Shown piece by piece: positions 1 through 64,000 of a stretch of 64,000 nucleotides of DNA (positions are counted from its first letter, which is position 1; each line of letters starts with the position of its first letter). The DNA is from Chitinophagaceae bacterium. GTDB lineage: Bacteria > Bacteroidota > Bacteroidia > Chitinophagales > Chitinophagaceae. The position numbers and the translations under genes were made by a program. A model generated the notes under the pieces. It saw only the letters and a program-made list of their open reading frames with translations, searched no databases and was not told where the DNA came from. Location: positions 1 through 64,000 of the forward strand of contig JADGPW010000122.1 of the NCBI GenBank assembly GCA_017882265.1, given 5' to 3'.

Positions 1-125
1 CAGCGTAAGAAACTCTATGTAAACGCTTGCAAAGAAGAATACAGGAAAGCCGTATGCGGGAAAACCGCACGTACGGATTGACGAGGGGGCGGGAGCGTTA
101 ATTTAACTCTCCTGCTCTACTCTAC
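1..125 (+). mobile_element. Group II intron, 3' end (domains V and VI), partial
   Basis: Positions 47-79 fold as a group II intron domain V: AAGCCGTATGCGG, a GAAA-type loop, then CCGCACGTACGG. This keeps the catalytic AGC triad and the paired lower stem. Positions 82-125 follow as a domain VI-like stem (GCGGGAG against CTCCTGC) ending in CTCTACTCTAC, typical of an intron 3' end, so the splice boundary is probably near 125. The first 80 bases are also open in frame 1, ending at a TGA at 79-81; this could be the tail of the intron-encoded reverse transcriptase or chance. The rest of the intron would lie left of the window. Domain V is recognised from family knowledge; the loop has one extra A compared with the commonest form. 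Confidence 0.72.
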
Positions 126-142
126 TGACTAAAAAATCGTGG

Positions 143-1150
143 CTAAACCCCTTCTGCTTCCGGTTGCTCCGGCGCCGGTATCGCTTTAAATGCTTTATTC
201 ACAAAGTAAACTCCCAATAAGGCGACCAGTCCACCGACCCCGATAAACACGGTGATCTTTTCGTTGAATACGATCCAGCCACATAATACCGCGACCATTG
301 GATTCACATAGGCATATACAGAAGCCTGTTCCGTGGGTAAATTTTGCAATGCATATAAATAGGCAATAAAGGCAAGCAATGAACCAAAGACAACCAGGTA
401 GGCAATGGAGGCCCAGGATTGCCAGGGTATTTGCATAAGGGAAATGGCATTGCCGGTTCCATGACTGACTGTAAAAAGAGCTATTCCCGATATCAGCATT
501 TGTAAACCGAGGCTAAAATAAGGATTGAAATTTGCCGCCTGTTTTTTGGTGTATAAGGTGCCAAAGGCCCATGTCCAGGTAGCAATAAGAGATAAAATAA
601 TTCCTTTGCGAAAATCGGCATTTAAAAAATCATGCAGGTGATCATAAAATATAATACAAACACCCCCGAAACCAAGTACTAAACCCATAATGGCTTTTTG
701 CGGAAGCTTTTCTTTTGAAGAAAACAAGCCAATCACCACCAGCCAAAGGGGGAAAATGGCGCCCATGATCGCGCCAAGCCCCGCTGAAATGTATTGTATG
801 CCCCAGGTACTAAGGCCATTGCTCATGGCGAAATTCAGCAAGCTCAATACAAGCACAGGCGCCCATTCTTTGCCTTTGGGTAATTTGACGCCTTTGGACA
901 GGAAAAAGATCACGTAACATAATCCGGCTATGATCTGCCGGATGCTCGCCATTTGGAGTCCCGGCATATGACTTACTCCTTCTTTGGAAGCGATCCAGGT
1001 AGTACCCCATAAGATACAAACCAGAGCCAGGGCGAACACCGCTTTTGATCTTTTCCCTTTTTTGCGAATGGTCAAAGGATTAAATACCGATAACTGTTTT
1101 AGTGAGTCACCGGTTTGAGATAAGGCTCTATAGAAATCGAAGCGGGGCAT
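143..1150 (-). CDS. EamA/DMT-family drug/metabolite transporter
   Basis: A 335-residue integral membrane protein with about ten hydrophobic segments from residue 38 onward, arranged as two EamA repeats (about 40-170 and 185-320), the fold of the drug/metabolite transporter superfamily. The motif ILWGTTWIASKEG in the first helix and VYAYVNPMVAVLCGW near the end are typical. The substrate cannot be told; relatives export amino acids, nucleobases or other metabolites. The first 35 residues form a hydrophilic extension longer than in most relatives, so a later start is possible, although no better ATG is obvious. It begins 6 bp after the preceding minus-strand gene and so probably belongs to the purH transcription unit. 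The intron end lies 18 bp beyond its stop. Confidence 0.85.
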   Translation of the reverse strand: MPRFDFYRALSQTGDSLKQLSVFNPLTIRKKGKRSKAVFALALVCILWGTTWIASKEGVSHMPGLQMASIRQIIAGLCYVIFFLSKGVKLPKGKEWAPVLVLSLLNFAMSNGLSTWGIQYISAGLGAIMGAIFPLWLVVIGLFSSKEKLPQKAIMGLVLGFGGVCIIFYDHLHDFLNADFRKGIILSLIATWTWAFGTLYTKKQAANFNPYFSLGLQMLISGIALFTVSHGTGNAISLMQIPWQSWASIAYLVVFGSLLAFIAYLYALQNLPTEQASVYAYVNPMVAVLCGWIVFNEKITVFIGVGGLVALLGVYFVNKAFKAIPAPEQPEAEGV

Positions 1151-1156
1151 TTATTG

Positions 1157-1828
1157 TTATTGTGTGGGCAATTTTGCCAGAACCAGTTTCGGATCAATTT
1201 TAAACATGTCGTCAGGTAAAGACTGCCATGTGATTTTTGTCGCTGTATAAGTTTCTTTCATCATAAGCGGGAAATCTTCAATAAATTTTATAGCGAGGCT
1301 TTTGCCTAGTTTTATTACATCTTTCCAAATATACATGGCTTTATACCAACCAGGATCTACCGGCAGAGTTGGACAGAAATAAAAAGTCGTGGTAATTATT
1401 TGCTTATTTACATTCTCTTTAATTTCATAAGGAGTACATAAGCAATTTAGTATTGTGGCAGGTGGCCCGGTAGTTATTTTAAATCCTTCATCGCTGGCTT
1501 CAGAGGCATCACTGAAATACAAAGTGTCGGGTGAACTGATTGAATTATAAAAATAAAACTGGTTTTTCTCCTTCAGGTAAAAATATTTCCTGAGCGTAAA
1601 ACCGGCCTCGTCAATATATTCTCTCACATAGTTTCCATCTTTAAAACTTAATTTTAAAACAGTACCCGTTCGCTCTCTTATTTCATTATCCGGAACACCC
1701 TGCATATAAGACTCACTTTTAATATCATATTCAATAGTTCTTTCAAAGTATTTAATGGAGGGGCTGTTTTGTGCAGATACGGATTGAAAAATACTAATTG
1801 AAAAGGTTGTCAGCAAGAGAAGCTTCAT
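1157..1828 (-). CDS. Secreted protein of unknown function (GLPGLI-like)
   Basis: A 223-residue protein with a clear N-terminal signal peptide (MKLLLLTTFSISIFQSVSAQ) cleaved after SAQ. The mature part is rich in beta-strand-like sequence and aromatic residues, with a lone CLC pair near residue 129. It looks like the small periplasmic or outer-membrane-associated proteins common in Bacteroidota (GLPGLI or DUF4412-like), but the match is only by general appearance. It starts 10 bp downstream of purH and ends 6 bp before the EamA transporter, so the three are probably co-transcribed. No catalytic motif is visible. Confidence 0.6.
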   Translation of the reverse strand: MKLLLLTTFSISIFQSVSAQNSPSIKYFERTIEYDIKSESYMQGVPDNEIRERTGTVLKLSFKDGNYVREYIDEAGFTLRKYFYLKEKNQFYFYNSISSPDTLYFSDASEASDEGFKITTGPPATILNCLCTPYEIKENVNKQIITTTFYFCPTLPVDPGWYKAMYIWKDVIKLGKSLAIKFIEDFPLMMKETYTATKITWQSLPDDMFKIDPKLVLAKLPTQ

Positions 1829-1838
1829 CTGAAAATAG

Positions 1839-3476
1839 TTAATGTCTAAAATGTCTCATCCCTGTTATCACCATGGCCAGGTTATTTTCCTTACAATATT
1901 CGATCGAATCATTATCCCTGATAGAACCGCCGGGCTGAATAAAACCAGTGATACCTGCTTCATGTCCCATCTTCACACAATCATTAAAAGGAAAGAAAGC
2001 ATCGCTTGCCATAACGGCGCCTCGAAGATCAAAATTGAATTGCTTTGCTTTTTCCAACGCCTGTCTCATGGAATCTATTCGACTGGTTTGCCCGCAACCT
2101 TTCCCTATAAGTTGTTTGTTTTTCACCAGGGCAATCGCATTTGATTTTAAATGTTTGCAAACAATATTGGCAAAAGCCAGGTCCTCTTTTTCAGCAGGGG
2201 TGGTTTCTCTTCCACCAACTTCTTTCCATTCGGCGTAATTACGATTATCAATACCCTGTATCAACACACCATTCAGGGCAGATTTGTATTGCTCTTTGAT
2301 TTCTGTTTGTGCTTTCAGTAGTAAAAGGATCCTGTTTTTCTTTGATCTTAAAATCGTCAAAGAGTTCTCATCAAAAGCGGGGGCTATTAGAACCTCAAAG
2401 AATATTTCATTGATCTCAACTGCAGTCAGTTTGTCGATCGTTCCGTTGCAGATCAAAACACCTCCAAAAGCGCTTTCCGGATCACCGGCTAAGGCGGCCT
2501 CCCAGCTTTCTCTTACAGTGGGACGTTGAGCAATACCGCAGACATTGGTATGCTTGATGATGGCAAATACAGAGGCCCCCTCTAAATCTCCCCCTAAGGG
2601 GGAGACTTGCGAAGACCCCGATAAATTTGGTGTTTTATTAAATGATGAATCTTCTGTAAGCTGGCCTTGTGTGTAAGGAAGCCCCTCCTTAGGAGGGGTT
2701 TGGGGAGGCTTCCACTCCAATATTAGTTGAACGGCAGCATCAACGTCAACCAAATTATTATAAGATAGTTCTTTTCCATTCAATTGATCAAATAGTTGAT
2801 CAAGGTTACCAAAGAACCGGGCCCCCTGGTGCGGGTTTTCACCATAACGCAACGTTTTTTCAGGTTTATTGAATGGGGTAATAAAAGAGAGCTGATGGAA
2901 ATAATTTGAAATGGCCGTATCGTAAGCGGTGCAGACATCAAATGCTTTAATGGCAAAAGCTCTACGTTGTTCCAGTGTCGTTTCACTTTTTTGCTCCCGA
3001 AGCAGGTTTTCCAGAGCTTCATAATCGTTCTTATTGGCTATCACCAGCACATCATTGAAATTCTTGGCGGCGCTCCTGATCATGGAGGGTCCGCCAATAT
3101 CTATTTTTTCGATGATCAGCTTTTCATCAGTCGTTGATGCCACCGTTTCTTCAAAAGGGTAAAGGTCAACGATCACCAGGTCTATTTCGGGTATACTGTA
3201 TTGATTCATTTCCTGCACATGAGTTGTATCGTCTCTTTTACCGAGGATGCCGCCGAATACAGATGGATGTAAGGTTTTTACTCTCCCGCTAAGAATGGAA
3301 GGATAACCGGTGAGTTCTTCTACCGGTATTGCTTTTATGCCGAGTTTTTCAATGAATTGCTGGGTACCACCGGTGGAATAAATGGTAATACCTGACTCTC
3401 CCAGAAGTTTGATTATGTTTTCTAATCCATCTTTATAATAAACAGAAATAAGAGCAGATCGAATTTTCCTGGTCAT
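1839..3476 (-). CDS. purH: Bifunctional AICAR transformylase / IMP cyclohydrolase PurH
   Basis: Catalyses the last two steps of de novo IMP synthesis: formylation of AICAR by 10-formyl-THF, then ring closure. The N-terminal MGS-like cyclohydrolase domain carries STGGTQQFIEKLG, VKTLHPSVFGGIL and IDIGGPSMIRSAAKN. The transformylase domain starts near LRYGENPHQ and includes SYNNLVDVDAA, IKHTNVCG, SAFGGV and GCGQTSRIDSMRQA. I start it at the ATG at 3476 (MTRKIRSALISVYYK). Upstream in-frame codons are translated from a palindromic repeat and would place a false 13-residue peptide in front. The 545-residue product is longer than usual because residues 256-302 are an in-frame repeat insertion between a helix ending LILEW and the strand FAIIKHTN. 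All core motifs on both sides are intact, so the enzyme is probably active. Confidence 0.95.
   Translation of the reverse strand: MTRKIRSALISVYYKDGLENIIKLLGESGITIYSTGGTQQFIEKLGIKAIPVEELTGYPSILSGRVKTLHPSVFGGILGKRDDTTHVQEMNQYSIPEIDLVIVDLYPFEETVASTTDEKLIIEKIDIGGPSMIRSAAKNFNDVLVIANKNDYEALENLLREQKSETTLEQRRAFAIKAFDVCTAYDTAISNYFHQLSFITPFNKPEKTLRYGENPHQGARFFGNLDQLFDQLNGKELSYNNLVDVDAAVQLILEWKPPQTPPKEGLPYTQGQLTEDSSFNKTPNLSGSSQVSPLGGDLEGASVFAIIKHTNVCGIAQRPTVRESWEAALAGDPESAFGGVLICNGTIDKLTAVEINEIFFEVLIAPAFDENSLTILRSKKNRILLLLKAQTEIKEQYKSALNGVLIQGIDNRNYAEWKEVGGRETTPAEKEDLAFANIVCKHLKSNAIALVKNKQLIGKGCGQTSRIDSMRQALEKAKQFNFDLRGAVMASDAFFPFNDCVKMGHEAGITGFIQPGGSIRDNDSIEYCKENNLAMVITGMRHFRH
2571..2711. repeat. In-frame palindromic insertion inside purH
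   Basis: A 141-bp (47-codon) segment whose two ends are inverted, GC-rich copies of one another. The left end holds CTCCCCCTAAGGGGGAG; the right end holds CCCCTCCTTAGGAGGGG followed by TTTGGGGAGGCTT. The middle is unique sequence. It encodes a low-complexity peptide rich in P, G, S and Q between two conserved blocks of PurH. Boundaries were set from where conserved PurH sequence stops and resumes, so they are good to a few codons. Confidence 0.8.
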
Positions 3477-3484
3477 AAACAGAG

Positions 3485-3521
3485 GTACGTGTGCCACGGT
3501 TTCAAACCGTGGCACACGTAC
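3485..3521. repeat. Perfect odd palindrome, family A copy 1
   Basis: Two 18-bp arms are perfect reverse complements around a single central C; the core is GTGCCACGGTTT. It lies between the putative purH promoter and the purH start codon, so it would form a hairpin in the purH leader. It also begins 12 bp beyond the comEC stop. Two further copies of the core occur at 7741 and 49427. Confidence 0.9.
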
Positions 3522-3522
3522 G

Positions 3523-3530
3523 CAAAGGTA
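3523..3530 (-). promoter_or_regulatory. Putative purH promoter -7 element
   Basis: On the minus strand this reads TACCTTTG, matching the Bacteroidota TAnnTTTG element, with TTTG at 3553-3550 after a 19-nt spacer serving as the -33 element. The start codon is 46 bp downstream. Confidence 0.55.
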
Positions 3531-3532
3531 AG

Positions 3533-5626
3533 TTACTGGATGTTCATCACAAAAGCACCCTTCTCATTAACATCGTACCAGGGTATCTGCAGTGAATCGC
3601 AATCCCTTTTCCAGTGCCTGGTCTTCCAGGCAGGCACAGAGCCATCAAATACAACCTCTTTGATATCCAGCGAAAGGGAAAGCTTTGAAAAATAAATCGT
3701 GGGGTTTTTTGAAATCACCAATAGATCAACCCTTGGTCTATCTATCGAATGGACAAACGAGACAGGTTTATCCAACAGTAGAATATGAGTGTAGTAAAAA
3801 CTTATATAATTCTCATCAGAGAAAAGATCATTTGTTCTCCCTGACGCCTTGACCCGGTATAATGTTCTTGATGACTTAAGAAAGGAGGTTTGGGCAAAAT
3901 CATTAAACTGCACTCCGCTGTCACCAATAAAGAAATAGTTCCTTCCATTAATAAGATCAATAGCTTTTTTTTTCGGTACATTATAAACAATTATTTTCTT
4001 TTGTTGATTAGATTGGTAAAAGAAAAGGCTCCTTAGACCCATAAAAACCAATAATGAAATAATTCCGGCCCAGGTCCCATTTTTATGTTTCTCCAATAGC
4101 CAATAGCTGAAACCCGAAACCATCATAATGAGTAGCAAAACCTGCAAAACAGTTATCTGCATACCTGCCCAACGCGAAAAAGGAAGCGACTCGATTCTTT
4201 GTATATAAAGATTCATAAACCTAATGAGCAGGGATAAAACAGACCCTATCATCACAGCCATTGGTATTATGAATGAAATAAAGCAAAGAAATATTTCTCC
4301 CAGCAGAATAAGAATGGCTATTGGGACGGCCATCATATTTGTCAGTAAAAATAAATTCGCGAACTGGTGAAAATGATAAATGACAAAGGGGAAAGTAAAT
4401 AGTTGTGCTGCCATACTTACCGCATTGATCTTCCAGATAAAGTCCAGGGCTTTATTTTTAAAGTAAACCCAGTTGTAGATCGGTCGCATAAATGTGACAA
4501 TGCTCGCCACCGCCGCAAAAGAAAGCTGGAAGCCTGCATCCCATAGCCAGAAAGGGTTATAACAAAGAAGTATAAATGCGGAAACGGCCAATGTATTATA
4601 GATGGAGGTTTTACGACCAAGGTTTTCCGCCAGTACTACGCAGGTTAACATAACAGCAGCCCGGACGACTGGAGCATGTGCACCAGCCAGCAGCGCAAAA
4701 AGCCATAATCCTGAAATAGTGATTACCGGGGCAAGCCACTTTATTTTTTTTCTTTTTTTCAGTGGTTTGATGAAAAGCACAAGCACCCAATAAACGATTC
4801 CCAGGTGCAGCCCTGCAATGACAATGATATGCACCACACCTGTATTGGCATAAGACTGTTCAAGCTCTTTATCAAGATCATCTTTGTAACCAATCAACAA
4901 GGCTTCGGCGAGGCCCCGCTCTTTATTGTCATTGATATTATTACGGAGGATGGTTAAAATCTTTTCCCTTGTACTGAAAAGGAAATGATCAAACCAATTC
5001 TCTCTTTTTTCTTTCCATACTTCGAACTCACCGCTTTTTAGATATACCTGGTAAGTAATACCCTTGAAAAGGCAATAGCGTTCATAATCAAAACCGCCCG
5101 GGTTGCCGGCATTCTTAATTCTCTGCAAGGGTTTTTGAAATAGAATCCGTGATCCATAAGAAAGTGGTTGGGCAGAAGTGTCCTTTTTAAAATATAAAAT
5201 GATCTTTCCTTTTACAGGGATTGATTTATCACCCTGAACCACCAGGTTTACCGAAGCTTCTGCTTTAACGGAGTTTGTTTTTTCAACAGGGGGCTCGTCT
5301 AATGTAGCCACCAGGCCCTCTTTTTCTTTGTAAAAATTTCCAAACCAGTTCCTGTCATGCCGCCCATCTTTATACCAAATCAATAAGGCGCCAACAGAAA
5401 TAAAAAGGAGCCCGACAACAATACCTGATAAAAAGGATAAACGGTAGCGATTGAATAGGGGGATAAAAAAGAAATGAATTAATGTTATGAAGCAAACCAG
5501 GAAAATGATCCACCAGGTCCTTATAGCCATTTGAAACTGCCATTGTATAAGGATCCCAGCCATCATGGGCAAGAGCAACTTCAGGAAAGGGGCTTTCTTC
5601 CAAAAATGTGTACCATACGCAGGCAT
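3533..5626 (-). CDS. ComEC/Rec2-family DNA-uptake channel protein
   Basis: A 697-residue polytopic membrane protein. Residues about 20-90 contain three hydrophobic segments, followed by a soluble OB-like region (DUF4131-type, about 90-210). The competence domain starts near ALLIGYKDDLDKELEQSYANTGVVHI and includes IAGLHLGI, APVVRAAVML and FQLSFAAVASI. The family forms the inner-membrane channel carrying single-stranded DNA during transformation. As in other Bacteroidota members there is no full metallo-beta-lactamase domain; the last ~190 residues look like a reduced remnant of one. The gene ends 57 bp before the purH start. The start at 5626 fits the usual MPAYGTHFWKKAPFLK opening of the family. 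Confidence 0.87.
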   Translation of the reverse strand: MPAYGTHFWKKAPFLKLLLPMMAGILIQWQFQMAIRTWWIIFLVCFITLIHFFFIPLFNRYRLSFLSGIVVGLLFISVGALLIWYKDGRHDRNWFGNFYKEKEGLVATLDEPPVEKTNSVKAEASVNLVVQGDKSIPVKGKIILYFKKDTSAQPLSYGSRILFQKPLQRIKNAGNPGGFDYERYCLFKGITYQVYLKSGEFEVWKEKRENWFDHFLFSTREKILTILRNNINDNKERGLAEALLIGYKDDLDKELEQSYANTGVVHIIVIAGLHLGIVYWVLVLFIKPLKKRKKIKWLAPVITISGLWLFALLAGAHAPVVRAAVMLTCVVLAENLGRKTSIYNTLAVSAFILLCYNPFWLWDAGFQLSFAAVASIVTFMRPIYNWVYFKNKALDFIWKINAVSMAAQLFTFPFVIYHFHQFANLFLLTNMMAVPIAILILLGEIFLCFISFIIPMAVMIGSVLSLLIRFMNLYIQRIESLPFSRWAGMQITVLQVLLLIMMVSGFSYWLLEKHKNGTWAGIISLLVFMGLRSLFFYQSNQQKKIIVYNVPKKKAIDLINGRNYFFIGDSGVQFNDFAQTSFLKSSRTLYRVKASGRTNDLFSDENYISFYYTHILLLDKPVSFVHSIDRPRVDLLVISKNPTIYFSKLSLSLDIKEVVFDGSVPAWKTRHWKRDCDSLQIPWYDVNEKGAFVMNIQ

Positions 5627-5733
5627 AATGAAAATTATGCTGCTGACAACAGGAAAACAATGTGTTTTCCCCGGATCAGTCCGGTAATTTCCTGAGAAAA
5701 AGGTCCAACAATTGAAATGGTGTCAAGGTTAAT

Positions 5734-5831
5734 GGGATTAGGAATTGGGAATTTGGGCCCCCTTGCAGTTCTTACGAAATTTTTACTGTAGGGCCCAATT
5801 CCCAATTCCTAATCCCTAATTCCTAATCCCC
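5734..5831. repeat. Large palindrome, family D copy 1
   Basis: Arms at 5734-5760 and 5791-5816 are reverse complements made of the words GGGATTAGGAATTGGGAATT; further TAATTCCTAATCCC words trail to 5831. It fills the gap between the 515-residue protein gene and comEC. Confidence 0.88.
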
Positions 5832-5844
5832 GATTCCACTCCTT

Positions 5845-7392
5845 TTATACTAACACCTTCGCCTCAGCTTTAACTTTCCTCGCTACATAATCACGGTAGG
5901 ATATCCGTTGTACCTTACTACTAAGCCAGCCCGGATAATTAAAGATACTGAATGCCATTTGCTGCACATTGTCATCTTTATTTTCTTCTAACAGTTTCAG
6001 GGTCTTTTGATAGGCGGCTGTTTTCTCTTTATTTTCTTTCATATAAAAGGTACGATGCAGGCATTGCACCAGTGAGGTTTCAAAGGGATGTTTTTTTTGC
6101 CGGTTATAAAAATATGTGTAAGTAGCTTTGTATTGTGAATCAAAAAGTTTTGCATTATTCAGGTTATAGGTTATTAACAGCAGGAGGATATTGGCTACGG
6201 CAACCTGTTCTTCACGGGTACCGTCTTTAAAATAAGTAATAGCTCTTTTGGTAAAATACAGGGCATCATCATATTGTTCCAGCACAAAACAGGCGATACC
6301 CAAAGAGAGATTAGCGGTCCTGTTCAGGTCTGAATTCAATAGGAGCTCCCACTGACGGTATTTTACTTTCATGAATTGCACCAGTTTTTCCACTTCATCA
6401 TACCGGGCGGTCTTGTTGTAAATTTTATTCAGGGCAAGGAACTTGATCACCTCGAAATTGGCCCGTTGCGATGGGTCCAGTATCTGGTCATTCCGCTTAT
6501 CGTGAAAAGCATCTACCACATAATTATAGGAGCCTCGTAAAATGCCCACATAATTTATCATATACATTAGTTCAATATAATATTCACCGTGTGTCTGCAG
6601 GTATTGGGAATGGAGCTTCCAATCGTCAAAAGTCTCGCGGAGTAATACCCAGGAACCGGGAATATCATTCAGTAAGTAAAGCAGGGTGGCTTTGTTCATA
6701 CGGTAATAATGACGAAACCAGAAAGAGGGATTATGCACAGGAGCTTTGGTCTTATTGATACGGTGGAGTAAAACCGAGATGGCCGCTTTATGATCCTCGT
6801 CCAGATCAAAATGAGCTTTTCTTTTTAATAATAAAGTTTCGGCATAGATATCCCGTAAGGTGATCATTTCCGCATATTCATCATAGGATATGATATGTTC
6901 TTTGAATATAGAGTGGAGCTCATCATAACTGGTATGTACGTTGCTGAAAAGGATCATTTTCTCAAATTCAGTCTTCAACAGGTTGATAAAAGCAAAGGAT
7001 TCGGTTTGACGGGCCTTTAATACCGCTTTCTTCCATAAGGCATGTGCTTCATCCAGCAACCCCTTTTTTCTGTAGATCCGGATCAAAAGGATCTGGTGAA
7101 AGATCTCCTGACTGCTGCTGTCACGGTTATCGTATTCCACGATAGCCTTGCAAACTTCCCTGTGCAGGTAATGTTTTTGAAAGGCGATATTTTTTTTATT
7201 CAGCAAGGGATGAAACTTTTTTAATATGGCGTCTTCATCATAAACTTTCTGCGAAACCATGGCATTGAAAAGCTTTATATATAACCGTTGTTTCTTTGAA
7301 CGGGTATCCAGAAAGTTTCGTTTGAAAAAAAGCTTTTCATTGCTGGTCAAAGAATGAATAAGCCGCCAGCATGTCCCGGAAGAAGATTTCAT
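5845..7392 (-). CDS. Conserved protein of unknown function, helical repeat type
   Basis: A 515-residue soluble protein, almost entirely alpha-helical by appearance, with repeated aromatic/leucine-spaced helices (for example near LDEAHALWKKAVLKARQ and EQYDDALYFTKRAITYFK) that look like degenerate TPR units. No signal peptide, membrane segment or catalytic motif is visible. The opening LIHSLTSNEKLFFKRNF is one I associate with uncharacterised Bacteroidota proteins. It stands alone between a family D palindrome and a 388-bp spacer, so context gives no clue to function. A role as a protein-interaction scaffold is only an inference from the repeat character. Confidence 0.6.
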   Translation of the reverse strand: MKSSSGTCWRLIHSLTSNEKLFFKRNFLDTRSKKQRLYIKLFNAMVSQKVYDEDAILKKFHPLLNKKNIAFQKHYLHREVCKAIVEYDNRDSSSQEIFHQILLIRIYRKKGLLDEAHALWKKAVLKARQTESFAFINLLKTEFEKMILFSNVHTSYDELHSIFKEHIISYDEYAEMITLRDIYAETLLLKRKAHFDLDEDHKAAISVLLHRINKTKAPVHNPSFWFRHYYRMNKATLLYLLNDIPGSWVLLRETFDDWKLHSQYLQTHGEYYIELMYMINYVGILRGSYNYVVDAFHDKRNDQILDPSQRANFEVIKFLALNKIYNKTARYDEVEKLVQFMKVKYRQWELLLNSDLNRTANLSLGIACFVLEQYDDALYFTKRAITYFKDGTREEQVAVANILLLLITYNLNNAKLFDSQYKATYTYFYNRQKKHPFETSLVQCLHRTFYMKENKEKTAAYQKTLKLLEENKDDNVQQMAFSIFNYPGWLSSKVQRISYRDYVARKVKAEAKVLV

Positions 7393-7693
7393 TGGATGAT
7401 CAGTTGGTAAAAGAATTTATGTCCAAGCAGGAAATAAAGATAGGGGATCGCTGGCAATATTACAAAGAAGGATCAAATAAATCATTTGCCAATATGCTGA
7501 CAATCAATAAAGTAAATAATTATAAACGGATAATGCCTGTAATAATAGAGCCAATTATTGCCGAAAAAAAAATTACAGGTGTTTCCCGTTGATTGTAGTT
7601 TTATGACTCAAAGGTTTTAAGTTAATTCATAAGCCGGAATCTGATCAGGATCGAAACCAACTGCCAGGTTCTAATTTCAGACCAGTAACCATT
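7393..7693. other. Intergenic stretch without a convincing gene
   Basis: AT-rich spacer upstream of the 515-residue protein gene. A 73-codon plus-strand frame starts at 7371 but overlaps the start of the divergent gene and has no recognisable sequence. No RNA gene was seen. A plus-strand terminator-like hairpin follows at 7694. Confidence 0.4.
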
Positions 7694-7740
7694 AAACCCT
7701 GTTATTTCAATTCTTACAGATTGAGATAGCAGGTTTTTTG
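7694..7740 (+). terminator. Terminator-like hairpin with T-run
   Basis: AACCCTGTTATTTCAAT pairs with ATTGAGATAGCAGGTT and is followed by TTTTTT on the plus strand. The known neighbours are both minus-strand genes, so a plus-strand transcript of unknown nature, or simple bidirectional use at the carB 3' end, is implied. Confidence 0.45.
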
Positions 7741-7770
7741 TGCGTGCCACGGTTTCAACCGTGGCACGCA
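7741..7770. repeat. Palindrome, family A copy 2
   Basis: Perfect 14-bp arms (TGCGTGCCACGGTT and its complement) around a 2-nt loop, 11 bp beyond the carB stop. The core is the same as at 3485 and 49427, while the outermost bases differ. Confidence 0.88.
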
Positions 7771-7780
7771 TTCCGGCTTT

Positions 7781-10639
7781 CTACTTACTCAAATACATAC
7801 TCCTATCCTTATACAACTGCCGGAAATAGGGATCCCGAAGATCTTTGATGAAGCGGATAGCTTCCCCGGTGCTTTTCATTTCCGGGCCCAGTTCTTTGTT
7901 TACTCCGGGAAATTTGTTGAAGCTGAATACCGGTTCCTTGATGGCAAAGCCTTGTAGCTTTTTATCATAGGTAAAATCTCTCAGTTTATTAACACCCAGC
8001 ATTATTTTCGTAGCAATATTTAAATAGGGGATCTGGTAGGCTTTGGCAATAAAAGGCGTAGTCCTGGAAGCTCTTGGATTGGCTTCTATCACATATACCT
8101 TACCGTCCTTGATCGCAAATTGGATATTGATAAGCCCTAATATCTTTAGTTCCCTTGCAATTTTTTCTGCATACTCTTCCATGGTATGAACAACCAATGG
8201 CGTAAGATTAAAAGCCGGCAACATGGCATGGCTATCACCGCTGTGAATACCCGCCGGTTCAATATGTTCCATCACGCCCATCACATGAAAATCATCACCG
8301 TCAAATATGGCGTCAATTTCCGCTTCCTGGCAGCGATCGAGGAAATGGTCAACCAGGATCCTGTTTCCAGGGATATGTTTTAGTAAGCTGATCACAGCTT
8401 TTTCCACCTCCACATCATTGAGCACGATCCGCATTCTTTGTCCGCCTAATACATAGGAGGGGCGAACCAGCACGGGATAGCCCACCCTGTTTGCCACTAC
8501 GATCGCTTCATCTACATCCTCTGCTGTTCCATATTCAGGATAAGGTATTTCTAATTCTTTCAGCCTGTCGCTGAAACGACCCCGGTCCTCCGCGATATCC
8601 ATACTATCATAGGAAGTGCCGATTATTTTTATCCCTTTTGCATGAAGTTTTTCAGCCAGCTTCAATGCGGTTTGTCCACCCAACTGAACAATAACCCCAT
8701 CCGGTTTTTCATGTTCAACAATTTCCCACAGATGTTCCCAATAGACCGGCTCGAAATATAATTTATCAGCCATGTCAAAGTCCGTACTTACTGTTTCCGG
8801 GTTGCAGTTCACCATGATAGATTCATAGCCACATTCTTTGATGGCCAGCAAACCATGCACACAACAGTAATCAAATTCAATGCCCTGGCCAATTCGATTA
8901 GGCCCGGAACCAAGCACGATTATTTTCTTCTTGCTGGATACTCTTGATTCGTTAGAGGCTTCGAAGCCTCCCCCTTGGGGGGAGGTTTGGAGGGGGCCTT
9001 CAAAAGTTGAGTAGAAATAAGGCGTCTTTGCTTCAAATTCAGCACTGCAGGTATCTACCATTTTAAACACACGGGTGATGCCGGCCGCTTTTCTCTTGTT
9101 GTATACATCCTCTTCATCGCCATGCTGCGTGATCCGGCTGATCTGCTCATCACTGAACCCATTCACTTTTGCTTCTCTTAATAATTCAAGGGGTAAATCA
9201 TCAAGCTCATACTTCGCTATTTCTTTTTCAATGTTGACGATCTTCTGGATCTCGTAAATGAACCAGCGGTCAATACCATTGGTGGCTTTGGAAATAGTGC
9301 CTACCGAAATGCCCGCCATCAGGGCATCTTTGATCCGGAAAATGCGATCCCATTTTGGAATCTTGATATACTCAAGCAATTCTTCCGCATGCATCATGCT
9401 TTTGCCATAATATCCTAATCCCACAGCATTGTTCTCGAGGCTTTGACAGGCTTTTTGAATAGCTTCTGTAAAACTCCTGCCAATGGCCATGACCTCGCCC
9501 ACACTTTTCATTTGCAGCCCCAGCGTATCATTAGCGCCTTTAAATTTGTCAAAATTCCAACGAGGTATTTTCACGATCACATAATCCAGTGCGGGCTCAA
9601 AATAAGCTGATGTGGTTTTAGTGATCTGGTTTTCCAGTTCATCCAGATTATAGCCAATAGCTAGTTTGGCGGCCACTTTGGCAATAGGGTAACCCGTGGC
9701 TTTAGAGGCCAGGGCTGAGGATCGGCTCACCCTGGGGTTGATCTCAATGGCTATGATCTCTTCAGTATCGGGGTTCAAGGCAAATTGAACATTACAACCG
9801 CCGGCAAAATTTCCGAGGTCACGCATCATACGGATAGCCGTGTTCCTCATCAGTTGCATGGCTGTATCACTCAGGGTCATTGCCGGGGCTACTGTAATGG
9901 AATCTCCGGTATGGACACCCATCGGGTCAAAATTCTCCACCGTACAAATAATACATACATTATCACCGGCATCACGTAATAATTCCAATTCAAATTCTTT
10001 CCAGCCCAACACCGCTTTTTCTACCAGTACTTCATGAATAGGAGAGGCCTGCAAACCGCGGTTCAGGGCTTCATCCAGTTCCTCTTTATCATTGACGAAA
10101 CCTCCCCCGGTTCCTCCCAGGGTAAAAGAAGGACGTATAACCAGCGGGAATCCTATTTCCTGTGCAAACTCTTTTCCTTCTAAAAATGAATTGGCTGTCT
10201 TAGCCATAGCTACGGGAACTCCCAGCTCGATCATCCATTTCCTGAATTTTTCCCTGTCCTCTGCTTTATCGATCGCTTTTATATCAACCCCGATCAAACG
10301 AATATTATATTGTTTCCAGATACCCAGGTCCTCGGCTTCTTTGGCAAGATTCAGGGCGGTTTGTCCACCCATGGTTGGCAACACAGCATCTATTTCGTTC
10401 TCTTGTAAGATCAGCTCAATACTTTCCACGGTTAACGGCAGCAGATAAACCCGGTCGGCCATCATCGGGTCGGTCATGATCGTAGCCGGGTTAGAGTTAA
10501 TCAGGATCACTTTGATGCCTTCTTCCCGCAAACTTCTCGCCGCCTGGGTGCCGGAATAATCAAATTCACAGGCCTGCCCGATAATAATAGGACCCGAGCC
10601 GATGATCAGAACCGAATGGATGGAATCGTCTTTTGGCAT
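7781..10639 (-). CDS. carB: Carbamoyl-phosphate synthase large subunit
   Basis: Synthesises carbamoyl phosphate from bicarbonate, ammonia delivered by CarA, and two ATP, for pyrimidines and arginine. Both ATP-grasp halves are present. The first starts SVLIIGSGPIIIGQACEFDYSG and has GGTGGGFV and EINPRVSRSSALASKATGYP; the second starts KKIIVLGSGPNRIGQGIEFDY and has IEANPRASRTTPFIAKA. The protein is 952 residues and stops just after the second half (STGEAIRFIKDLRDPYFRQL), lacking the C-terminal MGS allosteric domain of the ~1070-residue enterobacterial enzyme; this short form is usual in Bacteroidota as far as I know. Residues 548-562 are a repeat-derived insertion in the linker between oligomerisation domain and second half. 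carA is not in the window. Confidence 0.95.
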   Translation of the reverse strand: MPKDDSIHSVLIIGSGPIIIGQACEFDYSGTQAARSLREEGIKVILINSNPATIMTDPMMADRVYLLPLTVESIELILQENEIDAVLPTMGGQTALNLAKEAEDLGIWKQYNIRLIGVDIKAIDKAEDREKFRKWMIELGVPVAMAKTANSFLEGKEFAQEIGFPLVIRPSFTLGGTGGGFVNDKEELDEALNRGLQASPIHEVLVEKAVLGWKEFELELLRDAGDNVCIICTVENFDPMGVHTGDSITVAPAMTLSDTAMQLMRNTAIRMMRDLGNFAGGCNVQFALNPDTEEIIAIEINPRVSRSSALASKATGYPIAKVAAKLAIGYNLDELENQITKTTSAYFEPALDYVIVKIPRWNFDKFKGANDTLGLQMKSVGEVMAIGRSFTEAIQKACQSLENNAVGLGYYGKSMMHAEELLEYIKIPKWDRIFRIKDALMAGISVGTISKATNGIDRWFIYEIQKIVNIEKEIAKYELDDLPLELLREAKVNGFSDEQISRITQHGDEEDVYNKRKAAGITRVFKMVDTCSAEFEAKTPYFYSTFEGPLQTSPQGGGFEASNESRVSSKKKIIVLGSGPNRIGQGIEFDYCCVHGLLAIKECGYESIMVNCNPETVSTDFDMADKLYFEPVYWEHLWEIVEHEKPDGVIVQLGGQTALKLAEKLHAKGIKIIGTSYDSMDIAEDRGRFSDRLKELEIPYPEYGTAEDVDEAIVVANRVGYPVLVRPSYVLGGQRMRIVLNDVEVEKAVISLLKHIPGNRILVDHFLDRCQEAEIDAIFDGDDFHVMGVMEHIEPAGIHSGDSHAMLPAFNLTPLVVHTMEEYAEKIARELKILGLINIQFAIKDGKVYVIEANPRASRTTPFIAKAYQIPYLNIATKIMLGVNKLRDFTYDKKLQGFAIKEPVFSFNKFPGVNKELGPEMKSTGEAIRFIKDLRDPYFRQLYKDRSMYLSK
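8954..8998. repeat. In-frame palindromic insertion inside carB
   Basis: A 45-bp (15-codon) segment containing the perfect palindrome GAGGCTTCGAAGCCTC and the inverted C/G tracts CCTCCCCCTTGGGGGGAGG. It encodes a Gly/Pro/Gln-rich peptide between the conserved YFYSTFE and the KKKIIVLGSGPNRIGQ block. Its wording (GCCTC, CCCCCTTGGGG, GGTTTGGAGG) is close to the purH insertion. Confidence 0.78.
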
Positions 10640-10677
10640 TTATTGTTTTAATTGTTCAGGGCAGAGCCTGGCGTGTC

Positions 10678-10705
10678 GTAGAGACAGGGCATGCCCTGTC
10701 TCTAC
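10678..10705. repeat. Perfect 28-bp palindrome in the carB leader
   Basis: GTAGAGACAGGGCA is followed directly by its exact reverse complement. It lies 39 bp upstream of the carB ATG and downstream of the putative promoter at 10732-10725, so it would form a hairpin in the leader mRNA. Confidence 0.9.
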
Positions 10706-10724
10706 TATGCAAAAACAAATTGCG

Positions 10725-10732
10725 CAAAACTA
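10725..10732 (-). promoter_or_regulatory. Putative carB promoter -7 element
   Basis: Reads TAGTTTTG on the minus strand (TAnnTTTG consensus), 86 bp upstream of the carB start. No clear TTTG was seen at -33. Confidence 0.4.
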
Positions 10733-10802
10733 AGGGAATAGAAGGGTTTTGAAGGAAAGCTCGCTGAGTTTTTTTGACTATTCTTGAATCTGAAAGAATA
10801 TC

Positions 10803-10905
10803 GAACAGATGAACAAGGAATGTCGAATTTCGAAGGACGGTGCATTCAGTATGACTGTACGTAGTTCATCTGTTCTAAACTCCTTGTTCCTCTGTTCTTC
10901 TGTTC
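10803..10905. repeat. Large palindrome, family B copy 1
   Basis: The left arm is built of GAACAGATGAACAAGGAAT and the right arm of its inverted words (TTCATCTGTTC, CTCCTTGTTC, CTGTTC). Its right end supplies the stop codon of the lipoprotein gene at 10904. Confidence 0.85.
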
Positions 10906-11494
10906 AAAACGGTTTTGCCGGTTTCGGTTTAGGAATTTTCCTGTAAGACATTGCATACAGGTCGTCGTAAATATTTTTATGTTGACTGGTCAGGTCAACA
11001 ACTGCCTGTCGCAATTCCTCTGGTGTATGAAAACCCTTGCGGGAAGGCGAAAAATTCTCAGTAATGGTCTTAATGCTTAATGTATCCTGATTCCTGTCCA
11101 GGGTTGACAGGTAAAATACTTTTTGGGTGATGACCTCAGGTGCCTGTTTTTTTCCTTTAGTATTTACGATCAGCACCGTGCCTCCAATATTCATATAGCG
11201 CTGTTGACCGATATAGGAAACATAACCGGTATAATAAGCTGTATCGGGTAATATGATATCGCCTTTGACCGCTTTGCCATAACGGATGATGGAATAAACA
11301 GAATCGCTTTGTTTGCCGATCTCCAATGCCTCTACTCCGAAGAAATCACTGCCATCTTTTACGATACCATACCAATAGCCCAGCAGGCTGCTGTCAACAG
11401 GCTCAGCAGGAGCAGCGGCCAACGGTACCGTCGACTCAAATGGGCAGGCATATAAAACGATGGAAAGTGGCAACAGCCACAATAGCTTTTTCAT
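10904..11494 (-). CDS. Putative lipoprotein of unknown function
   Basis: About 196 residues beginning MKKLLWLLPLSIVLYAC, a lipoprotein signal with lipobox LYAC, so the mature protein is likely anchored by its N-terminal cysteine. I choose the ATG at 11494 because it places the signal peptide correctly; ATGs at 11500 and further upstream only add a few residues. The body contains GYWYGIVKDGSDFFGVEALEI, a strand-rich segment, and a basic proline-rich tail (RKIPKPKPAKPF). No known family was recognised. It is divergent from the M23 peptidase gene, and family B palindromes border both ends. Confidence 0.6.
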   Translation of the reverse strand: MKKLLWLLPLSIVLYACPFESTVPLAAAPAEPVDSSLLGYWYGIVKDGSDFFGVEALEIGKQSDSVYSIIRYGKAVKGDIILPDTAYYTGYVSYIGQQRYMNIGGTVLIVNTKGKKQAPEVITQKVFYLSTLDRNQDTLSIKTITENFSPSRKGFHTPEELRQAVVDLTSQHKNIYDDLYAMSYRKIPKPKPAKPF

Positions 11495-11550
11495 TGTCAT
11501 AAAAAGAGCAAAAAGATACAAAGATTAACCCGTACGTCCTAGACCCGGAA

Positions 11551-11661
11551 AGAATGTCGAACAGATAAACAAGGAATGTCGAATCTCGAAGGACCGTGCA
11601 TTCATTATGACTGTGCGCACTTCTTCTGTTCTGAATTCCTTGTTCATCTGTTCGACATTCT
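11551..11661. repeat. Large palindrome, family B copy 2
   Basis: Left arm from 11551 (AGAATGTCGAACAGATAAAC) mirrors the right arm ending at 11661 (TTCATCTGTTCGACATTCT) over about 27 bp with one mismatch. The middle contains CTCGAAGGACCGTGCATTCA, nearly identical to the middle of copy 1. It sits in the divergent lipoprotein/M23 promoter region. Confidence 0.9.
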
Positions 11662-11668
11662 TTCCCCC

Positions 11669-11676
11669 TATTTTTG
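11669..11676 (+). promoter_or_regulatory. Putative promoter -7 element of the M23 peptidase gene
   Basis: TATTTTTG fits TAnnTTTG and ends only 3 bp before the ATG at 11680, which would give a leaderless or nearly leaderless mRNA. Confidence 0.45.
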
Positions 11677-11679
11677 CGT

Positions 11680-13509
11680 ATGCAGTTGAGATATTTATTA
11701 CTGGCTCTTTTGATATCCATTTCGATGTGCCTGCAGGCCCAACCGCCATCTTATCCCAAAGGCTATTTCCGCGATCCACTGGGCATTCCGATTGTGTTGT
11801 CTGCTAATCTCGGGGAATTGCGACCCGATCACTGGCATATGGGACTTGATATCCGAACCGATCAGAGGGAAAACCTTCCTGTATATGCAGTTGCGGATGG
11901 GTATATTGCACATATCGGTATCCGTCCGGAAAGCTTTGGGCGCTTTATTATTATTGCCCATCCAAATGGACTTTCCACCTTGTATGCCCACCTGAATGAT
12001 TTTTTCCCTGAACTGGAACAATATGTAACGGAACAACAGTACAAACAGGAGCGATGGGCTATTGAACTGGATCTTCCACAAGATAAATTCCCCGTACAGA
12101 AAAGTCAATTCATTGCCTACAGTGGCACCACCGGTGGTTCCCAGGGTCCCCACCTGCATTTTGAGATCTTTGACAGCAAAACAGAAAAGCGGTATAATCC
12201 TTTATTATTTGGATTGCTGATCCCGGATAATGTGCCACCCGACATCGTGAAACTGGCGATGTATGACCGGAGCAAAAGTGTATATGAAACAACACCCCAG
12301 TTCTTTTACCTGAAAAATACAGGTAATGGTTATATCATATCTAAAACACCGTTGATAAAAACCGGGTTGACTAAATTAAGTTTTGCTATCCAGGCCTATG
12401 ACCGGATGAGTGGGACCGACAACCCCAATGGGATTTATTCGGCTACACTTTTTTTAGACGGAGAACCACAGGTCAGTTTTTTACTGGATAATATCAGTTA
12501 TGAAGAGACGGTCTATGTGAATGCGAATATTGATTATAAATACCGGGCAAACGGGGGCTCTTTCCTGCAGCACCTTTCGCAATTGCCTGGCGATCATGGT
12601 GGCGTCTATCAGCAAATAAAAGGAGATGGCGTTATTACCCTATCGGATACTACGGTCCATACGGTACATATCGAAGTTAAAGATGCAAACGATAATTTAT
12701 CGCAACTGAATTTCGCTATCCAATATAATGGAGCGCTTGCCACCCCCGTGATGGATCCACATCAAACCGATCCTTTTGCTCCCAATAAAACCAATGATCT
12801 TGTAAAGCCCGATTTCGGGATCCATATGCCTGCAGCGACTTTGTATGATAGTATCCGGCCAATGTATTACCGGAATCCCTCCTCAGCCGTGTATGCTGTT
12901 TCTGATATACACCAGGTAAACGATGCTTCCATACCTCTTCATAATGATATTACCGTTCGTATCAAACCCGACAGGACTATACCAGAGGAATGGGAAAATA
13001 AAATAGTTATCCAAAGAAGTTCAAAAGGCACCAGTGTCAGGAAAGCAGAATGGCAGAATGATCATTCGACAAACACTCAATGGTTAACCGCCCGGTTTGG
13101 TGATCTTGGAATTTTCCAGGCCTTCGCGGATATATTGCCACCGCAAATAAATGACCCGGGTAGCTACCGGGGTGGGGGAGACACTATCGATCTTAGCTCC
13201 ATCAGCCGGATTGTTTTTCATCCTACTGATAATTTTAACGTGATAAAAGACTTCAGGGTAGAATTAGACGGGCATTGGCTCAGGTTCACCAACGATAAAG
13301 GAAAGAACTGGATCTATATATTTGATGATCGTTGTCCTTATGGTGTACATGAATTACAAGCAACGGTCAAGGACCTGGTTGGGAATACAACTACAAAAAG
13401 CTGGTGGTTCAGGCGCTATCCCTATTCGCCGCCTAAAAAGAAAGTAGTAAAGAAGGGTGGTGGGACAAAGAAAAATAAGGTTAAAATCAAAAAAACAGTT
13501 TCAAAGTAG
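11680..13509 (+). CDS. Secreted M23-family metallopeptidase
   Basis: A 609-residue exported protein with signal peptide MQLRYLLLALLISISMCLQAQ. Residues about 30-180 form a LytM/M23 peptidase: zinc ligands in HMGLD (DHWHMGLDIRTD), the VYAVADGYIAHIG strand typical of the family, and HLHFE. Such enzymes cut peptidoglycan cross-bridges or act in cell-wall remodelling. After the catalytic domain comes a ~400-residue beta-rich region with Ig-like character and a lysine-rich tail (KKKVVKKGGGTKK), as in Bacteroidota relatives. The ATG at 11680 is preferred to the TTG six bases earlier because it starts the signal peptide cleanly and follows a promoter element. The gene is followed by a family B palindrome and bcp. 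Confidence 0.88.
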   Translation: MQLRYLLLALLISISMCLQAQPPSYPKGYFRDPLGIPIVLSANLGELRPDHWHMGLDIRTDQRENLPVYAVADGYIAHIGIRPESFGRFIIIAHPNGLSTLYAHLNDFFPELEQYVTEQQYKQERWAIELDLPQDKFPVQKSQFIAYSGTTGGSQGPHLHFEIFDSKTEKRYNPLLFGLLIPDNVPPDIVKLAMYDRSKSVYETTPQFFYLKNTGNGYIISKTPLIKTGLTKLSFAIQAYDRMSGTDNPNGIYSATLFLDGEPQVSFLLDNISYEETVYVNANIDYKYRANGGSFLQHLSQLPGDHGGVYQQIKGDGVITLSDTTVHTVHIEVKDANDNLSQLNFAIQYNGALATPVMDPHQTDPFAPNKTNDLVKPDFGIHMPAATLYDSIRPMYYRNPSSAVYAVSDIHQVNDASIPLHNDITVRIKPDRTIPEEWENKIVIQRSSKGTSVRKAEWQNDHSTNTQWLTARFGDLGIFQAFADILPPQINDPGSYRGGGDTIDLSSISRIVFHPTDNFNVIKDFRVELDGHWLRFTNDKGKNWIYIFDDRCPYGVHELQATVKDLVGNTTTKSWWFRRYPYSPPKKKVVKKGGGTKKNKVKIKKTVSK

Positions 13510-13549
13510 AAAAATTAAAAGGCTGGCTATAAAATATTTTAATAAAATA

Positions 13550-13704
13550 GCCGGGAAGGACGGGAAGAATGCAGAACAGATGAACAAGGATTTAAGAATG
13601 TTTAAGGCAGCCCGATCATTCCTTAAACCTTCGAAGAACGGGGTCTTCACCTTCTTCATTCTGCATTCCTTGTTCTTCTGTTCTGCATTCCTCTCCTTCC
13701 CGGC
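13550..13704. repeat. Large palindrome, family B copy 3, with an extra outer module
   Basis: The outer arms GCCGGGAAGGACGGGAAG and CTCCTTCCCGGC enclose inner arms of GAACAGATGAACAAGGA and TCCTTGTTCTTCTGTTC. A middle inverted pair (TTTAAG, CTTAAA; CTTCGAAG) makes a further stem. The right edge runs into the bcp promoter region. The same outer module surrounds the family D element at 31458. Confidence 0.87.
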
Positions 13705-13723
13705 AAATAAATTTTGTGCAATT

Positions 13724-14182
13724 ATGATCACACTCAAAGAAGGCGAAAAAGCTCCCGCATTTACGGGGGTAGATCAAAACGGAAAAAAAGTTTCTTTAGC
13801 TGATTATAAAGGAAAGAAACTGGTCCTGTATTTCTATCCGGAAGACGATACCCCCACTTGTACCATACAGGCCTGTAACCTTCGGGATAATTATGGTTTA
13901 TTAAAGAGAAATGGATTTGAAATTATAGGGGTAAGTCCGGATGATGCAAAAAAGCATAAGAAATTCGAAGCCAAATTCGATCTGCCATTCACCCTGATTG
14001 CCGATACCTCGCACGCGATACTGGAGAAATATGGTGTATGGGATCACAAACAAATGTTCGGCCATAAATATATGGGCGTGCTTCGTACCACTTTTGTAAT
14101 GGATGAAAAAGGAATTATCCGGAAAATTTTCCTGCGGCCCAAAAACAAGGCCCACGCGGAGGAAATAGTGGCCGCTTTCTAA
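13724..14182 (+). CDS. bcp: Thioredoxin-dependent peroxiredoxin, Bcp/PrxQ type
   Basis: A 152-residue cytoplasmic peroxiredoxin that reduces H2O2 and organic hydroperoxides with thioredoxin as electron donor. The motif YPEDDTPTCTIQAC carries the peroxidatic Cys46 and the resolving Cys51 five residues later, the spacing of E. coli Bcp. It begins MITLKEGEKAPAF. Earlier in-frame codons back to 13457 are translations of the palindrome and of the peptidase gene tail, so the ATG at 13724 is chosen. A family G palindrome begins 8 bp beyond its stop. Confidence 0.93.
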   Translation: MITLKEGEKAPAFTGVDQNGKKVSLADYKGKKLVLYFYPEDDTPTCTIQACNLRDNYGLLKRNGFEIIGVSPDDAKKHKKFEAKFDLPFTLIADTSHAILEKYGVWDHKQMFGHKYMGVLRTTFVMDEKGIIRKIFLRPKNKAHAEEIVAAF

Positions 14183-14189
14183 TGCAGGG

Positions 14190-14285
14190 AACAATAGACA
14201 ATAGGCAATAGACAATGAACCCGTTGTTAATTCTTGGATCTAATTGCCAATTGCCTATTGTCAATTGATCATTGTCAATTGCCCA
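14190..14285. repeat. Large palindrome, family G
   Basis: Words ACAATAGACAATAGGCAATA at the left are mirrored by AATTGCCTATTGTCAATT and ATTGTCAATTG at the right around a unique centre. It fills the bcp to beta-barrel gene junction. Confidence 0.85.
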
Positions 14286-14403
14286 TTTTCCTGTGCCCAT
14301 CCTTTCTTGTAAACCAGCTTGTTTTCTTTTAATTTATATGTTGGTTACAAGCAACTTCCGGTCGTTTACTAACGATTATTTCCTGTTAACTAAAACGAAT
14401 ATC

Positions 14404-15333
14404 ATGAAACGGGTCTTTACGCTTGCTGGTCTGATTATTTCGCTTCAACTATTTGCTCAAGACAAAAAGGATACTACCCACCATGTCGAGGGAGTAAAAA
14501 GGCCTGTCACCATCTTTAATTCCGAAAAAGTCATCAATGCCAATACCACCGAACTGGTAGGAAAAGGCAGAATGAAATTTAAGGTTACGCATAATTTTGG
14601 AGATATAGGGGGTAAAGAAGGCGGTTCTACAACTTTCTTCGGGTTGGATGGTGCCGCGGATATCAAAATTGGTTTCGAGATCGGACTGGGAAAAAAACTG
14701 GACATGACCCTGGCACGTACCCGTGGCGCGAGCGCGGTGCTACAGATCTGGGAGATCAATTTCAAATACCAGTTGATGCAACAAATGAAGGATGATCCCA
14801 GTCACCCTTTATCAATAGCCTTGTTCGGGAATGAGGCGGTATCCTCCGTTAGGGCTGATAATGCCAGTAACGGGGAAAGACAGTTCGCTAGTTTCTCTGA
14901 TCGGATGAGCCGGGTAGTGCAATTGATCATTGCCAAAAAAATAAAAAAAGTAAGTCTTCAGTTGAATCCCACCCTGATGAACCGCGGCTATGCCATCGCT
15001 AACGACCAGAAAACAATGTTCTCACTCGGAGGGGCACTAAAACTACCCTTGGGTGGAAGAGTAAACCTGCTGGTGGATTATTTCCATACTTTCCATACAC
15101 AGGCCAGCAAGGACTCTTTTTTTGTCAACCATGGAACAAAATTCTATGATCCTCTTGGCATCGGGTTCGAGATTCTCACGGCCGGTCATATCTTCACCCT
15201 GAATTTTACTAATGCAAAGGAAATTCTGGAGAACCGTTTTATTCCCCGCACCATTTCTTCCTGGGGCAAGGGACAGTTTCGCTGGGGGTTTAGTATTGCG
15301 AGGTCGTTTAAAATATTTAAGGTGAAGAAGTAG
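14404..15333 (+). CDS. DUF5777-type outer-membrane beta-barrel protein
   Basis: A 309-residue exported protein with signal peptide MKRVFTLAGLIISLQLFAQ. The mature sequence begins with a TTHHVEGVKRP segment followed by alternating hydrophobic strands (FKVTHNFGDIGG, AADIKIGFEIGLGKKLDMTLAR) expected of a transmembrane barrel, ending with FRWGFSIARSFKIFKVKK. The assignment to the DUF5777 barrel family rests on the VINANTTELVGKGRMKFKV region as I remember it. Function is unknown. An in-frame upstream extension to 14272 is translated spacer, so the ATG at 14404 is used. It converges with birA. Confidence 0.72.
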   Translation: MKRVFTLAGLIISLQLFAQDKKDTTHHVEGVKRPVTIFNSEKVINANTTELVGKGRMKFKVTHNFGDIGGKEGGSTTFFGLDGAADIKIGFEIGLGKKLDMTLARTRGASAVLQIWEINFKYQLMQQMKDDPSHPLSIALFGNEAVSSVRADNASNGERQFASFSDRMSRVVQLIIAKKIKKVSLQLNPTLMNRGYAIANDQKTMFSLGGALKLPLGGRVNLLVDYFHTFHTQASKDSFFVNHGTKFYDPLGIGFEILTAGHIFTLNFTNAKEILENRFIPRTISSWGKGQFRWGFSIARSFKIFKVKK

Positions 15334-15382
15334 AAGGGGAGAGAAAAAAAATTACTCCTATAAAATTTCATACGATTTTAAT

Positions 15383-16198
15383 TTATATCACCCACTCCAC
15401 CTCCCCAAAATCAAACTCTTCCTCTATCCTATGTTGAACAACTAATTTTCCGTCAAGTGAAACGGTTTTTATCATTGCTTCAAAAACCCGATTTCCTTTT
15501 TTCAATCGTACTGTTTTATTTCTTTTATAAAGATGTTCAACATACCGATCATAAGTCCCGGAAAAATCTTCATCGATCAGTTTCCGGAAAGATTTAATTA
15601 TAAAACCACAAAGCTCCCTGGTCAGGTCGATAACATTATGATCTTTCCCGGTTATTTGCTTTAAAGAAACCGGATTCAATAACTCAGGTGGGAAAACCAC
15701 CTGGTTAACATTAATACCAATGCCGATTATTGCCCACTGCCACTGATCAGAAGTATACATACTGCTTTCGGAGTCCGACTGCCGACTGCCGACTGCCGAC
15801 TGACCACCCCTTACGACATTCTCAATCAAGACACCCCCTGCCTTTCTGTCCTGCCAATACAGATCGTTGGGCCATTTTATTTTACAACCTTCGCCGGCGT
15901 ATTTCATAAAGAAATCATGAACAGCTACACCCACAGTAGCACTAAGCATAAACTGCTGTGAAAGCAGCACCGGCTGAGGTCTTAATAACACACTGAGAAG
16001 GATATTAGCCCCCTTTTCAGAGGCCCAAAACTTACCCCTCTGACCCTTCCCCGCAGTCTGCTCATGGGCAAATACTGCAGTGCCATTCTGCGCTAAACCA
16101 TCCCGTATCAGGCTCCGGGCATAGTTGTTGGTACTGTCAACCGATTGCAACTCAATGAATGGTGTGCCGGCTGAACCGGGGAAAAGGGGTTGTGGCAA
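15383..16198 (-). CDS. birA: Biotin--[acetyl-CoA-carboxylase] ligase
   Basis: Attaches biotin to the carboxyl carrier protein of acetyl-CoA carboxylase through biotinyl-AMP. The 271-residue protein has SVDSTNNYARSLI, the GKGQRGKFW adenylate-binding loop, KIKWPNDLYWQDRKAGGVLIEN and GIGINVNQ. There is no N-terminal HTH domain, so it is a monofunctional (class I) ligase. Residues 133-150 are an in-frame repeat insertion just before QWQWAIIGIGINVNQ, in the loop after GGVLIEN. It is divergent from rsfS, with a family H palindrome in the shared upstream region. Confidence 0.92.
   Translation of the reverse strand: MPQPLFPGSAGTPFIELQSVDSTNNYARSLIRDGLAQNGTAVFAHEQTAGKGQRGKFWASEKGANILLSVLLRPQPVLLSQQFMLSATVGVAVHDFFMKYAGEGCKIKWPNDLYWQDRKAGGVLIENVVRGGQSAVGSRQSDSESSMYTSDQWQWAIIGIGINVNQVVFPPELLNPVSLKQITGKDHNVIDLTRELCGFIIKSFRKLIDEDFSGTYDRYVEHLYKRNKTVRLKKGNRVFEAMIKTVSLDGKLVVQHRIEEEFDFGEVEWVI
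15749..15802. repeat. In-frame repeat insertion inside birA (family F words)
   Basis: 54 bp (18 codons) containing four tandem CGACTGC-type words. The same words make up the large family F palindrome at 24302-24545. It encodes a Ser/Gln/Gly-rich peptide replacing a short loop. Boundaries are inferred from conserved BirA sequence on both sides. Confidence 0.75.
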
Positions 16199-16220
16199 TT
16201 AATTGCTATTTTTGACAAAG

Positions 16221-16330
16221 TAACTGGTTTCTTGTTGCTAGTTGCTGGATAATTGTTGCTGGTCACTTGTTGCTGGTTTCTGGGTAAGACCCGATCCTTT
16301 CAGCATTCGGTAACTAGTAACCAGCAACTT
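16221..16330. repeat. Large palindrome, family H
   Basis: TTGTTGCTAGTTGCTGG words on the left oppose TAACTAGTAACCAGCAACTT on the right. It occupies the birA/rsfS divergent spacer. Confidence 0.82.
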
Positions 16331-16362
16331 GAATTTAATCCCTTCACATTCAAAAAAAGTAT

Positions 16363-16767
16363 TTGGAACAACTCGCATTACTGACTACCCGGAAAAAGAA
16401 AACTGCAAGCCGGTTAACGAAAAGCTCAAAACTCATCAAAACCATTATTGCTGCTATCCAGGAGAAAAAGGGTGAGAAAATCATTTCCCTTGATCTTCGT
16501 AAAATAAATGAGGCTGTTGCCGACTTTTTTATTGTTTGCGAAGCAAGCAACCAGCCACAGTTAAGGGCCATTGCTGATAATGTGGAATTCAGAGTAAAGG
16601 ATAAATGCGAGGAAAACCCCTACCATCATGAAGGGTTACAGAATCTGCAGTGGGTGCTGATCGATTATGTGAACGTGGTGGTGCATATCATGTTACCGGA
16701 GAACCGCAGGTTTTATAAACTGGAGGAAATGTGGAGTGATGCAGTATCGGAAGAGCACAATGACTAA
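16363..16767 (+). CDS. rsfS: Ribosome silencing factor RsfS (Iojap/RsfA)
   Basis: A 134-residue protein that binds uL14 on the large subunit and blocks subunit joining under starvation. Diagnostic sequence: KGEKIISLDLRKINEAVADFFIVCEASN, the NPYHHEG loop, and WVLIDYVNVVVHIMLPENRRFYKLEEMWSDA. No ATG exists in frame between the upstream stop (16336) and the conserved domain, so translation probably starts at the TTG at 16363 (ATT at 16348 is a weaker option). It is followed 74 bp later by ftsH, a neighbour order I know from other Bacteroidota. Confidence 0.93.
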   Translation: MEQLALLTTRKKKTASRLTKSSKLIKTIIAAIQEKKGEKIISLDLRKINEAVADFFIVCEASNQPQLRAIADNVEFRVKDKCEENPYHHEGLQNLQWVLIDYVNVVVHIMLPENRRFYKLEEMWSDAVSEEHND

Positions 16768-16841
16768 TGTTAAATATTTACAGGAACGAACTTTTTTTTA
16801 TAATAATCATTAATTAGCAGGTAGAAGAGAGAAAACAGTAT

Positions 16842-18935
16842 ATGCCACAAGAATCCGAGAATAAACCAACCCGGTTTGGGGGTCGTCCGCCTGGACCCGG
16901 CGGACCGGGAGATGACCCTAACCTGCCTCCCAAAAAGGGGCCCCGCTTCAGCATTTACTGGATCTATGCCATCATATTTGCCGTACTGATAGGTTTCCAG
17001 CTATTTGGACCCTTCTCTCCCAATATGGCGAAAATATCATCGCTTGATTTCAGGAATATGATCACCAATAATAATGGCGATATTGAAAAATACGTCATTA
17101 TTGATAACCGTAAGGTCGTCAGGGTTTACCTCACGAAATCGGGTATAGACAAATACAATGCTAAACTGAAAGAAAGTATTACCGGCAAGATCCCTGATAA
17201 GGGGCCCCACATGTATTTTAAAATAACCAGCGGGGATGCTTTTGAAAAAGAGATGAGTGATTTTTATCACAACAATCCTACCATTAAAGAAGTACAGAAA
17301 TATTCGGATACTGAAAAAGACTGGTTTGGCGGAGCCCTGCAATTCTTATTACCCATTTTATTATTTGTGGGTCTTTGGATATTACTGATGCGCAAAATGG
17401 GCGGTGGCGCCGGTGGCGGTGGCGGCCCCGGTGGAATATTTAATATTGGTAAATCAAAAGCCACTTTATTTGATAAAGGAACAAAAGTGAATATCACTTT
17501 TGCCGATGTAGCCGGCCTGGATGAAGCGAAAGTGGAAGTAATGGAGATCGTTGACTTTTTAAAGAATCCCAAGAAATATACAAACCTGGGTGGTAAAATT
17601 CCCAAGGGGGCCTTGCTGATTGGTCCCCCGGGTACGGGTAAGACCCTGCTGGCAAAAGCCGTGGCAGGGGAGGCACAGGTCCCATTCTTTAGCTTAAGCG
17701 GGTCTGATTTTGTAGAAATGTTTGTAGGAGTGGGCGCCAGCCGTGTGCGTGATCTGTTTAAACAGGCCCGGGAAAAAGCTCCCTGTATCATTTTTATTGA
17801 TGAGATCGACGCCATTGGCCGTGCCAGGGGAAAGAACGCGATGATGAGCAATGACGAAAGAGAAAGCACCCTGAACCAATTGCTGGTGGAGATGGATGGA
17901 TTTGGAACAGACGCGGGTATCATTGTCCTGGCGGCTACCAATCGTCCTGACGTACTGGATACGGCATTATTAAGGCCGGGTCGTTTCGACAGGCAGATCT
18001 CGATAGATAAGCCGGACCTGGTTGGTCGTGAAGCGATCTTTAAAGTGCACCTGAAACCGATTAAGATCTCCAAAACACTGGATATTCATAAACTGGCGGA
18101 ACAAACCCCGGGTTTTGCCGGCGCCGATATTGCCAATGTATGTAATGAAGCCGCTTTGATCGCTGCCCGAAAAGGAAAAGAAGCTGTAGAAATGGAAGAT
18201 TTCCAGGATGCAGTAGACAGGGTGATCGGCGGTTTGGAAAAAAAGAATAAGATCATTTCACCCGAAGAGAAAAAGATCATTGCCTTCCACGAAGCCGGCC
18301 ATGCTGTTTGCGGCTGGTACCTGGAACATGCATATCCCTTGCTGAAGGTGACGATCGTTCCGAGAGGAACCGCTGCCCTGGGTTATGCCCAATACACGCC
18401 CAAGGAACAATACCTGTATAATACAGATCAACTAGGTGACCAGATTTGTATGACATTGGGCGGAAGAGCCAGTGAAGATATTTTCTTTCATAAGATCTCC
18501 ACGGGGGCGCAAAACGACCTGCAACAGGTGACAAGAATCGCTTATGCCATGGTTACCGTATATGGAATGAATGACAAGATCGGAAAGATAAGTTTCTACG
18601 ATCCTCAACAAGAGACCAGTTTTACGAAACCCTATTCGGAAGAGACGTCAAAACTGATCGATGAAGAAGTTAGGAAACTCATTGATATAGCTTATGAAAA
18701 GACAAAGCAGTTGTTGATCGACAAAAGAGCTGATGTAGAGAAACTGGCGAATGAATTGCTGGAGAAAGAGGTGTTGTTCCAGAGTGATGTGGAGGCGCTG
18801 ATCGGCAAGCGTCCGTTTGGTGAAAAGAAATTACTGGATGTGAATGATGATGAACCCAAGGCCAGCGAAAATGGCGAACTGTCGGCGGGTGTGCCACCTT
18901 ATGACAGTGATATCACCAATAAATCGTTATCATGA
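16842..18935 (+). CDS. ftsH: ATP-dependent zinc metalloprotease FtsH
   Basis: A 697-residue membrane-bound AAA+ protease degrading misassembled membrane proteins and short-lived regulators. Two transmembrane helices (about 38-58 and 166-184) flank the periplasmic domain. The AAA module has Walker A GPPGTGKT (residues 261-268), [10 protein letters not shown] and [20 protein letters not shown]. The protease zinc site HEAGH is at 483-487, with later SEDIFF as the third-ligand region. Gly/Pro-rich linkers (N-terminal [13 protein letters not shown] and [12 protein letters not shown] before the AAA module) are typical of Bacteroidota. The stop overlaps the next start by 4 bp (ATGA), indicating translational coupling with the LUD protein. 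Confidence 0.97.
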
Positions 18936-19567
18936 ATATATCCTCTTCGAAAGAGAATATTTTAAAAAAGATACGCAAGGCGTTGAGTCATTCAACGCCT
19001 TTGCCTTTTCCACAAAGTCAAGGAAGTAAACCTGTTTTTGGGTCTTTACAGCAGGAGCCTGAACTGGAATTTGCAGAGCAGTTTACCAAACTACAGGGCA
19101 AGTTTATTTATTGTATCAACCGGCAGGAACTGGCCTTCCAGCTTGGCAGCCTGGTGAAAAAGCAGGACTGGAAAAAAGTGTATTGTGTAGAAGATAAGAT
19201 CATTGAACCCGTCGCCTCGCTGTTAGCCGATCGGCTGGTGAAAACTTATCTGGCAAATTGTGATGTGGCCATAACAGGATGCGAATTCCTGGTGGCAAGG
19301 ACGGGTAGTATAGTGATGAGTACCGGGCAGGCAAGCGGGCGCACTACCAGTGTGTATGCCCCTATACATATTTGTATCGCCTATACCAACCAATTGGTTT
19401 ACGACCTGAAGGATGCGCTGCAAGCCACCAAAGAAAAGTATGGCGAGAATTTCCCTTCGTTAATAACTTTTGCTACTGGCCCCAGCCGCACGGCTGATAT
19501 TGAAAAAACTCTTGTAGTGGGTGTGCATGGACCCAAGGAAGTGTATTTATTCCTGGTGGAGGCCTGA
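18932..19567 (+). CDS. LutC/YkgG-family LUD-domain protein
   Basis: A 211-residue soluble protein with the LUD fold, the domain of LutC and LutB in lactate utilisation. Typical parts are AITGCEFLVARTGSIVMSTGQASGRTTS (given here in two blocks: AITGCEFLVARTGSIVM and STGQASGRTTS) and LITFATGPSRTADIEKTLVVGVHGP. No lutA or lutB neighbour is present; instead it overlaps ftsH by 4 bp, a Bacteroidota arrangement, so a link to lactate metabolism is not supported by context. A family B palindrome starts 1 bp after its stop. Confidence 0.85.
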   Translation: MNISSSKENILKKIRKALSHSTPLPFPQSQGSKPVFGSLQQEPELEFAEQFTKLQGKFIYCINRQELAFQLGSLVKKQDWKKVYCVEDKIIEPVASLLADRLVKTYLANCDVAITGCEFLVARTGSIVMSTGQASGRTTSVYAPIHICIAYTNQLVYDLKDALQATKEKYGENFPSLITFATGPSRTADIEKTLVVGVHGPKEVYLFLVEA

Positions 19568-19568
19568 T

Positions 19569-19716
19569 GAATGTCGAAAAGATGAACCCTGCAAAAATGC
19601 GGGGCAGGCAGATTTAAGAACGGAAGAAGTGATTCACGAACAAAGAGGAAATTCACGGATAAAAAGTATGTACGGCCTTCGACATTCGAAATTCCTTGTT
19701 CATCTGTTCGACATTC
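19569..19716. repeat. Large palindrome, family B copy 4, with nested small palindrome
   Basis: Begins GAATGTCGAAAAGATGAAC and ends GTTCATCTGTTCGACATTC. After GATGAAC a ~22-bp GC-rich insert (CCTGCAAAAATGCGGGGCAG) interrupts the word that runs uninterrupted in copies 1-3. Confidence 0.85.
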
Positions 19717-19734
19717 AATTCCTATCTTTATATC

Positions 19735-20166
19735 ATGACAACTCCCGGCGTTTATCAATTATTTGTGTACGGCTCCCTGCGCAGCGGGTTCCACAGCCCG
19801 GTGTATGAATATATCAGCAGTTTTTTCACACTTATAGGCGAAGGGAAAGTGAAGGGCAGTTTATATGATATGGGCAGTTACCCGGCAGGCATCGCCACCC
19901 ATGATGGTCATTTTATTGTAGGCGAACTTTACCGTATCAACCAGGAAAATGAATTTGCATGGGCCATTGGCCAGTTAGATGATTATGAAGGAGTGACGGT
20001 GGAAGCCAATGAGATCCAGTTGTACCGCCGTGAGATTACAGATGTTCATCTCAATAACAGCGTGGTAACACCGGCCTGGATATATTGGTATAACGGGGAT
20101 GTGAGTGGAAGGCCGGTGATTGCTTCGGGGGATATGCTTGAATATATAAATCAAAAAAACAGCTAA
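19735..20166 (+). CDS. Gamma-glutamylcyclotransferase / AIG2-like family protein
   Basis: A 143-residue protein with the family opening YQLFVYGSLRSGFHSPV (substrate-binding YGSLR loop), then GSLYDMGSYPAGI and LDDYEGV, where the family places a conserved acidic residue. Members release 5-oxoproline from gamma-glutamyl compounds or act on related amides; the exact substrate is unknown. The ATG at 19735 is chosen because earlier in-frame codons come from the palindrome. The stop overlaps the following lipoprotein start by 1 bp. Confidence 0.85.
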   Translation: MTTPGVYQLFVYGSLRSGFHSPVYEYISSFFTLIGEGKVKGSLYDMGSYPAGIATHDGHFIVGELYRINQENEFAWAIGQLDDYEGVTVEANEIQLYRREITDVHLNNSVVTPAWIYWYNGDVSGRPVIASGDMLEYINQKNS

Positions 20167-20702
20167 TGAAAAACAGATCCTCATTTCTTCTTATTATCAT
20201 TTTTAGTTTTTTTTTATCCTCCTGCAAGTTTAGCTGTTCTGTTGGTGAAAATGATGATTCAAAAAGTGCTGCTGTTGTTAAAGAAGGAGCAAGACTCTAT
20301 AATAATATTGAATTAAACACGAACCATGTAAAAGTCAGCAAAGCCTATCTTTTACTTGACAATGGCGAAAGAGTTCCCGATGACAATTTTGTCAGTTTTA
20401 ATGGCCCGGTAAAAATGCAGATGTATATTGACAGTGGTTGGGTGGAAAAAAATGGAAAAGTAATGCTGGGCGCATCGGAGAAAATAACCACTGAACATGG
20501 TGTGGTGCTGGTGGATAAACAGGATCTTTTCCAGGAATATCCGGATGGAATACCGGCAGCCGATTCAAAGTCTTTGTACCTGACGGCCACCCTTGAAGTA
20601 AAAAAGAATACTCCGCCCGTATCTATAACGGTTTCGTTCAGGATCTGGGATAAAAACGGGGATGGGTATATAGAAGGTAATTATAAATTGTTTTCTAAAT
20701 AA
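20166..20702 (+). CDS. Putative lipoprotein of unknown function
   Basis: A 178-residue protein with a lipoprotein signal (hydrophobic stretch LLIIIFSFFLSSC, lipobox LSSC). The mature region begins with a Ser/Asp/Glu-rich stretch, then beta-rich sequence; the C-terminal half includes FRIWDKNGDGYIEGNYKLF, whose DKNGDGYIEGNY resembles an EF-hand-like calcium loop, though a single copy may be coincidental. It is translationally coupled (1-bp overlap) to the cyclotransferase-like gene. Confidence 0.65.
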   Translation: MKNRSSFLLIIIFSFFLSSCKFSCSVGENDDSKSAAVVKEGARLYNNIELNTNHVKVSKAYLLLDNGERVPDDNFVSFNGPVKMQMYIDSGWVEKNGKVMLGASEKITTEHGVVLVDKQDLFQEYPDGIPAADSKSLYLTATLEVKKNTPPVSITVSFRIWDKNGDGYIEGNYKLFSK

Positions 20703-20724
20703 TTCAATTAATTCAGGGTAATGT

Positions 20725-20840
20725 ATCAATTTGAATTTGTATCCCGCAATTTGCGGGACAGAGTACGCAGAGCTATGATTTTCAAATAATATTCTTCTCT
20801 GCGGTCTCTGTGCACTCTGCGCGAGACTTTTTCAAAATGA
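20725..20840. repeat. Large palindrome, family I copy 1
   Basis: Words GTACGCAGAG (left) face CTCTGCGGTCTCTGTGCAC and CTCTGCGCGAG (right), with TTTGAA and TTCAAA outside. The left arm contains the nested small palindrome CCCGCAATTTGCGGG. Confidence 0.75.
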
Positions 20841-20879
20841 GACCCGACCTGATTCAGGGCACTCCCCTTAAATTCAATT

Positions 20880-21650
20880 GTGGCCAGTAAAATTTACTTC
20901 CTCTCCGATTTTCACCTTGGCGCCCCTGACCATGCCAGCAGCCTGGAAAGGGAAAAGATCCTGGTACAGTTCTTCGATAAAATAAAGTCAGACGCCGCAG
21001 AGATCTTCCTCGTGGGTGATATGTTTGATTTCTGGTATGAATACCGGAAAGTAGTGCCAAAAGGATATGTTAGATTACTCGGTAAACTGGGTGAATTATC
21101 CGATGCCGGGGTCAGAATGCATTTTTTTGTGGGCAATCATGATATGTGGATGCGGGATTATTTTAATAAGGAACTTAATATCCCCGTTTATTTTAAACCC
21201 GAAGAATTTGAACGCAATGGGAAAAAATTTCTTATCGGGCATGGGGATGGTTTAGGCCCGGGTGATCATGGATATAAAAGGTTAAAGAAGTTATTCCGTA
21301 ACCCGGTCAGCAAATGGTTATTTGGGATACTGCCGCCGGTTACGGGTATGGGTATCGCCAATTACATGAGCCGCCGAAGCCGGGCCCAGACCGGCTCTAC
21401 CGAAGAGACCTTTCTCGGTGAAGACAAAGAATGGCTGCTTATTTATTGTAAAGAAGTGCTGGCAAAGAAAAAAATTGATTTTTTTGTCTTCGGGCATAGA
21501 CACCTGGCAATTGACTATCGTCTTTCTGGAGGGACTCGATACATCAATCTGGGCGATTGGATCCATTATTATACCTATGCCGTATTTGATGGGGAAAAAC
21601 TGGAACTAAAGTCCTACAAAGGAAAAGATAACAAGATCATCCGCAACTAA
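20880..21650 (+). CDS. lpxH: UDP-2,3-diacylglucosamine diphosphatase (LpxH-type metallophosphoesterase)
   Basis: Hydrolyses UDP-2,3-diacylglucosamine to lipid X in lipid A synthesis. The 256-residue protein has all five metallophosphoesterase blocks: DFHL, GDMFDFW, GNHD, HGD and FGHRH. The FGILPPVTG...NYMSRRSR insertion is typical of the Bacteroidota branch. The only usable start is the GTG at 20880 (MASKIYFLSDFHLG), since a stop lies 28 bp upstream in frame and there is no ATG between. Some Bacteroidota carry more than one paralogue, so the symbol is given with reserve. The next gene starts at the base after its stop. Confidence 0.82.
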   Translation: MASKIYFLSDFHLGAPDHASSLEREKILVQFFDKIKSDAAEIFLVGDMFDFWYEYRKVVPKGYVRLLGKLGELSDAGVRMHFFVGNHDMWMRDYFNKELNIPVYFKPEEFERNGKKFLIGHGDGLGPGDHGYKRLKKLFRNPVSKWLFGILPPVTGMGIANYMSRRSRAQTGSTEETFLGEDKEWLLIYCKEVLAKKKIDFFVFGHRHLAIDYRLSGGTRYINLGDWIHYYTYAVFDGEKLELKSYKGKDNKIIRN

Positions 21651-22481
21651 ATGAAAAAATGGATAAACATAGTATGTGTGTTTTTTTTGCTACCGGTTAC
21701 CGGTTGGGCACAAAGCGATTCTACTTTTAAGCTGATAGGGATGCAGACCGGGGACATTGTTGATTTCACCGTCGATAACCTTGAGAATGTATATGTACTT
21801 ACTAGCAGGAATACCATATATAAGTTTGATGCAAAAGGCGAATCGGTGGGCACTTATAATGATGTAAAAAAATACGGCAAAGCTACCCTGATCGATGTAT
21901 CAAATCCCCTGAAGGTCTTGCTGTATTATACTGATTTTGCCACCATTGTGGTGCTCGATCGTTTTTTAAATATCGTCAATAGCATAGACCTGAGAAAACA
22001 GAATATTTTGCAGGCAAGAGCCATTGGCCAATCTTATGATAATAAAGTATGGGTTTACGACGAATTGGAAAATAAATTAAAGAAAATTGATGAGGATGGA
22101 AAAGTATTACTGGAAACACCCGACTTCCGGTTGTTGCTGGGCCAATCCCCCACACCTTTGAAGATCTTTGATGAGAACAAGTATGTATATCTCTACGATT
22201 CTTTGCAGGGAGTATTTGTGTTTGACTATTATGGCGCCCTGAAAAATAATATCATGATCAGTCACTGGCAGAATTTTAAAGTTAATGGAAAATATATCTA
22301 TGGTTCCCGGGCGGACACATTATACCGTTATGAGATCAGTACATTTCGTCTGGATGAGTGGAAAATGCCGGAGGCGATCCTGGGAAGCAGCGCTTTTGAC
22401 TTTACCACTTCCCGCCTCTACGCCCTGAGAAAAAAATGTGAAGGGAAGGATAATTGTATTTTAATTTACTCCTTCCGCTGA
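21651..22481 (+). CDS. Secreted protein of unknown function, propeller-like
   Basis: A 276-residue exported protein with signal peptide MKKWINIVCVFFLLPVTGWA. Repeated strand pairs of the type DFTVDNLENVYVLTSRNTIYKFD and NKVWVYDELENKLKKIDEDGKV resemble blades of a beta-propeller. Two cysteines sit near the end (KCEGKDNC). It starts directly at the lpxH stop (no gap), so the two are co-translated or co-transcribed. A role in the envelope is likely from export and context; no activity can be named. Confidence 0.62.
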   Translation: MKKWINIVCVFFLLPVTGWAQSDSTFKLIGMQTGDIVDFTVDNLENVYVLTSRNTIYKFDAKGESVGTYNDVKKYGKATLIDVSNPLKVLLYYTDFATIVVLDRFLNIVNSIDLRKQNILQARAIGQSYDNKVWVYDELENKLKKIDEDGKVLLETPDFRLLLGQSPTPLKIFDENKYVYLYDSLQGVFVFDYYGALKNNIMISHWQNFKVNGKYIYGSRADTLYRYEISTFRLDEWKMPEAILGSSAFDFTTSRLYALRKKCEGKDNCILIYSFR

Positions 22482-22510
22482 TTTCATCTTCTTTGGACTG
22501 GTTGTCTCAA

Positions 22511-22595
22511 TTGAACCACATAGGCATATAGATACATAGAAATACACGTAGAATTCTATGTGAACCTTATATACCTATATGCCTATGTGGTTCAA
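22511..22595. repeat. Large palindrome, family C copy 1
   Basis: TTGAACCACATAGGCATATA at the left is mirrored by TATATGCCTATGTGGTTCAA at the right as exact 20-bp arms; ACATAGAAATACAC words fill the interior. It lies in the spacer before mscS. Confidence 0.92.
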
Positions 22596-22650
22596 AAATT
22601 CAAATTGATACTAGCTTCGGATTCAATATTTTTATGCCTCAATTTATTGC

Positions 22651-23745
22651 ATGAATGATTTCCTGGACCAGGTATGGTGGGATAACTCTGTCAGGCATTA
22701 CCTGATGGTGGCAGGAGTCATTCTTTTTGCCATTATTTGTCAGCGGCTGGTTTCCCGGTACCTGGCTGGCTTATTGTTCCGGCTGGTGCAGAAGGTTTGG
22801 AAGGATATTGATAAAAGATCATTTACCAACCTCCTGGTACAGCCGCTTGGTTTTTTCCTGGTGATCCTGATTTCCATTATTGCCTTGTATAAGCTGAATT
22901 TCCCGGCCAGGCTGAACTTCGAGATCTATCAATACAGCCTTAAACTGATCTTACATTGTATTGGCACCATTATCCTGGTGGTTTCTTTTACCTGGTTTTT
23001 GCTTCGCATCATTGATTTTATCGCCGTTATCCTGGAACGAAAAGCTGATCTCACGCCCGACCAATCGGATAACCAGCTTGTTGTTTTCTTCCGTGATTTT
23101 TTCAAAGTGGTCATTGTTATCATTGGCTTAATAATGATGTTGAATTATGCCTTCGACCTGGATGTGGGGAGTTTAATTACGGGATTAAGTATTGTAGGCG
23201 CGGCCATAGCGCTGGCCTTGCGGGAAAGCCTGGAAAACCTGATCGCTTCCTTTATCATTTTTTTTGATAAACCTTTTACTACCGGCGACCTGGTTAAAGT
23301 GCTGAATGTATCTGGCACCATAGAGAAGATCGGGCTAAGAAGCACCCGGATACGTTCAGAAAATAAAACCCTCATCAGCGTGCCCAATAAACAAATGGTA
23401 GACAGTGTAGTCGATAATTTATCAATGCGAACTCAACGCCATGGCGAACTGAAATTGGAATTAAGCCTGCAAACCAATACGGCGAAACTGGAATCACTGA
23501 TCAGCGGGGTGAAAAAGCTACTGGCGAGGAAAGACATTGAAAAAGCTAATGTTTTTCTAAGCGATATTACGGGCACTGCCATTTTGCTTCAGTCCGATTA
23601 TTATACCGCCCCGGTGACCATCAATGAATTTAATGCGGTCAAACAGGAAATTAATTTACAGTGCCTGAAACTGGTAGAAGAATTAAAGATTGAGATCGCA
23701 GGCACCAGCACCGGTATACATATTATTGGACCGGAGAAAAATTAG
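22651..23745 (+). CDS. MscS-family small-conductance mechanosensitive channel
   Basis: A 364-residue inner-membrane protein with about five hydrophobic helices in the first 190 residues. The pore-lining helix is GSLITGLSIVGAAIALALRESLENL, shown here in two parts: GSLITGLSIVGAAIAL and ALRESLENL. The beta domain follows with FFDKPFTTGDLVKV, GTIEKIGLRSTRIRSEN and VPNKQMVDSVVDN. The family releases solutes during hypo-osmotic shock. Its last 23 bp overlap the 3' end of the convergent thioredoxin gene. Confidence 0.92.
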   Translation: MNDFLDQVWWDNSVRHYLMVAGVILFAIICQRLVSRYLAGLLFRLVQKVWKDIDKRSFTNLLVQPLGFFLVILISIIALYKLNFPARLNFEIYQYSLKLILHCIGTIILVVSFTWFLLRIIDFIAVILERKADLTPDQSDNQLVVFFRDFFKVVIVIIGLIMMLNYAFDLDVGSLITGLSIVGAAIALALRESLENLIASFIIFFDKPFTTGDLVKVLNVSGTIEKIGLRSTRIRSENKTLISVPNKQMVDSVVDNLSMRTQRHGELKLELSLQTNTAKLESLISGVKKLLARKDIEKANVFLSDITGTAILLQSDYYTAPVTINEFNAVKQEINLQCLKLVEELKIEIAGTSTGIHIIGPEKN

Positions 23746-24268
23746 CTTTCCGGGATAAGAGGGTCAGTATTTCCCCCAGGTCCTTATCGAACAAACCTGA
23801 CTTACCATACTCTACCACCCGGCCGGCTTCCTTACCATTTTGCATAACAATGATCGTGGGTACATTGATAATGTTCAATGCCTCGGTCAGGTGGCTCCAT
23901 GTTTTCTTTTGCCTGTCGACTCCAATTAGTGTGATCCTGTTACCGGAGAAACCGGCCGCATCGGTCAGGGCAAAGAATTTAGGAATGACAAAATGAGAGT
24001 CATCACACCAGGTTCCTAAAAATACAAGTAGCTGTATAGAATCGGCATTCTTTTTTAAGCCGGCTACCGCTTCCGCATTTGGTGTATAACCTTTCAGGTT
24101 TTCCACCCACCATTTAAACGAAGTATCTTTTTCAATTACTTCACGTGATAAGATACCTATTAAAGATTTTTCGCCAGGTCTTTCAACCAATACCTGGTAC
24201 TGGGTTTGGGAAAATGCAAGATGGCCGGATAGCAATACAATTAAAAGCAGCGGTATTGATTTCTTCAT
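23723..24268 (-). CDS. Exported thioredoxin-fold protein with WCDDS motif
   Basis: A 181-residue protein with signal peptide MKKSIPLLLIVLLSGHLAFSQ and a thioredoxin fold (LVFLGTWCDDSHFVIPKFF, INVPTIIVMQNGKEAGRVVEY). The active-site motif is W87-C-D-D-S, with a single cysteine in place of CxxC; the WCxDS form occurs in other Bacteroidota thioredoxin-family proteins. It is therefore unlikely to be a general disulfide reductase and may act as a monothiol or binding protein in the periplasm. It converges with mscS with a 23-bp overlap. Confidence 0.82.
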   Translation of the reverse strand: MKKSIPLLLIVLLSGHLAFSQTQYQVLVERPGEKSLIGILSREVIEKDTSFKWWVENLKGYTPNAEAVAGLKKNADSIQLLVFLGTWCDDSHFVIPKFFALTDAAGFSGNRITLIGVDRQKKTWSHLTEALNIINVPTIIVMQNGKEAGRVVEYGKSGLFDKDLGEILTLLSRKANFSPVQ

Positions 24269-24290
24269 GATAGTTATTATAAAATGGTTG

Positions 24291-24298
24291 CAAAGATA
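24291..24298 (-). promoter_or_regulatory. Putative promoter -7 element of the WCDDS thioredoxin gene
   Basis: TATCTTTG on the minus strand, 22 bp before the ATG. It abuts the family F palindrome. Confidence 0.45.
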
Positions 24299-24301
24299 GT
24301 T

Positions 24302-24545
24302 ATCAGTCGGCAGTCTTGCAGTTTTGCAGTCAGGCAGTCGGCAGTTTGGCAGTCGGCAGTCGTCCAGTCGGCAGCCTGGCAGTTGCCATTTAGCAATTGA
24401 ATATTAAATGACTCAACAATTTATTAGAGGGCTGCTGACTGATAGACTGCAGACTGCTTACTGAGAGACTGCTGACTGCCGACTGCCCGGCTGCTGCCCC
24501 TCGGCTGCGCTCGGGGTGACAACGACTGCCGACTGCCCCACTGAC
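24302..24545. repeat. Very large palindrome, family F
   Basis: The 244-bp element has a left arm of CAGTCGGCAGTC words in near-tandem and a right arm of GACTGCCGACTGC words. A CCCTCGGCTGCGCTCGGGGT palindrome is nested in the right arm. It spans the whole gap between the thioredoxin gene and merR, reaching the merR stop codon. The same words are found inside birA. Confidence 0.88.
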
Positions 24546-25117
24546 TATAGGTTGGCTTTTAATTCAAGCAAAAACCCTTTGATCTTTTGGAGTGACTGTA
24601 TCAGTTCAAATTTCTCTTCTGCTTTTTTGTTTTTTTTCAGGTAATCTTTGGCGCCTTCAATAGTGAATTTCCGCCTGCGCAGCAGGTCATAGATCAGCAC
24701 CAGGTTCTTAATATCAATTGGGCGAAAAAAGCGGTCGCCTTTACGGTTCTTCCGGGGTTGCAGGATATCAAATTCAGTTTCCCAGTAACGGATCAGGGAT
24801 TGGTTTTCGCGGAACATTAGCGCCACTTCGCCGATGGAGTAGTATTGTTTCTTAAAAAGGATCTCATCTTCCGGTACCTGGATAAGATCGGCATTGATAG
24901 CGATCTCTTTTAATGACCGTCGCCCTCTTTTCCCTGCGGCCGGGGAAGGGACAACTGCAGGTTCTTCCTTTTTTATCTCCATGATGGATTCATTTACTTC
25001 TTTGTCTATGATCTCTTTTTCTTCCATAAGAACGGGAGAAGTAGTAGCCGGAGTATCTGCTGTGTCATCAGCACCTGAAAATTCAAATGTTATTTGTGTA
25101 AGTGGGTTGGGCATCAT
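24545..25117 (-). CDS. MerR-family transcriptional regulator
   Basis: About 190 residues. An acidic N-terminal third (many E/D, TPATTSPVLMEEKEIIDKEV) precedes a MerR-type winged helix: YYSIGEVALMFRENQSLIRYWE, then QPRKNRKGDRFFRPIDIKNL and RRRKFTIEGAKDYL. No metal-binding cysteines or effector domain are visible, so the signal is unknown. I start it at the ATG at 25117; the preceding codons run through the promoter element. The stop codon coincides with the end of the family F palindrome. Confidence 0.87.
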   Translation of the reverse strand: MMPNPLTQITFEFSGADDTADTPATTSPVLMEEKEIIDKEVNESIMEIKKEEPAVVPSPAAGKRGRRSLKEIAINADLIQVPEDEILFKKQYYSIGEVALMFRENQSLIRYWETEFDILQPRKNRKGDRFFRPIDIKNLVLIYDLLRRRKFTIEGAKDYLKKNKKAEEKFELIQSLQKIKGFLLELKANL

Positions 25118-25124
25118 TGCACTG

Positions 25125-25132
25125 CAAAGATA
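25125..25132 (-). promoter_or_regulatory. Putative merR promoter -7 element
   Basis: TATCTTTG on the minus strand ends 7 bp before the merR ATG, implying a leaderless or very short leader transcript. Confidence 0.5.
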
Positions 25133-25188
25133 CAAAGCCCGTTGTGTTTAAACGCAGCTATATCAAAGTGTGGAAAAGTTCAATTTAA

Positions 25189-25323
25189 AAGATAAAAGTT
25201 GAAAAGATAAAAGATAAAAGTGTTTCAAAGTTGAAAAGACCCTACGGTTTTGAGAAGGTATCAAAGTTGTAGGGTCTTTTCTTTAAAGGACACTTTTATC
25301 TTTTCACTATTAACTTTTATCTA
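25189..25323. repeat. Large double-hairpin palindrome, family E copy 1
   Basis: The outer arms are GATAAAAG words (left) and CTTTTATC words (right). An inner stem pairs GAAAAGACCCTAC with GTAGGGTCTTTTC around TTTTGAGAAGGTATCAAA. It lies between merR (divergent side) and the M23 peptidase 3' end. Confidence 0.88.
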
Positions 25324-25353
25324 CCAGCCTGCTGACAGGTCGGTTCACTATAT

Positions 25354-26325
25354 CTAATCGAAGCTTTGATTCGACGCTGCTGCTTTTTTTAATAACATAT
25401 CAAATTGTTCTGGGTTGAGGTCATTATAGAAGAAATAAACGGGATCAATCTTTTCTCCGTTCTTATGTACTTCATAATGGCAGTGCGGCCCGGTAGATTT
25501 ACCGGTGCTGCCCACCCAACCGATCACTTCCCCTCTTTTTACCAGCTGTCCCACATGCGCTTTCACACGGACCATGTGGCCAAACAGGGTCTCATAACCA
25601 TAACCATGGTCGATCACCACGTGATTCCCATAACCGTTACCAGTATTCCCGGCTGTGGTTACCATTCCATCAGCGGTTGCATAAATAGGGGTGCCCTGTG
25701 GAGCCGCAAAATCAAGCCCGGCATGAAATTTAATGGTTTTATAAACAGGATCCACCCGGTAACCAAACCCCGAAGCTATACGACTGAGGTCCTTGTTGCT
25801 GACAGGTTGAATAGCCGGGAGATGGGAAAGTAATTGCTCTTTGTTTTTTACTAATTCATCCACTTCGTCATATGATTTCTTTTGAGCAACAACCCGGCTG
25901 CTGAGATTATTTAATGTACTAAGGATCGAGGAGACCAGCTGGTTATCTTTCAGTTTTTCGACGTTAGCAATCTCTAATTTATTTGCCAGTTCTTTTGCCC
26001 TGGCGCTATCGGGGATGGGGTTGGCTTCAAAAATAGCACGGTACACATTATTGTCTCTTTTTTCCAACTCCACCATTTGTTGCTGGATGGATCTTAATTC
26101 ATCCCGTAAATAATTATAATTATCCTTCAGCACTCTATTTTGTTGATCCAGTATTTTTTCTTTGGGGGAACCAATAAATTGAAAAGCGACATAGGAAATG
26201 AGACCGGCTGTCACTAATGCCGCGGCCACAAAGCCAAAAATGCGTAACAGTTTTACCCGCAACGGCGTTTCCAGCTTTTCGTAACGAAGCGAATTGGTGT
26301 TATAATAATATTTGATCTTTTTCAT
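25354..26325 (-). CDS. M23-family peptidase with N-terminal membrane anchor and coiled coil
   Basis: A 323-residue protein. The N-terminus has a tyrosine-rich cytosolic stretch (KYYYNTNSLRYEKLE), one transmembrane helix (about 28-50), a coiled coil (about 55-170) and a C-terminal LytM domain with FHAGLDFAAPQGTPIYATADG, GYGNHVVIDHG, LFGHM and HCHYEVHKNG (zinc ligands in HAGLD and HCHYE). The architecture matches MepM- or DipM-type endopeptidases or activators of peptidoglycan hydrolysis. It is divergent from alaS. Confidence 0.9.
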   Translation of the reverse strand: MKKIKYYYNTNSLRYEKLETPLRVKLLRIFGFVAAALVTAGLISYVAFQFIGSPKEKILDQQNRVLKDNYNYLRDELRSIQQQMVELEKRDNNVYRAIFEANPIPDSARAKELANKLEIANVEKLKDNQLVSSILSTLNNLSSRVVAQKKSYDEVDELVKNKEQLLSHLPAIQPVSNKDLSRIASGFGYRVDPVYKTIKFHAGLDFAAPQGTPIYATADGMVTTAGNTGNGYGNHVVIDHGYGYETLFGHMVRVKAHVGQLVKRGEVIGWVGSTGKSTGPHCHYEVHKNGEKIDPVYFFYNDLNPEQFDMLLKKAAASNQSFD

Positions 26326-26378
26326 GAGTGAACAACCTTAACCAGTCTTCAATGGGCAGAAATGCGGCCTGAAACTTT

Positions 26379-26386
26379 TACCTTTG
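26379..26386 (+). promoter_or_regulatory. Possible alaS promoter -7 element
   Basis: TACCTTTG on the plus strand, 133 bp before the alaS start, directly ahead of a GC-rich palindrome that would then lie in the leader. Confidence 0.35.
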
Positions 26387-26389
26387 CAG

Positions 26390-26451
26390 GGCCAGCCGTC
26401 CGCGTGTCGCTGAAGCTTGAGCGGAGGCACAAGCTTTAGCGAAGGCTGGCC
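26390..26451. repeat. GC-rich palindrome upstream of alaS, family M
   Basis: Outer arms GGCCAGCC and GGCTGGCC; inner TCGCTGAAGCTT against AAGCTTTAGCGA. Similar wording (GAAGCTTCGCGAAGGC) recurs at 33300-33345. Confidence 0.8.
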
Positions 26452-26519
26452 TGAATTTATATAGGGTGACAAATATAGCCCGATAAACGACAAAAATCAA
26501 CCTTACCGGTACAGCAATT

Positions 26520-29156
26520 ATGATGACTAGTGCAGAAATACGACAGGCCTTTCTGGATTTTTTCCGTGCCCGGGGACATGAAATTGTTCCTTCTGCGCCT
26601 ATTGTGGTAAAAGATGACCCAACCCTGATGTTCACCAATGCCGGGATGAACCAGTTCAAAGATTATTTTTTAGGTAATAAAACGCCGCCGCATCTAAGAG
26701 TTGCAGATACACAAAAATGTTTACGGGTAAGCGGTAAGCACAATGACCTGGAAGAAGTGGGAGTTGATACCTATCACCACACGATGTTTGAGATGCTGGG
26801 CAACTGGAGTTTTGGTGATTATTTTAAAAAAGAAGCCATTGCCTGGAGTTGGGAATTGCTAACCGGTGTGTGCAAGATCCCGGGGGACAGGTTATACGTA
26901 ACTGTTTTTGAGGGAGATAAAAATGAAAAACTCCCTGTAGATGATGAAGCTATGCACGAATGGGCCAAATGGGTGGCTGCCGACAGGATAATTCCTTTTG
27001 GAAAAAAAGATAATTTCTGGGAAATGGGGGAGACTGGCCCCTGCGGACCTTGTACCGAGATACATGTGGATTGCAGAACGGATGAAGAAAGAAGTAAACA
27101 GGATGGGAAGGACCTTGTAAACCGTGATCACCCGCAGGTGATCGAAATCTGGAACAATGTATTCATACAGTTTAACCGTTTAAAGGACGGGACCCTGGAA
27201 CCATTGCCCGCTAAACACGTGGACACGGGTATGGGGCTGGAAAGACTGGTGAGGGTGTTACAGGGAAAGCACAGTAATTATGATACTGATATATTCAGTG
27301 GAACTATTTCTGCTATTGAGAAAATAACAGGAAAAAAATATGATTACAGTGACAGCAAGCAAGCTATCGCTTTTCGGGTTATTGCTGATCATTTAAGAGC
27401 GATCAGTTTTACAATAGCTGACGGACAACTTCCATCAAATACGGGGGCAGGGTATGTAATAAGAAGGATTCTTCGCCGTGCGGTAAGATACTATTATTCA
27501 TACCTGGATTTTAAACAGCCAATACTGAATCAATTGATATTAGGTATAGCATTAGAATATAAATATGTTTTTCCTGAATTATATGAGCAGGCTGAATTTG
27601 TAGCAAAAGTGGTGAAAGAAGAAGAAGATGCTTTTTTAAGAACTGTCGATAAGGGTCTGCAAAAGCTCAATTCATATATTGAATTAATGAAGAGTACTCA
27701 GCCGGGAACAGATAAGATTTCAATTGATGGAAAAACCGCCTTTGAATTATTTGACAGATTTGGGTTTCCGTTAGATTTAACTCAACTAATAGCTAAAGAA
27801 AATGGACATAGTATTGATGTAGATGGATTTAATTCGTTCATGATGGGACAAAAACAGCGAAGTCGTGCCGCCACTGCTATTGATAAAGAAGATTGGGTTG
27901 TTCTTAAAGAAGGAGCGAATAAATTCATCGGGTATGATTCCCTGGAAACAATGGCGGAGGTTTTAAAGTACAGGAAGGTCAAAACAAAAGGTAAGGAAGG
28001 ATATCAGCTTATTTTAGATACTACACCATTTTATGCAGAAAGTGGTGGACAGGTTGGTGATACAGGATGGCTGCAATTTGGAAATGAACTGATAGAAGTT
28101 ACAGATACGAAAAAGGATAACGATCTCATCATTCATTTTACAGACAAATTACCCGGAGAAATAAACGACATACTTACGGCTAAAGTAGATGCCATAAAAA
28201 GAAAGAACACCGAATTACATCACTCCGCCACTCACTTACTCCATGCCGCATTAAGAAAAGTTTTAGGTACTCATGTGGCCCAAAAAGGCTCCCTGGTAAA
28301 TGAAGAACATCTTCGCTTCGACTTTTCCCATTTTGCCAAAACAACCAGTGAAGAGATCACCGCAGTGGAGGCGTTGGTAAATGAAAAGATAAGGGCAAAC
28401 ATACCGGTTGTAATTAAACAAATGCCAAAAGAAGAAGCATTAAGACTGGGCGCCATGGCTTTGTTTGGTGAAAAATACGGGGATGTTGTACGGGTGGTTA
28501 TTATGGATCCGGATTATTCGGTTGAATTATGCGGTGGAACGCATGTGGGCTCTACGGGTGAATTAGGGTTGTTTAAAATAAAAAGCGAGACAGCTATTGC
28601 GGCAGGTGTCCGTCGAATAGAAGCCATTTCCGGGAAACAGGCCGAGGACTATGTGAAGGAACATTTCAATCTCGTGGATGATCTCCGGGAGGCATTGAAG
28701 AATCCAAAGGATATCCGGAAAGCAGTGGTGGACCTTCAGATGGAAAATAACGAGTTGAAGAAACATATGGAAGCCATGGAAGCAAGACAGTTGGTAACCA
28801 TTCGGAATGAGTTGTTACAGAAAGACGAGATCATAAACGGGGTAAACTTTATTGGAGAAATTATTGAAGTGAGCAACCCCGAGGCGCTGAAAAAACTTTG
28901 TTTTGACCTGAAGAACCATCTCCGCGATCATGTGGCCGTTCTTTGTGTTAATATCGGGGGTAAACCCTTTGTGGCGGTTGGAATTTCCGATTCCGTGGTC
29001 GCAGCAAAGAACCTTGATGCCGGGAAGATCATTAAGGAATATGTTGCCCCTTTGATAAAAGGAGGAGGTGGGGGACAAAAAACTTTGGCAACAGCAGGGG
29101 GACAGGATGTGGGTAATCTCCGGCTGGTGATAGAAACTGTAAAAAAGCTACTATAG
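26520..29156 (+). CDS. alaS: Alanine--tRNA ligase
   Basis: Charges tRNA-Ala. The 878-residue protein has the class II catalytic core (MTSAEIRQAFLDFFRARGHE, LMFTNAGMNQFKDYFLG, GLERLVRVLQGKHSNYDTD), the editing-domain zinc ligands HHSATHLLH (from residue 567) and CGGTHV (from residue 671), and the C-terminal glycine-rich DHHA1 region (KGGGGGQKTLATAGG). The length is normal. Two ATGs are adjacent; the second (26523) gives the usual MTSAEIR start, so the first codon is uncertain. No repeat insertion is present. Confidence 0.97.
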   Translation: MMTSAEIRQAFLDFFRARGHEIVPSAPIVVKDDPTLMFTNAGMNQFKDYFLGNKTPPHLRVADTQKCLRVSGKHNDLEEVGVDTYHHTMFEMLGNWSFGDYFKKEAIAWSWELLTGVCKIPGDRLYVTVFEGDKNEKLPVDDEAMHEWAKWVAADRIIPFGKKDNFWEMGETGPCGPCTEIHVDCRTDEERSKQDGKDLVNRDHPQVIEIWNNVFIQFNRLKDGTLEPLPAKHVDTGMGLERLVRVLQGKHSNYDTDIFSGTISAIEKITGKKYDYSDSKQAIAFRVIADHLRAISFTIADGQLPSNTGAGYVIRRILRRAVRYYYSYLDFKQPILNQLILGIALEYKYVFPELYEQAEFVAKVVKEEEDAFLRTVDKGLQKLNSYIELMKSTQPGTDKISIDGKTAFELFDRFGFPLDLTQLIAKENGHSIDVDGFNSFMMGQKQRSRAATAIDKEDWVVLKEGANKFIGYDSLETMAEVLKYRKVKTKGKEGYQLILDTTPFYAESGGQVGDTGWLQFGNELIEVTDTKKDNDLIIHFTDKLPGEINDILTAKVDAIKRKNTELHHSATHLLHAALRKVLGTHVAQKGSLVNEEHLRFDFSHFAKTTSEEITAVEALVNEKIRANIPVVIKQMPKEEALRLGAMALFGEKYGDVVRVVIMDPDYSVELCGGTHVGSTGELGLFKIKSETAIAAGVRRIEAISGKQAEDYVKEHFNLVDDLREALKNPKDIRKAVVDLQMENNELKKHMEAMEARQLVTIRNELLQKDEIINGVNFIGEIIEVSNPEALKKLCFDLKNHLRDHVAVLCVNIGGKPFVAVGISDSVVAAKNLDAGKIIKEYVAPLIKGGGGGQKTLATAGGQDVGNLRLVIETVKKLL

Positions 29157-29332
29157 TAATAGTATTAGTAGAGGGATCGGCCATTCTAATTGAACAGCCC
29201 TATCTGTGTGACCTTAACTTTGAATGCTTTTACTCCTTCTGAAACCCTACTGAGAGCCTTGGGCAGTTTTGGGAAAACGTGTATTTAAAATGCCGGAAAT
29301 TATTAAAATTGGTAATAGGACCTATAACAAGG

Positions 29333-29476
29333 TTATTTATAGTTGTAGGGTCCGGGCTCATCATCGTCATTGTTTTTTTTAGTCTTCATTTTTCGGATAT
29401 CTTTCAGCACTTGTAAGCCGAAGATGATAATCACGATACAAATGACAATACAAACGCCCGCAACAATATAGGCCAT
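29333..29476 (-). CDS. Small single-pass membrane protein, 47 residues
   Basis: A 48-codon frame on the minus strand opens with ATG at 29476 and stops with TAA at 29335-29333. The product starts MAYIVAGVCIVICIVIIIFG, a single strongly hydrophobic helix, then LQVLKDIRKMKTKK (basic, so likely cytoplasmic) and an acidic tail NNDDDEPGPYNYK. The clean helix plus charged tail makes it more convincing than chance. It falls in the gap between alaS and the GNAT gene, facing away from both. I do not recognise a family; a regulatory or complex-associated microprotein is an inference. Confidence 0.55.
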   Translation of the reverse strand: MAYIVAGVCIVICIVIIIFGLQVLKDIRKMKTKKNNDDDEPGPYNYK

Positions 29477-29579
29477 ACAGGATGATTCTAAGTTTAGAAA
29501 AATAATTTAAAAGAACAGCTTTTAAATTTTATTTCAAATACCACTTTATGGTTAGTAAAAATACTGAGCCGGCAGGATC

Positions 29580-30095
29580 ATGAATGTCATTATTGAAACC
29601 GAACGACTGTTGCTTCGCACTTTCACTCTGGAAGATGCTCCGCTTATCTATGAGCTCAATCTTGACCCGGAAGTAATAAAGTACACGCTCGATCCAATAA
29701 AGGATGTTGAGCATGCCCAACAAGTATTAGAACAGGCTATTTTGCCACAATATGCCTTATACAACCACGGCCGCTGGGCGGTGCATGTAAAACCAGGGCT
29801 GGAATTTATTGGATGGTGCGGGTTAAAAGCAAGGCCGGAAAGAAATGAGATTGACCTGGGCTACCGGCTTATAAAAAAAGCATGGGGAAAAGGATATGCA
29901 ACTGAGGCTGCCCATGCCTGTATCAGATATGGGTTCGAAAAACTGAACCTCAGGTGTATCACAGGCCGTGCTATGCCCCAGAACCTTGCCTCACTTAAAG
30001 TGCTGGGAAACTGTGGGATGACTTATATCGGAGAAGGGATCGTAGATGGACACCCCGCGAAAACGTATGAGATACTGAATCCGTTTATCCCTTAA
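29580..30095 (+). CDS. GNAT-family N-acetyltransferase (RimJ/RimL type)
   Basis: A 171-residue acetyltransferase beginning MNVIIETERLLLRTFTLEDAP, the usual opening of the RimJ/RimL (Acetyltransf_3) group, followed by the acetyl-CoA-binding turn KAWGKGYATEAAHACIRYGFE and NLRCITGRAMPQNLASLKVLGNCGM. The family acetylates ribosomal protein N-termini or small amines; the substrate cannot be deduced. It stands alone, with a family I palindrome downstream. Confidence 0.9.
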   Translation: MNVIIETERLLLRTFTLEDAPLIYELNLDPEVIKYTLDPIKDVEHAQQVLEQAILPQYALYNHGRWAVHVKPGLEFIGWCGLKARPERNEIDLGYRLIKKAWGKGYATEAAHACIRYGFEKLNLRCITGRAMPQNLASLKVLGNCGMTYIGEGIVDGHPAKTYEILNPFIP

Positions 30096-30124
30096 AATAA
30101 CCCCTCAAAAATAAATAATAACCT

Positions 30125-30236
30125 CATTTTGAATACAATATCACGCTAGGAACGTAGCGTATGGAGAGAATACTCTTTGAAAATCAAAACTCTGTGAACC
30201 CTGCGTTCTCTGTGCGCAAATTTAAATTGATATTTT
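30125..30236. repeat. Palindrome-like element, family I copy 2
   Basis: It contains CTGCGTTCTCTGTGCGC and CTCTGTGAACC words matching family I copy 1, with a small CGCTAGGAACGTAGCG hairpin and GAAAATC/GATATTT edges. Symmetry is weaker than in the other families. Confidence 0.55.
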
Positions 30237-30295
30237 AGCAAAAAATAAGGGTCATTTAACATTTCCGAAACCTTTCGTATTTCAAAAAATGTCTT

Positions 30296-30303
30296 TATAT
30301 TTG
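30296..30303 (+). promoter_or_regulatory. Putative promoter of the PDZ protein gene
   Basis: TATATTTG (TAnnTTTG) preceded after a 19-nt spacer by TTTC at 30273-30276 as the -33 element; the ATG is 40 bp downstream. Confidence 0.6.
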
Positions 30304-30343
30304 ACTACGAAATTTAACGTAGATAATTAATAAAACAGAAATT

Positions 30344-31387
30344 ATGAAAGAGATATGGGTCAGGTTTTCCGCTGTTGTCTTTGCGGTCGCTTTGCTGGTT
30401 CCGGCTTCTTTGCTGGCACAAAAAGAAGATAAGGACAAAGACAAAGACACGAAAGATAAAAAACAGGTGGAGAACATCATTATTACCCGCAAGGGAGATG
30501 ATAAAGATAAAGTGGTAATAGAGATCAATGGCGATAACATCACCGTCAATGGCAAACCTCTTGATGAATACAAGGATAAAGACGGCAAAATATCGGTGAG
30601 GATCAATAAAATAAATACTGATTATCAAGGTTTGATGGCAAGGATTCCACGCAACGGTTCTTGGAACATTAATAATGATGGGGAGTTTAATTTATTAACG
30701 GAAGAATCCAATCGCGCCATGCTGGGGGTCACTACCGAAAAAACAGACGAGGGGGTTAAAATAAACAGTGTGACAAAAGAAAGTGCGGCCGAAAAAATGG
30801 GGCTGAAAGAAGGGGATGTGATCACTAAAATAGATGATAAGAAGATTGAAAATCCTGATGATCTGTCCGAGGCCATTCAAAAACACAAACCCGCTGATAA
30901 AGTTGCGGTTACTTACCTGAGAGACAATAAGGAACAAAAAGCTACGGCTGAATTAACAAAATGGAAAGGTGCTAATGGCTGGGCAGTAATGAACCCGGGT
31001 GGGAGTTTTAAAATGGATTATAATACCCTGAATTTAGACAAAATGCCTAAGATCCAGGGAATCCCCAAAACATTTAATGGTCAGAACTTTTCATGGTCAA
31101 CAGGTGGAGGCCCGAAACTTGGTTTATCAGTCCAGGATACGGATGATGGCAAGGGTGTCAAAGTAATTGAAGTAGATGATGAAAGTACTGCCGCAAAAGC
31201 CGGGGTAAAGGAAAATGATATCATAACTGAGGTTGACGGAAAAGCTATAAATAGCACCGATGAAATGGTTAAGACCATTAAAGAAAGTAAGGATAAAGCT
31301 TCTATTATGGTTAAACTTCAACGCGGGGGCAAGACACAGAATATTGAAGTGAAAATGCCCAGGAAGATAAAAATCGCCGATCTCTGA
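30344..31387 (+). CDS. Exported protein with two PDZ domains
   Basis: A 347-residue protein with a signal peptide ending SLLAQ, then a highly charged Lys/Asp linker (KEDKDKDKDTKDKKQ). PDZ domain 1 starts near residue 126 (MLGVTTEKTDEGVKINSV, EGDVITKIDDKKI). PDZ domain 2 starts near residue 256 (KLGLSVQDTDDGKGVKVIEV, ENDIITEVDGKAI). There is no trypsin-like protease domain, so it is not HtrA. It may be a periplasmic adaptor binding unfolded or C-terminal peptides, which is an inference. It has its own promoter and terminator, so it is a monocistronic unit. Confidence 0.85.
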   Translation: MKEIWVRFSAVVFAVALLVPASLLAQKEDKDKDKDTKDKKQVENIIITRKGDDKDKVVIEINGDNITVNGKPLDEYKDKDGKISVRINKINTDYQGLMARIPRNGSWNINNDGEFNLLTEESNRAMLGVTTEKTDEGVKINSVTKESAAEKMGLKEGDVITKIDDKKIENPDDLSEAIQKHKPADKVAVTYLRDNKEQKATAELTKWKGANGWAVMNPGGSFKMDYNTLNLDKMPKIQGIPKTFNGQNFSWSTGGGPKLGLSVQDTDDGKGVKVIEVDDESTAAKAGVKENDIITEVDGKAINSTDEMVKTIKESKDKASIMVKLQRGGKTQNIEVKMPRKIKIADL

Positions 31388-31420
31388 TCTTTTCAAAATA
31401 GTTTTCTTGTGTGTGAATGT

Positions 31421-31446
31421 ATACCCCTGTTTTTACGGGGGTATTT
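31421..31446 (+). terminator. Terminator of the PDZ protein gene
   Basis: ATACCCC pairs with GGGGGTAT around TGTTTTTAC and is followed by TTTT, 34 bp after the stop codon. Confidence 0.75.
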
Positions 31447-31457
31447 TCATTAGAATG

Positions 31458-31573
31458 GCCGGGAAGCACGGGAAGGAATTAGTTATTTGGAATTAGGGAT
31501 GATCTTATACCCTCGGATTACTCCATGGGCAGGCCCAATTCCATGTCTTCCCGCCCTTCCCGTTCTTACCGGC
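31458..31573. repeat. Palindrome with family D words inside a GC-rich outer module
   Basis: Outer arms GCCGGGAAGCACGGGAAG and CTTCCCGTTCTTACCGGC enclose words GGAATTAG, TTTGGAATTAGGGAT and CCCAATTCC. The outer module is nearly the one around the family B element at 13550, and both are followed by AAATAAA. Confidence 0.8.
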
Positions 31574-31620
31574 AAATAAACGATAAAAATTAATGGTCTA
31601 TTTTTACAGCTATATTAACA

Positions 31621-33129
31621 ATGACTGATCAAATTGAATATGAGGTGGTGGTGGGTCTGGAAGTGCATGCACAGTTGCTCACTCAAACCAAATTGTTTTG
31701 TGGTGATAGTATTTCATTTGGAGCGGAGCCTAATACACATGTAAGTCCTATCACGCTTGGTCACCCCGGCACTTTGCCAAAGATCAACCGGAAGGCAATC
31801 GAATTTGCCGTCAAAATGGGTTTAGCTTGTCATTGTGATATTGAAAAACAAAACTATTTTGCCCGGAAAAATTATTTTTATCCAGATCTGCCCAAAGGGT
31901 ACCAGGTTACCCAGCATACAACACCTGTTTGTAAAGGGGGATTTATCAAAATCAGGACGGGCAATACGGAAAAAAAGATCAGGCTCAACCGCATACACCT
32001 GGAAGAGGATGCTGGAAAAAGTCTGCATGATGTGGATCCCCAAAATACCTGTATTGATTATAACCGTGCGGGCACCCCGCTGATCGAAATTGTAAGCGAG
32101 CCCGAAATTCGAAGCGGAGAAGAAGCATTTGCTTTTTTAACCGAGATCCGAAAACTCGTTCGCTACCTGGAAATTTGCGATGGGAATATGGAAGAAGGAA
32201 GTCTTCGCTGCGACGCGAATGTGTCCGTTCGAAAAAAAGGTGACACGGCATTGGGAACCAAAGTTGAAGTGAAGAATTTGAATTCTATACGCCATGTAAA
32301 AAAGGCAATTGAATCAGAATCAAAAAGATTGATCGATATACTGGAACAGGGGGGAATAGTTGTCCAGCAAACAAGAAGTTTTGATGCGGATACCGGAATG
32401 ACGTTTGCGACCCGGGATAAAGAAGATGCTGACGACTATCGTTATTTTCCTGAACCCGATCTCACTCCTTTTCATTTGAAGGATGATTTTATAGAAAAGA
32501 TACTTCATTCTATTCCCGCGCTGCCGGAAGAACGAATAAAAAGATATACATCCGAACTTCAACTTTCAGAATACGACGCTGCCGTTTTGACTGAGGAAAA
32601 AGCATTTTCGGATTATTTCGAAAAAATTGTTGCTACCGGTCCCCCCTCTCCGACAGGAGAGGCCCGCCCGGATGACCCGGTCGGACGGGGGTCGGGGGTG
32701 AGGCTTCCTAAAGCAGCAGCCAACTGGATGCTCGGTCCTGTCAGATCATGGCTAAATGAGAATAACAAGGAAATTAATAGTTTTCCTATTTCCCCTGTGC
32801 AATTAGCAGCGCTGATCGAATTGGTCAATTCAGGCCAACTGAGTTTTTCAGCGGCCGCTACCAAATTATTTTCGCAATTATTAGCAAACCCAAGTAAAGA
32901 CCCCGGACAGATCGCATTTGAACAAAATCTTATCCAGGAATCAGATGCTTTGGTGCTGGCTCGCCTCGTTGACAAGGTGCTGGCCACACATGCGGATAAA
33001 GTAATAGCATATAAAAACGGCAAAAAAGGGTTATTGTCTTTGTTTGTTGGCGAAGTGATGAAACTTTCGAAAGGTAACGCCGATCCTTCGATGACAACTG
33101 AATTGTTATCGGAGAAATTAAAATCATAG
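31621..33129 (+). CDS. gatB: Asp-tRNA(Asn)/Glu-tRNA(Gln) amidotransferase subunit B
   Basis: Part of GatCAB, which converts Glu-tRNA(Gln) to Gln-tRNA(Gln) (and Asp-tRNA(Asn) in some species). The cradle domain shows EVVVGLEVHAQLLTQTKLFC, HPGTLPKINRKAIE, YQVTQ and EEGSLRCDANVSV; the C-terminal helical and YqeY-like domains include AAANWMLGPVRSWLNE. The 502-residue length exceeds the usual ~480 because residues 340-363 are a repeat-derived insertion in the linker between the cradle and helical domains. gatA and gatC are not nearby. Confidence 0.96.
   Translation: MTDQIEYEVVVGLEVHAQLLTQTKLFCGDSISFGAEPNTHVSPITLGHPGTLPKINRKAIEFAVKMGLACHCDIEKQNYFARKNYFYPDLPKGYQVTQHTTPVCKGGFIKIRTGNTEKKIRLNRIHLEEDAGKSLHDVDPQNTCIDYNRAGTPLIEIVSEPEIRSGEEAFAFLTEIRKLVRYLEICDGNMEEGSLRCDANVSVRKKGDTALGTKVEVKNLNSIRHVKKAIESESKRLIDILEQGGIVVQQTRSFDADTGMTFATRDKEDADDYRYFPEPDLTPFHLKDDFIEKILHSIPALPEERIKRYTSELQLSEYDAAVLTEEKAFSDYFEKIVATGPPSPTGEARPDDPVGRGSGVRLPKAAANWMLGPVRSWLNENNKEINSFPISPVQLAALIELVNSGQLSFSAAATKLFSQLLANPSKDPGQIAFEQNLIQESDALVLARLVDKVLATHADKVIAYKNGKKGLLSLFVGEVMKLSKGNADPSMTTELLSEKLKS
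32638..32709. repeat. In-frame palindromic insertion inside gatB
   Basis: About 72 bp (24 codons) of GC-rich inverted words, including the hairpin CCTCTCCGACAGGAGAGG at 32645-32662 and GACCCGGTCGGACGGGGGTC. It encodes a Gly/Pro/Arg-rich peptide absent from the family. Boundaries are uncertain by a few codons. Confidence 0.78.
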
Positions 33130-33166
33130 TATAAGTTGTGCATTATGGCCTTAATTTACTTTTAGA

Positions 33167-33255
33167 TTTGAACCACATAGGAAGATAGGCACATAGAAAT
33201 ACACATATAGATTACTATGTGATCACTATGTTTTCTATGTCCTATGTGGTTCAAA
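33167..33255. repeat. Large palindrome, family C copy 2
   Basis: TTTGAACCACATAGGA mirrors TCCTATGTGGTTCAAA; the interior has ACATAGAAATACACATA words also found in copy 1 (and inverted in copy 3). It lies after gatB. Confidence 0.9.
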
Positions 33256-33299
33256 AAGCTAACGCCGGAACTTTAAGTTAAGTTTTAGGTAAGGATAAG

Positions 33300-33345
33300 C
33301 TGTCGGCTTTGCTTCATCGAAGCTTCGCGAAGGCGCAGCAGACAG
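33300..33345. repeat. Small palindromic element, family M-like
   Basis: CTGTC and GACAG enclose GCTTCATCGAAGCTTCGCGAAG, shown here as GCTTCATCGAAG and CTTCGCGAAG, with CGAAGCTTCG as a perfect core. Wording resembles the element before alaS. Confidence 0.55.
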
Positions 33346-33395
33346 ACTTTTTTAGCTGAGAAAGATGAACAGTCATTTAATATAAATTATTATTA

Positions 33396-34499
33396 ATGGA
33401 AAAATTATTTGTAGTTATCGTCGTTGTACTTGGATTAGTTTCCTGTAAAGGAAAAGATTCAGATAAATTAACCGGGAAAAACTTTCAGGTAAGTGGTGTC
33501 ATTACAAATAACACGGCAAAAATGATCTTTCTTGAAGAGATCCCGATGACAACGATGCAGGCCCGGGTTGTCGATTCGGTTGTATTGGGGAAAGAGGGCA
33601 GGTTTACAATGAAAACGGATTCAACAGAATCAAGGGTCTATACACTCCGGCTTGACAGGAATATATACCCGCTTGCAGCTGTCATCAATGATGTGCCAGC
33701 TATTACCATCGGGGCCATAATGGGTAAAGAAAATTTGCAGGGTACCGGGAATTATGAAGTGAAAGGTTCTCCGGCGAGCCGGCAACTGAAAGAATTTATG
33801 ATGGCCTGGGATACAGTAATGAAGGCTACCCAAAACGATACGCTGCGGAGAGGAACTAAAATAAAGACCCTGGCAACGGTTTTCATAGATCAATCCGATA
33901 ATCCTGCCCTGACCATGTATGAATTAGCTTATTACCAGGTCACCGCCAACAACCCCAAGTCACAAATTGAACCCCTGACAAATGATGAAGTAAGAACCAT
34001 TGTCAGTAAAACAGCGGCAAAGTTCCCTGCTCACCCGGGGTTGGCATCTATAAATAGCTCGCTCATGGGCTGGCTGGGTCAGGCAGCGCCGGAGATCAGT
34101 TTGCCGGATGCAAATGGACGGGAAGTAAAATTGAGTTCATTCAGGGGTAAATATGTACTCGTTGATTTTTGGGCAAGTTGGTGCGGGCCTTGCCGCCAGG
34201 AAAATCCCAATGTAGTAAAAGCTTATAACAGGTTCAAGGATAAAAACTTTACCATACTTGGCGTTTCATTGGACAATCCCGGGGAAAAGGATAAATGGCT
34301 AAAAGCAGTCATGAAAGATAATCTCACCTGGACCCAGGTAAGTGATCTTAAAGGTTGGGAAAGCGCCGTGGTACCGGTGTATAAATTTGGAGAAGCCGGG
34401 ATCCCGTATAATGTTTTGGTCGATCCCGGTGGAAAGATCATTGCTGAAAGATTACGTGGCAACGAATTGGAAGCAAAACTGGCTGAAGTACTGAAATAG
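33396..34499 (+). CDS. TlpA-like thiol-disulfide oxidoreductase lipoprotein
   Basis: A 367-residue lipoprotein (signal MEKLFVVIVVVLGLVSC, lipobox LVSC). The N-terminal ~200 residues form a DUF4369-like domain; the C-terminal ~145 residues form an AhpC/TSA-TlpA thioredoxin domain with VLVDFWASWCGPCRQENPNV, the redox pair being C263-G-P-C266, and GEAGIPYNVLVDPGG with the cis-proline. It probably reduces or resolves disulfides on the periplasmic face. A family C palindrome and a bidirectional terminator bracket it. Confidence 0.9.
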   Translation: MEKLFVVIVVVLGLVSCKGKDSDKLTGKNFQVSGVITNNTAKMIFLEEIPMTTMQARVVDSVVLGKEGRFTMKTDSTESRVYTLRLDRNIYPLAAVINDVPAITIGAIMGKENLQGTGNYEVKGSPASRQLKEFMMAWDTVMKATQNDTLRRGTKIKTLATVFIDQSDNPALTMYELAYYQVTANNPKSQIEPLTNDEVRTIVSKTAAKFPAHPGLASINSSLMGWLGQAAPEISLPDANGREVKLSSFRGKYVLVDFWASWCGPCRQENPNVVKAYNRFKDKNFTILGVSLDNPGEKDKWLKAVMKDNLTWTQVSDLKGWESAVVPVYKFGEAGIPYNVLVDPGGKIIAERLRGNELEAKLAEVLK

Positions 34500-34523
34500 T
34501 ATCAGATTTGAACTTTTGGAAAT

Positions 34524-34559
34524 AAAAAAAATCCTCCGCATTTGCGGAGGATTTTTTTT
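34524..34559. terminator. Bidirectional terminator between the tlpA-like and susD genes
   Basis: ATCCTCCGC pairs with GCGGAGGAT around ATTT, with A7 on one side and T7 on the other. It serves the plus-strand oxidoreductase gene and the minus-strand susCD operon. Confidence 0.88.
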
Positions 34560-34594
34560 ATTAAAAAATTCTTTTTGTATTTACAAGCAATTAA

Positions 34595-36106
34595 TCAATA
34601 GCCAGGGTTCTGAACTATATTCGGATTCGCATCCCTCTCCGCCTGTGGTATCGCAAATATTAATTGCGTATTAGCTGGAGTTACAGCTATAGTGGTTAAG
34701 GGGTTTTGATTTCTTGTTTTGGTCCAGCTCCTTTGAAGTCTTACGAGGTCCCAGAACCGGCTACCTTCAAATGCCAGTTCTTTCCTTCTTTCGGTAAGAA
34801 TATCTTCTAATACCTGGGCGCCGGCATTGGCATATCCCGCAAAGGCGGGGTCTCTTTGCTGGGCCACCTTGTTCAGGTAAAGGTTGGCATTAGGAATATC
34901 AGCAGTATTATAATAGGCCTCGGCCGCTATTAAAAGAACATCGGATAACCTGATGATCTTTGTATCGTCTTTATCAGCGCCATTGGCAGGGTTGGGATAT
35001 TTATAGCACAGGTAGATATTACCTGCCTGGCCGCTTCTGTAACCGGCAGGAGCCAGTGGCATTAATCCCCTTCTTACATCTGTGGCGGAATATAAATTAT
35101 ATAATTCCGCATTCCCTAAAATATCACCATATCCTCCGCCGACCTGCAGGTAAATGAAACCGATCTGGTCAAATCCATTATTGGAAAGAAGATCACTGCC
35201 CACTTCAAAAAATGTCTCATTTTTTGTGGAAGTCTGAACGCTAGGGCTAGCCCAATATCCCCCGGGAGAATACGTGTTCAATGCGCTGGCAGCTGAAGTG
35301 CCCCCTAATGAACCTGTTGGGCTTACATACGCAGCAGGAGCAAGTAAAACCCATCCACTGTTATTGATCACGTCAAGGGCCATGGCTTTTGCATTAACCC
35401 AATCACCCATATTCTGGTATACCCTAGCTTCCAATGCTCTCGCAGCATATTTGGAAAAATAAGCCGTGCCCCTGTAAACTGTCATTAAGGTATAGGCCCT
35501 TTCCAGATCACTGATGACCTGTGTGTATACCTGTTTTACAGTGCTGCGTGCAGGTTTAACTGTGGTAATGGTTGGATCAAAGGCCAGGTTGTCAGGTACA
35601 ATAGAAACACCCGGGTCATTTTGCCCCACCGTATAAGGATGACCGAAATTTCTGACCAGTTCAAAATACATTAATGCTCTTATGGCAAAGGCCTCTCCTG
35701 CATACTGGTTTGTATTAGTTGTACCTCCAAGACCCAGTCCGGCATTGATCACGTTATTGGCATTTTTTATAATCACATACGCATTAGGCCATATGGCTCC
35801 GGGATATGCATCTGCAGAAGTCGTAGTAAAATTATTTATACTAATATACCGGTTGGAATTGGAGGTGGTCACATATACATTATCGGCCATTAAGTCGCCT
35901 TTTAATGGTAAGGTGCGTCCAAACAGGTCAGTGTTTCTCAATTGGGAATAGACCCCATTCAATGCCACTGAAAGGTCGGCCTCTGATTTAATTGCGGTAG
36001 ACAGCGAAACCGCATTGTATGGATCCCTGGTCAAATAACTTTTTTTACACGAAGTAAAAAAAACCGCGATGACCAAAAAAACGAAAAGATTTATTTTATG
36101 TCTCAT
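34595..36106 (-). CDS. SusD/RagB-family nutrient-binding lipoprotein
   Basis: A 503-residue outer-membrane lipoprotein (signal MRHKINLFVFLVIAVFFTSC). The SusD N-terminal region (SEADLSVALNGVYSQLRNTDLFGR), TPR helices, and the C-terminal block ILTERRKELAFEGSRFWDLVR are all present. SusD proteins form the lid over their SusC partner and capture substrate. It starts 18 bp after the upstream susC. The substrate is unknown because no enzymes adjoin the pair. Confidence 0.93.
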   Translation of the reverse strand: MRHKINLFVFLVIAVFFTSCKKSYLTRDPYNAVSLSTAIKSEADLSVALNGVYSQLRNTDLFGRTLPLKGDLMADNVYVTTSNSNRYISINNFTTTSADAYPGAIWPNAYVIIKNANNVINAGLGLGGTTNTNQYAGEAFAIRALMYFELVRNFGHPYTVGQNDPGVSIVPDNLAFDPTITTVKPARSTVKQVYTQVISDLERAYTLMTVYRGTAYFSKYAARALEARVYQNMGDWVNAKAMALDVINNSGWVLLAPAAYVSPTGSLGGTSAASALNTYSPGGYWASPSVQTSTKNETFFEVGSDLLSNNGFDQIGFIYLQVGGGYGDILGNAELYNLYSATDVRRGLMPLAPAGYRSGQAGNIYLCYKYPNPANGADKDDTKIIRLSDVLLIAAEAYYNTADIPNANLYLNKVAQQRDPAFAGYANAGAQVLEDILTERRKELAFEGSRFWDLVRLQRSWTKTRNQNPLTTIAVTPANTQLIFAIPQAERDANPNIVQNPGY

Positions 36107-36124
36107 AAAAAGTTGATTTAAAAA

Positions 36125-39100
36125 TTAGAAACCAATATTAACACCTACGGTGACAACCCTGTTATAAAAAAGGTTGAGGGCATTGATACCGTAAGAACCA
36201 GATGCGTTCGTATTACTGCTTCCTCCCTGTTCCGGATCAATCGTTAGGTTCTTATCGTATGTTTTTGTCCAAAGATTAGTTCCCCTGACATAAAAGTAAA
36301 AGCTACCCAGGTGGAGTTTGCTGGCTAAACCTTTATCAATCCGGTACCCGATGGAAAGATTACGTAACCGGATAAAATCACCTTTATAGAGGAATCTTGT
36401 GGAAGTAGCATTGGAAGAACTGTTTTGTACGGTAGCAGAAGAATTAGTGGCGCCATAGTATAACTTAGGCACATTGGTTATATCACCTGGTTTTGTCCAA
36501 CGCTGCAGGTTCAATGAATACTTGCCATAGGTTGGATTGGTTTCATCAGCCAGGAATGATCCCCACTGATCAAATACATAATTTCCATAATTGTAATAGA
36601 AGTCCGCCGTTACGCTCAAGCCCTTATATGTAAAGGTATTCGACACACCACCATAATATTTAGGGCTGGCTGATTTACCGGTACTATACCGTTGTGCCGG
36701 GTTAGCTACAGACGTATTGCTATAATTGGAAGTCTTCGCTGATTTGGTGCTATCCACCCACCATAGCGGAGCTCCAGTAGCAGGGTCTACGCCGGCCCAA
36801 TCGCGCATGTACCATGTATTGATATCAAGTCCTGGTCTGACGAGGAACACCCCATTGATGATCTGATTTTGCCCCGGGGGCAGAGTCTTCATTTCATTTT
36901 TATTATGTGTAAAATTAAAACTCAGATCCCATGTAAAATTCTTGGTAGAAATGGGTGTCGCATTGACCGTGATCTCAAATCCTTTATTCTCGAGTTTACC
37001 CACGTTTTCTGTGATTGTGCTAAAGCCGGATACCTGGGATAGAGGAACGCCAAATAATAGACGGCTACTAACCCTGTCGTAATAATCAAGCGTGAGATTT
37101 AACCTGTTTTTAAACATGGTGATATCTGTGCCGACATCAAACTGATTATCTTTTTCCCAGGTGAGAGAAGTATTTCCTAATGTGCTAAATGTTCCGCCGG
37201 GATTGTTATTATAATTGGCACCAAAACCAACGGTTTGTTTTGCAATATAATTACTAACTTCTGCATTACCGGCACTTCCATAAGAAGCTCTCAGTTTCAG
37301 GTCGGATATGGTTTTACTTCCCTGTAAAAAAGATTCCTTACTTATATTCCATGCTAAACTGGCTGAAGGAAAAGTGCCATACTGGTTTTGAAGTCCAAAC
37401 CGGGATGAACCATCTCTTCTTAATGTTCCTGCCAAAATATATTTCCCTTTATAATTAAAGGCAAGATTACCAAACATGGAGGCAAAAGAATAATCTGAAC
37501 CCGTGGCACTACCAATCGTTACAGTAGAGGCATTGGTAGATAGCGGCAGACGAGGTGTGGAATAGTTTTGAGATTGAGCGGAAATAAAGTATCCCTTGGA
37601 AAGAATGGCTTCCGTGGCCACTTTAGCATCCATGGTCAGGTTTTTATTTTTCGTCAGGTTGGCATGGTAGTCAAGTTGGTTGACAAAATCATAAAGGAAA
37701 TACCTGGTATAATAAGTATAACCCCTGCCTTTAGCTGCTACTCCATCTCCATGGGCCGGATTATCATACTGGAATTCTTCCAGGCTAGTATATTGTAAAC
37801 CTATTTTACTGGTAAAACTTAAATTATCCAGTATATTATATTTTCCCTGGGCGCTGCCTATTCCGCTAAATGTGCTTAAACTATGAATATTAGCCGCCGC
37901 CAGGTATAAAGGATTATAGACACTGGAGAAATCCTTTGAAGCCGAACTGATATTAAAACTGCCATCGGGATTAAAAGGATTCTGCATCGGTCTCAGAAAG
38001 AAAGCAGTCAATACCGGGTTGGCAAACTGGCTTCCATTACTTAAAACAGCATCTTCTTTTGAATAGGTCGGAGCCAGCCGTATAGAAAAATTAAGCTTCT
38101 TATTTGCCGTATGATCAATATTGATAACTGTAGAATAACGTGTCAGGTCGGAAGCAATGGTGGATGCTTCCTGTTTAAAATAACCGCCTGAGATATAGAA
38201 TTTGGTTTTTTCATCTCCTCCGGAAGCCGATATGTTATATTGCTGTTGAGTACCACTCCTGGTTACCATGTGTAACCAATCGATATCCGTAGCCCCGGTT
38301 GTATCGCCAAAGGTGGCAAGATTAGAATTCAGGCCTGCCTGCGTACCGCCGGCGTTAATATAAGATTCCTTAAATAACATGAGCCATTGGGATGAGTTTA
38401 ACGCTTTCGCAGTAGGAGGTATATCACCCAATTTATTATTTCCTACTTCGGCGCTAAAGTTAAATTGAGTTTTACCGGCTTTACCTTTTTTAGTAGTAAT
38501 GACAATTACTCCATTTCCACCTCTCGAGCCATAAATAGCGGTAGCGGCAGCATCTTTTAATACAGTGACTGATTCGATATCGTCCGGGTTAATATTGGAC
38601 AATACATTAGATGTTGTGGTCAGTCTGGAGAGGTCTCCGGAGTTGATCTGGATACCATCTATAACATATAAGGGTTGTGAGCTTACAGAAAACGAACCAG
38701 TACCCCTGATCCTGATCTGTTGATTGGCTCCCGGTTGGCCACTAAAAGTTTGTGATTGCAAACCAGCCACTTTTCCCTGCAGGATCTGGTCAACAGAAGT
38801 AAACGGAACATTGGCCACTTTATCACCTCCGACTTTTGAAACGGCGGAGGTAACATCCGATTTCTTTTGTGTGCCATATCCCACCACTACCACTTCCTGT
38901 AGCGTACTGGCTGAAGCTTTTAATGTGGCATTGATCATTGATTGAGATCCAATAGCAACTTCCTGGGGTGTCATATCTGTTGATGAAAAGACAAGGTCTT
39001 TTGCATTCGCAGGTAGCGTGATGGAATAGGTACCATCTGCTTTTGTGATTGTACCTACAGTAGTTCCTTTTACAAGTACCGAGACATTTGGAAGGGGATT

Positions 39101-39199
39101 ACCCTGTTCATCGGTAACCTTACCGGTGACCGTACGTTGTGCCAGTGCCTGCGCAGCAAAGAACACAACACCCCAAAGCAGTAAGAAAAATTTTCTCAT
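36125..39199 (-). CDS. SusC/RagA-family TonB-linked outer-membrane transporter
   Basis: A 1024-residue receptor with signal peptide ending ALAQ, a carboxypeptidase-D-like domain (RTVTGKVTDEQGNPLPNVSV), a TonB-box/plug region (EVVVVGYGTQKKSDVTSAVS, IRIRGTGSFS, PLYVIDGIQI, DIESVTVLKDAAATAIYGSR) and a ~22-strand barrel ending VTVGVNIGF. Together with the following susD it imports an oligomeric nutrient. The first residues and domain order closely match the second SusC at 41138, suggesting an ancient duplication. A shared 50-bp element lies about 240 bp upstream. Confidence 0.95.
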   Translation of the reverse strand: MRKFFLLLWGVVFFAAQALAQRTVTGKVTDEQGNPLPNVSVLVKGTTVGTITKADGTYSITLPANAKDLVFSSTDMTPQEVAIGSQSMINATLKASASTLQEVVVVGYGTQKKSDVTSAVSKVGGDKVANVPFTSVDQILQGKVAGLQSQTFSGQPGANQQIRIRGTGSFSVSSQPLYVIDGIQINSGDLSRLTTTSNVLSNINPDDIESVTVLKDAAATAIYGSRGGNGVIVITTKKGKAGKTQFNFSAEVGNNKLGDIPPTAKALNSSQWLMLFKESYINAGGTQAGLNSNLATFGDTTGATDIDWLHMVTRSGTQQQYNISASGGDEKTKFYISGGYFKQEASTIASDLTRYSTVINIDHTANKKLNFSIRLAPTYSKEDAVLSNGSQFANPVLTAFFLRPMQNPFNPDGSFNISSASKDFSSVYNPLYLAAANIHSLSTFSGIGSAQGKYNILDNLSFTSKIGLQYTSLEEFQYDNPAHGDGVAAKGRGYTYYTRYFLYDFVNQLDYHANLTKNKNLTMDAKVATEAILSKGYFISAQSQNYSTPRLPLSTNASTVTIGSATGSDYSFASMFGNLAFNYKGKYILAGTLRRDGSSRFGLQNQYGTFPSASLAWNISKESFLQGSKTISDLKLRASYGSAGNAEVSNYIAKQTVGFGANYNNNPGGTFSTLGNTSLTWEKDNQFDVGTDITMFKNRLNLTLDYYDRVSSRLLFGVPLSQVSGFSTITENVGKLENKGFEITVNATPISTKNFTWDLSFNFTHNKNEMKTLPPGQNQIINGVFLVRPGLDINTWYMRDWAGVDPATGAPLWWVDSTKSAKTSNYSNTSVANPAQRYSTGKSASPKYYGGVSNTFTYKGLSVTADFYYNYGNYVFDQWGSFLADETNPTYGKYSLNLQRWTKPGDITNVPKLYYGATNSSATVQNSSSNATSTRFLYKGDFIRLRNLSIGYRIDKGLASKLHLGSFYFYVRGTNLWTKTYDKNLTIDPEQGGSSNTNASGSYGINALNLFYNRVVTVGVNIGF

Positions 39200-39235
39200 G
39201 AGCGTTAGTTTTTATATATAAATGAAATCAAAATA

Positions 39236-39307
39236 TCCTGAGCCTGGCGAAGGATGAACTTATCGAAGGATGAGCCTATCGAAAGATGACCTTTCTAAGC
39301 ATCAGGA
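39236..39307. repeat. Word-type repeat, family L
   Basis: TCCTGAGCC and ATCAGGA edges enclose tandem words GGCGAAGGATGA, ATCGAAGGATGA and ATCGAAAGATGA. It lies 37 bp upstream of the first susC, within its probable leader. Confidence 0.6.
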
Positions 39308-39440
39308 GCTTTGAAATTAATTAACCTTACACAAAGAAATCAAATATTTTTTCAATATTTGAAAATTCAGTCTTTTAGATGATTGTTAGCCTTAATCCTG
39401 GTTGCGACCCCTTGTTTTATGGACAGTCTTTCAACTCCTT

Positions 39441-39490
39441 TTGCTGCATACAACTTCGCTTTTGAGCTCTGTTATATAGAGTAAATATAC
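39441..39490 (-). promoter_or_regulatory. Conserved element upstream of susC, copy 1
   Basis: Aligned without gaps to 44488-44537, 38 of 50 positions are identical, with exact blocks TTGCTGCATA, TTG, GTTATAT and GTAAATATA (plus-strand reading). On the minus strand it contains TATATTTA, a near match to the -7 consensus. It is probably the operon promoter or an adjoining control site. Confidence 0.6.
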
Positions 39491-39588
39491 TAAAACCAGC
39501 TATTTCTGCTTCACCGGGTTGAATTTAAACGGGTAAGGACTGGAAAGGGTTGCCAGTGGAAATGGAAGGCCCCAATTTGAATTGAAAA

Positions 39589-39613
39589 GAGGCGGTCCTT
39601 TTGGAACCGCCTC
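39589..39613 (-). terminator. Terminator of the second susCD operon
   Basis: GAGGCGGT pairs with ACCGCCTC around a 9-nt loop; on the minus strand it is followed by CTTTTC. It lies 30 bp beyond the susD stop. Confidence 0.65.
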
Positions 39614-39642
39614 CTTTTTAAAAGGAAACTTTGGCCAGATTA

Positions 39643-41106
39643 TTAATTATCAACCATTAAATGATTTAGTGACATTTCATCCGAAGATATCGGCCAGATA
39701 TATCCTTGTTCCGTGGGTCCTTTTGCCAGGATAGAACCTTTTGCCGGAATGGTCTGTAAAAGACGCATCAGGTCACCGTTTCTCAATCCTTCACCTAAAA
39801 ACTCGATCCTTCTTTCCAGTAAGATGGCGTCAGCTAAAGCCTGCGGGGTTGCCGCCACAATGGTGGTGGTAGGATCAGAGCGTTGACGTACAGCGTTCAC
39901 CAATAACAATCCTCTTGGATCAACCGCTGCATTTGTCCTTGCCAATGCTTCAGCAAGGTTCAGCAGCACTTCTGAATAACGGATCACCTGGGGGAAATCG
40001 GTATAAGGAGAAACTGCCGGGTATTTAGTGTTAAGATAGGGTTTACCTGAAACGGTTGCATTAAAACTTCTTCGCCTGTCAGTAGCCAGCCATCCGGCAT
40101 TGGCGATGATGCCGCTTGGATTAAGAGAAAATTCGCCATTCCCTGTCGTTTTTGAATAATAGAATCCAAGTTGATTTTGCGTACCCGGGTTATCACCTGC
40201 CGTTGTGGACATAGGAAGTGCGAAAATAGACTCTGTTGTATTATAATTCGGTTTAAAGACATTGGTGATATCAGCCTGCAATGCATGCGGAACTCCTGAA
40301 GTGGCAGTGAACGGAGCCCCGACAGATACGATCTTATTTGCTTCTGTGATCACATTGGCATATTTCTGCATGCTCAGGTATACCCTTGTTTTTAATGCAA
40401 TAGCTGTATTGCGGTGTGCTCGGGTGGTTCTGAGTGTGGCTTGAGTTGCACCGGCGGGATAATCTAAAGGTAAATTGGTTTCTGCAAAATCCAGGTCGCT
40501 GATTATCTGTGTATAAATATCGGCAACGGAACTTCTGGCCAGGTCAGAAAAACCTGAGCCCTTGATGCCTGTCAAACGAAGAGGCAGACCTGGTTTACTT
40601 CCATTTCCATCCGCATAAGGCCGGGCATAGAATTGGAGCAGGCTATAATAACATAATGCCCTTACCAGTTTGGCTTCTCCAAGATAATTAGCCGCCAGGG
40701 CTGCGCCTACAACGGTTGTACCTTTTGCCGCCATACCATCAATAAAAACATTGCAAAGATTGATCACATAATAAGCCTGCGACCACATATTCTTTACAAA
40801 ATTCTGTGAAGTGCCGGTAGGGTTTAATGTCCATACATCAGCGCCGGTAACCAGGTTAGTCGTTTCATTGATAAATTCTTCAGCCCTGATATCGCCGGCA
40901 ATACTGTATCTCCCTCCCCAGAAATTACCGTTTTTTAATGCGGAATACATAGCGACTACCTGATTAAAAACCCGGGCAGGAGTATCAAATGCGGTAACAT
41001 CCGCGATCACGGTTTGGGGAATGGGACTTAAATAATTCTTATGGCAGGAACTACCCATCATCCCGAACAAACCCAGTGTGATGATATATTTAAATTGCTT
41101 TTTCAT
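39643..41106 (-). CDS. SusD/RagB-family nutrient-binding lipoprotein
   Basis: A 487-residue lipoprotein (lipobox GSSC) with RVFNQVVAMYSALKNGNFWGGRY, the helical LVRALCYYSLLQFYARPYADG block and the terminal LLERRIEFLGEGLRNGDLMRLL motif. It starts 31 bp after its susC. It shows low similarity to the first SusD, so the two pairs probably take up different ligands. Confidence 0.93.
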   Translation of the reverse strand: MKKQFKYIITLGLFGMMGSSCHKNYLSPIPQTVIADVTAFDTPARVFNQVVAMYSALKNGNFWGGRYSIAGDIRAEEFINETTNLVTGADVWTLNPTGTSQNFVKNMWSQAYYVINLCNVFIDGMAAKGTTVVGAALAANYLGEAKLVRALCYYSLLQFYARPYADGNGSKPGLPLRLTGIKGSGFSDLARSSVADIYTQIISDLDFAETNLPLDYPAGATQATLRTTRAHRNTAIALKTRVYLSMQKYANVITEANKIVSVGAPFTATSGVPHALQADITNVFKPNYNTTESIFALPMSTTAGDNPGTQNQLGFYYSKTTGNGEFSLNPSGIIANAGWLATDRRRSFNATVSGKPYLNTKYPAVSPYTDFPQVIRYSEVLLNLAEALARTNAAVDPRGLLLVNAVRQRSDPTTTIVAATPQALADAILLERRIEFLGEGLRNGDLMRLLQTIPAKGSILAKGPTEQGYIWPISSDEMSLNHLMVDN

Positions 41107-41137
41107 TGTTGCTGTTTTTTTAAGTTAACAGGTTAAT

Positions 41138-44100
41138 TTAAAATCCCACGTTTAAGCCTATCGTAATGGTCCGGCCATTGGCGATGGTATTTCTGTCAAT
41201 ACCCTGAGCCTGATTAGAACCAGCCCCATTGGACGAAACTTCAGGATCAGGTCCCGGGTATTTTGAGAAGATGGCTAAATTCTGACCGCTTACATAAAAC
41301 CTGGCTGAGCTGATCTTAACCTTACTAATGATCTTGCTGGGAATATTATAGCTAAGGGTAATGTCCTTCAGTTTTACAAAATTTCCTGTAAACATATTAT
41401 AATCCATCGGCAGGCCCGAACCATTGGAGACATTGTCCCCATAAACCGGCCGGGGAACCGTGGTTACATCACCTGGTTTTTTCCAGGCGGTCAACACATC
41501 TATGGCATTGTTCCAAAAACGCTGATCATGCAAACCTGCATTGGATCCATAATACACATCAAATCCAAACTGGTAAGTAAACAATACGTTCAGCTCGATA
41601 TTCTTATACCGGAAAGTATTATCCCATCCACCGATCTGTTTGGGTATAGTATTGCCCACCATAACACCATCCTTTGCCTGGGTGAGACCGACCGCTACGC
41701 CGTTTTCTTTGTATTGGGTTCCATCAGGATTTGTCCACTGGAACTGACCTGCAGGAACATAGAATTGATAAAGTACCGGCTGGCCAGCTTTATTTAATAA
41801 TATCCTTCTGCCTGTTGCGGGATCAACGCCCCCGGAACGTACCAGCCAAAGATAACCTATGGAATAACCAGGAGCCGTGCGGCTGACTGTTTCAAGCGAT
41901 GAAGTAGAACTCAGTAATTCGGTTAAACCAGGAGCTAGCGATGTCACCATATTTTTATTATCGGAAAAGTTCAACGTAGAGGTCCAGCTAAAATCCTTTG
42001 TTTTAATCGGCATACCGCTAAGTTGCAGTTCAATACCCTTATTGTACATCGTACCGACATTCTCAGGTACGCTGCTTGGTACCCCGGCAGAAGGTGACTG
42101 GGGAACATTCAATATAAGATCGGTTATGTTATTTTTATAATAAGTAAAATCAACTGTTAAACGGTCTTTGAATAAACCAAAAGAAGTTCCTATATCTGTT
42201 TTAGCACTTGTTTCCCATTTTAAGTTGGGATTACCAGCCGCGTTATATATCAAGGTAGGAAGTCCGCCATATAATCCTGATCCATAAGTGGAAAAAGTAG
42301 CATAATCGCCAATGCCGCCGGTATTTCCTACTGTTCCATAACTTCCACGTATCCTGAAGCTGCTGAATAGTTTACCTATGCTGGAGTTTTGCCAGAAATT
42401 TTCTTTAGCAACTTCCCAACCGGCAGAAGCCCCCCAGAAAACATGTGATTTTGCTCCAAGGGCTGAATATTTATCCTGCCGCAGATTTGCGCTAAATAAA
42501 TATTTTTTCTTATAATCATAATTCAACCGGCCAAACCCGGAGGAAAGATAGTTTTCCCCGAAAGTTGCTCCTGCCGGATTATTGATCCCCCAACCTGCCT
42601 GTATCACCGTATAAACAGGATCGGATATATTCTGGCGATTTAATCCAAAGCCAACAGAAGTGCGCCTATCCTGTTCTTGACCTATCAGGGCGCTGATATT
42701 ATGCTTGCCTCCAAAACTGTAATCGAATTGGGCGGTATTATCCCATATCCATCTTTTATATTTCCCTTCCGTACTTGACGCATTACCCACAACAGAAAAA
42801 CCATCCCCATGAAGTGGCGTCTGAAATACTTCATTATCCACGAACAGGTAATCAACCCCATAAAGCGTCTTAAGTGTAAGCCAGTTGAATGGTTTTGCCT
42901 GTATGTAAATATTGGATTGAATATGATTGGTCTCACTATTCGAACGATTAAGATCCAGTAAAGGAACAGGGTTATAAAAGCCTACCGTTACTGTATTATT
43001 CATGGGGCCCACCACATTACTGGCATTTATATTATAGGTTCCGTTATTATTATAAGGAGAAACATTTGGAGCAGTGACCATAACGGTACGGCCTAAACCG
43101 GCAGTACCGAAAGCTTCACCGGATAATGATCCAGAAGCGGATGCCGCCAGGTTTTGCTCATTTGAATATGATAACTTGGCACCTACGGTCAGTATTTTAT
43201 TTACCCGGCTGTCAACATTGAGCAGCATATTGGCACGATTAAAGTCATTTTTTTTGATGATACCTTCCTGGTGCGTATAACCCGCGGAAAAATAATAGGT
43301 AGTATTTTCATTACCGCCCGCAATACTAAGGGTATTATCATGAGAGAAACCTTTGCGATAAACATAGTCCGCCCATTTTGTATCTATCGTATTTCCGTTT
43401 GCATCTGTAGCAAGGGCGAAATGAGTATATCCTGAACCTGCAGGATTTGTGGAATTTACACCGGGATTATTAGCAGCTGCCGCATTCTTATAATCGGTGT
43501 ATTGTTGTGCATTCATCACCTCAGGAACTCCATATACTTTTGTCCAGCCAACCGATCCGGTATAACTCACCCTGACTTTTCCTGCTTTGCCTTTTTTGGT
43601 GGTGATAAAGACAACACCATTAGCTGCCCGGCTTCCATAGATAGCCGTTGAAGCAGCGTCTTTGGCGATATCAATGGTTTCAATATCATTGGGATTGATA
43701 CTTGCCAGTGCATTACCCGCTGCATTGGTAGAGCTAAAATCTCCGGTCGGAGAAGGTACTCCGTCTACAACGATCAGCGGATAGGAACTTAAAGAGAGAG
43801 AATTGGTACCCCTGATCCTGAAAACAGGGGGTGTGTTTAAAACACCATTAGGCACAGTGATCTGCACACCTGTAGCACGGCCGGCTAATTCCTGTTCGAA
43901 ACTTTGAATAGGTTTATCTGCCAGAACAGGTCCTTTAACAGATGCAATATTACCCGTTAGTTCTTTTCTTTTCTGTGTGCCATAACCAACCACTACCACT
44001 TCAGACATTGTTTTGTCTTCGGCACGCAGGGTTACATCAACCATGTTGTTGTTGCCAATAACCATTTCCATGGTGGCCATGTCCACTGAAGAAAAAATAA

Positions 44101-44305
44101 GGGATTTTGCTTTGGCAGGAACCGTGATTGAATAGGAGCCATCGGCTTTAGTGGCAGTACCTATTGTCGTGCCTTTAACCACGACCGATGCATTGGCCAC
44201 GGGGCTTCCCTTTTCATCTGTCACTTTCCCGGTGACATTGTGCTGCGCGATTGCCTGAACAGCAAGGCATACTACTCCTAAAAGGAGTAAGAACAGTTTT
44301 CTCAT
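41138..44305 (-). CDS. SusC/RagA-family TonB-linked outer-membrane transporter
   Basis: A 1055-residue receptor with signal peptide ending AIAQ, carboxypeptidase-D-like domain (HNVTGKVTDEKGSPVANASV), plug (SEVVVVGYGTQKRKELTGNI, FRIRGTNSLSLSSYPLIVVD, DIETIDIAKDAASTAIYGSR) and barrel ending ITIGLNVGF. It is partnered with the following susD. No ECF sigma/anti-sigma pair, hybrid two-component regulator or glycoside hydrolase is present in the window. Confidence 0.95.
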   Translation of the reverse strand: MRKLFLLLLGVVCLAVQAIAQHNVTGKVTDEKGSPVANASVVVKGTTIGTATKADGSYSITVPAKAKSLIFSSVDMATMEMVIGNNNMVDVTLRAEDKTMSEVVVVGYGTQKRKELTGNIASVKGPVLADKPIQSFEQELAGRATGVQITVPNGVLNTPPVFRIRGTNSLSLSSYPLIVVDGVPSPTGDFSSTNAAGNALASINPNDIETIDIAKDAASTAIYGSRAANGVVFITTKKGKAGKVRVSYTGSVGWTKVYGVPEVMNAQQYTDYKNAAAANNPGVNSTNPAGSGYTHFALATDANGNTIDTKWADYVYRKGFSHDNTLSIAGGNENTTYYFSAGYTHQEGIIKKNDFNRANMLLNVDSRVNKILTVGAKLSYSNEQNLAASASGSLSGEAFGTAGLGRTVMVTAPNVSPYNNNGTYNINASNVVGPMNNTVTVGFYNPVPLLDLNRSNSETNHIQSNIYIQAKPFNWLTLKTLYGVDYLFVDNEVFQTPLHGDGFSVVGNASSTEGKYKRWIWDNTAQFDYSFGGKHNISALIGQEQDRRTSVGFGLNRQNISDPVYTVIQAGWGINNPAGATFGENYLSSGFGRLNYDYKKKYLFSANLRQDKYSALGAKSHVFWGASAGWEVAKENFWQNSSIGKLFSSFRIRGSYGTVGNTGGIGDYATFSTYGSGLYGGLPTLIYNAAGNPNLKWETSAKTDIGTSFGLFKDRLTVDFTYYKNNITDLILNVPQSPSAGVPSSVPENVGTMYNKGIELQLSGMPIKTKDFSWTSTLNFSDNKNMVTSLAPGLTELLSSTSSLETVSRTAPGYSIGYLWLVRSGGVDPATGRRILLNKAGQPVLYQFYVPAGQFQWTNPDGTQYKENGVAVGLTQAKDGVMVGNTIPKQIGGWDNTFRYKNIELNVLFTYQFGFDVYYGSNAGLHDQRFWNNAIDVLTAWKKPGDVTTVPRPVYGDNVSNGSGLPMDYNMFTGNFVKLKDITLSYNIPSKIISKVKISSARFYVSGQNLAIFSKYPGPDPEVSSNGAGSNQAQGIDRNTIANGRTITIGLNVGF

Positions 44306-44487
44306 GAGCGTTTGTTTTAGTTAGTATATGAATATAAGCAAAGTGTTTGTTTAAGGATCATACAATAGGAACCCCTAAACGAATACTTCAAAAAATACGA
44401 TTTTTTTGAAAACTATAGCCTTTTGATTAAAAAACCTTAACCTTCCAGTATAACCTTACTCTTTAAAAGACAGCACTATATTATTGT

Positions 44488-44537
44488 TTGCTGCATATAA
44501 CATCGTTATTGGCGTATGTTATATCCCGTAAATATAG
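44488..44537 (-). promoter_or_regulatory. Conserved element upstream of susC, copy 2
   Basis: Counterpart of 39441-39490. This copy also has a 9-bp inverted repeat, ATATAACAT and ATGTTATAT, separated by 12 bp. The distance to the susC start is about 185-230 bp, similar to copy 1. Confidence 0.6.
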
Positions 44538-44546
44538 AAAAATAAT

Positions 44547-46877
44547 TTATTTTTTTATCCGCACAAAAGAAATTAAAATGGAGGGTAAAAGTACCAGGTT
44601 GGTAAATGTAGCGGTGATCAATGTAAGCGAGGTTAGCCAACCCAGGGCCTTTGTACCGTCAAACCCGCTGAAACAAAAAATAATAAATCCGGCGATCAAC
44701 ACCAGTGAAGTGTAAAGAATACTGATACCGGTGCTATGTATGGTTTCAATAACAGTTCGCTTCTTGTCATAATTATATCGCGGCAGCTCCTGTTTGTAAT
44801 TCACCAGGAAGCGGATGGTTACATCAATTGCAATACCAAGAGCTACGCTAAAAACCAGTACTGTAGAGGGTTTTAGCGGAATGCCAACCCAGCCCATGAT
44901 CCCGGCGGTGATCAGGAGCGGAATGATATTGGGGATCAGGGAACAGACTAATATACGGGCCGAACGGAAAAGATAAAGCATACAAAGTGCGATCAGTAAA
45001 AAAGCCCATAAAATACTGTCTTTCAATCCGTGTATAATATACCGGTTACCTTCCACGAAAGTGACACTGGTGCCCGTTAATAAAACTTTGCAACTGTCAC
45101 AATTTGCCGGGTTAAACAACTGGTCGGCTCTTTTTTGAATACTATCTAAAATATGGGGCAGGCGTTTACTTCCCACATCTGCCATACTCACACTGATCCG
45201 GGCCTGTTGTTTGGTACTGTCTACAAAAGTGCTGATCAGTTTGGCAAACGAACTCCTGGCAGAACCGCTATCGCCGCGGAAATTCAGATACTCCGACATC
45301 CCCAACAGGTCATTTTGTGTGGGTAGTACATAATTAGTACTATCTCCATCAAAAAAAGCCTGTTTGGCGAATTTTAATCCTTCTACAATGCTTAAAGGCT
45401 TTGCAATATCCGGGATGGTAACAATAAACTGCGCTAATGAATCAATACGCTCCAGGTTTTTAAGGTTGCGGGTGACACCATACTTCTTTTTAGTATCTAC
45501 TACTATCTCCAGGGGCATCACCCCCTTGAAATTAGCATCAAAAAAGTGCAGATCAGTATAGAGCTTATCTTTCTTGGGCAGGTCGTCTACTATATAACCA
45601 ATGGTTTTCAACCTGGTTACTCCCATGATGGAAACAGCAATGATCACAATCGATACACCATAAATCAGTTTGCGATGATTGAGTGACCATCTTTCCAACC
45701 CTGCCAGCAACCGGTTGAGACCCCGGCTATCAAGGTACTTGGTCTGGCGGGATTTCGGCGGAGGTAAAAAACTTAATACAGAAGGAATAAAGACCAGCGA
45801 AATAAAGAACAAGACAAAAATATTACTGCCCGCCACGATGCCGAATTCTTTTAATATCTGACTTTGCGTAAAAGCAAATACTGCAAATCCAATGGCCGCC
45901 GCCAGGTTGCAAAACAGGGTCACAATTCCCATCCTGTCTACCATGGCTACAAGACTTTTTTTCTTGTCCCCGGTTAAATTATAAGCCGTATGAAATTTAT
46001 TAAGGAAATAAATACAATTTGGAATTCCTATCACCACGATCAGGGGAGGGATCAGGGCATTCAGAACGCTTATTTTATATCCAAGTAATTCGATAGTGCC
46101 AAAGCTCCATATAACGCCAAACATGACTACCGTTAACGATAGAAACATCGCGCTGAAAGAACGAAAGAACAATAATAAGATTATGGCTGAAAGTATAATA
46201 GAAGCAAGAATGAACAATCGCATTTCCCTGATAATTCTTACTGATAATTCGGTACGGATATGCGGCAGACCGCTTATATAAACAGGCAGACCATTTGTCT
46301 TCCCAAATTCATCCGCCATCTTGTTGATGGTATTTACAATCCCGATCCTGGCTTTGGAAGCCATCAGGTCCTTATTGATACGGACACCCATCAGCCACGC
46401 ATGTGTGACGGGATTATATAAAAGATTTTGGTAAAAAGGAAGATTCAGGAATGTTTTTGAGCCACTGTCAATTTCAGCCTGGGTAAGTAATCGGTCCGCG
46501 AAGATCGTATCAGCTTTCAGCTTTTCTGTTTCCGGTTGCTTTACCAGGTTGATGGCAGTGGGCATGGCAATAACATCATCTACACCGTTCACTTTTTTAA
46601 GGTCACGCAGGAGGGAAGCATAGGCATTGAATATTTTTGCTTCAAAGATTTTATTGGTTTGAATGCCAATGACAAGCAGATTGCCATCTTCCCCGAATTT
46701 TTTGCGAAACTCCTGGTAATCTTTGTATTTACGGTTATTCACAGGGATGGCCCTCGAAAAGTCGTTACTCAATTCCACTTTACTGGCATGGTAAGCCATA
46801 AAGCAGGTCAGCGCTGCAAGAATAAATAACAGCCAAATGCGGTATTTCAGAATAAATCGTCCAAGGCTCTCCCACAT
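44547..46877 (-). CDS. RND/MMPL-superfamily exporter
   Basis: About 776 residues with twelve predicted helices: one at the N-terminus, a large periplasmic loop, a five-helix bundle, then the second half repeating the pattern (ALCMLYLFRSARILVCSLIPN, shown in part as ALCMLYLFRSARILV; SVALGIAIDVTIRFLVNYKQE). The motif NALIPPLIVVIGIPNCIYFLN and DVTIRFL fit the MMPL/Patched-like exporters of lipids or hopanoids. The start at 46877 (MWESLGRFILKYRIW) is preferred to ATGs at 46925 and 46970, whose extensions add a spurious second helix and palindrome sequence. The substrate is unknown. Confidence 0.85.
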   Translation of the reverse strand: MWESLGRFILKYRIWLLFILAALTCFMAYHASKVELSNDFSRAIPVNNRKYKDYQEFRKKFGEDGNLLVIGIQTNKIFEAKIFNAYASLLRDLKKVNGVDDVIAMPTAINLVKQPETEKLKADTIFADRLLTQAEIDSGSKTFLNLPFYQNLLYNPVTHAWLMGVRINKDLMASKARIGIVNTINKMADEFGKTNGLPVYISGLPHIRTELSVRIIREMRLFILASIILSAIILLLFFRSFSAMFLSLTVVMFGVIWSFGTIELLGYKISVLNALIPPLIVVIGIPNCIYFLNKFHTAYNLTGDKKKSLVAMVDRMGIVTLFCNLAAAIGFAVFAFTQSQILKEFGIVAGSNIFVLFFISLVFIPSVLSFLPPPKSRQTKYLDSRGLNRLLAGLERWSLNHRKLIYGVSIVIIAVSIMGVTRLKTIGYIVDDLPKKDKLYTDLHFFDANFKGVMPLEIVVDTKKKYGVTRNLKNLERIDSLAQFIVTIPDIAKPLSIVEGLKFAKQAFFDGDSTNYVLPTQNDLLGMSEYLNFRGDSGSARSSFAKLISTFVDSTKQQARISVSMADVGSKRLPHILDSIQKRADQLFNPANCDSCKVLLTGTSVTFVEGNRYIIHGLKDSILWAFLLIALCMLYLFRSARILVCSLIPNIIPLLITAGIMGWVGIPLKPSTVLVFSVALGIAIDVTIRFLVNYKQELPRYNYDKKRTVIETIHSTGISILYTSLVLIAGFIIFCFSGFDGTKALGWLTSLTLITATFTNLVLLPSILISFVRIKK

Positions 46878-46942
46878 AGTAATAAAAAGAAATAGTAAAA
46901 CAGCAAAGAAAGGTAAAATTGTCATAGGGGTCAAAAGAAGAA

Positions 46943-47095
46943 GGAATGTCGAACAGATGAACCCACGCAATACTGCGGGGCAGGCAAGGAATTATGAACA
47001 GATGAAGTAATGCACGAATACAAAGGAAATCCGGGAATATAGGGAATGTACGGACTTCAGCGTTCTGAATTCCTTGTTCATCTGTTCGACATTCT
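46943..47095. repeat. Large palindrome, family B copy 5, with nested small palindrome
   Basis: Left arm GGAATGTCGAACAGATGAAC, right arm GTTCATCTGTTCGACATTC. A 23-bp GC-rich segment (CCACGCAATACTGCGGGGCA and three more bases) interrupts the left arm between GATGAAC and AAGGAAT. It separates the divergent RND and porZ genes. Confidence 0.88.
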
Positions 47096-47108
47096 ACCGG
47101 CTTTACGA

Positions 47109-47116
47109 TACTTTTG
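47109..47116 (+). promoter_or_regulatory. Putative porZ promoter -7 element
   Basis: TACTTTTG, with TTCG at 47085-47088 20 bp upstream as a possible -33 element (inside the palindrome arm). The GTG start is 4 bp after the element. Confidence 0.5.
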
Positions 47117-47120
47117 AGGA

Positions 47121-49421
47121 GTGAGGTATTGCTTTATCGGGATATCTTTTTTGATAGTTGGAATACTATCAGCACAGGATCCTCTATCCCCTATTGGTCT
47201 GTGGCGGGAACATTTACCCTATAACAGCGCTATTGATGTAACAACCGGTGGCGGTAAGATCTACTGTGCCACACCCTATAGTTTATTTATGGTAAACCTG
47301 GCGGACAACGCTGTGGAAAGGGCCAGCAGGGTGACGGGCCTGAATGAAACCGGGATCAGTACAATTAAGTATGATGAGGTGAACAATAAACTCTTTATTG
47401 CTTATAGTAACAGTAATATTGACATTATTTACAGGAATGATATCTATAACGTGCCGGACATCAAACGTTCCACTATTATCGGCGATAAAAATATTTACAA
47501 TATTTATCCATTGGGAAAGAATTATTACCTCTCCGCCGGAATAGGAGTGATTGTCATTGACGGGGACCGGTATGAAGTAAAGGATTCATGGTTTATAGGT
47601 AATGGCGGCAACCCGGTTAAAGTGAATGGCTTTACCAGCGATCCCGTTTTTTTTTATGCGGCTACTGAAGAAGGTTTGAAAAAAGCAGCTATGAATTCAG
47701 TCAATCTTGCCAATTATGCCAACTGGCAGGTAGTGAGCGGAAGCAATGGTTTGTCGCCGGGCGCCTGCAAAAACATATTGAATGTGCAGGGTAAAATAAT
47801 AACTCAGAAAAATGATTCCCTGTTTTCTTTGCAAGGTAATAGCTGGAGTTTATTCTACACGGATGGCTGGCCCATGATAAACAGCAATGCAACGGAGGGG
47901 AAAATAGAGCTATGTGAACGGTTGCCCAATGGTACCAGCCGGGTATTGGTGATTGATCCTGATGGAACTGTATCCCGCACACTGGCCAATGTAGCAGCTG
48001 TATCATTTCCCCGGAACGCGATCTTGTTAAACAATGATCCCTGGGTGGCCGATCAATATGCCTGTCTTTCTCATTTTCATTCCACGACAAATTATGAGCA
48101 ATACGTTCTTAATTCACCCCAGGCGACGGCCAGTGGCGAGATGATAGTGTACCATTCTGTTTTTTATGCCACATCGGGTTCCGTGAATGATTCATGGAAT
48201 TACCAGTATAATGGAGATGGCATTTATATCTTTAAGGAGGGCAACTGGACCAATATCAACCGCTACCGGTTTTCCCCCATTGATTCCCTGCTTGATCATA
48301 TCACTGTGGCGATCGATCCCCGGGATGAAACTATATGGACCGGGTCGTATGGTGGCGGTTTATTGCATATAAAACCCGGACCCACCTTTGAAATATTTAA
48401 ACAAAATTTCCTGGGGGCTACCGTCGGGGATCCAACCAGTTATCGTATTGCCGGCCTGGCATTTGACATTGAAAACAATTTGTGGGTGTCAAATTACGGT
48501 TCTGGGCAACCATTGCGGGTCCGGAAAAATGACGGTGCCTGGAAAAACTTCTCCCTGCCATTTAATTTAAGTGAAAATGCCTTATCCCAAATAGTCATTG
48601 ATGACAATAATTTTTTATGGATCGTTTCCCCGCTCGGTAATGGGCTGATCTGTTATGACCATGGCGCTTCCATTGATAATGTAAATGATGATCGCTGGAG
48701 ACGGTATGGCAGCGGTACCGGTAATGGCAACCTCCCCAATAGTAATGTACTTTGTGTGGCAAAAGATAAGAATGGATTTATCTGGGTAGGGACAACAGAT
48801 GGAATAGGAGTGATTCAATGCCCGCAAGAAGCTTTTAGCTCACCCGGTTGCGATGCGATCTGGCCCATAGTGCCCAATGGGAATTTCGCCGGCTATTTAT
48901 TTAAAGGACAGGAAGTACGGAGTATTGCCGTTGATGGCGCCGGCCGCAAATGGGTGGCCACAAGGAACGGGGTATTTCTTATCAGCGATGATGGGGGAAA
49001 AGTTATTTACCAGTTAACCCAGGATAATAGCCCTTTATTAAGTAATGATGTAAAAAAAATTGCGATTGACGGGAAAACGGGCGAAGTATATTTTGCCACA
49101 CAGAAAGGCATTTGTTCATTCCGAAGTACGGCTACAGAAGGCGGAGAAACAAATGAAGATGTACTGGTGTTTCCAAATCCTGTACCACCTGATTTTTCGG
49201 GTACTATTGGTATTCGGGGTTTGGTAAATAATGCGCTAGTAAAAATCACAGAGCTGGATGGACGATTAGTTTATCAAACAAGAGCATTGGGAGGGCAGGC
49301 GGTCTGGGATGGAAGAAATTACAAGGGGCAAAAAATTTCAAGTGGTGTTTACCTTGTATTGGTAAGTGATGATGGGAAGAATGAAAGAGTGGCGACGAAG
49401 ATATTTTTTATTGGTAAATAG
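47121..49421 (+). CDS. porZ: PorZ-like type IX secretion system surface protein
   Basis: A 766-residue exported protein (signal RYCFIGISFLIVGILSAQ) with two propeller-like regions: IGLWREHLPYNSAIDVTTGGGKIYCATPYSLFMV is characteristic (IGLWREHLPYNSAIDV and GKIYCATPYSLFMV). Two-component-regulator-type propeller repeats follow (WTGSYGGGLLHIKPG, FIWVGTTDGIGVI). The last ~85 residues are a T9SS-type C-terminal domain (VFPNPVPPDFSGTIGIRG, GVYLVLVSDDG). In Porphyromonas, PorZ helps deliver anionic LPS to secreted cargo. recO follows after 76 bp, the neighbourhood I know for porZ. It starts with GTG because no ATG precedes the signal peptide. Confidence 0.78.
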   Translation: MRYCFIGISFLIVGILSAQDPLSPIGLWREHLPYNSAIDVTTGGGKIYCATPYSLFMVNLADNAVERASRVTGLNETGISTIKYDEVNNKLFIAYSNSNIDIIYRNDIYNVPDIKRSTIIGDKNIYNIYPLGKNYYLSAGIGVIVIDGDRYEVKDSWFIGNGGNPVKVNGFTSDPVFFYAATEEGLKKAAMNSVNLANYANWQVVSGSNGLSPGACKNILNVQGKIITQKNDSLFSLQGNSWSLFYTDGWPMINSNATEGKIELCERLPNGTSRVLVIDPDGTVSRTLANVAAVSFPRNAILLNNDPWVADQYACLSHFHSTTNYEQYVLNSPQATASGEMIVYHSVFYATSGSVNDSWNYQYNGDGIYIFKEGNWTNINRYRFSPIDSLLDHITVAIDPRDETIWTGSYGGGLLHIKPGPTFEIFKQNFLGATVGDPTSYRIAGLAFDIENNLWVSNYGSGQPLRVRKNDGAWKNFSLPFNLSENALSQIVIDDNNFLWIVSPLGNGLICYDHGASIDNVNDDRWRRYGSGTGNGNLPNSNVLCVAKDKNGFIWVGTTDGIGVIQCPQEAFSSPGCDAIWPIVPNGNFAGYLFKGQEVRSIAVDGAGRKWVATRNGVFLISDDGGKVIYQLTQDNSPLLSNDVKKIAIDGKTGEVYFATQKGICSFRSTATEGGETNEDVLVFPNPVPPDFSGTIGIRGLVNNALVKITELDGRLVYQTRALGGQAVWDGRNYKGQKISSGVYLVLVSDDGKNERVATKIFFIGK

Positions 49422-49426
49422 ATGAA

Positions 49427-49487
49427 GCCGGGATGACGGAACCCGTGCCACGGTTTCAAACCGTGACACGGGTTCCGTCATCCCGGC
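49427..49487. repeat. Large palindrome, family A copy 3
   Basis: Two 30-bp arms with a single mismatch around one central C. The core GTGCCACGGTTT is shared with copies at 3485 and 7741; outer flanks (GCCGGGATGACGGAACCC) are unique to this copy. It begins 5 bp after the porZ stop. Confidence 0.92.
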
Positions 49488-49497
49488 AAAAAACCAC

Positions 49498-50244
49498 ATG
49501 CCGGATAAACTCCATAAAACAAAAGGGATCGTATTGCGGACAGTAAAGTATGGTGAAACGAGTATCATCGTTACCATCTTCACTGAATTGTTTGGTATCC
49601 AGTCTTACCTGGTAAACGGGGTCAGGACTGCAGCAAAAAAGGGTGCAGGGAAATCTAATTTATTCCAACCGGCTGCCAGGCTGGACCTGGTGATTTATCA
49701 TAATGAATTAAAGCACCTGAACCGCATCAAAGAATTCAGGTGGGATTTTTTGTATCATCAGATCTTCACCGATGTGCGAAAGAATTCGGTGGCCTTATTT
49801 ATAGTTGAATTGCTGACCAAATGTCTGAAACAACCGGAAGGAAACACCGATCTTTTTCATTTTATGGAAGACGTATTAATGAAATTGGATGAGAGCAATA
49901 CAGGAGTAATGGCCAACCTCCCTTTATTTTTTACACTACACCTGACTCATTTTTTTGGATTCAGGATCCATGATAATTACAACGATAAAAATATATATCT
50001 GGATATGCGGGAAGGGAGTTTTGTACCGGAACCTCCACATCATAATCAATTCCTGGAGGGTAAACAATCCGCGGTAACTTCCCGGCTCTTAAAAGTCATG
50101 CAGCCGGAGGAATTATCCGAAATAAAACTCAATCATGATTTTCGGCGGCAGCTCCTCGAAGTATATGAAATTTATTACAGGCTGCATATACAGGATTTTG
50201 GAACGATGAAGACATTGCCGGTGTTGAGAGAAATATTGGGATAG
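49498..50244 (+). CDS. recO: DNA repair protein RecO
   Basis: A 248-residue protein that promotes RecA loading on SSB-coated single-stranded DNA with RecR. The N-terminal OB fold has KTKGIVLRTVKYGETSIIVTIFTELFG, split here as KTKGIVLRTVKYGETSI and IVTIFTELFG, followed by YLVNGVRTAAKKG and the helical domain. The zinc-finger cysteines of many RecO proteins are absent, as in other Bacteroidota members. It is preceded by porZ. Confidence 0.92.
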   Translation: MPDKLHKTKGIVLRTVKYGETSIIVTIFTELFGIQSYLVNGVRTAAKKGAGKSNLFQPAARLDLVIYHNELKHLNRIKEFRWDFLYHQIFTDVRKNSVALFIVELLTKCLKQPEGNTDLFHFMEDVLMKLDESNTGVMANLPLFFTLHLTHFFGFRIHDNYNDKNIYLDMREGSFVPEPPHHNQFLEGKQSAVTSRLLKVMQPEELSEIKLNHDFRRQLLEVYEIYYRLHIQDFGTMKTLPVLREILG

Positions 50245-50382
50245 GTACTTTGTATAATACATTCCTGATCCCGTATGATACTACTCCCAGATCATTTTTC
50301 TTTTATGCAAGTAACACAAGAATGTTTGAAAAAAACATATTTGAGATCCTTTAACCCAATTTCCACTATTGCGGGAATCTTA

Positions 50383-51555
50383 TCAGAGTATTCTTTTTGA
50401 CTTTTGCAGGTCCTGGTCGATCCAAACGATCCCCGGCCGTTTCCCCTTTTCAAAACTTCCCAGTAATTGTTCAAGTTGGAGTGCTCTTGCTCCGTTGAAG
50501 GTGGCCCATTTTAATACCGTTTCCATTTTAATATGGCTAAAATGCTGAAGAATCATCTTCATTTCTTCTAAAATACTAAGCTGGTGATTGGAAGCAAGGC
50601 TATCAGTTCCCAAAACGAGATCACAATTATGTTTCAGCAGCAGATCGACAGGGGGTAACAGCTGGCTGATATATTGATTGGCAAGGGGGCAAAGACACCA
50701 GAACAATTTACAACCTGCCTGCCGGCAGGCAGGTTGACAAAATAATATATCATTTTCTGATGTATGCACATTGTGCACCAGGATCACGGACTGGTTCCTC
50801 AGGAATTTGGGTAAATAAGTTTGCAGGCTGCTTTTACCAGAAGGCTGAAAAAAAGAAGTATCGATATTCATCTGTTCATATAGTTCAGAGAATTCGCCTT
50901 GTTTATATTTGAACCATTGATCCTCCCCGGCAGATTCCTGGTTATGGATAGTCAATAGATGATTGCCGGGAAAATTTATTATCAGCTCCCATAATTCATC
51001 AGCAACGGAATAGGGCGCATGGGGTACAATGGAATTTGATTCGACCGGGATGGAATAACTATTGGCATATTCCCTGAAAAAATCTACACTTCTTTGAAAA
51101 CGTTGATCGGCTATTTGTGGATTAAACCCGCTGGCTTCAATAAAATTGTGATAATATAAACGGCCTTTTTTCTTCTGGAGTAATGTCAATGCGTTATTGC
51201 AGATATCTCCTGCGGCTACGATACCATCGGATATCATTTCATCTTCTGCATTTTCAATTGCCTGTAAAATTTCTTCCTGTGGAAAGTGTCTTTGCTGAAC
51301 AACATATAAGACAAATTTTATCAACCCGGTCCCTTCAGGTATCAACCCTTTCATATGGCTGAGCTCAAGGTGGCAATGGCAATTAATAAATCCTGGTGTA
51401 AGAATGCCTTTGAATTGTTGTACATCATCGCCGGCATCGCGATCAATAACAATATCCTGGATTACTCCTTCTTCATCAGTGATCAAAACTTTATCCTCTT
51501 CAACAAAGCGGTACCCGTCAAATAGATTATCCGCTTTGAATTTTCTGTATGCCAT
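50383..51555 (-). CDS. Amidohydrolase-family (TRZ/ATZ/guanine-deaminase-like) hydrolase
   Basis: A 390-residue metal-dependent hydrolase. The opening has the composite beta-sandwich, then GILTPGFINCHCHLELSHMKG with the HxH metal site, LTIHNQES, ILVHNVHTS and DLVLGTDSLASNHQLSIL with the metal-binding Asp. Residues 274-282 are a repeat-derived insertion before KLFWCLCPLANQYI. I start it at the ATG at 51555 (MAYRKFKADNLFDGY). The substrate (a purine or triazine-like amine, or a menaquinone-pathway aminofutalosine) cannot be told. It is divergent from prfA. Confidence 0.85.
   Translation of the reverse strand: MAYRKFKADNLFDGYRFVEEDKVLITDEEGVIQDIVIDRDAGDDVQQFKGILTPGFINCHCHLELSHMKGLIPEGTGLIKFVLYVVQQRHFPQEEILQAIENAEDEMISDGIVAAGDICNNALTLLQKKKGRLYYHNFIEASGFNPQIADQRFQRSVDFFREYANSYSIPVESNSIVPHAPYSVADELWELIINFPGNHLLTIHNQESAGEDQWFKYKQGEFSELYEQMNIDTSFFQPSGKSSLQTYLPKFLRNQSVILVHNVHTSENDILFCQPACRQAGCKLFWCLCPLANQYISQLLPPVDLLLKHNCDLVLGTDSLASNHQLSILEEMKMILQHFSHIKMETVLKWATFNGARALQLEQLLGSFEKGKRPGIVWIDQDLQKSKRIL
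50711..50736. repeat. Perfect 26-bp palindrome inside the amidohydrolase gene
   Basis: CAACCTGCCTGCC is followed immediately by its exact reverse complement. With one extra base it forms a 27-bp, 9-codon in-frame insertion adding a Cys/Gln/Ala-rich peptide between ILF-C and KLFWC. Confidence 0.85.
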
Positions 51556-51605
51556 CTTGTAAAATTCCAGAAATGAAAACTCAAATCCCAAAAATTTATT
51601 CTCAT

Positions 51606-51613
51606 TACCTTTG
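51606..51613 (+). promoter_or_regulatory. Putative prfA promoter -7 element
   Basis: TACCTTTG, 52 bp before the prfA ATG. A small imperfect palindrome AACCTCCCTTTAGGGAGTT (51636-51654) lies between it and the start codon. Confidence 0.45.
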
Positions 51614-51664
51614 CTGCCCGATTAAAAAAATTTATAACCTCCCTTTAGGGAGTTGGAAGATTTT

Positions 51665-52729
51665 ATGTTAGACAGATTAGAAGCGATAAAAGCAAGATTC
51701 GATCAATTAGGTATTTCACTGACCAACCCTGCCATCGTTAGTAATAACAAAAAATTTACCGAAACCAGTAAAGAGTACAAGAGCCTGGAAAAAATAGTTA
51801 TTGCCTACAACGATTACCGGAAAGTGCTGGATGATATCGGGTTTTATAAGGAGGCCATAAATAGCGACGATGAAGAATTAAGGGAATTAGCCAAGATAGA
51901 AGCTCCTTCACTGGAAGAAAAGAAAACGGAGATGGAATCCTATATCCGGCAGTTGCTGATACCCAAAGACCCACAGGACGATAAAAATGCCATCCTTGAA
52001 ATCCGGGCGGGCACAGGCGGTGATGAAGCCAGCTTATTCGCCGGCGAACTATTGAGAATGTATATTCGTTATTGCGAACGAAGGGGCTGGAAGACGGCGA
52101 TTTTAAGTGAGAATGAGGGAACCGTCGGAGGGTATAAGGAAGTGCAATTGGAAGTAACGGGAGATGAAGTATATGGCACATTAAAATTTGAAAGTGGCGT
52201 GCATCGTGTACAAAGAGTGCCTGAAACGGAAAGCAGTGGCCGGGTTCATACATCTGCGGCCACTGTAGCAGTAATGCCTGAAGCCGAGGAAGTGGATTTT
52301 GAATTAAACCCGGCCGATGTAAAAATGGAAACATCCCGTAGTGGTGGCGCGGGGGGACAGAATGTAAATAAAGTAGAGACCAAAGTTATGCTTACGCATA
52401 TTCCGACCGGCACCGTGATCGTATGCCAAACCGAACGTTCCCAGTTGGGCAACAGGGAAAAAGCTATGCAGATGCTTCGGACAAAATTATATGAAGAACA
52501 GGTGCGGAAACAGGAAGAAGAGATCTCCCGTCACCGGAAAAGCCTGGTAAGCACCGGGGACAGAAGCGCCAAAATAAGAACATATAATTATCCCCAGGGG
52601 CGGGTTACTGATCATCGTATCGGATTGACACTTTATAACCTCGATGATGTGTTGAATGGAAATATTCAGGAGTTGATTGATGCCCTGCAATTTGCGGAGA
52701 ATTCAGAAAAATTGACAAGACAGAATTAA
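51665..52729 (+). CDS. prfA: Peptide chain release factor 1
   Basis: Recognises UAA and UAG and triggers peptide release. The 354-residue protein has the codon-recognition tripeptide P-E-T (residues 186-188, in [20 protein letters not shown]) and the catalytic GGQ at 230-232 ([15 protein letters not shown]). The PxT form marks it as RF1 and not RF2. The ATG at 51665 ([16 protein letters not shown]) is the standard start; a TTG 12 bp upstream is unlikely. The prmC gene often beside prfA is not here. Confidence 0.96.
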
Positions 52730-52943
52730 TACAGGAGTTAATCCCTGACATGTATTGAATGTTTTCCCCGTGCTTTCCTAATATGTAATAAATAGTTTTA
52801 TCCGGTATACTCCGTGGTTTCAACTTCTTTTTTCCTTCTATAAACTTGAATAGTAGTTCATCTGTATTACCGGAATTTATTCGGACTAAGTCAATATGCT
52901 CTTGGGAAATGAGCCCGCCTTTAAAAGAAAGGTATTTATGTAT
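52730..52943 (-). pseudogene. Possible remnant of a coding sequence, unidentified
   Basis: The minus strand is open from 52943 (after a TAA at 52946-52944) into the 3' end of prfA, reading LSFKGGLISQEHIDLVRING-like sequence (ISQEHIDLVRINSGNTDELL, then FKFIEGKKKLKPRSIPDKT). It has protein-like composition but no ATG, and it runs antisense into prfA. I do not recognise the family. It could be a decayed gene or chance. Confidence 0.2.
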
Positions 52944-53239
52944 TTAATAGAAAAATGAGGAATTTGGCATGAATTTTTGAAGGTAAGCCCAGGAAAAGAC
53001 GTCTAAAAACAGGTATAGTTCTTTGTCAGTTGATTGTCAGTTTTTCAGGCTATTTGATCCAAGGGATTAAGAAGTTTTACTAAGTTAAATTCATAGGTGA
53101 AATTACGAATATTAGCCTTTTAAACTTTCATTAACAACAGAAATCATACTACTGGCGGTAAATTTGCGTTATACTATTACAATTACAGAAATTATTATAA
53201 AGTCACTCAATTTTCTCATAAGCAGTTAGTTTTGGTTGC
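52944..53239. other. AT-rich intergenic stretch
   Basis: No gene or palindrome of the families described here. A TAAATTTG at 53159-53166 fits the -7 consensus on the plus strand, but no -33 element lies at the right distance. It would transcribe toward the hairpin at 53240. Confidence 0.3.
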
Positions 53240-53270
53240 GACCCCTGTTTCTACAGGGGTCTATTTTTTT
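53240..53270 (+). terminator. Strong terminator-like hairpin
   Basis: GACCCCTG pairs with CAGGGGTC around TTTCTA (GACCCCTGTTTCTACAGGGG region), followed by TATTTTTTT on the plus strand. The nearest plus-strand gene is prfA, 510 bp upstream, so it may end a long prfA transcript or a small RNA. It overlaps the last codons of the minus-strand vanZ. Confidence 0.7.
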
Positions 53271-53641
53271 ATATACCTGTATATACTGAAAAGAACGCCT
53301 GCCAGGCAACCTGTTGAATCTGCTATAATATCCGCCACTTCAAAGGACCGGTTAGGGATAAAATATTTCTGCACAAACTCCATCCCGGCCCCATAGACGA
53401 TTCCCCCTAAACATATAACTATAAAAATGATTTTCAGCTTGTTAGCAGGATAATTCATTTTGCCCATGCCCCAACACCATAAAACTACCATTATGCTGAA
53501 CAGGCCGATATGTACCCATTTGTCAAACCATATTACATTCAGCCAGTTTGCTGATGGCAAAGCCTGTCCGGGGAGTGTCAGCAGGATCGTAACAATAATA
53601 AACCAAATTATTGCGGGGATAAAAGTCGGCTTATGCTTCAT
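53261..53641 (-). CDS. VanZ-family membrane protein
   Basis: A 126-residue protein with four hydrophobic helices. Typical VanZ features are WFDKWVHIGLFSIMVVLW after the first helix, and GIVYGAGMEFVQKYFIPNRSFEVADIIADSTGC, given in parts as GMEFVQKYF and DIIADSTGC. The function is unclear outside teicoplanin resistance. It lies downstream of gcvH on the same strand, the usual arrangement in Bacteroidota as I know it, separated here by an apparent sigma-factor fragment. Confidence 0.85.
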   Translation of the reverse strand: MKHKPTFIPAIIWFIIVTILLTLPGQALPSANWLNVIWFDKWVHIGLFSIMVVLWCWGMGKMNYPANKLKIIFIVICLGGIVYGAGMEFVQKYFIPNRSFEVADIIADSTGCLAGVLFSIYRYIKK

Positions 53642-53665
53642 TAACGAGGTATAATTTCCACAATA

Positions 53666-53749
53666 TTAATTTAAGCTGAAGGCTTTGTCGTTATGCTCTT
53701 GCAGTAAAGCCACCAGCTCTTGTTCGCTGTATGTGGTCCTGGGGTTCAA
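53666..53749 (-). pseudogene. Remnant of an ECF sigma factor N-terminus
   Basis: A 27-codon frame from TTG at 53749 to TAA at 53666 reads NPRTTYSEQELVALLQEHND followed by KAFSLN and a stop. YSEQELVALL and KAF match the start of region 2 of Bacteroidota ECF sigma factors, which normally continue into S-x-LYDxY. Nothing downstream continues the family, so this looks like a truncated leftover between gcvH and vanZ. The resemblance is from memory of the family. Confidence 0.5.
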
Positions 53750-53823
53750 GTAATTGGTTAAGATACAATGATGATTAAAACGATTGTATCATCTGAATAT
53801 ACGAAGTAAGTGGACAACCAGAT

Positions 53824-54201
53824 TTAACTAACCATGGCCTCATAAGCGTTTGCATCCAGCAGGGATTCAACATCCGCAGGGTTGTCTACATTCATTTTGA
53901 TCATCCAGCCTTCGCCGTAGGGGTCATTATTAACTGACTCGGGTGATTGGGTAAGACCGGGATTTAATGTAGTGATCGTTCCGCTTACCGGCAGGAACAG
54001 ATCAGAGACTGTTTTTACGGCTTCTACGGTCCCAAATACAGCTCCGGCTTCCAGTGATTTGCCGACTGTCTCTACTTCTACATATACAATATCCCCCAAT
54101 TCTCTTTGCGCAAAATCGGTAATGCCGATAGTAGCCACATTACCTTCCAGGCTGATCCATTCATGATCTTTGGTATAACGAAGGTTCGAAGGAAAATTCA
54201 T
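53824..54201 (-). CDS. gcvH: Glycine cleavage system H protein
   Basis: A 125-residue lipoyl carrier shuttling the aminomethyl group between GcvP and GcvT. Family motifs are YTKDHEWISLEGNVATIGITDFAQ, split here as YTKDHEWI and ATIGITDFAQRELGDIVYVE, and the lipoyl site GTVEAVKTVSD with its central lysine. The terminal NDPYGEGWMIKM is standard. The ATG at 54201 is used because the longer reading upstream is translated palindrome sequence. Other gcv genes are not in the window. Confidence 0.95.
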   Translation of the reverse strand: MNFPSNLRYTKDHEWISLEGNVATIGITDFAQRELGDIVYVEVETVGKSLEAGAVFGTVEAVKTVSDLFLPVSGTITTLNPGLTQSPESVNNDPYGEGWMIKMNVDNPADVESLLDANAYEAMVS

Positions 54202-54284
54202 ATAAACAATTTGAGCTGCAAACCTACGTGGAAATTGATGATTAACAAATTGAAGGTAAATCCGGTAATGTCCTATTTTTCGAT

Positions 54285-54375
54285 TTTTGAACCACATAGG
54301 ACATAGCAAACATAGGAGGCACATAGGGTACTATGTGTGTATTTCTATGTGCCTATGTTCCTATGTGGTTCAAAA
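54285..54375. repeat. Large palindrome, family C copy 3, between direct repeats
   Basis: TTTTGAACCACATAGGA mirrors TCCTATGTGGTTCAAAA; ACATAG words fill the interior. A 15-bp direct repeat GTAAATCCGGTAATG lies on both sides, at 54256-54270 and 54388-54402. Confidence 0.9.
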
Positions 54376-54402
54376 CCGGACACTGCCGTAAATCCGGTAA
54401 TG

Positions 54403-54627
54403 GATTATTTTGATTTTACGTGGTGGGTTCGCAGAGTGTGCGGCGTTTTGCCAGCATACCGCTCCAGTCTTACCTGCGTTAAATTTTTCTTACTGCGCAC
54501 TAACATAAACCCTTGTTTTACAAGGCTACTAATTCGAATTTAACATTTCACCGGAATTTTCATGCCGTTCATGGCAGGTTTTAGGCCATTGGTCGGGAAT
54601 GCCTTTTACAATCGCGTGACACAACTT
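54403..54627. other. Spacer upstream of the TonB receptor gene
   Basis: Nothing recognisable apart from the promoter that follows. The in-frame extension from 54562 is non-conserved. Confidence 0.35.
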
Positions 54628-54635
54628 TATCTTTG
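54628..54635 (+). promoter_or_regulatory. Putative promoter of the TonB receptor gene
   Basis: TATCTTTG with TTTT at 54604-54607 after a 20-nt spacer; the ATG is 28 bp downstream. Confidence 0.55.
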
Positions 54636-54663
54636 TGAACCTTATCAAAAAAACTGGAAGTCT

Positions 54664-57123
54664 ATGAGAAAAATTATTACTTTTTTTGGCAGTCTGACCT
54701 TAATAGCTGGCATGGCCGGGGCACAGCAGGTATCCGGCGTTGTAAAAGATCTGCAGGGAAAAGGATTGGATAAATCAACCATTTCCTTGTTAAATGCGAA
54801 AGATTCATCAGTGAGCAAATTGGGTGTTACCACCACGAATGGACATTACACTATCAATGCCAATAAATCAGGTCGTTACCTGGTTCGTGCTTCTTTTGTA
54901 GGTTTCGCACCAGCCTATTCCCAGGTGTTTGAATTATCCGGATCAGGTATAATGAACGTTCCTGATCTTACTATTTCCAAGGCAACGGGTAATCTCAAAG
55001 AAGTGACGGTGACCGCAACAAAACCAATGGTAGAAGTAAAAGCGGACAAAACTATTCTAAATGTGGAAGGGACAATTAACGCCACAGGCAATGATGCGCT
55101 GGAGTTACTCCGCAAATCACCAGGTGTGATGGTGGATAAAGACGACAACCTTAGTTTAGCCGGTAAAAATGGCGTGCAGGTGTATATTGATGGCAAACCC
55201 ACGCCTCTTTCAGGTACTGATCTCTCGGCTTACCTGAAAAATTTACAGTCTTCACAGATCGAGGCCATTGAGATCATCACGAATCCATCTGCCAAATATG
55301 ATGCGGCTGGAAATGCCGGTATTATTAATATCAGGCTGAAGAAAAATAAATCCTTTGGAACCAATGGTTCCGTGAGTGCCGGGTATAATATTGGGGTATA
55401 CGGAAAGTATAATTCCGGTATTTCGTTTAATCATCGCAATGCGCATATCAATATTTTTGGTAATTATAATTTCAACCATAGCCTCAATCAAAACAGTTTC
55501 CAGCTTCACCGGGAGCAATTGGATACACTGTTCGATCAAAATTCAGCGCTGCTTGTTAAATATACCAGTCATGGTTTTAAAACCGGGCTGGATTATTTCA
55601 TAAATAAAAAAAGCACCCTGGGGGTCCTGGTCACCGGCAATATTGCTGATCCAACGATTTCGAATAATGGTAAGACCACCATCAGCTATATACCTACAGG
55701 AATAGTGGATCGTTTGTTACTGGCAAACAACAAAACGACCACCAACAGGAACAATGTTAATTTTAATACCAATTATCGTTATGTGGATACGGCCGGTTGC
55801 GAGTTGAATGTAGATGCTGACTATGGATTATTCCGGATCAAGAGCGACCAGTTGCAGCCTAATTACTATTACAATCCGGCAGGTACCATAAAGACATCCG
55901 AGTATGTCTATGAATTTATCGCACCTACGAATATTGATATACTTTCCTTAAAAGCCGATTATGAGCAGAATTATAAAAAAGGGAAGTTAGGGTTAGGATT
56001 TAAAAGCTCCCTGGTTAGTACCAACAATCATTTTGGGCGGTATAATGTGATCACCGGGATCAAACAATTGGATCTAGAGCGCAGCAACCAATTCGATTAC
56101 AATGAAAATATAAATGCTGTTTATATCAATTATAACCGGCCGTTAAAAGGCGCCATGATACAACTGGGGGTAAGAATGGAGAACACTAATGCTACCGGCA
56201 ACTCTTATCCGTTGAACGTGGACGGTTCAGTCAACAAGAACATCAAGCAGACATTTAACCGCCATTATACCGATCTTTTCCCCAGCGGGGCCATCACGTT
56301 TAATAAGAATCCTAAGAATCAATGGGGTTTATCTTACAGCCGTCGTATTGACCGGCCGGCTTACCAGGATCTGAATCCATTTGAATTCAAACTGGATGAA
56401 TATACTTTCCAGAAAGGAAATACTAAGCTTCGTCCCCAGTACACCAACAGCGTCGCCATTACCAATACCTATATGTACAAGCTGACTACTTCTTTAACGT
56501 TCAGCCATGTGGCCGATGTATTTACCCAATTGATCGATACCATCGACAAGTCAAAAGCGTTTATTTCCAAGCAAAATCTGGCTACTCAGAATATTGCAAG
56601 CCTCAATGTCAGTTACCCGTTCCAGTATAAAAAGTATTCGGCTTTTTTCAACCTGAATAGTTATTATTCTCATTACCGGGCTGACTTTGGCGGTGGCAAT
56701 CGTATCATTAGCCTGAATGTATTTGCCTATACTTTATATATGCAGCATTCCCTTAAATTGGGCAAAAAAGGATGGACTACTGAATTAAGTGGTTTCTACG
56801 CATCACCTACTATCTGGCAGGGCACCTTTAAGAGCAAAGCATTATGGAGTACGGATGGTGGCGTGCAAAAAACTATTTTGAAAGGAAAAGGAAATTTGAA
56901 AGCGTCGCTGACTGATATTTTCTTTACGCAAAAATGGCATGGCGAAAGCAATTTTGCCGGACAAAAAACACTGGTTGGCGGTCACCAGGAAAGCCGTCAG
57001 CTGAGACTGAATTTTTCATATCGTTTTGGCAGCAATACAGTGAAGGCTGCCCGTAACCGTAACACCGGTACAGATGAAGAAAATAAGCGCACGCAAAGCA
57101 GCGGAGGAATAGGTCAGCAATAA
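54664..57123 (+). CDS. TonB-dependent outer-membrane receptor (outer membrane beta-barrel family)
   Basis: An 819-residue protein with signal peptide ending AGAQ, a carboxypeptidase-regulatory-like domain (VSGVVKDLQGKGLDKSTISLL), a plug (LRKSPGVMVDKDDNLSLAGKNGV in part; SQIEAIEIITNPSAKYDAAGNAG) and a barrel. The plug motif NPSAKYDAAGNAGIINI is typical of a non-SusC group of Bacteroidota receptors without a SusD partner. The C-terminus ends in a Gln/Gly-rich tail (TQSSGGIGQQ). The substrate is unknown. Confidence 0.92.
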   Translation: MRKIITFFGSLTLIAGMAGAQQVSGVVKDLQGKGLDKSTISLLNAKDSSVSKLGVTTTNGHYTINANKSGRYLVRASFVGFAPAYSQVFELSGSGIMNVPDLTISKATGNLKEVTVTATKPMVEVKADKTILNVEGTINATGNDALELLRKSPGVMVDKDDNLSLAGKNGVQVYIDGKPTPLSGTDLSAYLKNLQSSQIEAIEIITNPSAKYDAAGNAGIINIRLKKNKSFGTNGSVSAGYNIGVYGKYNSGISFNHRNAHINIFGNYNFNHSLNQNSFQLHREQLDTLFDQNSALLVKYTSHGFKTGLDYFINKKSTLGVLVTGNIADPTISNNGKTTISYIPTGIVDRLLLANNKTTTNRNNVNFNTNYRYVDTAGCELNVDADYGLFRIKSDQLQPNYYYNPAGTIKTSEYVYEFIAPTNIDILSLKADYEQNYKKGKLGLGFKSSLVSTNNHFGRYNVITGIKQLDLERSNQFDYNENINAVYINYNRPLKGAMIQLGVRMENTNATGNSYPLNVDGSVNKNIKQTFNRHYTDLFPSGAITFNKNPKNQWGLSYSRRIDRPAYQDLNPFEFKLDEYTFQKGNTKLRPQYTNSVAITNTYMYKLTTSLTFSHVADVFTQLIDTIDKSKAFISKQNLATQNIASLNVSYPFQYKKYSAFFNLNSYYSHYRADFGGGNRIISLNVFAYTLYMQHSLKLGKKGWTTELSGFYASPTIWQGTFKSKALWSTDGGVQKTILKGKGNLKASLTDIFFTQKWHGESNFAGQKTLVGGHQESRQLRLNFSYRFGSNTVKAARNRNTGTDEENKRTQSSGGIGQQ

Positions 57124-57138
57124 AGCTTAATTGATATA

Positions 57139-57180
57139 AAAAGAAAGGTCGTCCTTCCGCAAGGGGGACCTTTCTTTTTT
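57139..57180 (+). terminator. Terminator after the TonB receptor gene
   Basis: AAAGAAAGGTC pairs with GACCTTTCTTT around a 16-nt loop and is followed by TTTT. It also faces the end of the convergent cyclophilin gene. Confidence 0.78.
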
Positions 57181-57196
57181 ATAGAGAGCTATCATT

Positions 57197-57904
57197 TCAG
57201 TGCTTTTTCCTCTTGATCAGCTTTGCATTAATGATCTTTACATCTTCCAGGGGCCTGTCTCTGTCTTTTCCCATACTGGTGGCCACGGCGGCGATCTTGT
57301 CCACTACATCTAATCCTTTAACCACTTCGCCAAATACAGAATAATTCTGGTCAAGATGCGGGGTGCCACCAATCGTTTTATACACTTCGCGTTGATCAGC
57401 AGGGATCTTCCTTCCTTTCATCCGGAAAGTTTCCAGCGAATCGAGTCCTGCATCGGTAAATATTTTCCCCTGGACAATATAGAACTGGCTCCCTGCACTT
57501 GCCTTTTTAGGATTAACGTTATCACCTTCCCTGGCGGCGGCAATAACTCCTTTTTTATGAAATAATGTTGGGCGGAACTCCGCCGGAATAGTATAGCCTG
57601 GCCCACCGTTGCCCAGGGGTTGGCCTGCGGGTGCATTTTTACTGTTGGGATCTCCTCCCTGTATCATAAAATTTTTGATCACCCGGTGGAAGAGCAGGCT
57701 ATCATAATAACCGGTTTTGACCAGCTTCAAAAAATTATCCCGGTGTAAAGGGGTGGAATCAGAAAGCCGTATGACTATATCGCCGTAACTGGTTTGTAAT
57801 AACACATCTCTTTTCCTGTCTTTTTTACGGAGGGTGGAATCTTTCTGTGCGAATAAAGCAACAGAGAAAAATGATACCAAACAGAAGAGAAAAGCTTTTT
57901 TCAT
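57197..57904 (-). CDS. Exported cyclophilin-type peptidyl-prolyl isomerase
   Basis: A 235-residue protein with a signal peptide ending ALFAQ. The cyclophilin domain shows LLQTSYGDIVIRLSD, FHRVIKNFMIQGGDP, GGPGYTIPAEF, KASAGSQFYIVQGK and NYSVFGEVVKGLDVVDKIA. It assists periplasmic folding by proline isomerisation. A segment AAREGDNVNPKKASAG in the substrate loop is of the bacterial type. It starts 9 bp after the preceding minus-strand gene, so the two are probably one operon. Confidence 0.93.
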   Translation of the reverse strand: MKKAFLFCLVSFFSVALFAQKDSTLRKKDRKRDVLLQTSYGDIVIRLSDSTPLHRDNFLKLVKTGYYDSLLFHRVIKNFMIQGGDPNSKNAPAGQPLGNGGPGYTIPAEFRPTLFHKKGVIAAAREGDNVNPKKASAGSQFYIVQGKIFTDAGLDSLETFRMKGRKIPADQREVYKTIGGTPHLDQNYSVFGEVVKGLDVVDKIAAVATSMGKDRDRPLEDVKIINAKLIKRKKH

Positions 57905-57913
57905 GTCAATTAT

Positions 57914-58264
57914 TTAATCAGCGAGATCATGGTCCTTGAAATAAAGTAAGATATGGTCCTTTAGAAAATTTTCCTGTTCAAACGTATTCATGTCCGGCAT
58001 GGCTTTTAATTGCCTGAAATGCGGCCACCCGTCTGCATCTTTTCCTTCCAGTTCGTAATAACCACTATTCGAAAGAAGACTGCAAACAGCTACATGCATC
58101 AGGTCCTGTTTTTGTTCCTTGGTAAATTTATCTTTTACCTGCCCGAATTCCTGTATGCCGATGAGGAATAAAATGGTTTCCAGGTCGGGTTTTTTTCCAA
58201 ATCGCTTAACCATTTTAGCTTCCAGGTCCCACCAGCGTTGCTGTAGATCATCTTTTGCGTTCAT
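57914..58264 (-). CDS. Conserved hypothetical protein, 116 residues
   Basis: A small soluble helical protein (MNAKDDLQQRWWDLEAKMVK, then LETILFLIGIQEFGQ and HVAVCSLLSNSGYYELEGKD). There is no signal peptide or membrane segment. It looks like an uncharacterised Bacteroidota family commonly found with housekeeping genes; I cannot name it. The ATG at 58264 is chosen because earlier codons come from a family E palindrome and the promoter element ends 4 bp before it. Confidence 0.65.
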   Translation of the reverse strand: MNAKDDLQQRWWDLEAKMVKRFGKKPDLETILFLIGIQEFGQVKDKFTKEQKQDLMHVAVCSLLSNSGYYELEGKDADGWPHFRQLKAMPDMNTFEQENFLKDHILLYFKDHDLAD

Positions 58265-58268
58265 AACA

Positions 58269-58276
58269 CAAATGTA
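58269..58276 (-). promoter_or_regulatory. Putative promoter of the 116-residue protein / cyclophilin operon
   Basis: TACATTTG on the minus strand, ending 4 bp before the ATG; a leaderless transcript is implied. Confidence 0.45.
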
Positions 58277-58285
58277 ACCACGGGA

Positions 58286-58452
58286 TAGATAAAAGATAAT
58301 AGATAAAAGATAATAGTGCCTGAAAGCAGAAAAGTTCTTACAGCTTTGATAATGTTTCAAAGCCGTAAGATATCTTCCCTTTAATGAACTATTATCCCCG
58401 CCTGACTGACGTAAGTCGGGCAGGTTTTATCTGTTCACTTTTATCTTTTACC
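58286..58452. repeat. Large double-hairpin palindrome, family E copy 2, with nested insertion
   Basis: Outer words AGATAAAAGATAATAG against CTTTTATCTTTTA; inner stem GAAAAGTTCTTAC against GTAAGATATCTTC. A second, GC-rich palindrome (CCCGCCTGACTGACG and CGTAAGTCGGGCAGG) interrupts the right arm between ATTATC and TTTTATCTG. Confidence 0.85.
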
Positions 58453-58457
58453 TGTGA

Positions 58458-58790
58458 TTAAACTATCTCTGCAAGGACCGCTGTACCATACGCCAGCACT
58501 TCCGTTACACCCCCGATTACTTCATTAGCATCATACCGCATATTAATCACGGCGTTGCCACCACGTTCTTCGGCATGTTGAAGCATCAGTTGATAAGCTT
58601 CTTCCCTGGTTTTTTCACAAAGCTGGGTGTATATAGATATTTTCCCGCCCACCAGGGTTTGAAACCCACCCGCAATATTCCCGAAAATACTCCTGGAGCG
58701 AACGGTAATGCCCCTCACGATCCCGAGACTTTTTGTGATGCGGTAACCATTCAGCTCAATATTAGTGGTAACCATGTTTTGTTCTATCAT
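58458..58790 (-). CDS. YbjQ/UPF0145-family protein
   Basis: A 110-residue protein of the putative heavy-metal-binding YbjQ family: TTNIELNGYRITKSLGIVRGITVRSRS (as GYRITKSLGIVRGITVRSR), TLVGGKISIYT, EEAYQLMLQHAEERGGNAVINMRYD and LAYGTAVLAE. The family forms homopentamers; its role is not established. ATGs at 58790 and 58775 are both possible. It is divergent from serS with a family E palindrome between them. Confidence 0.88.
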   Translation of the reverse strand: MIEQNMVTTNIELNGYRITKSLGIVRGITVRSRSIFGNIAGGFQTLVGGKISIYTQLCEKTREEAYQLMLQHAEERGGNAVINMRYDANEVIGGVTEVLAYGTAVLAEIV

Positions 58791-58820
58791 GTCTTTAAAT
58801 TTTTGCTAATGTAGAGAAAA

Positions 58821-58960
58821 GGGTAGATAATAGTGAATAGTTAATAGATAATAGTGACTTAAAGATGAAAAGGCTTTACGATTTTGAAACTTTATCAAAT
58901 GCCTAAAGTCTTTTCTGCTTAGGAAACTATTATCTATTAACTATTCACTATTATCTATCC
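58821..58960. repeat. Large double-hairpin palindrome, family E copy 3
   Basis: 35-bp outer arms (58821-58855 and 58926-58960) match at 34 positions and consist of GATAATAGT and GAATAGTTAATA words. The inner stem pairs GAAAAGGCTTTA with TAAAGTCTTTTC. Confidence 0.92.
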
Positions 58961-58964
58961 TCTT

Positions 58965-58972
58965 TATCTTTG
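58965..58972 (+). promoter_or_regulatory. Putative serS promoter -7 element
   Basis: TATCTTTG, 18 bp before the serS ATG and 4 bp after the palindrome arm. Any -33 element would have to lie within the palindrome. Confidence 0.5.
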
Positions 58973-58990
58973 CCGCAAATTGAATCAAGT

Positions 58991-60265
58991 ATGCTGCAGG
59001 TTCAGGCATTAAGACAAAATCCGGAGGGAGTAAAGGAAAGACTAACCATCAGGAATTTCCAGGAGTTAAACCTTGTTGATGAGATCATTGCATTGGATGA
59101 TCAGCGTAAGAAATGGCAGGCTCAGTTTGATACCACACAATCAAAAGTAAATTCAACCTCAAAAGAGATCGGTCAATTGATGGCAAAAGGGCAAAAGGAT
59201 GAAGCCGAAACCCGGAAACAGGAAGTGGCTGATCTTAAATCATCTTTACAACCTATTCATGAAAAACTGGCGGCTACAGAAAAACATTTACATGATCTAC
59301 TCGTCAAGCTGCCAAACCTTCCTTCTGCAAAAGTACCGCCGGGAAAAACCCCGGCGGATAATGTAGTGGTAAAAGAAGGCGGCCACAAACGACCATTACC
59401 CGCTGATGCTCTTCCGCATTGGGAGCTTATAAAAAAATATGATCTCGTTGATTTTGAAACAGGAGCCAGGATCACCGGAACCGGCTTTCCACTGTATAAA
59501 GCGAAAGGTGCCAAATTACAACGGGCATTGATCCAATACTTTCTTGATTTTAATATAGGAGCCGGGTATATGGAATACGCTCCCCCGCTACTGGTGAATG
59601 AAGCTTCTGCTTTTGGTACGGGACAGTTACCAGATAAAGAAGGGCAGATGTATTATATGCCCGCAGATAATTTTTACCTGATCCCGACAGCAGAAGTGCC
59701 AGTCACCAATATTTACCGTGATGAGATCGTAAAAGAAACTGACTTGCCCATCAAAATGACAGCGTATACACCTTGTTTCCGAAGAGAAGCCGGAAGTTTT
59801 GGTAAAGAGGTTCGGGGGCTGAACCGGGTGCATCAATTTGAAAAAGTGGAGATCGTTCAATTAGTTCATCCGGGTAAAAGTTATGAAGTGCATGAAGAAA
59901 TGGTGCATCATGTTGAACAATTACTTCAATCCCTGGAATTACCTTACCGGATATTAAACCTGTGCGGTGGCGATATGAGTTTTACTTCAGCGCTAACTTA
60001 TGATTTTGAAGTGTACAGCGCCGCGCAGGAAAGGTGGCTGGAAGTAAGTTCTGTTTCCAATTTTGAAACTTTCCAGGCCAACCGGATGAAGATCCGTTTT
60101 AAGGATAGTAATGGCAAATCTCAACTGGTACATTCATTGAATGGAAGTTCTCTGGCCTTGCCGAGGATTGTTGCTTGTTTGCTTGAAAATAATCAGTCTG
60201 CTGATGGAATTTCATTACCACCGGTATTACATAATTATTTTGGGGACTCAATAATCAGGAATTAG
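58991..60265 (+). CDS. serS: Serine--tRNA ligase
   Basis: Charges tRNA-Ser (and tRNA-Sec). The 424-residue protein has the N-terminal coiled-coil arm (DEIIALDDQRKKWQAQFD to about residue 110) and class II motifs: motif 2 in TPCFRREAGSFGKEVRGLNRVHQFEKVE (as PCFRREAGSFG and RGLNRVHQFEKVE), and motif 3 in NGSSLALPRIVACLLENNQ. The ATG at 58991 (MLQVQALRQNPEGVKERL) is standard. The TTG at 58970 that opens the frame lies within the promoter element. The last codons and stop fall inside a family D palindrome. Confidence 0.96.
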   Translation: MLQVQALRQNPEGVKERLTIRNFQELNLVDEIIALDDQRKKWQAQFDTTQSKVNSTSKEIGQLMAKGQKDEAETRKQEVADLKSSLQPIHEKLAATEKHLHDLLVKLPNLPSAKVPPGKTPADNVVVKEGGHKRPLPADALPHWELIKKYDLVDFETGARITGTGFPLYKAKGAKLQRALIQYFLDFNIGAGYMEYAPPLLVNEASAFGTGQLPDKEGQMYYMPADNFYLIPTAEVPVTNIYRDEIVKETDLPIKMTAYTPCFRREAGSFGKEVRGLNRVHQFEKVEIVQLVHPGKSYEVHEEMVHHVEQLLQSLELPYRILNLCGGDMSFTSALTYDFEVYSAAQERWLEVSSVSNFETFQANRMKIRFKDSNGKSQLVHSLNGSSLALPRIVACLLENNQSADGISLPPVLHNYFGDSIIRN

Positions 60266-60368
60266 GAATTGGGAATTAGGGATTAGGGATTAGGAATTGG
60301 GATCAGCACTCTGCATTACAGACTATGCGCCCTAATTCCAAATCTCTAATTCCCAATCCCTAATTTCT
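60257..60368. repeat. Large palindrome, family D copy 2
   Basis: AGGAATTAGGAATTGGGAAT words at the left, CCCTAATTCC and CTAATTCCCAATCCCTAATT at the right. It contains the serS stop codon on one side and the end of the broken monooxygenase gene on the other. Confidence 0.88.
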
Positions 60369-61387
60369 CAACCCGACGGTTCATTACATAAAACCAGGAC
60401 GGTGGAATCAATGAAAGTAACATCATGCCCGGTTAACCAGTTGGCATTTGTGGCGAATCATCATGGTGACGTAGCACCTGGTATTTCCGACTCGCAAGGT
60501 AATGATGATCGCTGTGACGACTTAACTCAAATAGCATAATTCGCCCGATCACATGATTACTGTTCCAGCTATGCACCGGCATCGCTCTTTCGTAATTACC
60601 ATTACCTGTAGGTTTTCGTTGTAACCCATAATGTTCTATATAATTTACAGTTTCCAATAAAAGGATACCGATCAAGGCAGCTAAAAGAAAATACAAAGTG
60701 ACAAGACCTCCAAATACAAAAAAGATCAAACACATAAAAGCGATTTGTATTAGCCTGAACTGAATCATTTCATTTCTTAATGAGAATACTGGCTTTCCCT
60801 TTTTCCTTATTTCCCTATTAGCAATATGCCAGGCGCTGAGCCAGCTAAAGATGATGGTGCGGAAATAAAATGTATATACAGGCTCGCCTTTCCTCGCGCT
60901 GCTGGGATCTTCAGGGGTAGCTACTCTTTTATGATGCCCTTTATTGTGTTCGATAAAGAAATGCATATAGAGGGAGGTGAGCAATAGCGCTTTGGCAAGT
61001 CCTTGTTCAAATTTACCGGCACGATGTCCCAATTCATGTCCTGTATTGATGCCAAAGATCCCGCAGAGCATACCCATGACCCAAATTCTTCCCACGATAT
61101 CATACCAGTTCATATCATCAGATGACATAACGAATAAGAATTTTACGAGTATGGCATACTGAAGAATAACGATCACGTATAGTATAGGTCCTGTCTTTTT
61201 TTGCCAATTCCTCTTCGGCTTCGCTCAAATTGGTAGGGTGGGGCTTTATAAACAACTCAGCAAGGGGAATGATCACCCAGGCCCATAACAGGGGCAGCCA
61301 TACTACCCAACCTGTAATCGAGAATGAAAGCCAGGCGCCCACGTAAATGATAAATGGCGAAGCGTCTTTTAAAGCCCGTATTTTCAT
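60346..61387 (-). pseudogene. Alkane 1-monooxygenase (AlkB-like), broken by a frameshift and a stop codon
   Basis: Encodes a membrane di-iron hydroxylase of the AlkB/fatty-acid-desaturase superfamily. The N-terminal part (MKIRALKDASPFIIYVGAWL) reads from 61387 to about 61196. The frame must then shift by one base at a run of seven A residues (61202-61196) to continue PILYVIVILQYAIL. The histidine boxes HELGHR, EHNKGHHKRVATPEDP with SARKGEP, and LSRHSDHH are intact in the second frame. A TAA at 60435-60433 then interrupts the conserved MPTG-YPGM motif; after it the frame continues PGMMLLSLIPPSWFYVMN to a stop at 60346. Two independent lesions make a pseudogene likely; a sequencing error could explain the homopolymer but less easily both. 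Confidence 0.8.
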
Positions 61388-61416
61388 AACATCAAAAATA
61401 AAAAATAAGCAGGAGG

Positions 61417-61568
61417 AAGAGATAAAAGAGAATAGTGAAGAGATAAAAGTGCCTGACAGATGATAGAAACCTACAGATTAAGACCTTACAATCAGCAGAT
61501 ACTGCAATAGTTAAGAAAAATTCAAATTAAGGCACTTTTATCTTTTATCTAATAAATTATTATCTCCC
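61417..61568. repeat. Large palindrome, family E copy 4
   Basis: AGATAAAAGAGAATAGTGAA and AGATAAAAGTGCCT at the left face AGGCACTTTTATCTTTTATC and TTATTATCTC at the right. The interior stem is less regular than in copies 1-3. Confidence 0.82.
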
Positions 61569-61640
61569 CCCACCCCTTTTTTAAACTTCAAACCTTTATA
61601 CCAGTCTGAAAGCAAATGTTCAGGTCTTTACCTGGACACT

Positions 61641-61727
61641 ATGCCTGACAGAAAACGTGTGGAAAATGAGAAGGTGATCCTGAACAGGCAGTCAGGGTTG
61701 ATCAACTTCATTAAAAATATAGGTTGA
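61641..61727 (+). CDS. Possible 28-residue small protein
   Basis: ATG at 61641 to TGA at 61725-61727, reading MPDRKRVENEKVILNRQ and then SGLINFIKNIG: a basic, amphipathic-looking peptide. It is followed 15 bp later by a perfect hairpin (61743-61774). It may be a small peptide gene, a gene remnant or chance; nothing upstream fits the promoter consensus well. Confidence 0.25.
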   Translation: MPDRKRVENEKVILNRQSGLINFIKNIG

Positions 61728-61742
61728 TCCGTACCCTAAAAC

Positions 61743-61774
61743 AGGAACAGTCCCGGATTGCCGGGACTGTTCCT
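61743..61774. terminator. Terminator-like hairpin downstream of the OPT transporter gene
   Basis: Perfect 14-bp stem AGGAACAGTCCCGG with its complement, loop ATTG. The minus-strand exit is GTTTTAGG, the plus-strand exit TTCAAT; it lies 17 bp beyond the transporter stop. Confidence 0.7.
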
Positions 61775-61791
61775 TTCAATAAACTTATCAT

Positions 61792-63861
61792 CTAGGTGGA
61801 GACCTTTTTCTTACTTACAGCAATCCGATAAAGTATAAAACCCATCAGGGCAAAGAAGGCAACGCCCAGCCATTTGTACCCTTCGCCACCAAGTTTTTCT
61901 GTCAAACCGGGTTCAGCGCTAACTTTTCCCAATGAAGTATTAACACTGTCAATAGAAGATAAAGTGGCTACTATGACCCCGGCAATAGCGCCTCCTGCCA
62001 CCAACCCGGTGGCAAAGAGATTTCCTTTTCCAAGATCCTCCTCCTCAGGGGAAACAGATACATTTTTCTTTTTATTTCTCCATTCAGCAATGCCGCGGAT
62101 AGCGCCGCCAATAAATATGGGCAGGGTGGTGGAAAGCGGAAGATAAATACCGATTGCGAAACTCAGGGCTTTTATGCCGCAGAGTTCCATGACCACCGCG
62201 ATAAAAACTCCGACCAGCACAAACTGCCAGTCGAGATTAAAAGAAAGAATTCCTTTGATAAGCGTGGCCATTAAGGTCCCCTGTGGCGCAGGGAATTTAT
62301 CAGTACCAATAGCATGATGAATATTCTGGGCCAGCATTTCAGATGTGGGATGGTCCAGTATCTTAACAGTGGCACCGATGGCCAGCGAAGAAACAATGAC
62401 ACCTACAAATAAAGCGAGCTGCTGGTATTTTGGTGTAGCGCCAACAATATATCCTGTCTTCAGATCCTGTGAAGTGGCGCCCGCATTGGCCGCGGCAATG
62501 CAGATCATACCACCCACTACCAGGGCCATTGGTTCATAAAAATGCCCGGTCCATTTAACTGCGATGAAAATTAGACAGGTTCCCATCAGGGTGGCGATCG
62601 TCATACCACTGATCGGGTTATTGGAAGAACCAATGATCCCTACAATACGTGATGAAACGGTTACAAAGAAAGCTCCGAAGATGATCACCAATAACCCTAA
62701 CAGCAGCTTACTGCCAATACTACTGCCCGGGATAAGTGTATTTGGCATCAACGCAATCACGAGCAATAAAACAAGGCTACCAACACCTACCACTTTAATA
62801 GAAAGATCTCTCTCCGTTCTTGGCACTACCGTATCAGTAGCATCGCCGCGCTTTTTTAATGAACCAATACTTCCTTTAAAAGAAGAAATAATGGTTGGAA
62901 TTGTTTTGATCAGTGTAATAAATCCCCCGGCTGCTACTGCGCCGGCTCCGATCTGTCTTATGTATGCCCGGTAAATAGCGGTTGACCAGTCACCAAACCC
63001 CTGGGTGGCGGGGTTCCAGGCTCCTGGTCCTCCTGCTGTGTTTAGATCATGCAGGTAACCCAGTTTAACCAGTTGGGTTGCGATCACACTGCCATGGTCA
63101 TTTAATAAACTTGCTAACAATGGAGTAAAAACAAACCAGCTAAGAATACCACCTGCCACCAGTACACCGGCGATCTTTGGCCCGATAATATAACCCACTC
63201 CCATGTATTCCGGAGTTATTTCCCCGCTTACTTTCGCAGAAGGAAAGATCCTGTTTACTTGCCGGGTTGCAAAATCAGGGACATCTTTAATCACATGAAA
63301 TATTTTCTGGAGTATCGCATAACCAAAAGCGACCCCCAGACCCATAAAAGCAGTTTTGGCAAAATCACCGCCTTTTTCTCCCGCTTTTAAAACAGAAGCG
63401 CAGGCTGTACCTTCCGGATAAGGGAGTATGCCGTGCTCTTTAACGATCAGTGAACGGCGCAGGGGGATCATCATTAAGGTACCGAGAATACCACCAAAGA
63501 TGGCCAGTACAAGGATCGTAAAATAATTGAAGTAGTTAGCACTGCTGGCATCGCTCAAAAACAGGAACCCCGGCAGGGTGAATACCACACCTGCGGCAAT
63601 ACTTTCACCGGCAGAGCCCGTGGTTTGAATGATGTTGTTCTCTAAGATCGTTGTTTTAAGAAATCTTCTCCCCAGCGTTATTGCGATCACGGCTATGGGA
63701 ATGGATGCAGAAACAGAAAGACCAGCTTTTAATGTAAGGTACACGGTGGCCGCGCCAAAAATGATACCGAATACCGCGCCTACGATTACCGACTTGACCG
63801 TGAACTCTGCCATTTTTGTTTCCGGTGATACAAAAGGCTTAAAAGGAGGTTGCTCCGCCAT
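61792..63861 (-). CDS. OPT-family oligopeptide transporter
   Basis: A 689-residue polytopic protein with about 15-16 hydrophobic helices. Typical OPT features are TVKSVIVGAVFGIIFGAATVYLTLKAG (as VGAVFGIIFGAATVYLTLKAG reduced to FGAATVYLTLKAG), TTGSAGESIAAGVVFTLPG, LPYPEGTACASVLKAGE, and NAGATSQDLKTGYIVGATP. It imports small peptides or metal chelates. The ATG at 63861 (MAEQPPFKPFVSPET) is preferred over a 19-residue upstream extension that is hydrophobic and not conserved. It is flanked by hairpin terminators. Confidence 0.92.
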   Translation of the reverse strand: MAEQPPFKPFVSPETKMAEFTVKSVIVGAVFGIIFGAATVYLTLKAGLSVSASIPIAVIAITLGRRFLKTTILENNIIQTTGSAGESIAAGVVFTLPGFLFLSDASSANYFNYFTILVLAIFGGILGTLMMIPLRRSLIVKEHGILPYPEGTACASVLKAGEKGGDFAKTAFMGLGVAFGYAILQKIFHVIKDVPDFATRQVNRIFPSAKVSGEITPEYMGVGYIIGPKIAGVLVAGGILSWFVFTPLLASLLNDHGSVIATQLVKLGYLHDLNTAGGPGAWNPATQGFGDWSTAIYRAYIRQIGAGAVAAGGFITLIKTIPTIISSFKGSIGSLKKRGDATDTVVPRTERDLSIKVVGVGSLVLLLVIALMPNTLIPGSSIGSKLLLGLLVIIFGAFFVTVSSRIVGIIGSSNNPISGMTIATLMGTCLIFIAVKWTGHFYEPMALVVGGMICIAAANAGATSQDLKTGYIVGATPKYQQLALFVGVIVSSLAIGATVKILDHPTSEMLAQNIHHAIGTDKFPAPQGTLMATLIKGILSFNLDWQFVLVGVFIAVVMELCGIKALSFAIGIYLPLSTTLPIFIGGAIRGIAEWRNKKKNVSVSPEEEDLGKGNLFATGLVAGGAIAGVIVATLSSIDSVNTSLGKVSAEPGLTEKLGGEGYKWLGVAFFALMGFILYRIAVSKKKVST

Positions 63862-63897
63862 AGAAGTTGGTTTTGTATGTGGAAGATATGAAAAATA

Positions 63898-63930
63898 AAA
63901 AAGGAGCTGAATTTTCATTCAGCTCCTTTA
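63898..63930 (-). terminator. Bidirectional-looking terminator ending the gene at the right edge
   Basis: GGAGCTGAAT pairs with ATTCAGCTCC around GAAA; on the minus strand TTTTTTATT follows. It terminates the minus-strand gene that enters from beyond the window. Confidence 0.82.
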
Positions 63931-63948
63931 TCATTTGGCAGATAAATT

Positions 63949-64000
63949 TTAATCAAAACCAGTCTTATCTTTTACAACTTTATTAAGAGATTTGATTCTT
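63949..64000 (-). CDS. C-terminal end of an unidentified protein, partial
   Basis: On the minus strand the frame from 63999 reads RIKSLNKVVKDKTGFD and stops with TAA at 63951-63949, 19 bp before the terminator hairpin. The stop and terminator spacing support a real gene end. Only 16 residues are visible, so no family can be given. Confidence 0.5.
   Translation of the reverse strand, partial: RIKSLNKVVKDKTGFD

Follow-up and report, generated by a model that had tools for sequence, protein, structure and literature searches.

Tandem CAGTCGG words inside birA and between genes in the genome of a Chitinophagaceae bacterium

The window analysed here, a stretch of 64,000 nucleotides from a Chitinophagaceae bacterium, contains a birA-like gene for biotin–protein ligase and an imperfect palindrome located between genes (Table 1). 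On the coding strand, the insert in birA begins with four CAGTCGG words (CCGACTG on the forward strand), followed by 26 non-word bases (ACTCCGAAAGCAGTATGTATACTTCT), and both parts jointly encode QSAVGSRQSDSESSMYTS. The original prediction attributed 18 extra residues of BirA to tandem words. The four words are exact and lie in an 18–19-residue loop that is extra relative to most relatives, but words account for 28 of the 54 bases, or roughly half of the insert. In an alignment with 29 relatives, the BirA loop is ~14–19 residues shorter in most of them, and the 54-base insert is short or absent in most. Conserved BirA protein sequence, the competing source of the words named with the original prediction, was ruled out by these alignments because the relatives do not retain the stretch. 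An AlphaFold model of BirA (mean pLDDT 90) places strands at residues 118–130 and 152–163, and the segment between them has a pLDDT of ~51–54; the insert is thus modeled as a disordered loop between two strands. The array would be a tolerated passenger of this surface loop with no catalytic role. In G020, the closest genus with repeats, other heptad words are found in the same BirA loop, and one metagenome-assembled genome (MAG) holds two birA alleles (L232 1–562 and L233 3865–4421) whose DNA is 87% identical. The loops of these alleles (26 and 25 aa) differ in heptad content and by one residue in length, with the frame kept. Because the alleles carry different words and lengths at this position, the BirA loop is a recurrent site with content that turns over. 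The two alleles offer a natural series of insert turnover.

Table 1. Positions of the birA insert, the intergenic palindrome and the transposase genes. Coordinates are those of the window unless a locus (L) is given.
Feature	Position	Strand	Basis or description
birA-like biotin–protein ligase gene, 271 codons	15383..16198	-	ORF list; Pfam BPL_LplA_LipB 3.6e-18; PDB BirA matches
54-base insert (QSAVGSRQSDSESSMYTS), loop between two beta strands	15749..15802	-	Alignments; AlphaFold model
Four exact tandem CAGTCGG words, read as QSAVGSRQS	15775..15802	-	TRF 4.0 copies, 100%; codon reading
Imperfect palindrome, 244 bases, CAGT words in left arm, ACTG words in right arm, 69-base spacer between main chains	24302..24545	.	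Intergenic
Left arm, CAGT chain	24304..24368	+	9 words, spacing 7,8,8,8,7,8,7,8
Right arm, ACTG chain	24438..24485	-	7 words; more words on to ~24544
REP-like hairpin GTCACCCCGAGCGCAGCCGAGGGG within right arm	24497..24520	-	Oriented as CAGT words
RAYT-like Y1 transposase genes	L230 1200-2000; L231 1200-2000		Own distinct short repeats: GTCCCGTAGGGAC type; CCTGAAAGGGCG type

The palindrome, which also contains 8-base words, folds at −131.7 kcal/mol (z −9.2 relative to shuffles). The 12-mer GCAGTCGGCAGT (≤1 mismatch) matches the window at 10 positions against 0.10 expected, and all 10 are within birA or this element, which bears out the claim that the palindrome is built of the birA word. Several other repeats were observed in the window. 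Inverted pairs of GAACCACATAGG and CCTATGTGGTTC, with arms ~57–60 bases apart, lie at 22513–22593, 33170–33252 and 54289–54371. The repeat GAACAGATGAAC occurs in seven exact copies, some of them in inverted pairs (10803–10875, 46951–47087, also 11642, 13574 and 19698), and 12-mers near it suggest a longer word family (GAACAGATGAACAAGGAATGTCG). Tandem heptads of other words (CCCAATT, AATTGCC, GTTGCTG, TAAAAGA, AGATAAA, AATAGTG and AATTAGG) are found at 5794–5837, 14191–14287, 16241–16277, 25186–25318, 58285–58316, 58824–58969 and 60253–60365.

The genome containing the window is a draft MAG of 4.02 Mb in 293 contigs (90% complete). The 20-mer GCAGTCGGCAGTCGGCAGTC (≤2 mismatches) has 289 matches genome-wide and none for the reversed control; among 100 relatives, seven other genomes have any match, with at most nine each. 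Similarly, three CAGTNNG words followed by CAGT match 141 times here, whereas none of 118 other family genomes has more than 10 matches. The repeat unit consists of CAGT and a variable linker of 3–4 bases, mostly CGG; the commonest linkers are CGG, CAG, AAG and TGG, AGG is among the variants, and the CAGT core is less variable than the linker. Arrays were located in sampled DNA totaling 1.25 Mb with the window (31% of the genome), the first 545 kb of which was chosen for its arrays. The second sample of 60 contigs avoided the array-bearing contigs already taken and is depleted in CAGTCGG, so this sample was used for other heptads only. A period of 7 is the most enriched, with 62 segments at lag 7 and 0–15 at the other lags between 4 and 13; on other contigs the counts are 29 at lag 7 and 2–9 at other lags. 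The chains counted contain 4 to 18 words. The same 7-base word thus recurs in tandem at many loci, as in a heptanucleotide repeat, and intragenic and intergenic copies form one family with dozens of further loci in this genome, as had been proposed. A literature search for the word CAGTCGG itself found nothing.

A second module is embedded in the arrays. The REP-like hairpin of the window has 32 copies genome-wide (≤3 mismatches) and none in the reversed control. Its unit GTCACCCCGAGCGTAGCCGAGGGG, which is also present in the window palindrome, is read as VTPSVAEG in the same inserts and is oriented as the CAGT words in every case inspected. Other palindromes adjoin heptads as well: GTAGAGACAGGGCATGCCCTGTCTCTAC and its variants are found in several heptad-bearing intergenic regions (L080 ~4130, L102 ~6280, L106 ~1620 and L097 ~6620), and the perfect palindrome CCCGATAGCTATCGGG is read through in genes as APDSYRDG (L077 3057–3072, L090 8005–8020 and L107 7063–7078).

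With genes called by an in-house coding model on the draft MAG, 23 of the 54 array places in the first 545 kb are wholly in genes, 9 lie across gene ends and 22 are intergenic. From sequence recognition, we take the array-bearing genes to encode phosphoglycerate kinase (PGK), ValS (twice), MetG, ArgS, UvrA, LpxB, WaaA, LipA, MnmH (twice), dehydrogenase E1 and E2, ribonucleotide reductase and a copper ATPase; PGK and BirA alone were checked against PDB or Pfam. The insert in PGK comprises 36 residues and is absent from five relatives, the protein being otherwise 398–399 aa, and PDB phosphoglycerate kinases align to either side of it. Comparison with as many as five relatives shows further clean inserts of 21 residues in ArgS, 13 in WaaA and 27 at the C-terminus of LipA, and LpxB and MnmH each have two insert stretches. 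In every gene examined, the frame is intact after the array and into conserved domains. A dihydrolipoamide acyltransferase-like gene (L100 8178–10208) carries alternating heptad and REP-like modules, with repeated VTPSVAEG, between its domains. The CAGT words of genes are in sense in 24 cases and in antisense in two, both in MnmH, whereas other heptads in genes are oriented by their G-rich strand 5 with the gene and 12 against it. In-gene orientation is therefore word-dependent, as would be expected if the peptide is under selection. Coding copies are mostly single arms in sense and not palindromes, with two exceptions in MnmH, where both arms are read through; most of them thus do not represent insertions of the palindrome.

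The word itself is permissive for translation. Stop codons are absent from (CAGTCGG)n in all six frames, and since 7 mod 3 = 1, the same peptide cycle appears in all three frames of a strand: QSAVGSR in every sense frame and PTADCRL in every antisense frame. An array can thus be read through in any phase. Among heptad words, those that carry stops on both strands lie in genes in 2 of 41 cases and all others in 40 of 145 (p = 0.0013), and CAGT-core words are in genes in 25 of 64 cases, compared with 15 of 82 for other words open on at least one strand (p = 0.008). The original prediction also held that coding copies are constrained to a multiple of three. As the net insert in an intact gene is a multiple of three by necessity, the spacing of steps was analyzed. 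The 457 intergenic CAGT-to-CAGT steps are 7 bases long in 58% and 8 bases in 39%, whereas the 138 coding steps are 7 bases in 84% and 8 bases in 14% (Fisher p = 9e-9, steps within one array not being independent). Where coding arrays contain 8-base steps, these mostly alternate with 7-base steps, which gives a 15-base (five-codon) unit. Identity at lag 21 is 0.718 in coding and 0.612 in intergenic arrays, and identity at lag 7 is nearly equal. Both the step spacing and the lag-21 identity fit a reading-frame filter. Duplicated higher-order blocks are multiples of three in three of four coding and one of seven intergenic cases, among few arrays. The constraint therefore holds for the net insert and appears in the word spacing, but not in the array itself, which consists of 7-base words in runs of any number. 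In birA, for instance, the array is 28 bases, so the words alone are unconstrained and the whole insert is constrained.

Between genes, the arrays are oriented by another rule. They start near the gene on their 5′ side and run away from it on the G-rich CAGT strand, at a median of 37 bases compared with 164 bases to the other side, and are nearer to that gene in 46 of 56 cases (p = 3e-5); where the 5′-side neighbor is a stop codon, the array begins a median of 6 bases past the gene end. Neighboring CAGT arms in this genome are convergent in 18 cases and divergent in none. Heptads of other words in the same genome, oriented by the G-rich strand, follow the away-from-gene rule 91:17 (p = 2e-13), and their pairs are convergent in 23 cases and divergent in none. 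For 79% of heptads, the nearer gene is the one predicted from the direction of base skew, compared with 60% of random intergenic windows. At loci of other phyla, CAGT pairs are convergent 10:0 and pairs of all heptads 21:5.

The birA stretch probably belongs, as a coding copy, to a dispersed family of directional heptanucleotide repeats that spread by array copying and slippage and were subsequently held by purifying selection. Arrays would originate and spread as copies of existing ones, through template switching or ectopic conversion in the course of repair, and multi-word slippage would also contribute to their gain and spread. Purifying selection may then keep those coding copies that have a net length divisible by three, that encode a hydrophilic peptide in sense and that are located in exposed loops, linkers or chain ends. 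Copying by template switching or conversion together with slippage is favored because no reverse transcriptase domain was found, the RAYT genes are accompanied by other repeats and the palindrome spacers are mostly unrelated. Specifically, RVT_1 has no match in this genome (90% complete), so repeats templated by reverse transcriptase (telomerase-, DGR- or retron-like) were dropped. The genome has two RAYT-type Y1_Tnp transposase genes, each beside repeats other than CAGTCGG, and RAYT transposition was rejected on this basis. A BLAST comparison of the palindrome spacers found no common core except in one pair, which shares a 34-base piece at 88%; since the spacers are mostly unrelated, joint copying of both arms does not account for every palindrome. 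The steadiness of the CAGT core relative to the linker counts against simple copying, which does not require it.

Several other origins were weighed. Each array could be an independent local microsatellite, produced by polymerase slippage on the spot. In many bacteria, 7-base units are reported to be the most abundant of the long simple repeats (Mrázek, 2007, as related in PMC4679880), and some heptad families here were found only once or twice. However, independent origins would be expected to yield unrelated words, contrary to the recurrence of one word with variant linkers (CAG, AAG, AGG and TGG) at dozens of unrelated loci and of an embedded 24-base REP-like module in fixed orientation, which makes this origin quite improbable. 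It is also unlikely, though slightly less so, that the arrays are non-autonomous mobile elements, similar to Rickettsia palindromic elements (RPEs) or MITEs and moved by a transposase supplied in trans. Arrays are dispersed, palindromic and in frame in unrelated genes, as described for RPEs (PMC10969869); the MnmH inserts read through both arms, and one element pair shares a piece of its spacer. Nevertheless, coding copies are mostly single arms, the chains counted vary from 4 to 18 words, the arrays have no common ends, elements in general have no common spacer, and both Y1 transposase genes adjoin different repeats. No cognate transposase was identified for the arrays, and target duplications were not evident in the palindrome flanks looked at.

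Intergenic arrays might instead be functional hairpins (terminators, insulators or protectors of mRNA 3′ ends), with coding copies as spill-over. The start of arrays just after the stop codon of the 5′-side gene, the convergent polarity without exception in this genome and the folding of the window element, 9 standard deviations better than shuffles, all agree with such a role, but arrays are also present between divergent genes, which need no terminator, single arms are common and the words vary among families and genera; we regard this function as rather doubtful. Selection of coding arrays as protein linkers or phase-variation switches is very improbable. The E2 inserts do lie between domains, which are natural linker positions, and each gain or loss of a single 7-base word would shift the frame, but the array-bearing genes are housekeeping enzymes without a common theme, every array is in an intact frame and the same enzymes of relatives lack it. 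Finally, a draft MAG of 293 contigs, some of which end near repeats, could raise the suspicion of an assembly or binning artefact. This is scarcely credible, as all genes examined keep their frame through the arrays and on into conserved domains and the same pattern is found in other genera and phyla.

For the preferred combination of copying and slippage, the polarity of 18:0 and 23:0 is a difficulty, as neither plain slippage nor template switching accounts for it. Such polarity would follow if arrays grew toward the gene and were stopped at its edge, or if 3′ ends were extended at breaks. There is some chance, which we put as low, that heptads of any word in distant bacteria grow or survive with their G-rich strand only away from genes and with opposing arrays head-to-head, pointing to a general and undescribed process of directional writing. 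If true, a general process (e.g., 3′-end extension at breaks near genes) would produce both intergenic hairpins and accidental in-frame peptides in essential proteins. A polarity rule common to unrelated words, to Xanthomonas and to Nostoc strongly constrains proposals of mechanism.

The word extends beyond this family. Exact (CAGTCGG)3 was found in more than 114 stretches of GTDB genomes from many phyla in a scan for CAGTCGG alone. At loci below 60% GC, the array lies in sense within putative conserved proteins of other phyla. By sequence recognition, these presumably include an AsnB-like protein (Ignavibacteriaceae MAG), a carbohydrate kinase-like protein (Chloroflexota), a glycosyltransferase-like protein (Nitrospinota), a helicase-like protein (Dehalococcoidia) and others.

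Simple repeats are generally excluded from the middle of bacterial genes (Lin and Kussell, as summarized in PMC4692102). In the present genome, many essential enzymes have acquired and retained a simple repeat, with clear traces of a reading-frame filter, and the same word behaves likewise in several phyla. The arrays naturally mark loops of core enzymes that tolerate insertion, and they provide a test case for the spread of heptads.

Among known systems, the best reading is a directional heptanucleotide repeat akin to the published GGGAATC and TAACTGA repeats that has been unusually successful inside genes. GGGAATC or GGGGA(C/T)T heptamers occur in Xanthomonas and Nostoc, with 183–186 repeats per Xanthomonas genome; they lie mostly close behind the 5′-side ORF (averages of 28 and 160 nt), form convergent inverted pairs on opposite strands and generally have no association with mobile elements (Rehm et al., 2015, PMC4692102). 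The arrays described here are likewise dispersed 7-base tandem words, nearer to the 5′-side ORF and in convergent pairs, so this geometry was already known for one other word. In contrast, 7–11% of the GGGAATC repeats touch ORFs, where they are under-represented on the coding strand, and their GGG tracts form quadruplexes (Rehm et al., 2015, PMC4692102), whereas 23 of 54 places are wholly in genes here, 24:2 in sense, and CAGTCGG has only GG and no such tracts. TAACTGA heptamers, known from Beggiatoaceae, Cyanobacteria and five Bacteroidetes, mostly precede start codons and do so in one direction, with a single inverted repeat; their few ORF copies are in the stop-free direction only, mainly peripheral and many in hypothetical proteins (MacGregor, 2015, PMC4679880). 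Both words form heptamer direct repeats common to several phyla and partly located in ORFs, but the interiors of essential enzymes are occupied here and convergent pairs are common. As described in PMC10969869, RPEs are units of ~150 bases in defined families, inserted in frame in unrelated and often metabolic genes (Ogata et al., 2000, 2002). In-frame insertion that adds a recurrent peptide to protein genes is shared with RPEs, but the present copies are open-ended arrays of 7–8-base words, mostly one arm, of variable length and with no shared core. REP/RAYT systems resemble the arrays in their short palindromes of fixed polarity, and the arrays have a REP-like module embedded in them, although the RAYT-type genes of this genome adjoin other repeats and not the REP copies.

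Follow-up and report, generated by a model that had tools for sequence, protein, structure and literature searches.

A strand-specific two-box motif upstream of two adjacent susCD operons recurs at related RND-linked loci and may be a promoter for an alternative sigma factor

As a rule, control of a susCD pair is ascribed to regulators that are encoded next to it. Excerpts of the published work on Bacteroidota describe several kinds of promoter to which the control region of a susCD locus can be compared. The housekeeping promoter of sigma-ABfr has a -7 box, TAnnTTTG, and a -33 box, TTTG (PMC7366714). In Bacteroides thetaiotaomicron, the PM2 promoters, with boxes at -30 and -10, have been proposed for the ECF sigma factors SigW-1 and SigH-1 (PMC7366714, PMC12596196), and a Bacteroides ECF sigma factor acts on a distant PUL (PMC12596196). 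The ECF-type SM6 promoters come from Flavobacterium psychrophilum (PMC9723704), and in Porphyromonas gingivalis a target motif with the A-rich consensus C(T)AAA(G/C/T)A(T)A(C)T(A/G)A has been given for the ECF sigma factor SigP (PMC4800418).

Here we describe a pair of adjacent susCD operons in a window of 64,000 nucleotides from a Chitinophagaceae genome (contig JADGPW010000122.1, positions 1 to 64,000). Upstream of each susC, on the minus strand, stands GCAGCA followed after a 16-nt spacer by TGTC. In operon 1 this motif lies at 39422-39447 (GCAGCA at 39442-39447, TGTC at 39422-39425) and in operon 2 at 44469-44494 (GCAGCA at 44489-44494, TGTC at 44469-44472). Both are exact matches with identical spacing, and the motif is conserved in the family.

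The motif differs from the Bacteroidota promoters described in the excerpts of these four papers. With SM6 it shares the phylum, a putative alternative-sigma type and a short GC-containing -10 box, and some SM6 genes are outer membrane or T9SS genes, which is a further likeness; however, the SM6 -10 box is CGT where ours is TGTC, its targets are different, and the excerpted text gives it no GCAGC box (PMC9723704). PM2 also has two boxes, with TGTT near -10, but it is near-palindromic and linked to oxidative stress, and no GCAGC box is mentioned in the excerpts (PMC7366714, PMC12596196). SigP would be alike in being a Bacteroidota ECF sigma factor, but its consensus, as excerpted, bears no resemblance to the two boxes (PMC4800418). 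The GCAGCA-N16-TGTC pair itself does not match the excerpted sigma-ABfr promoter, whereas an AT-rich box in both leaders, TATATTTA, agrees with its -7 box in 7 of 8 positions (PMC7366714). The excerpts of PMC10994844 hold nothing on GCAGC/TGTC boxes. No description of a GCAGC/TGTC promoter was found in the open-licence literature, which is no proof that none exists.

The susC, susD and RND-transporter genes of the locus lie on the minus strand. Operon 1 consists of susC at 36125-39199 (start codon at 39199) and susD at 34595-36106, and operon 2 of susC at 41138-44305 (start codon at 44305) and susD at 39643-41106. Directly upstream is a gene for an RND/MMPL (HAE3-like) transporter (44547-46970), our syntenic anchor, and beyond the two susCD pairs, away from the RND gene, are AhpC-like and gatB genes. 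Parts of the order RND-susCD(-susCD)-AhpC-gatB are repeated in relatives, with gene names assigned by eye from protein starts. Both SusC proteins match TIGR04056. They are 36% identical to each other and have closer orthologues in other genera (P0002 at 62% in G016, P0001 at 61% in G024); since each is closer to these than to its partner, we take the susC pair to be old paralogues. Neither SusC has a detectable STN domain, and a scan of 20 proteins encoded in and around the locus found no FecR/ECF pair, so the locus does not have the features of SusC-linked FecI/FecR cell-surface signalling. The scan also found no sigma factor, anti-sigma factor, FecR or hybrid two-component regulator. A MerR-type regulator is encoded at 24545-25135, about 10 kb away.

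The original prediction was of a single 50-bp element shared by the two operons. The underlying match is sound: 39441-39490 and 44488-44537, which lie on the minus strand, as the two susC genes do, agree at 38 of 50 positions without gaps, and the next-best 50-mer in the window reaches 28. The distances given to the susC starts, about 240 and 185 bp, are correct (GCAGC begins 248 and 189 nt before the ATGs), and the 9-bp inverted repeat of copy 2, ATATAACAT/ATGTTATAT, is present; in copy 1 it is imperfect, and RNA on the susC strand still pairs through G-U. Aligned locally, the two leaders reach a score of 48, whereas none of 5000 dinucleotide shuffles exceeds 37, and similarity runs beyond the 50 bp as far as the start codon. 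In the leader alignment the start regions of the two susC genes are near-identical, and a second AT-rich hairpin occupies corresponding places on the minus strand (39340-39362, inverted repeat I16, in leader 1; 44387-44410, inverted repeat I8, in leader 2). The large coding divergence that had been claimed between the operons is true of the whole SusC proteins but less so of the first signal-peptide codons.

What is not supported is the unity of the block, about two thirds of which is found in this genome only. The 50-bp match consists of two parts. One is the two-box half: the TTGCTGCATA end of the block reads TATGCAGCAA on the susC strand and includes the first box, and the second box, TGTC, falls outside the 50 bp, 17 nt past GCAGC in both leaders. 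Between the copies, TGCAGCAAA is identical at 9 of 9 positions, compared with 3 of the 14 spacer bases that follow it and 4 of the last five. The other half comprises an AT box (TTTTAGTATATTTA at 39482-39495 in operon 1; TTTTTCTATATTTA at 44529-44542 in operon 2) and, between it and the first box, a 33-nt stem-loop (39449-39481 and 44496-44528, respectively), all on the minus strand. The two stem-loops are identical at 22 of 33 positions, and the second includes the 9-bp inverted repeat, which belongs to this lineage-specific half. The closest relatives have neither the stem-loop nor the inverted repeat. In G012 and G019 the stem-loop is absent from the corresponding place, and the AT box, TTTTAGTACwTTTA, directly abuts TGCAGCAAA, whereas in this genome the 33 nt separate the two in both leaders. 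One G-U change lends the stem-loop pairing slight support. Because the insertion occupies an equivalent position in the two promoters, leader copying is the simplest account, and the parallel presence of AT box and stem-loop suggests that one of the leaders is a copy of the other; a shared operator is a possible explanation of both stem-loops.

Searches with the 50 bp, or with its lineage-specific half, led to little beyond the window. With a covariance model of the whole element, this genome gives just the two copies, and the 5 further matches in 294 family genomes all lie within open frames, so the 50 bp was rejected as one motif. Rfam has no match at the element. Across 84,980 species, the pattern of AT box plus stem-loop has 13 matches, about the number expected by a hand-estimated chance and mostly in open frames, and viral contigs have none. 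An AT box with a TATAAC hairpin was likewise rejected as a family motif: it has 21 matches in 394 genomes, below the reversed-pattern control, and only 5 of them are intergenic, two being the window's own. A match to it in G024 was dropped as part of a separate, dispersed family of 11-bp arrays.

Leaders of SusC orthologues (48-62% identity) cannot be aligned with those of the window, and the two short boxes alone persist. Orthologous loci were anchored on the adjacent RND-transporter gene, for which 340 of 394 genomes have a match that passes the chosen cut-off. Many of the 30 best RND matches are followed downstream by GCAGCA and then TGTC 16 nt on; the TGTC box and the spacing were derived from this discovery set and then tested on other genomes. 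Together, 80 fetched loci and 7 that were fetched earlier or came from the window make 87, of which 66 have a recognised susC, yielding 98 leaders; the other 21 loci are outside the counts.

The 98 leaders belong to susC genes that lie downstream of RND orthologues in the same taxonomic family, and 55 of them contain GCAGC-N16/17-TGTC. The spacer is N17 in 47 of these, including both leaders of this genome, and N16 in 8. Motif-positive leaders occur in 45 of 66 genomes, representing 27 genera. In 100 sets of shuffled leaders the motif averages 0.09 matches and never exceeds 2, the opposite strand has 1 in 98, and CAGC-17-TGTC ranks first among all 4-mer pairs with gaps of 8 to 24, above the AT-rich pairs. 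Because the motif was noticed first and tested afterwards, the selection-free figure is the one for held-out genomes, 22 of 62 leaders, a lower frequency than the 33 of 36 in the discovery genomes; this held-out test covers TGTC and the spacing, since any GCAGC in the leaders was already known. A relaxed form (GCATC as the first box; GGTC or GGCC as the second), which was chosen post hoc, is present in 65 of 98 leaders, with 1 match on the opposite strand. The strict motif is absent from 43 leaders and the relaxed form from 33, and in G016, a close relative, the first operon is without the motif.

Conservation is confined to the boxes and their spacing, as no spacer position exceeds 0.25 bit except the A right after GCAGC. 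The distance to the ATG ranges from 70 to 248 nt. Two leaders are available for each of 32 genomes; the motif is in both leaders of 10 of these genomes, in neither leader of 13, in the second only in 7 and in the first only in 2 (hypergeometric p of about 0.01, calculated by hand). This pattern fits shared, non-obligatory control.

The two-box motif marks the RND-linked group of susC genes, not susC at large. The expectation that it might be a general mark of susC promoters is contradicted by its absence from all 6 other susC genes of this genome (those over the family cut-off) and its presence in just 2 of 40 susC genes sampled elsewhere, which were taken from the protein search listing and had not been fetched as part of an RND-susCD locus; the relaxed form is present in 3 of the 40. 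A set of 13 further SusC loci includes three that are motif-positive (L012, L068, and L070), two of which, L068 and L070, rank with the best matches to the operon 1 SusC. Apart from the scored leaders, 777,330 bases of the RND-anchored loci, read on both strands, contain only 12 matches. Nine of them lie within open frames, one being 87 nt before a SusC-like start that had escaped our script; the other 3 lie outside open frames, one being about 410 nt before a susC start. The window itself has a third strict match, at 62398-62422, within an open frame.

We consider it probable, with a chance of roughly two in three, that both susCD operons share a GCAGCA-N16-TGTC promoter that is read by an ECF-type sigma factor encoded outside the locus. 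The original prediction proposed common regulation by a repressor, an activator or a sigma factor encoded elsewhere. Common regulation is supported, though not through the 50 bp as one element, and the regulator encoded elsewhere would most likely be an alternative sigma factor. We favour a sigma factor over a repressor or activator because the motif is strand-specific and spacing-locked in the 55 orthologous leaders. The -35 boxes of ECF promoters usually contain an AAC core, and they vary between ECF groups; the first box here, GCAGCA or its variant GCATC, is without that core, a feature that is not strictly defining. Its absence speaks against the ECF reading, as do the 43 leaders that have no strict motif and the TAnnTT box that abuts GCAGC in some leaders. 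The remaining layout is of the ECF type, with two short boxes on one strand and a near-fixed, unconserved spacer of 16-17 nt, and TGTC (variants GGTC and GGCC) would be a -10 box of the GTC/CGT kind when compared with the CGT box in the excerpts of PMC9723704. Bacteroidota offer precedents in this Flavobacterium motif (PMC9723704) and in the Bacteroides ECF sigma factor whose target is a distant PUL (PMC12596196). In the proposed mechanism, GCAGCA would serve as the -35 box and TGTC as the -10 box, and RNA polymerase with the ECF sigma factor would start both operons just after TGTC. The resulting 5' leaders would be very roughly 150-220 nt long, and the two uptake systems would be switched on together. 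The AT box and stem-loop would be a lineage-specific addition, perhaps an upstream operator or the remnant of a housekeeping promoter.

Other readings of the boxes are possible in principle, and two of them leave the boxes with a regulatory role. In 11 of the 55 motif cases (0.96 in shuffles) GCAGC directly follows a TAnnTT box, for example as TATTTTTG-T-GCAGCA in G286, so GCAGCA could instead be the region where transcription from a housekeeping promoter begins. The boxes might also be a bipartite activator or repressor site near such a promoter (sigma-ABfr, TAnnTTTG), in line with these cases and with the 7 of 8 match of the AT box in both leaders of this genome. However, the other 44 cases have no TAnnTT box, in this genome it is 34 nt away, no conserved -33 TTTG is seen by eye, and the motif has neither the symmetry nor the repeat expected of a dimer site, so we regard this reading as unlikely. 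A little less likely again, in our judgement, is action within the mRNA leader, through an RNA-binding protein, a small RNA or translation control, with transcription from the upstream AT box. Such action would agree with the strand specificity and with long leaders containing hairpins, and excerpts of the literature report RNA control of susC leaders in Bacteroides (DonS, PMC7366714; RbpB). Yet a locked, unconserved gap of 16-17 nt is typical of a promoter rather than of an unpaired RNA motif, the two boxes cannot pair with each other, Rfam has no match there, and the distance from box to ATG is variable.

The remaining readings take the likeness for a relic or a repeat. Because the operons are adjacent, and because the AT box and stem-loop are common to both leaders and found nowhere else, which suggests leader copying, the match might be a leftover, now without function, from recent duplication in tandem of the operon or leader. 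For the two boxes this is disfavoured and improbable, as the SusC proteins are old paralogues and the boxes, but not the spacers, are kept in 27 genera. We think it very improbable indeed that the block represents a mobile element or a dispersed repeat of the kind seen in relatives as 11-bp TTATAT arrays: the G024 orthologue of operon 1 does have a leader array beside TATTTAC, but the other G024 arrays that were read do not start with TATTTAC, this genome is without 11-bp arrays, and it holds two copies of the block rather than many. An attC-like site, DNA inversion and a MITE were rejected, there being two direct copies only and no recombinase among the proteins scanned.

It is tempting to extend the ECF sigma factor reading to the family, with an undescribed alternative sigma regulon running the syntenic RND-susCD-susCD locus through GCAGCA-N16-TGTC and our lineage adding the stem-loop as an extra control. 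We hold this wider proposal tentatively, at somewhat less than even odds. A susCD locus without a regulator of its own has a conserved, promoter-like motif in 27 genera. The gene for an ECF sigma factor often carries the same promoter as its targets. The motif can serve as a handle for finding its sigma factor and the rest of the regulon, and as a means to predict which susCD pairs are co-expressed. If the family-wide proposal is true, susCD pairs that have neither an STN domain nor a local sigma/anti-sigma pair would be under remote control, and RND-susCD-susCD would represent a conserved envelope function rather than a glycan-specific PUL.

Leader 1, the DNA 5' of susC of operon 1, contains 2.9 tandem copies of a 16-bp unit (CGAAGGATGAACTTAT) at 39248-39293, within the stretch that gives most of the difference in length between this leader and leader 2, its counterpart in operon 2. 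Also in the window, where the AhpC-like gene and susD converge, the DNA between them holds an inverted repeat of 20 bp (34521-34562) that is perfect and has T-runs. This repeat is probably a bidirectional terminator, and it drew many weak Rfam matches. One more strict match to the two-box motif (GCAGC-N16/17-TGTC) was seen in the window's genome, on the gene strand at about 1302-1327 of a fetched locus, L038. The match is located ∼95 nt 5' of an outer-membrane-type gene that is not a susC, and it falls within a possible 36-codon frame.

Three leaders of operon-1 susC orthologues (L067, L102, and L103) represent the genus of the relative G024. In these leaders, a small hairpin (e.g., AATTGCAGCTTTTTGCAATT) holds the first box of the motif, and GTTAAC repeats then follow. 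The variant combining hairpin and GTTAAC repeats is common to both tandem operons of another relative, G260.

Arrays of 11-bp units, STTATAYNNNN, were observed in intergenic DNA at L067, L102, and L110-L139, often with inverted copies on one flank and direct copies on the other. The genomes with arrays include G024, G143, G212, G260, G300, G107, G185, G352, G375, G376, and G326, among others. Some genomes hold large numbers of these arrays, but a control search with the pattern reversed gave few; the window's own genome has none. Proteins of ∼235-267 amino acids are encoded near a pattern match at five fetched places (L110, L112/L136, L128, L130, and L132), and several of them look alike by eye (e.g., MARLTGxxPFTGSIG...). 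Three of the five places are clear 11-bp arrays. That array and protein are associated in the way that REP elements and their transposases are is a guess.
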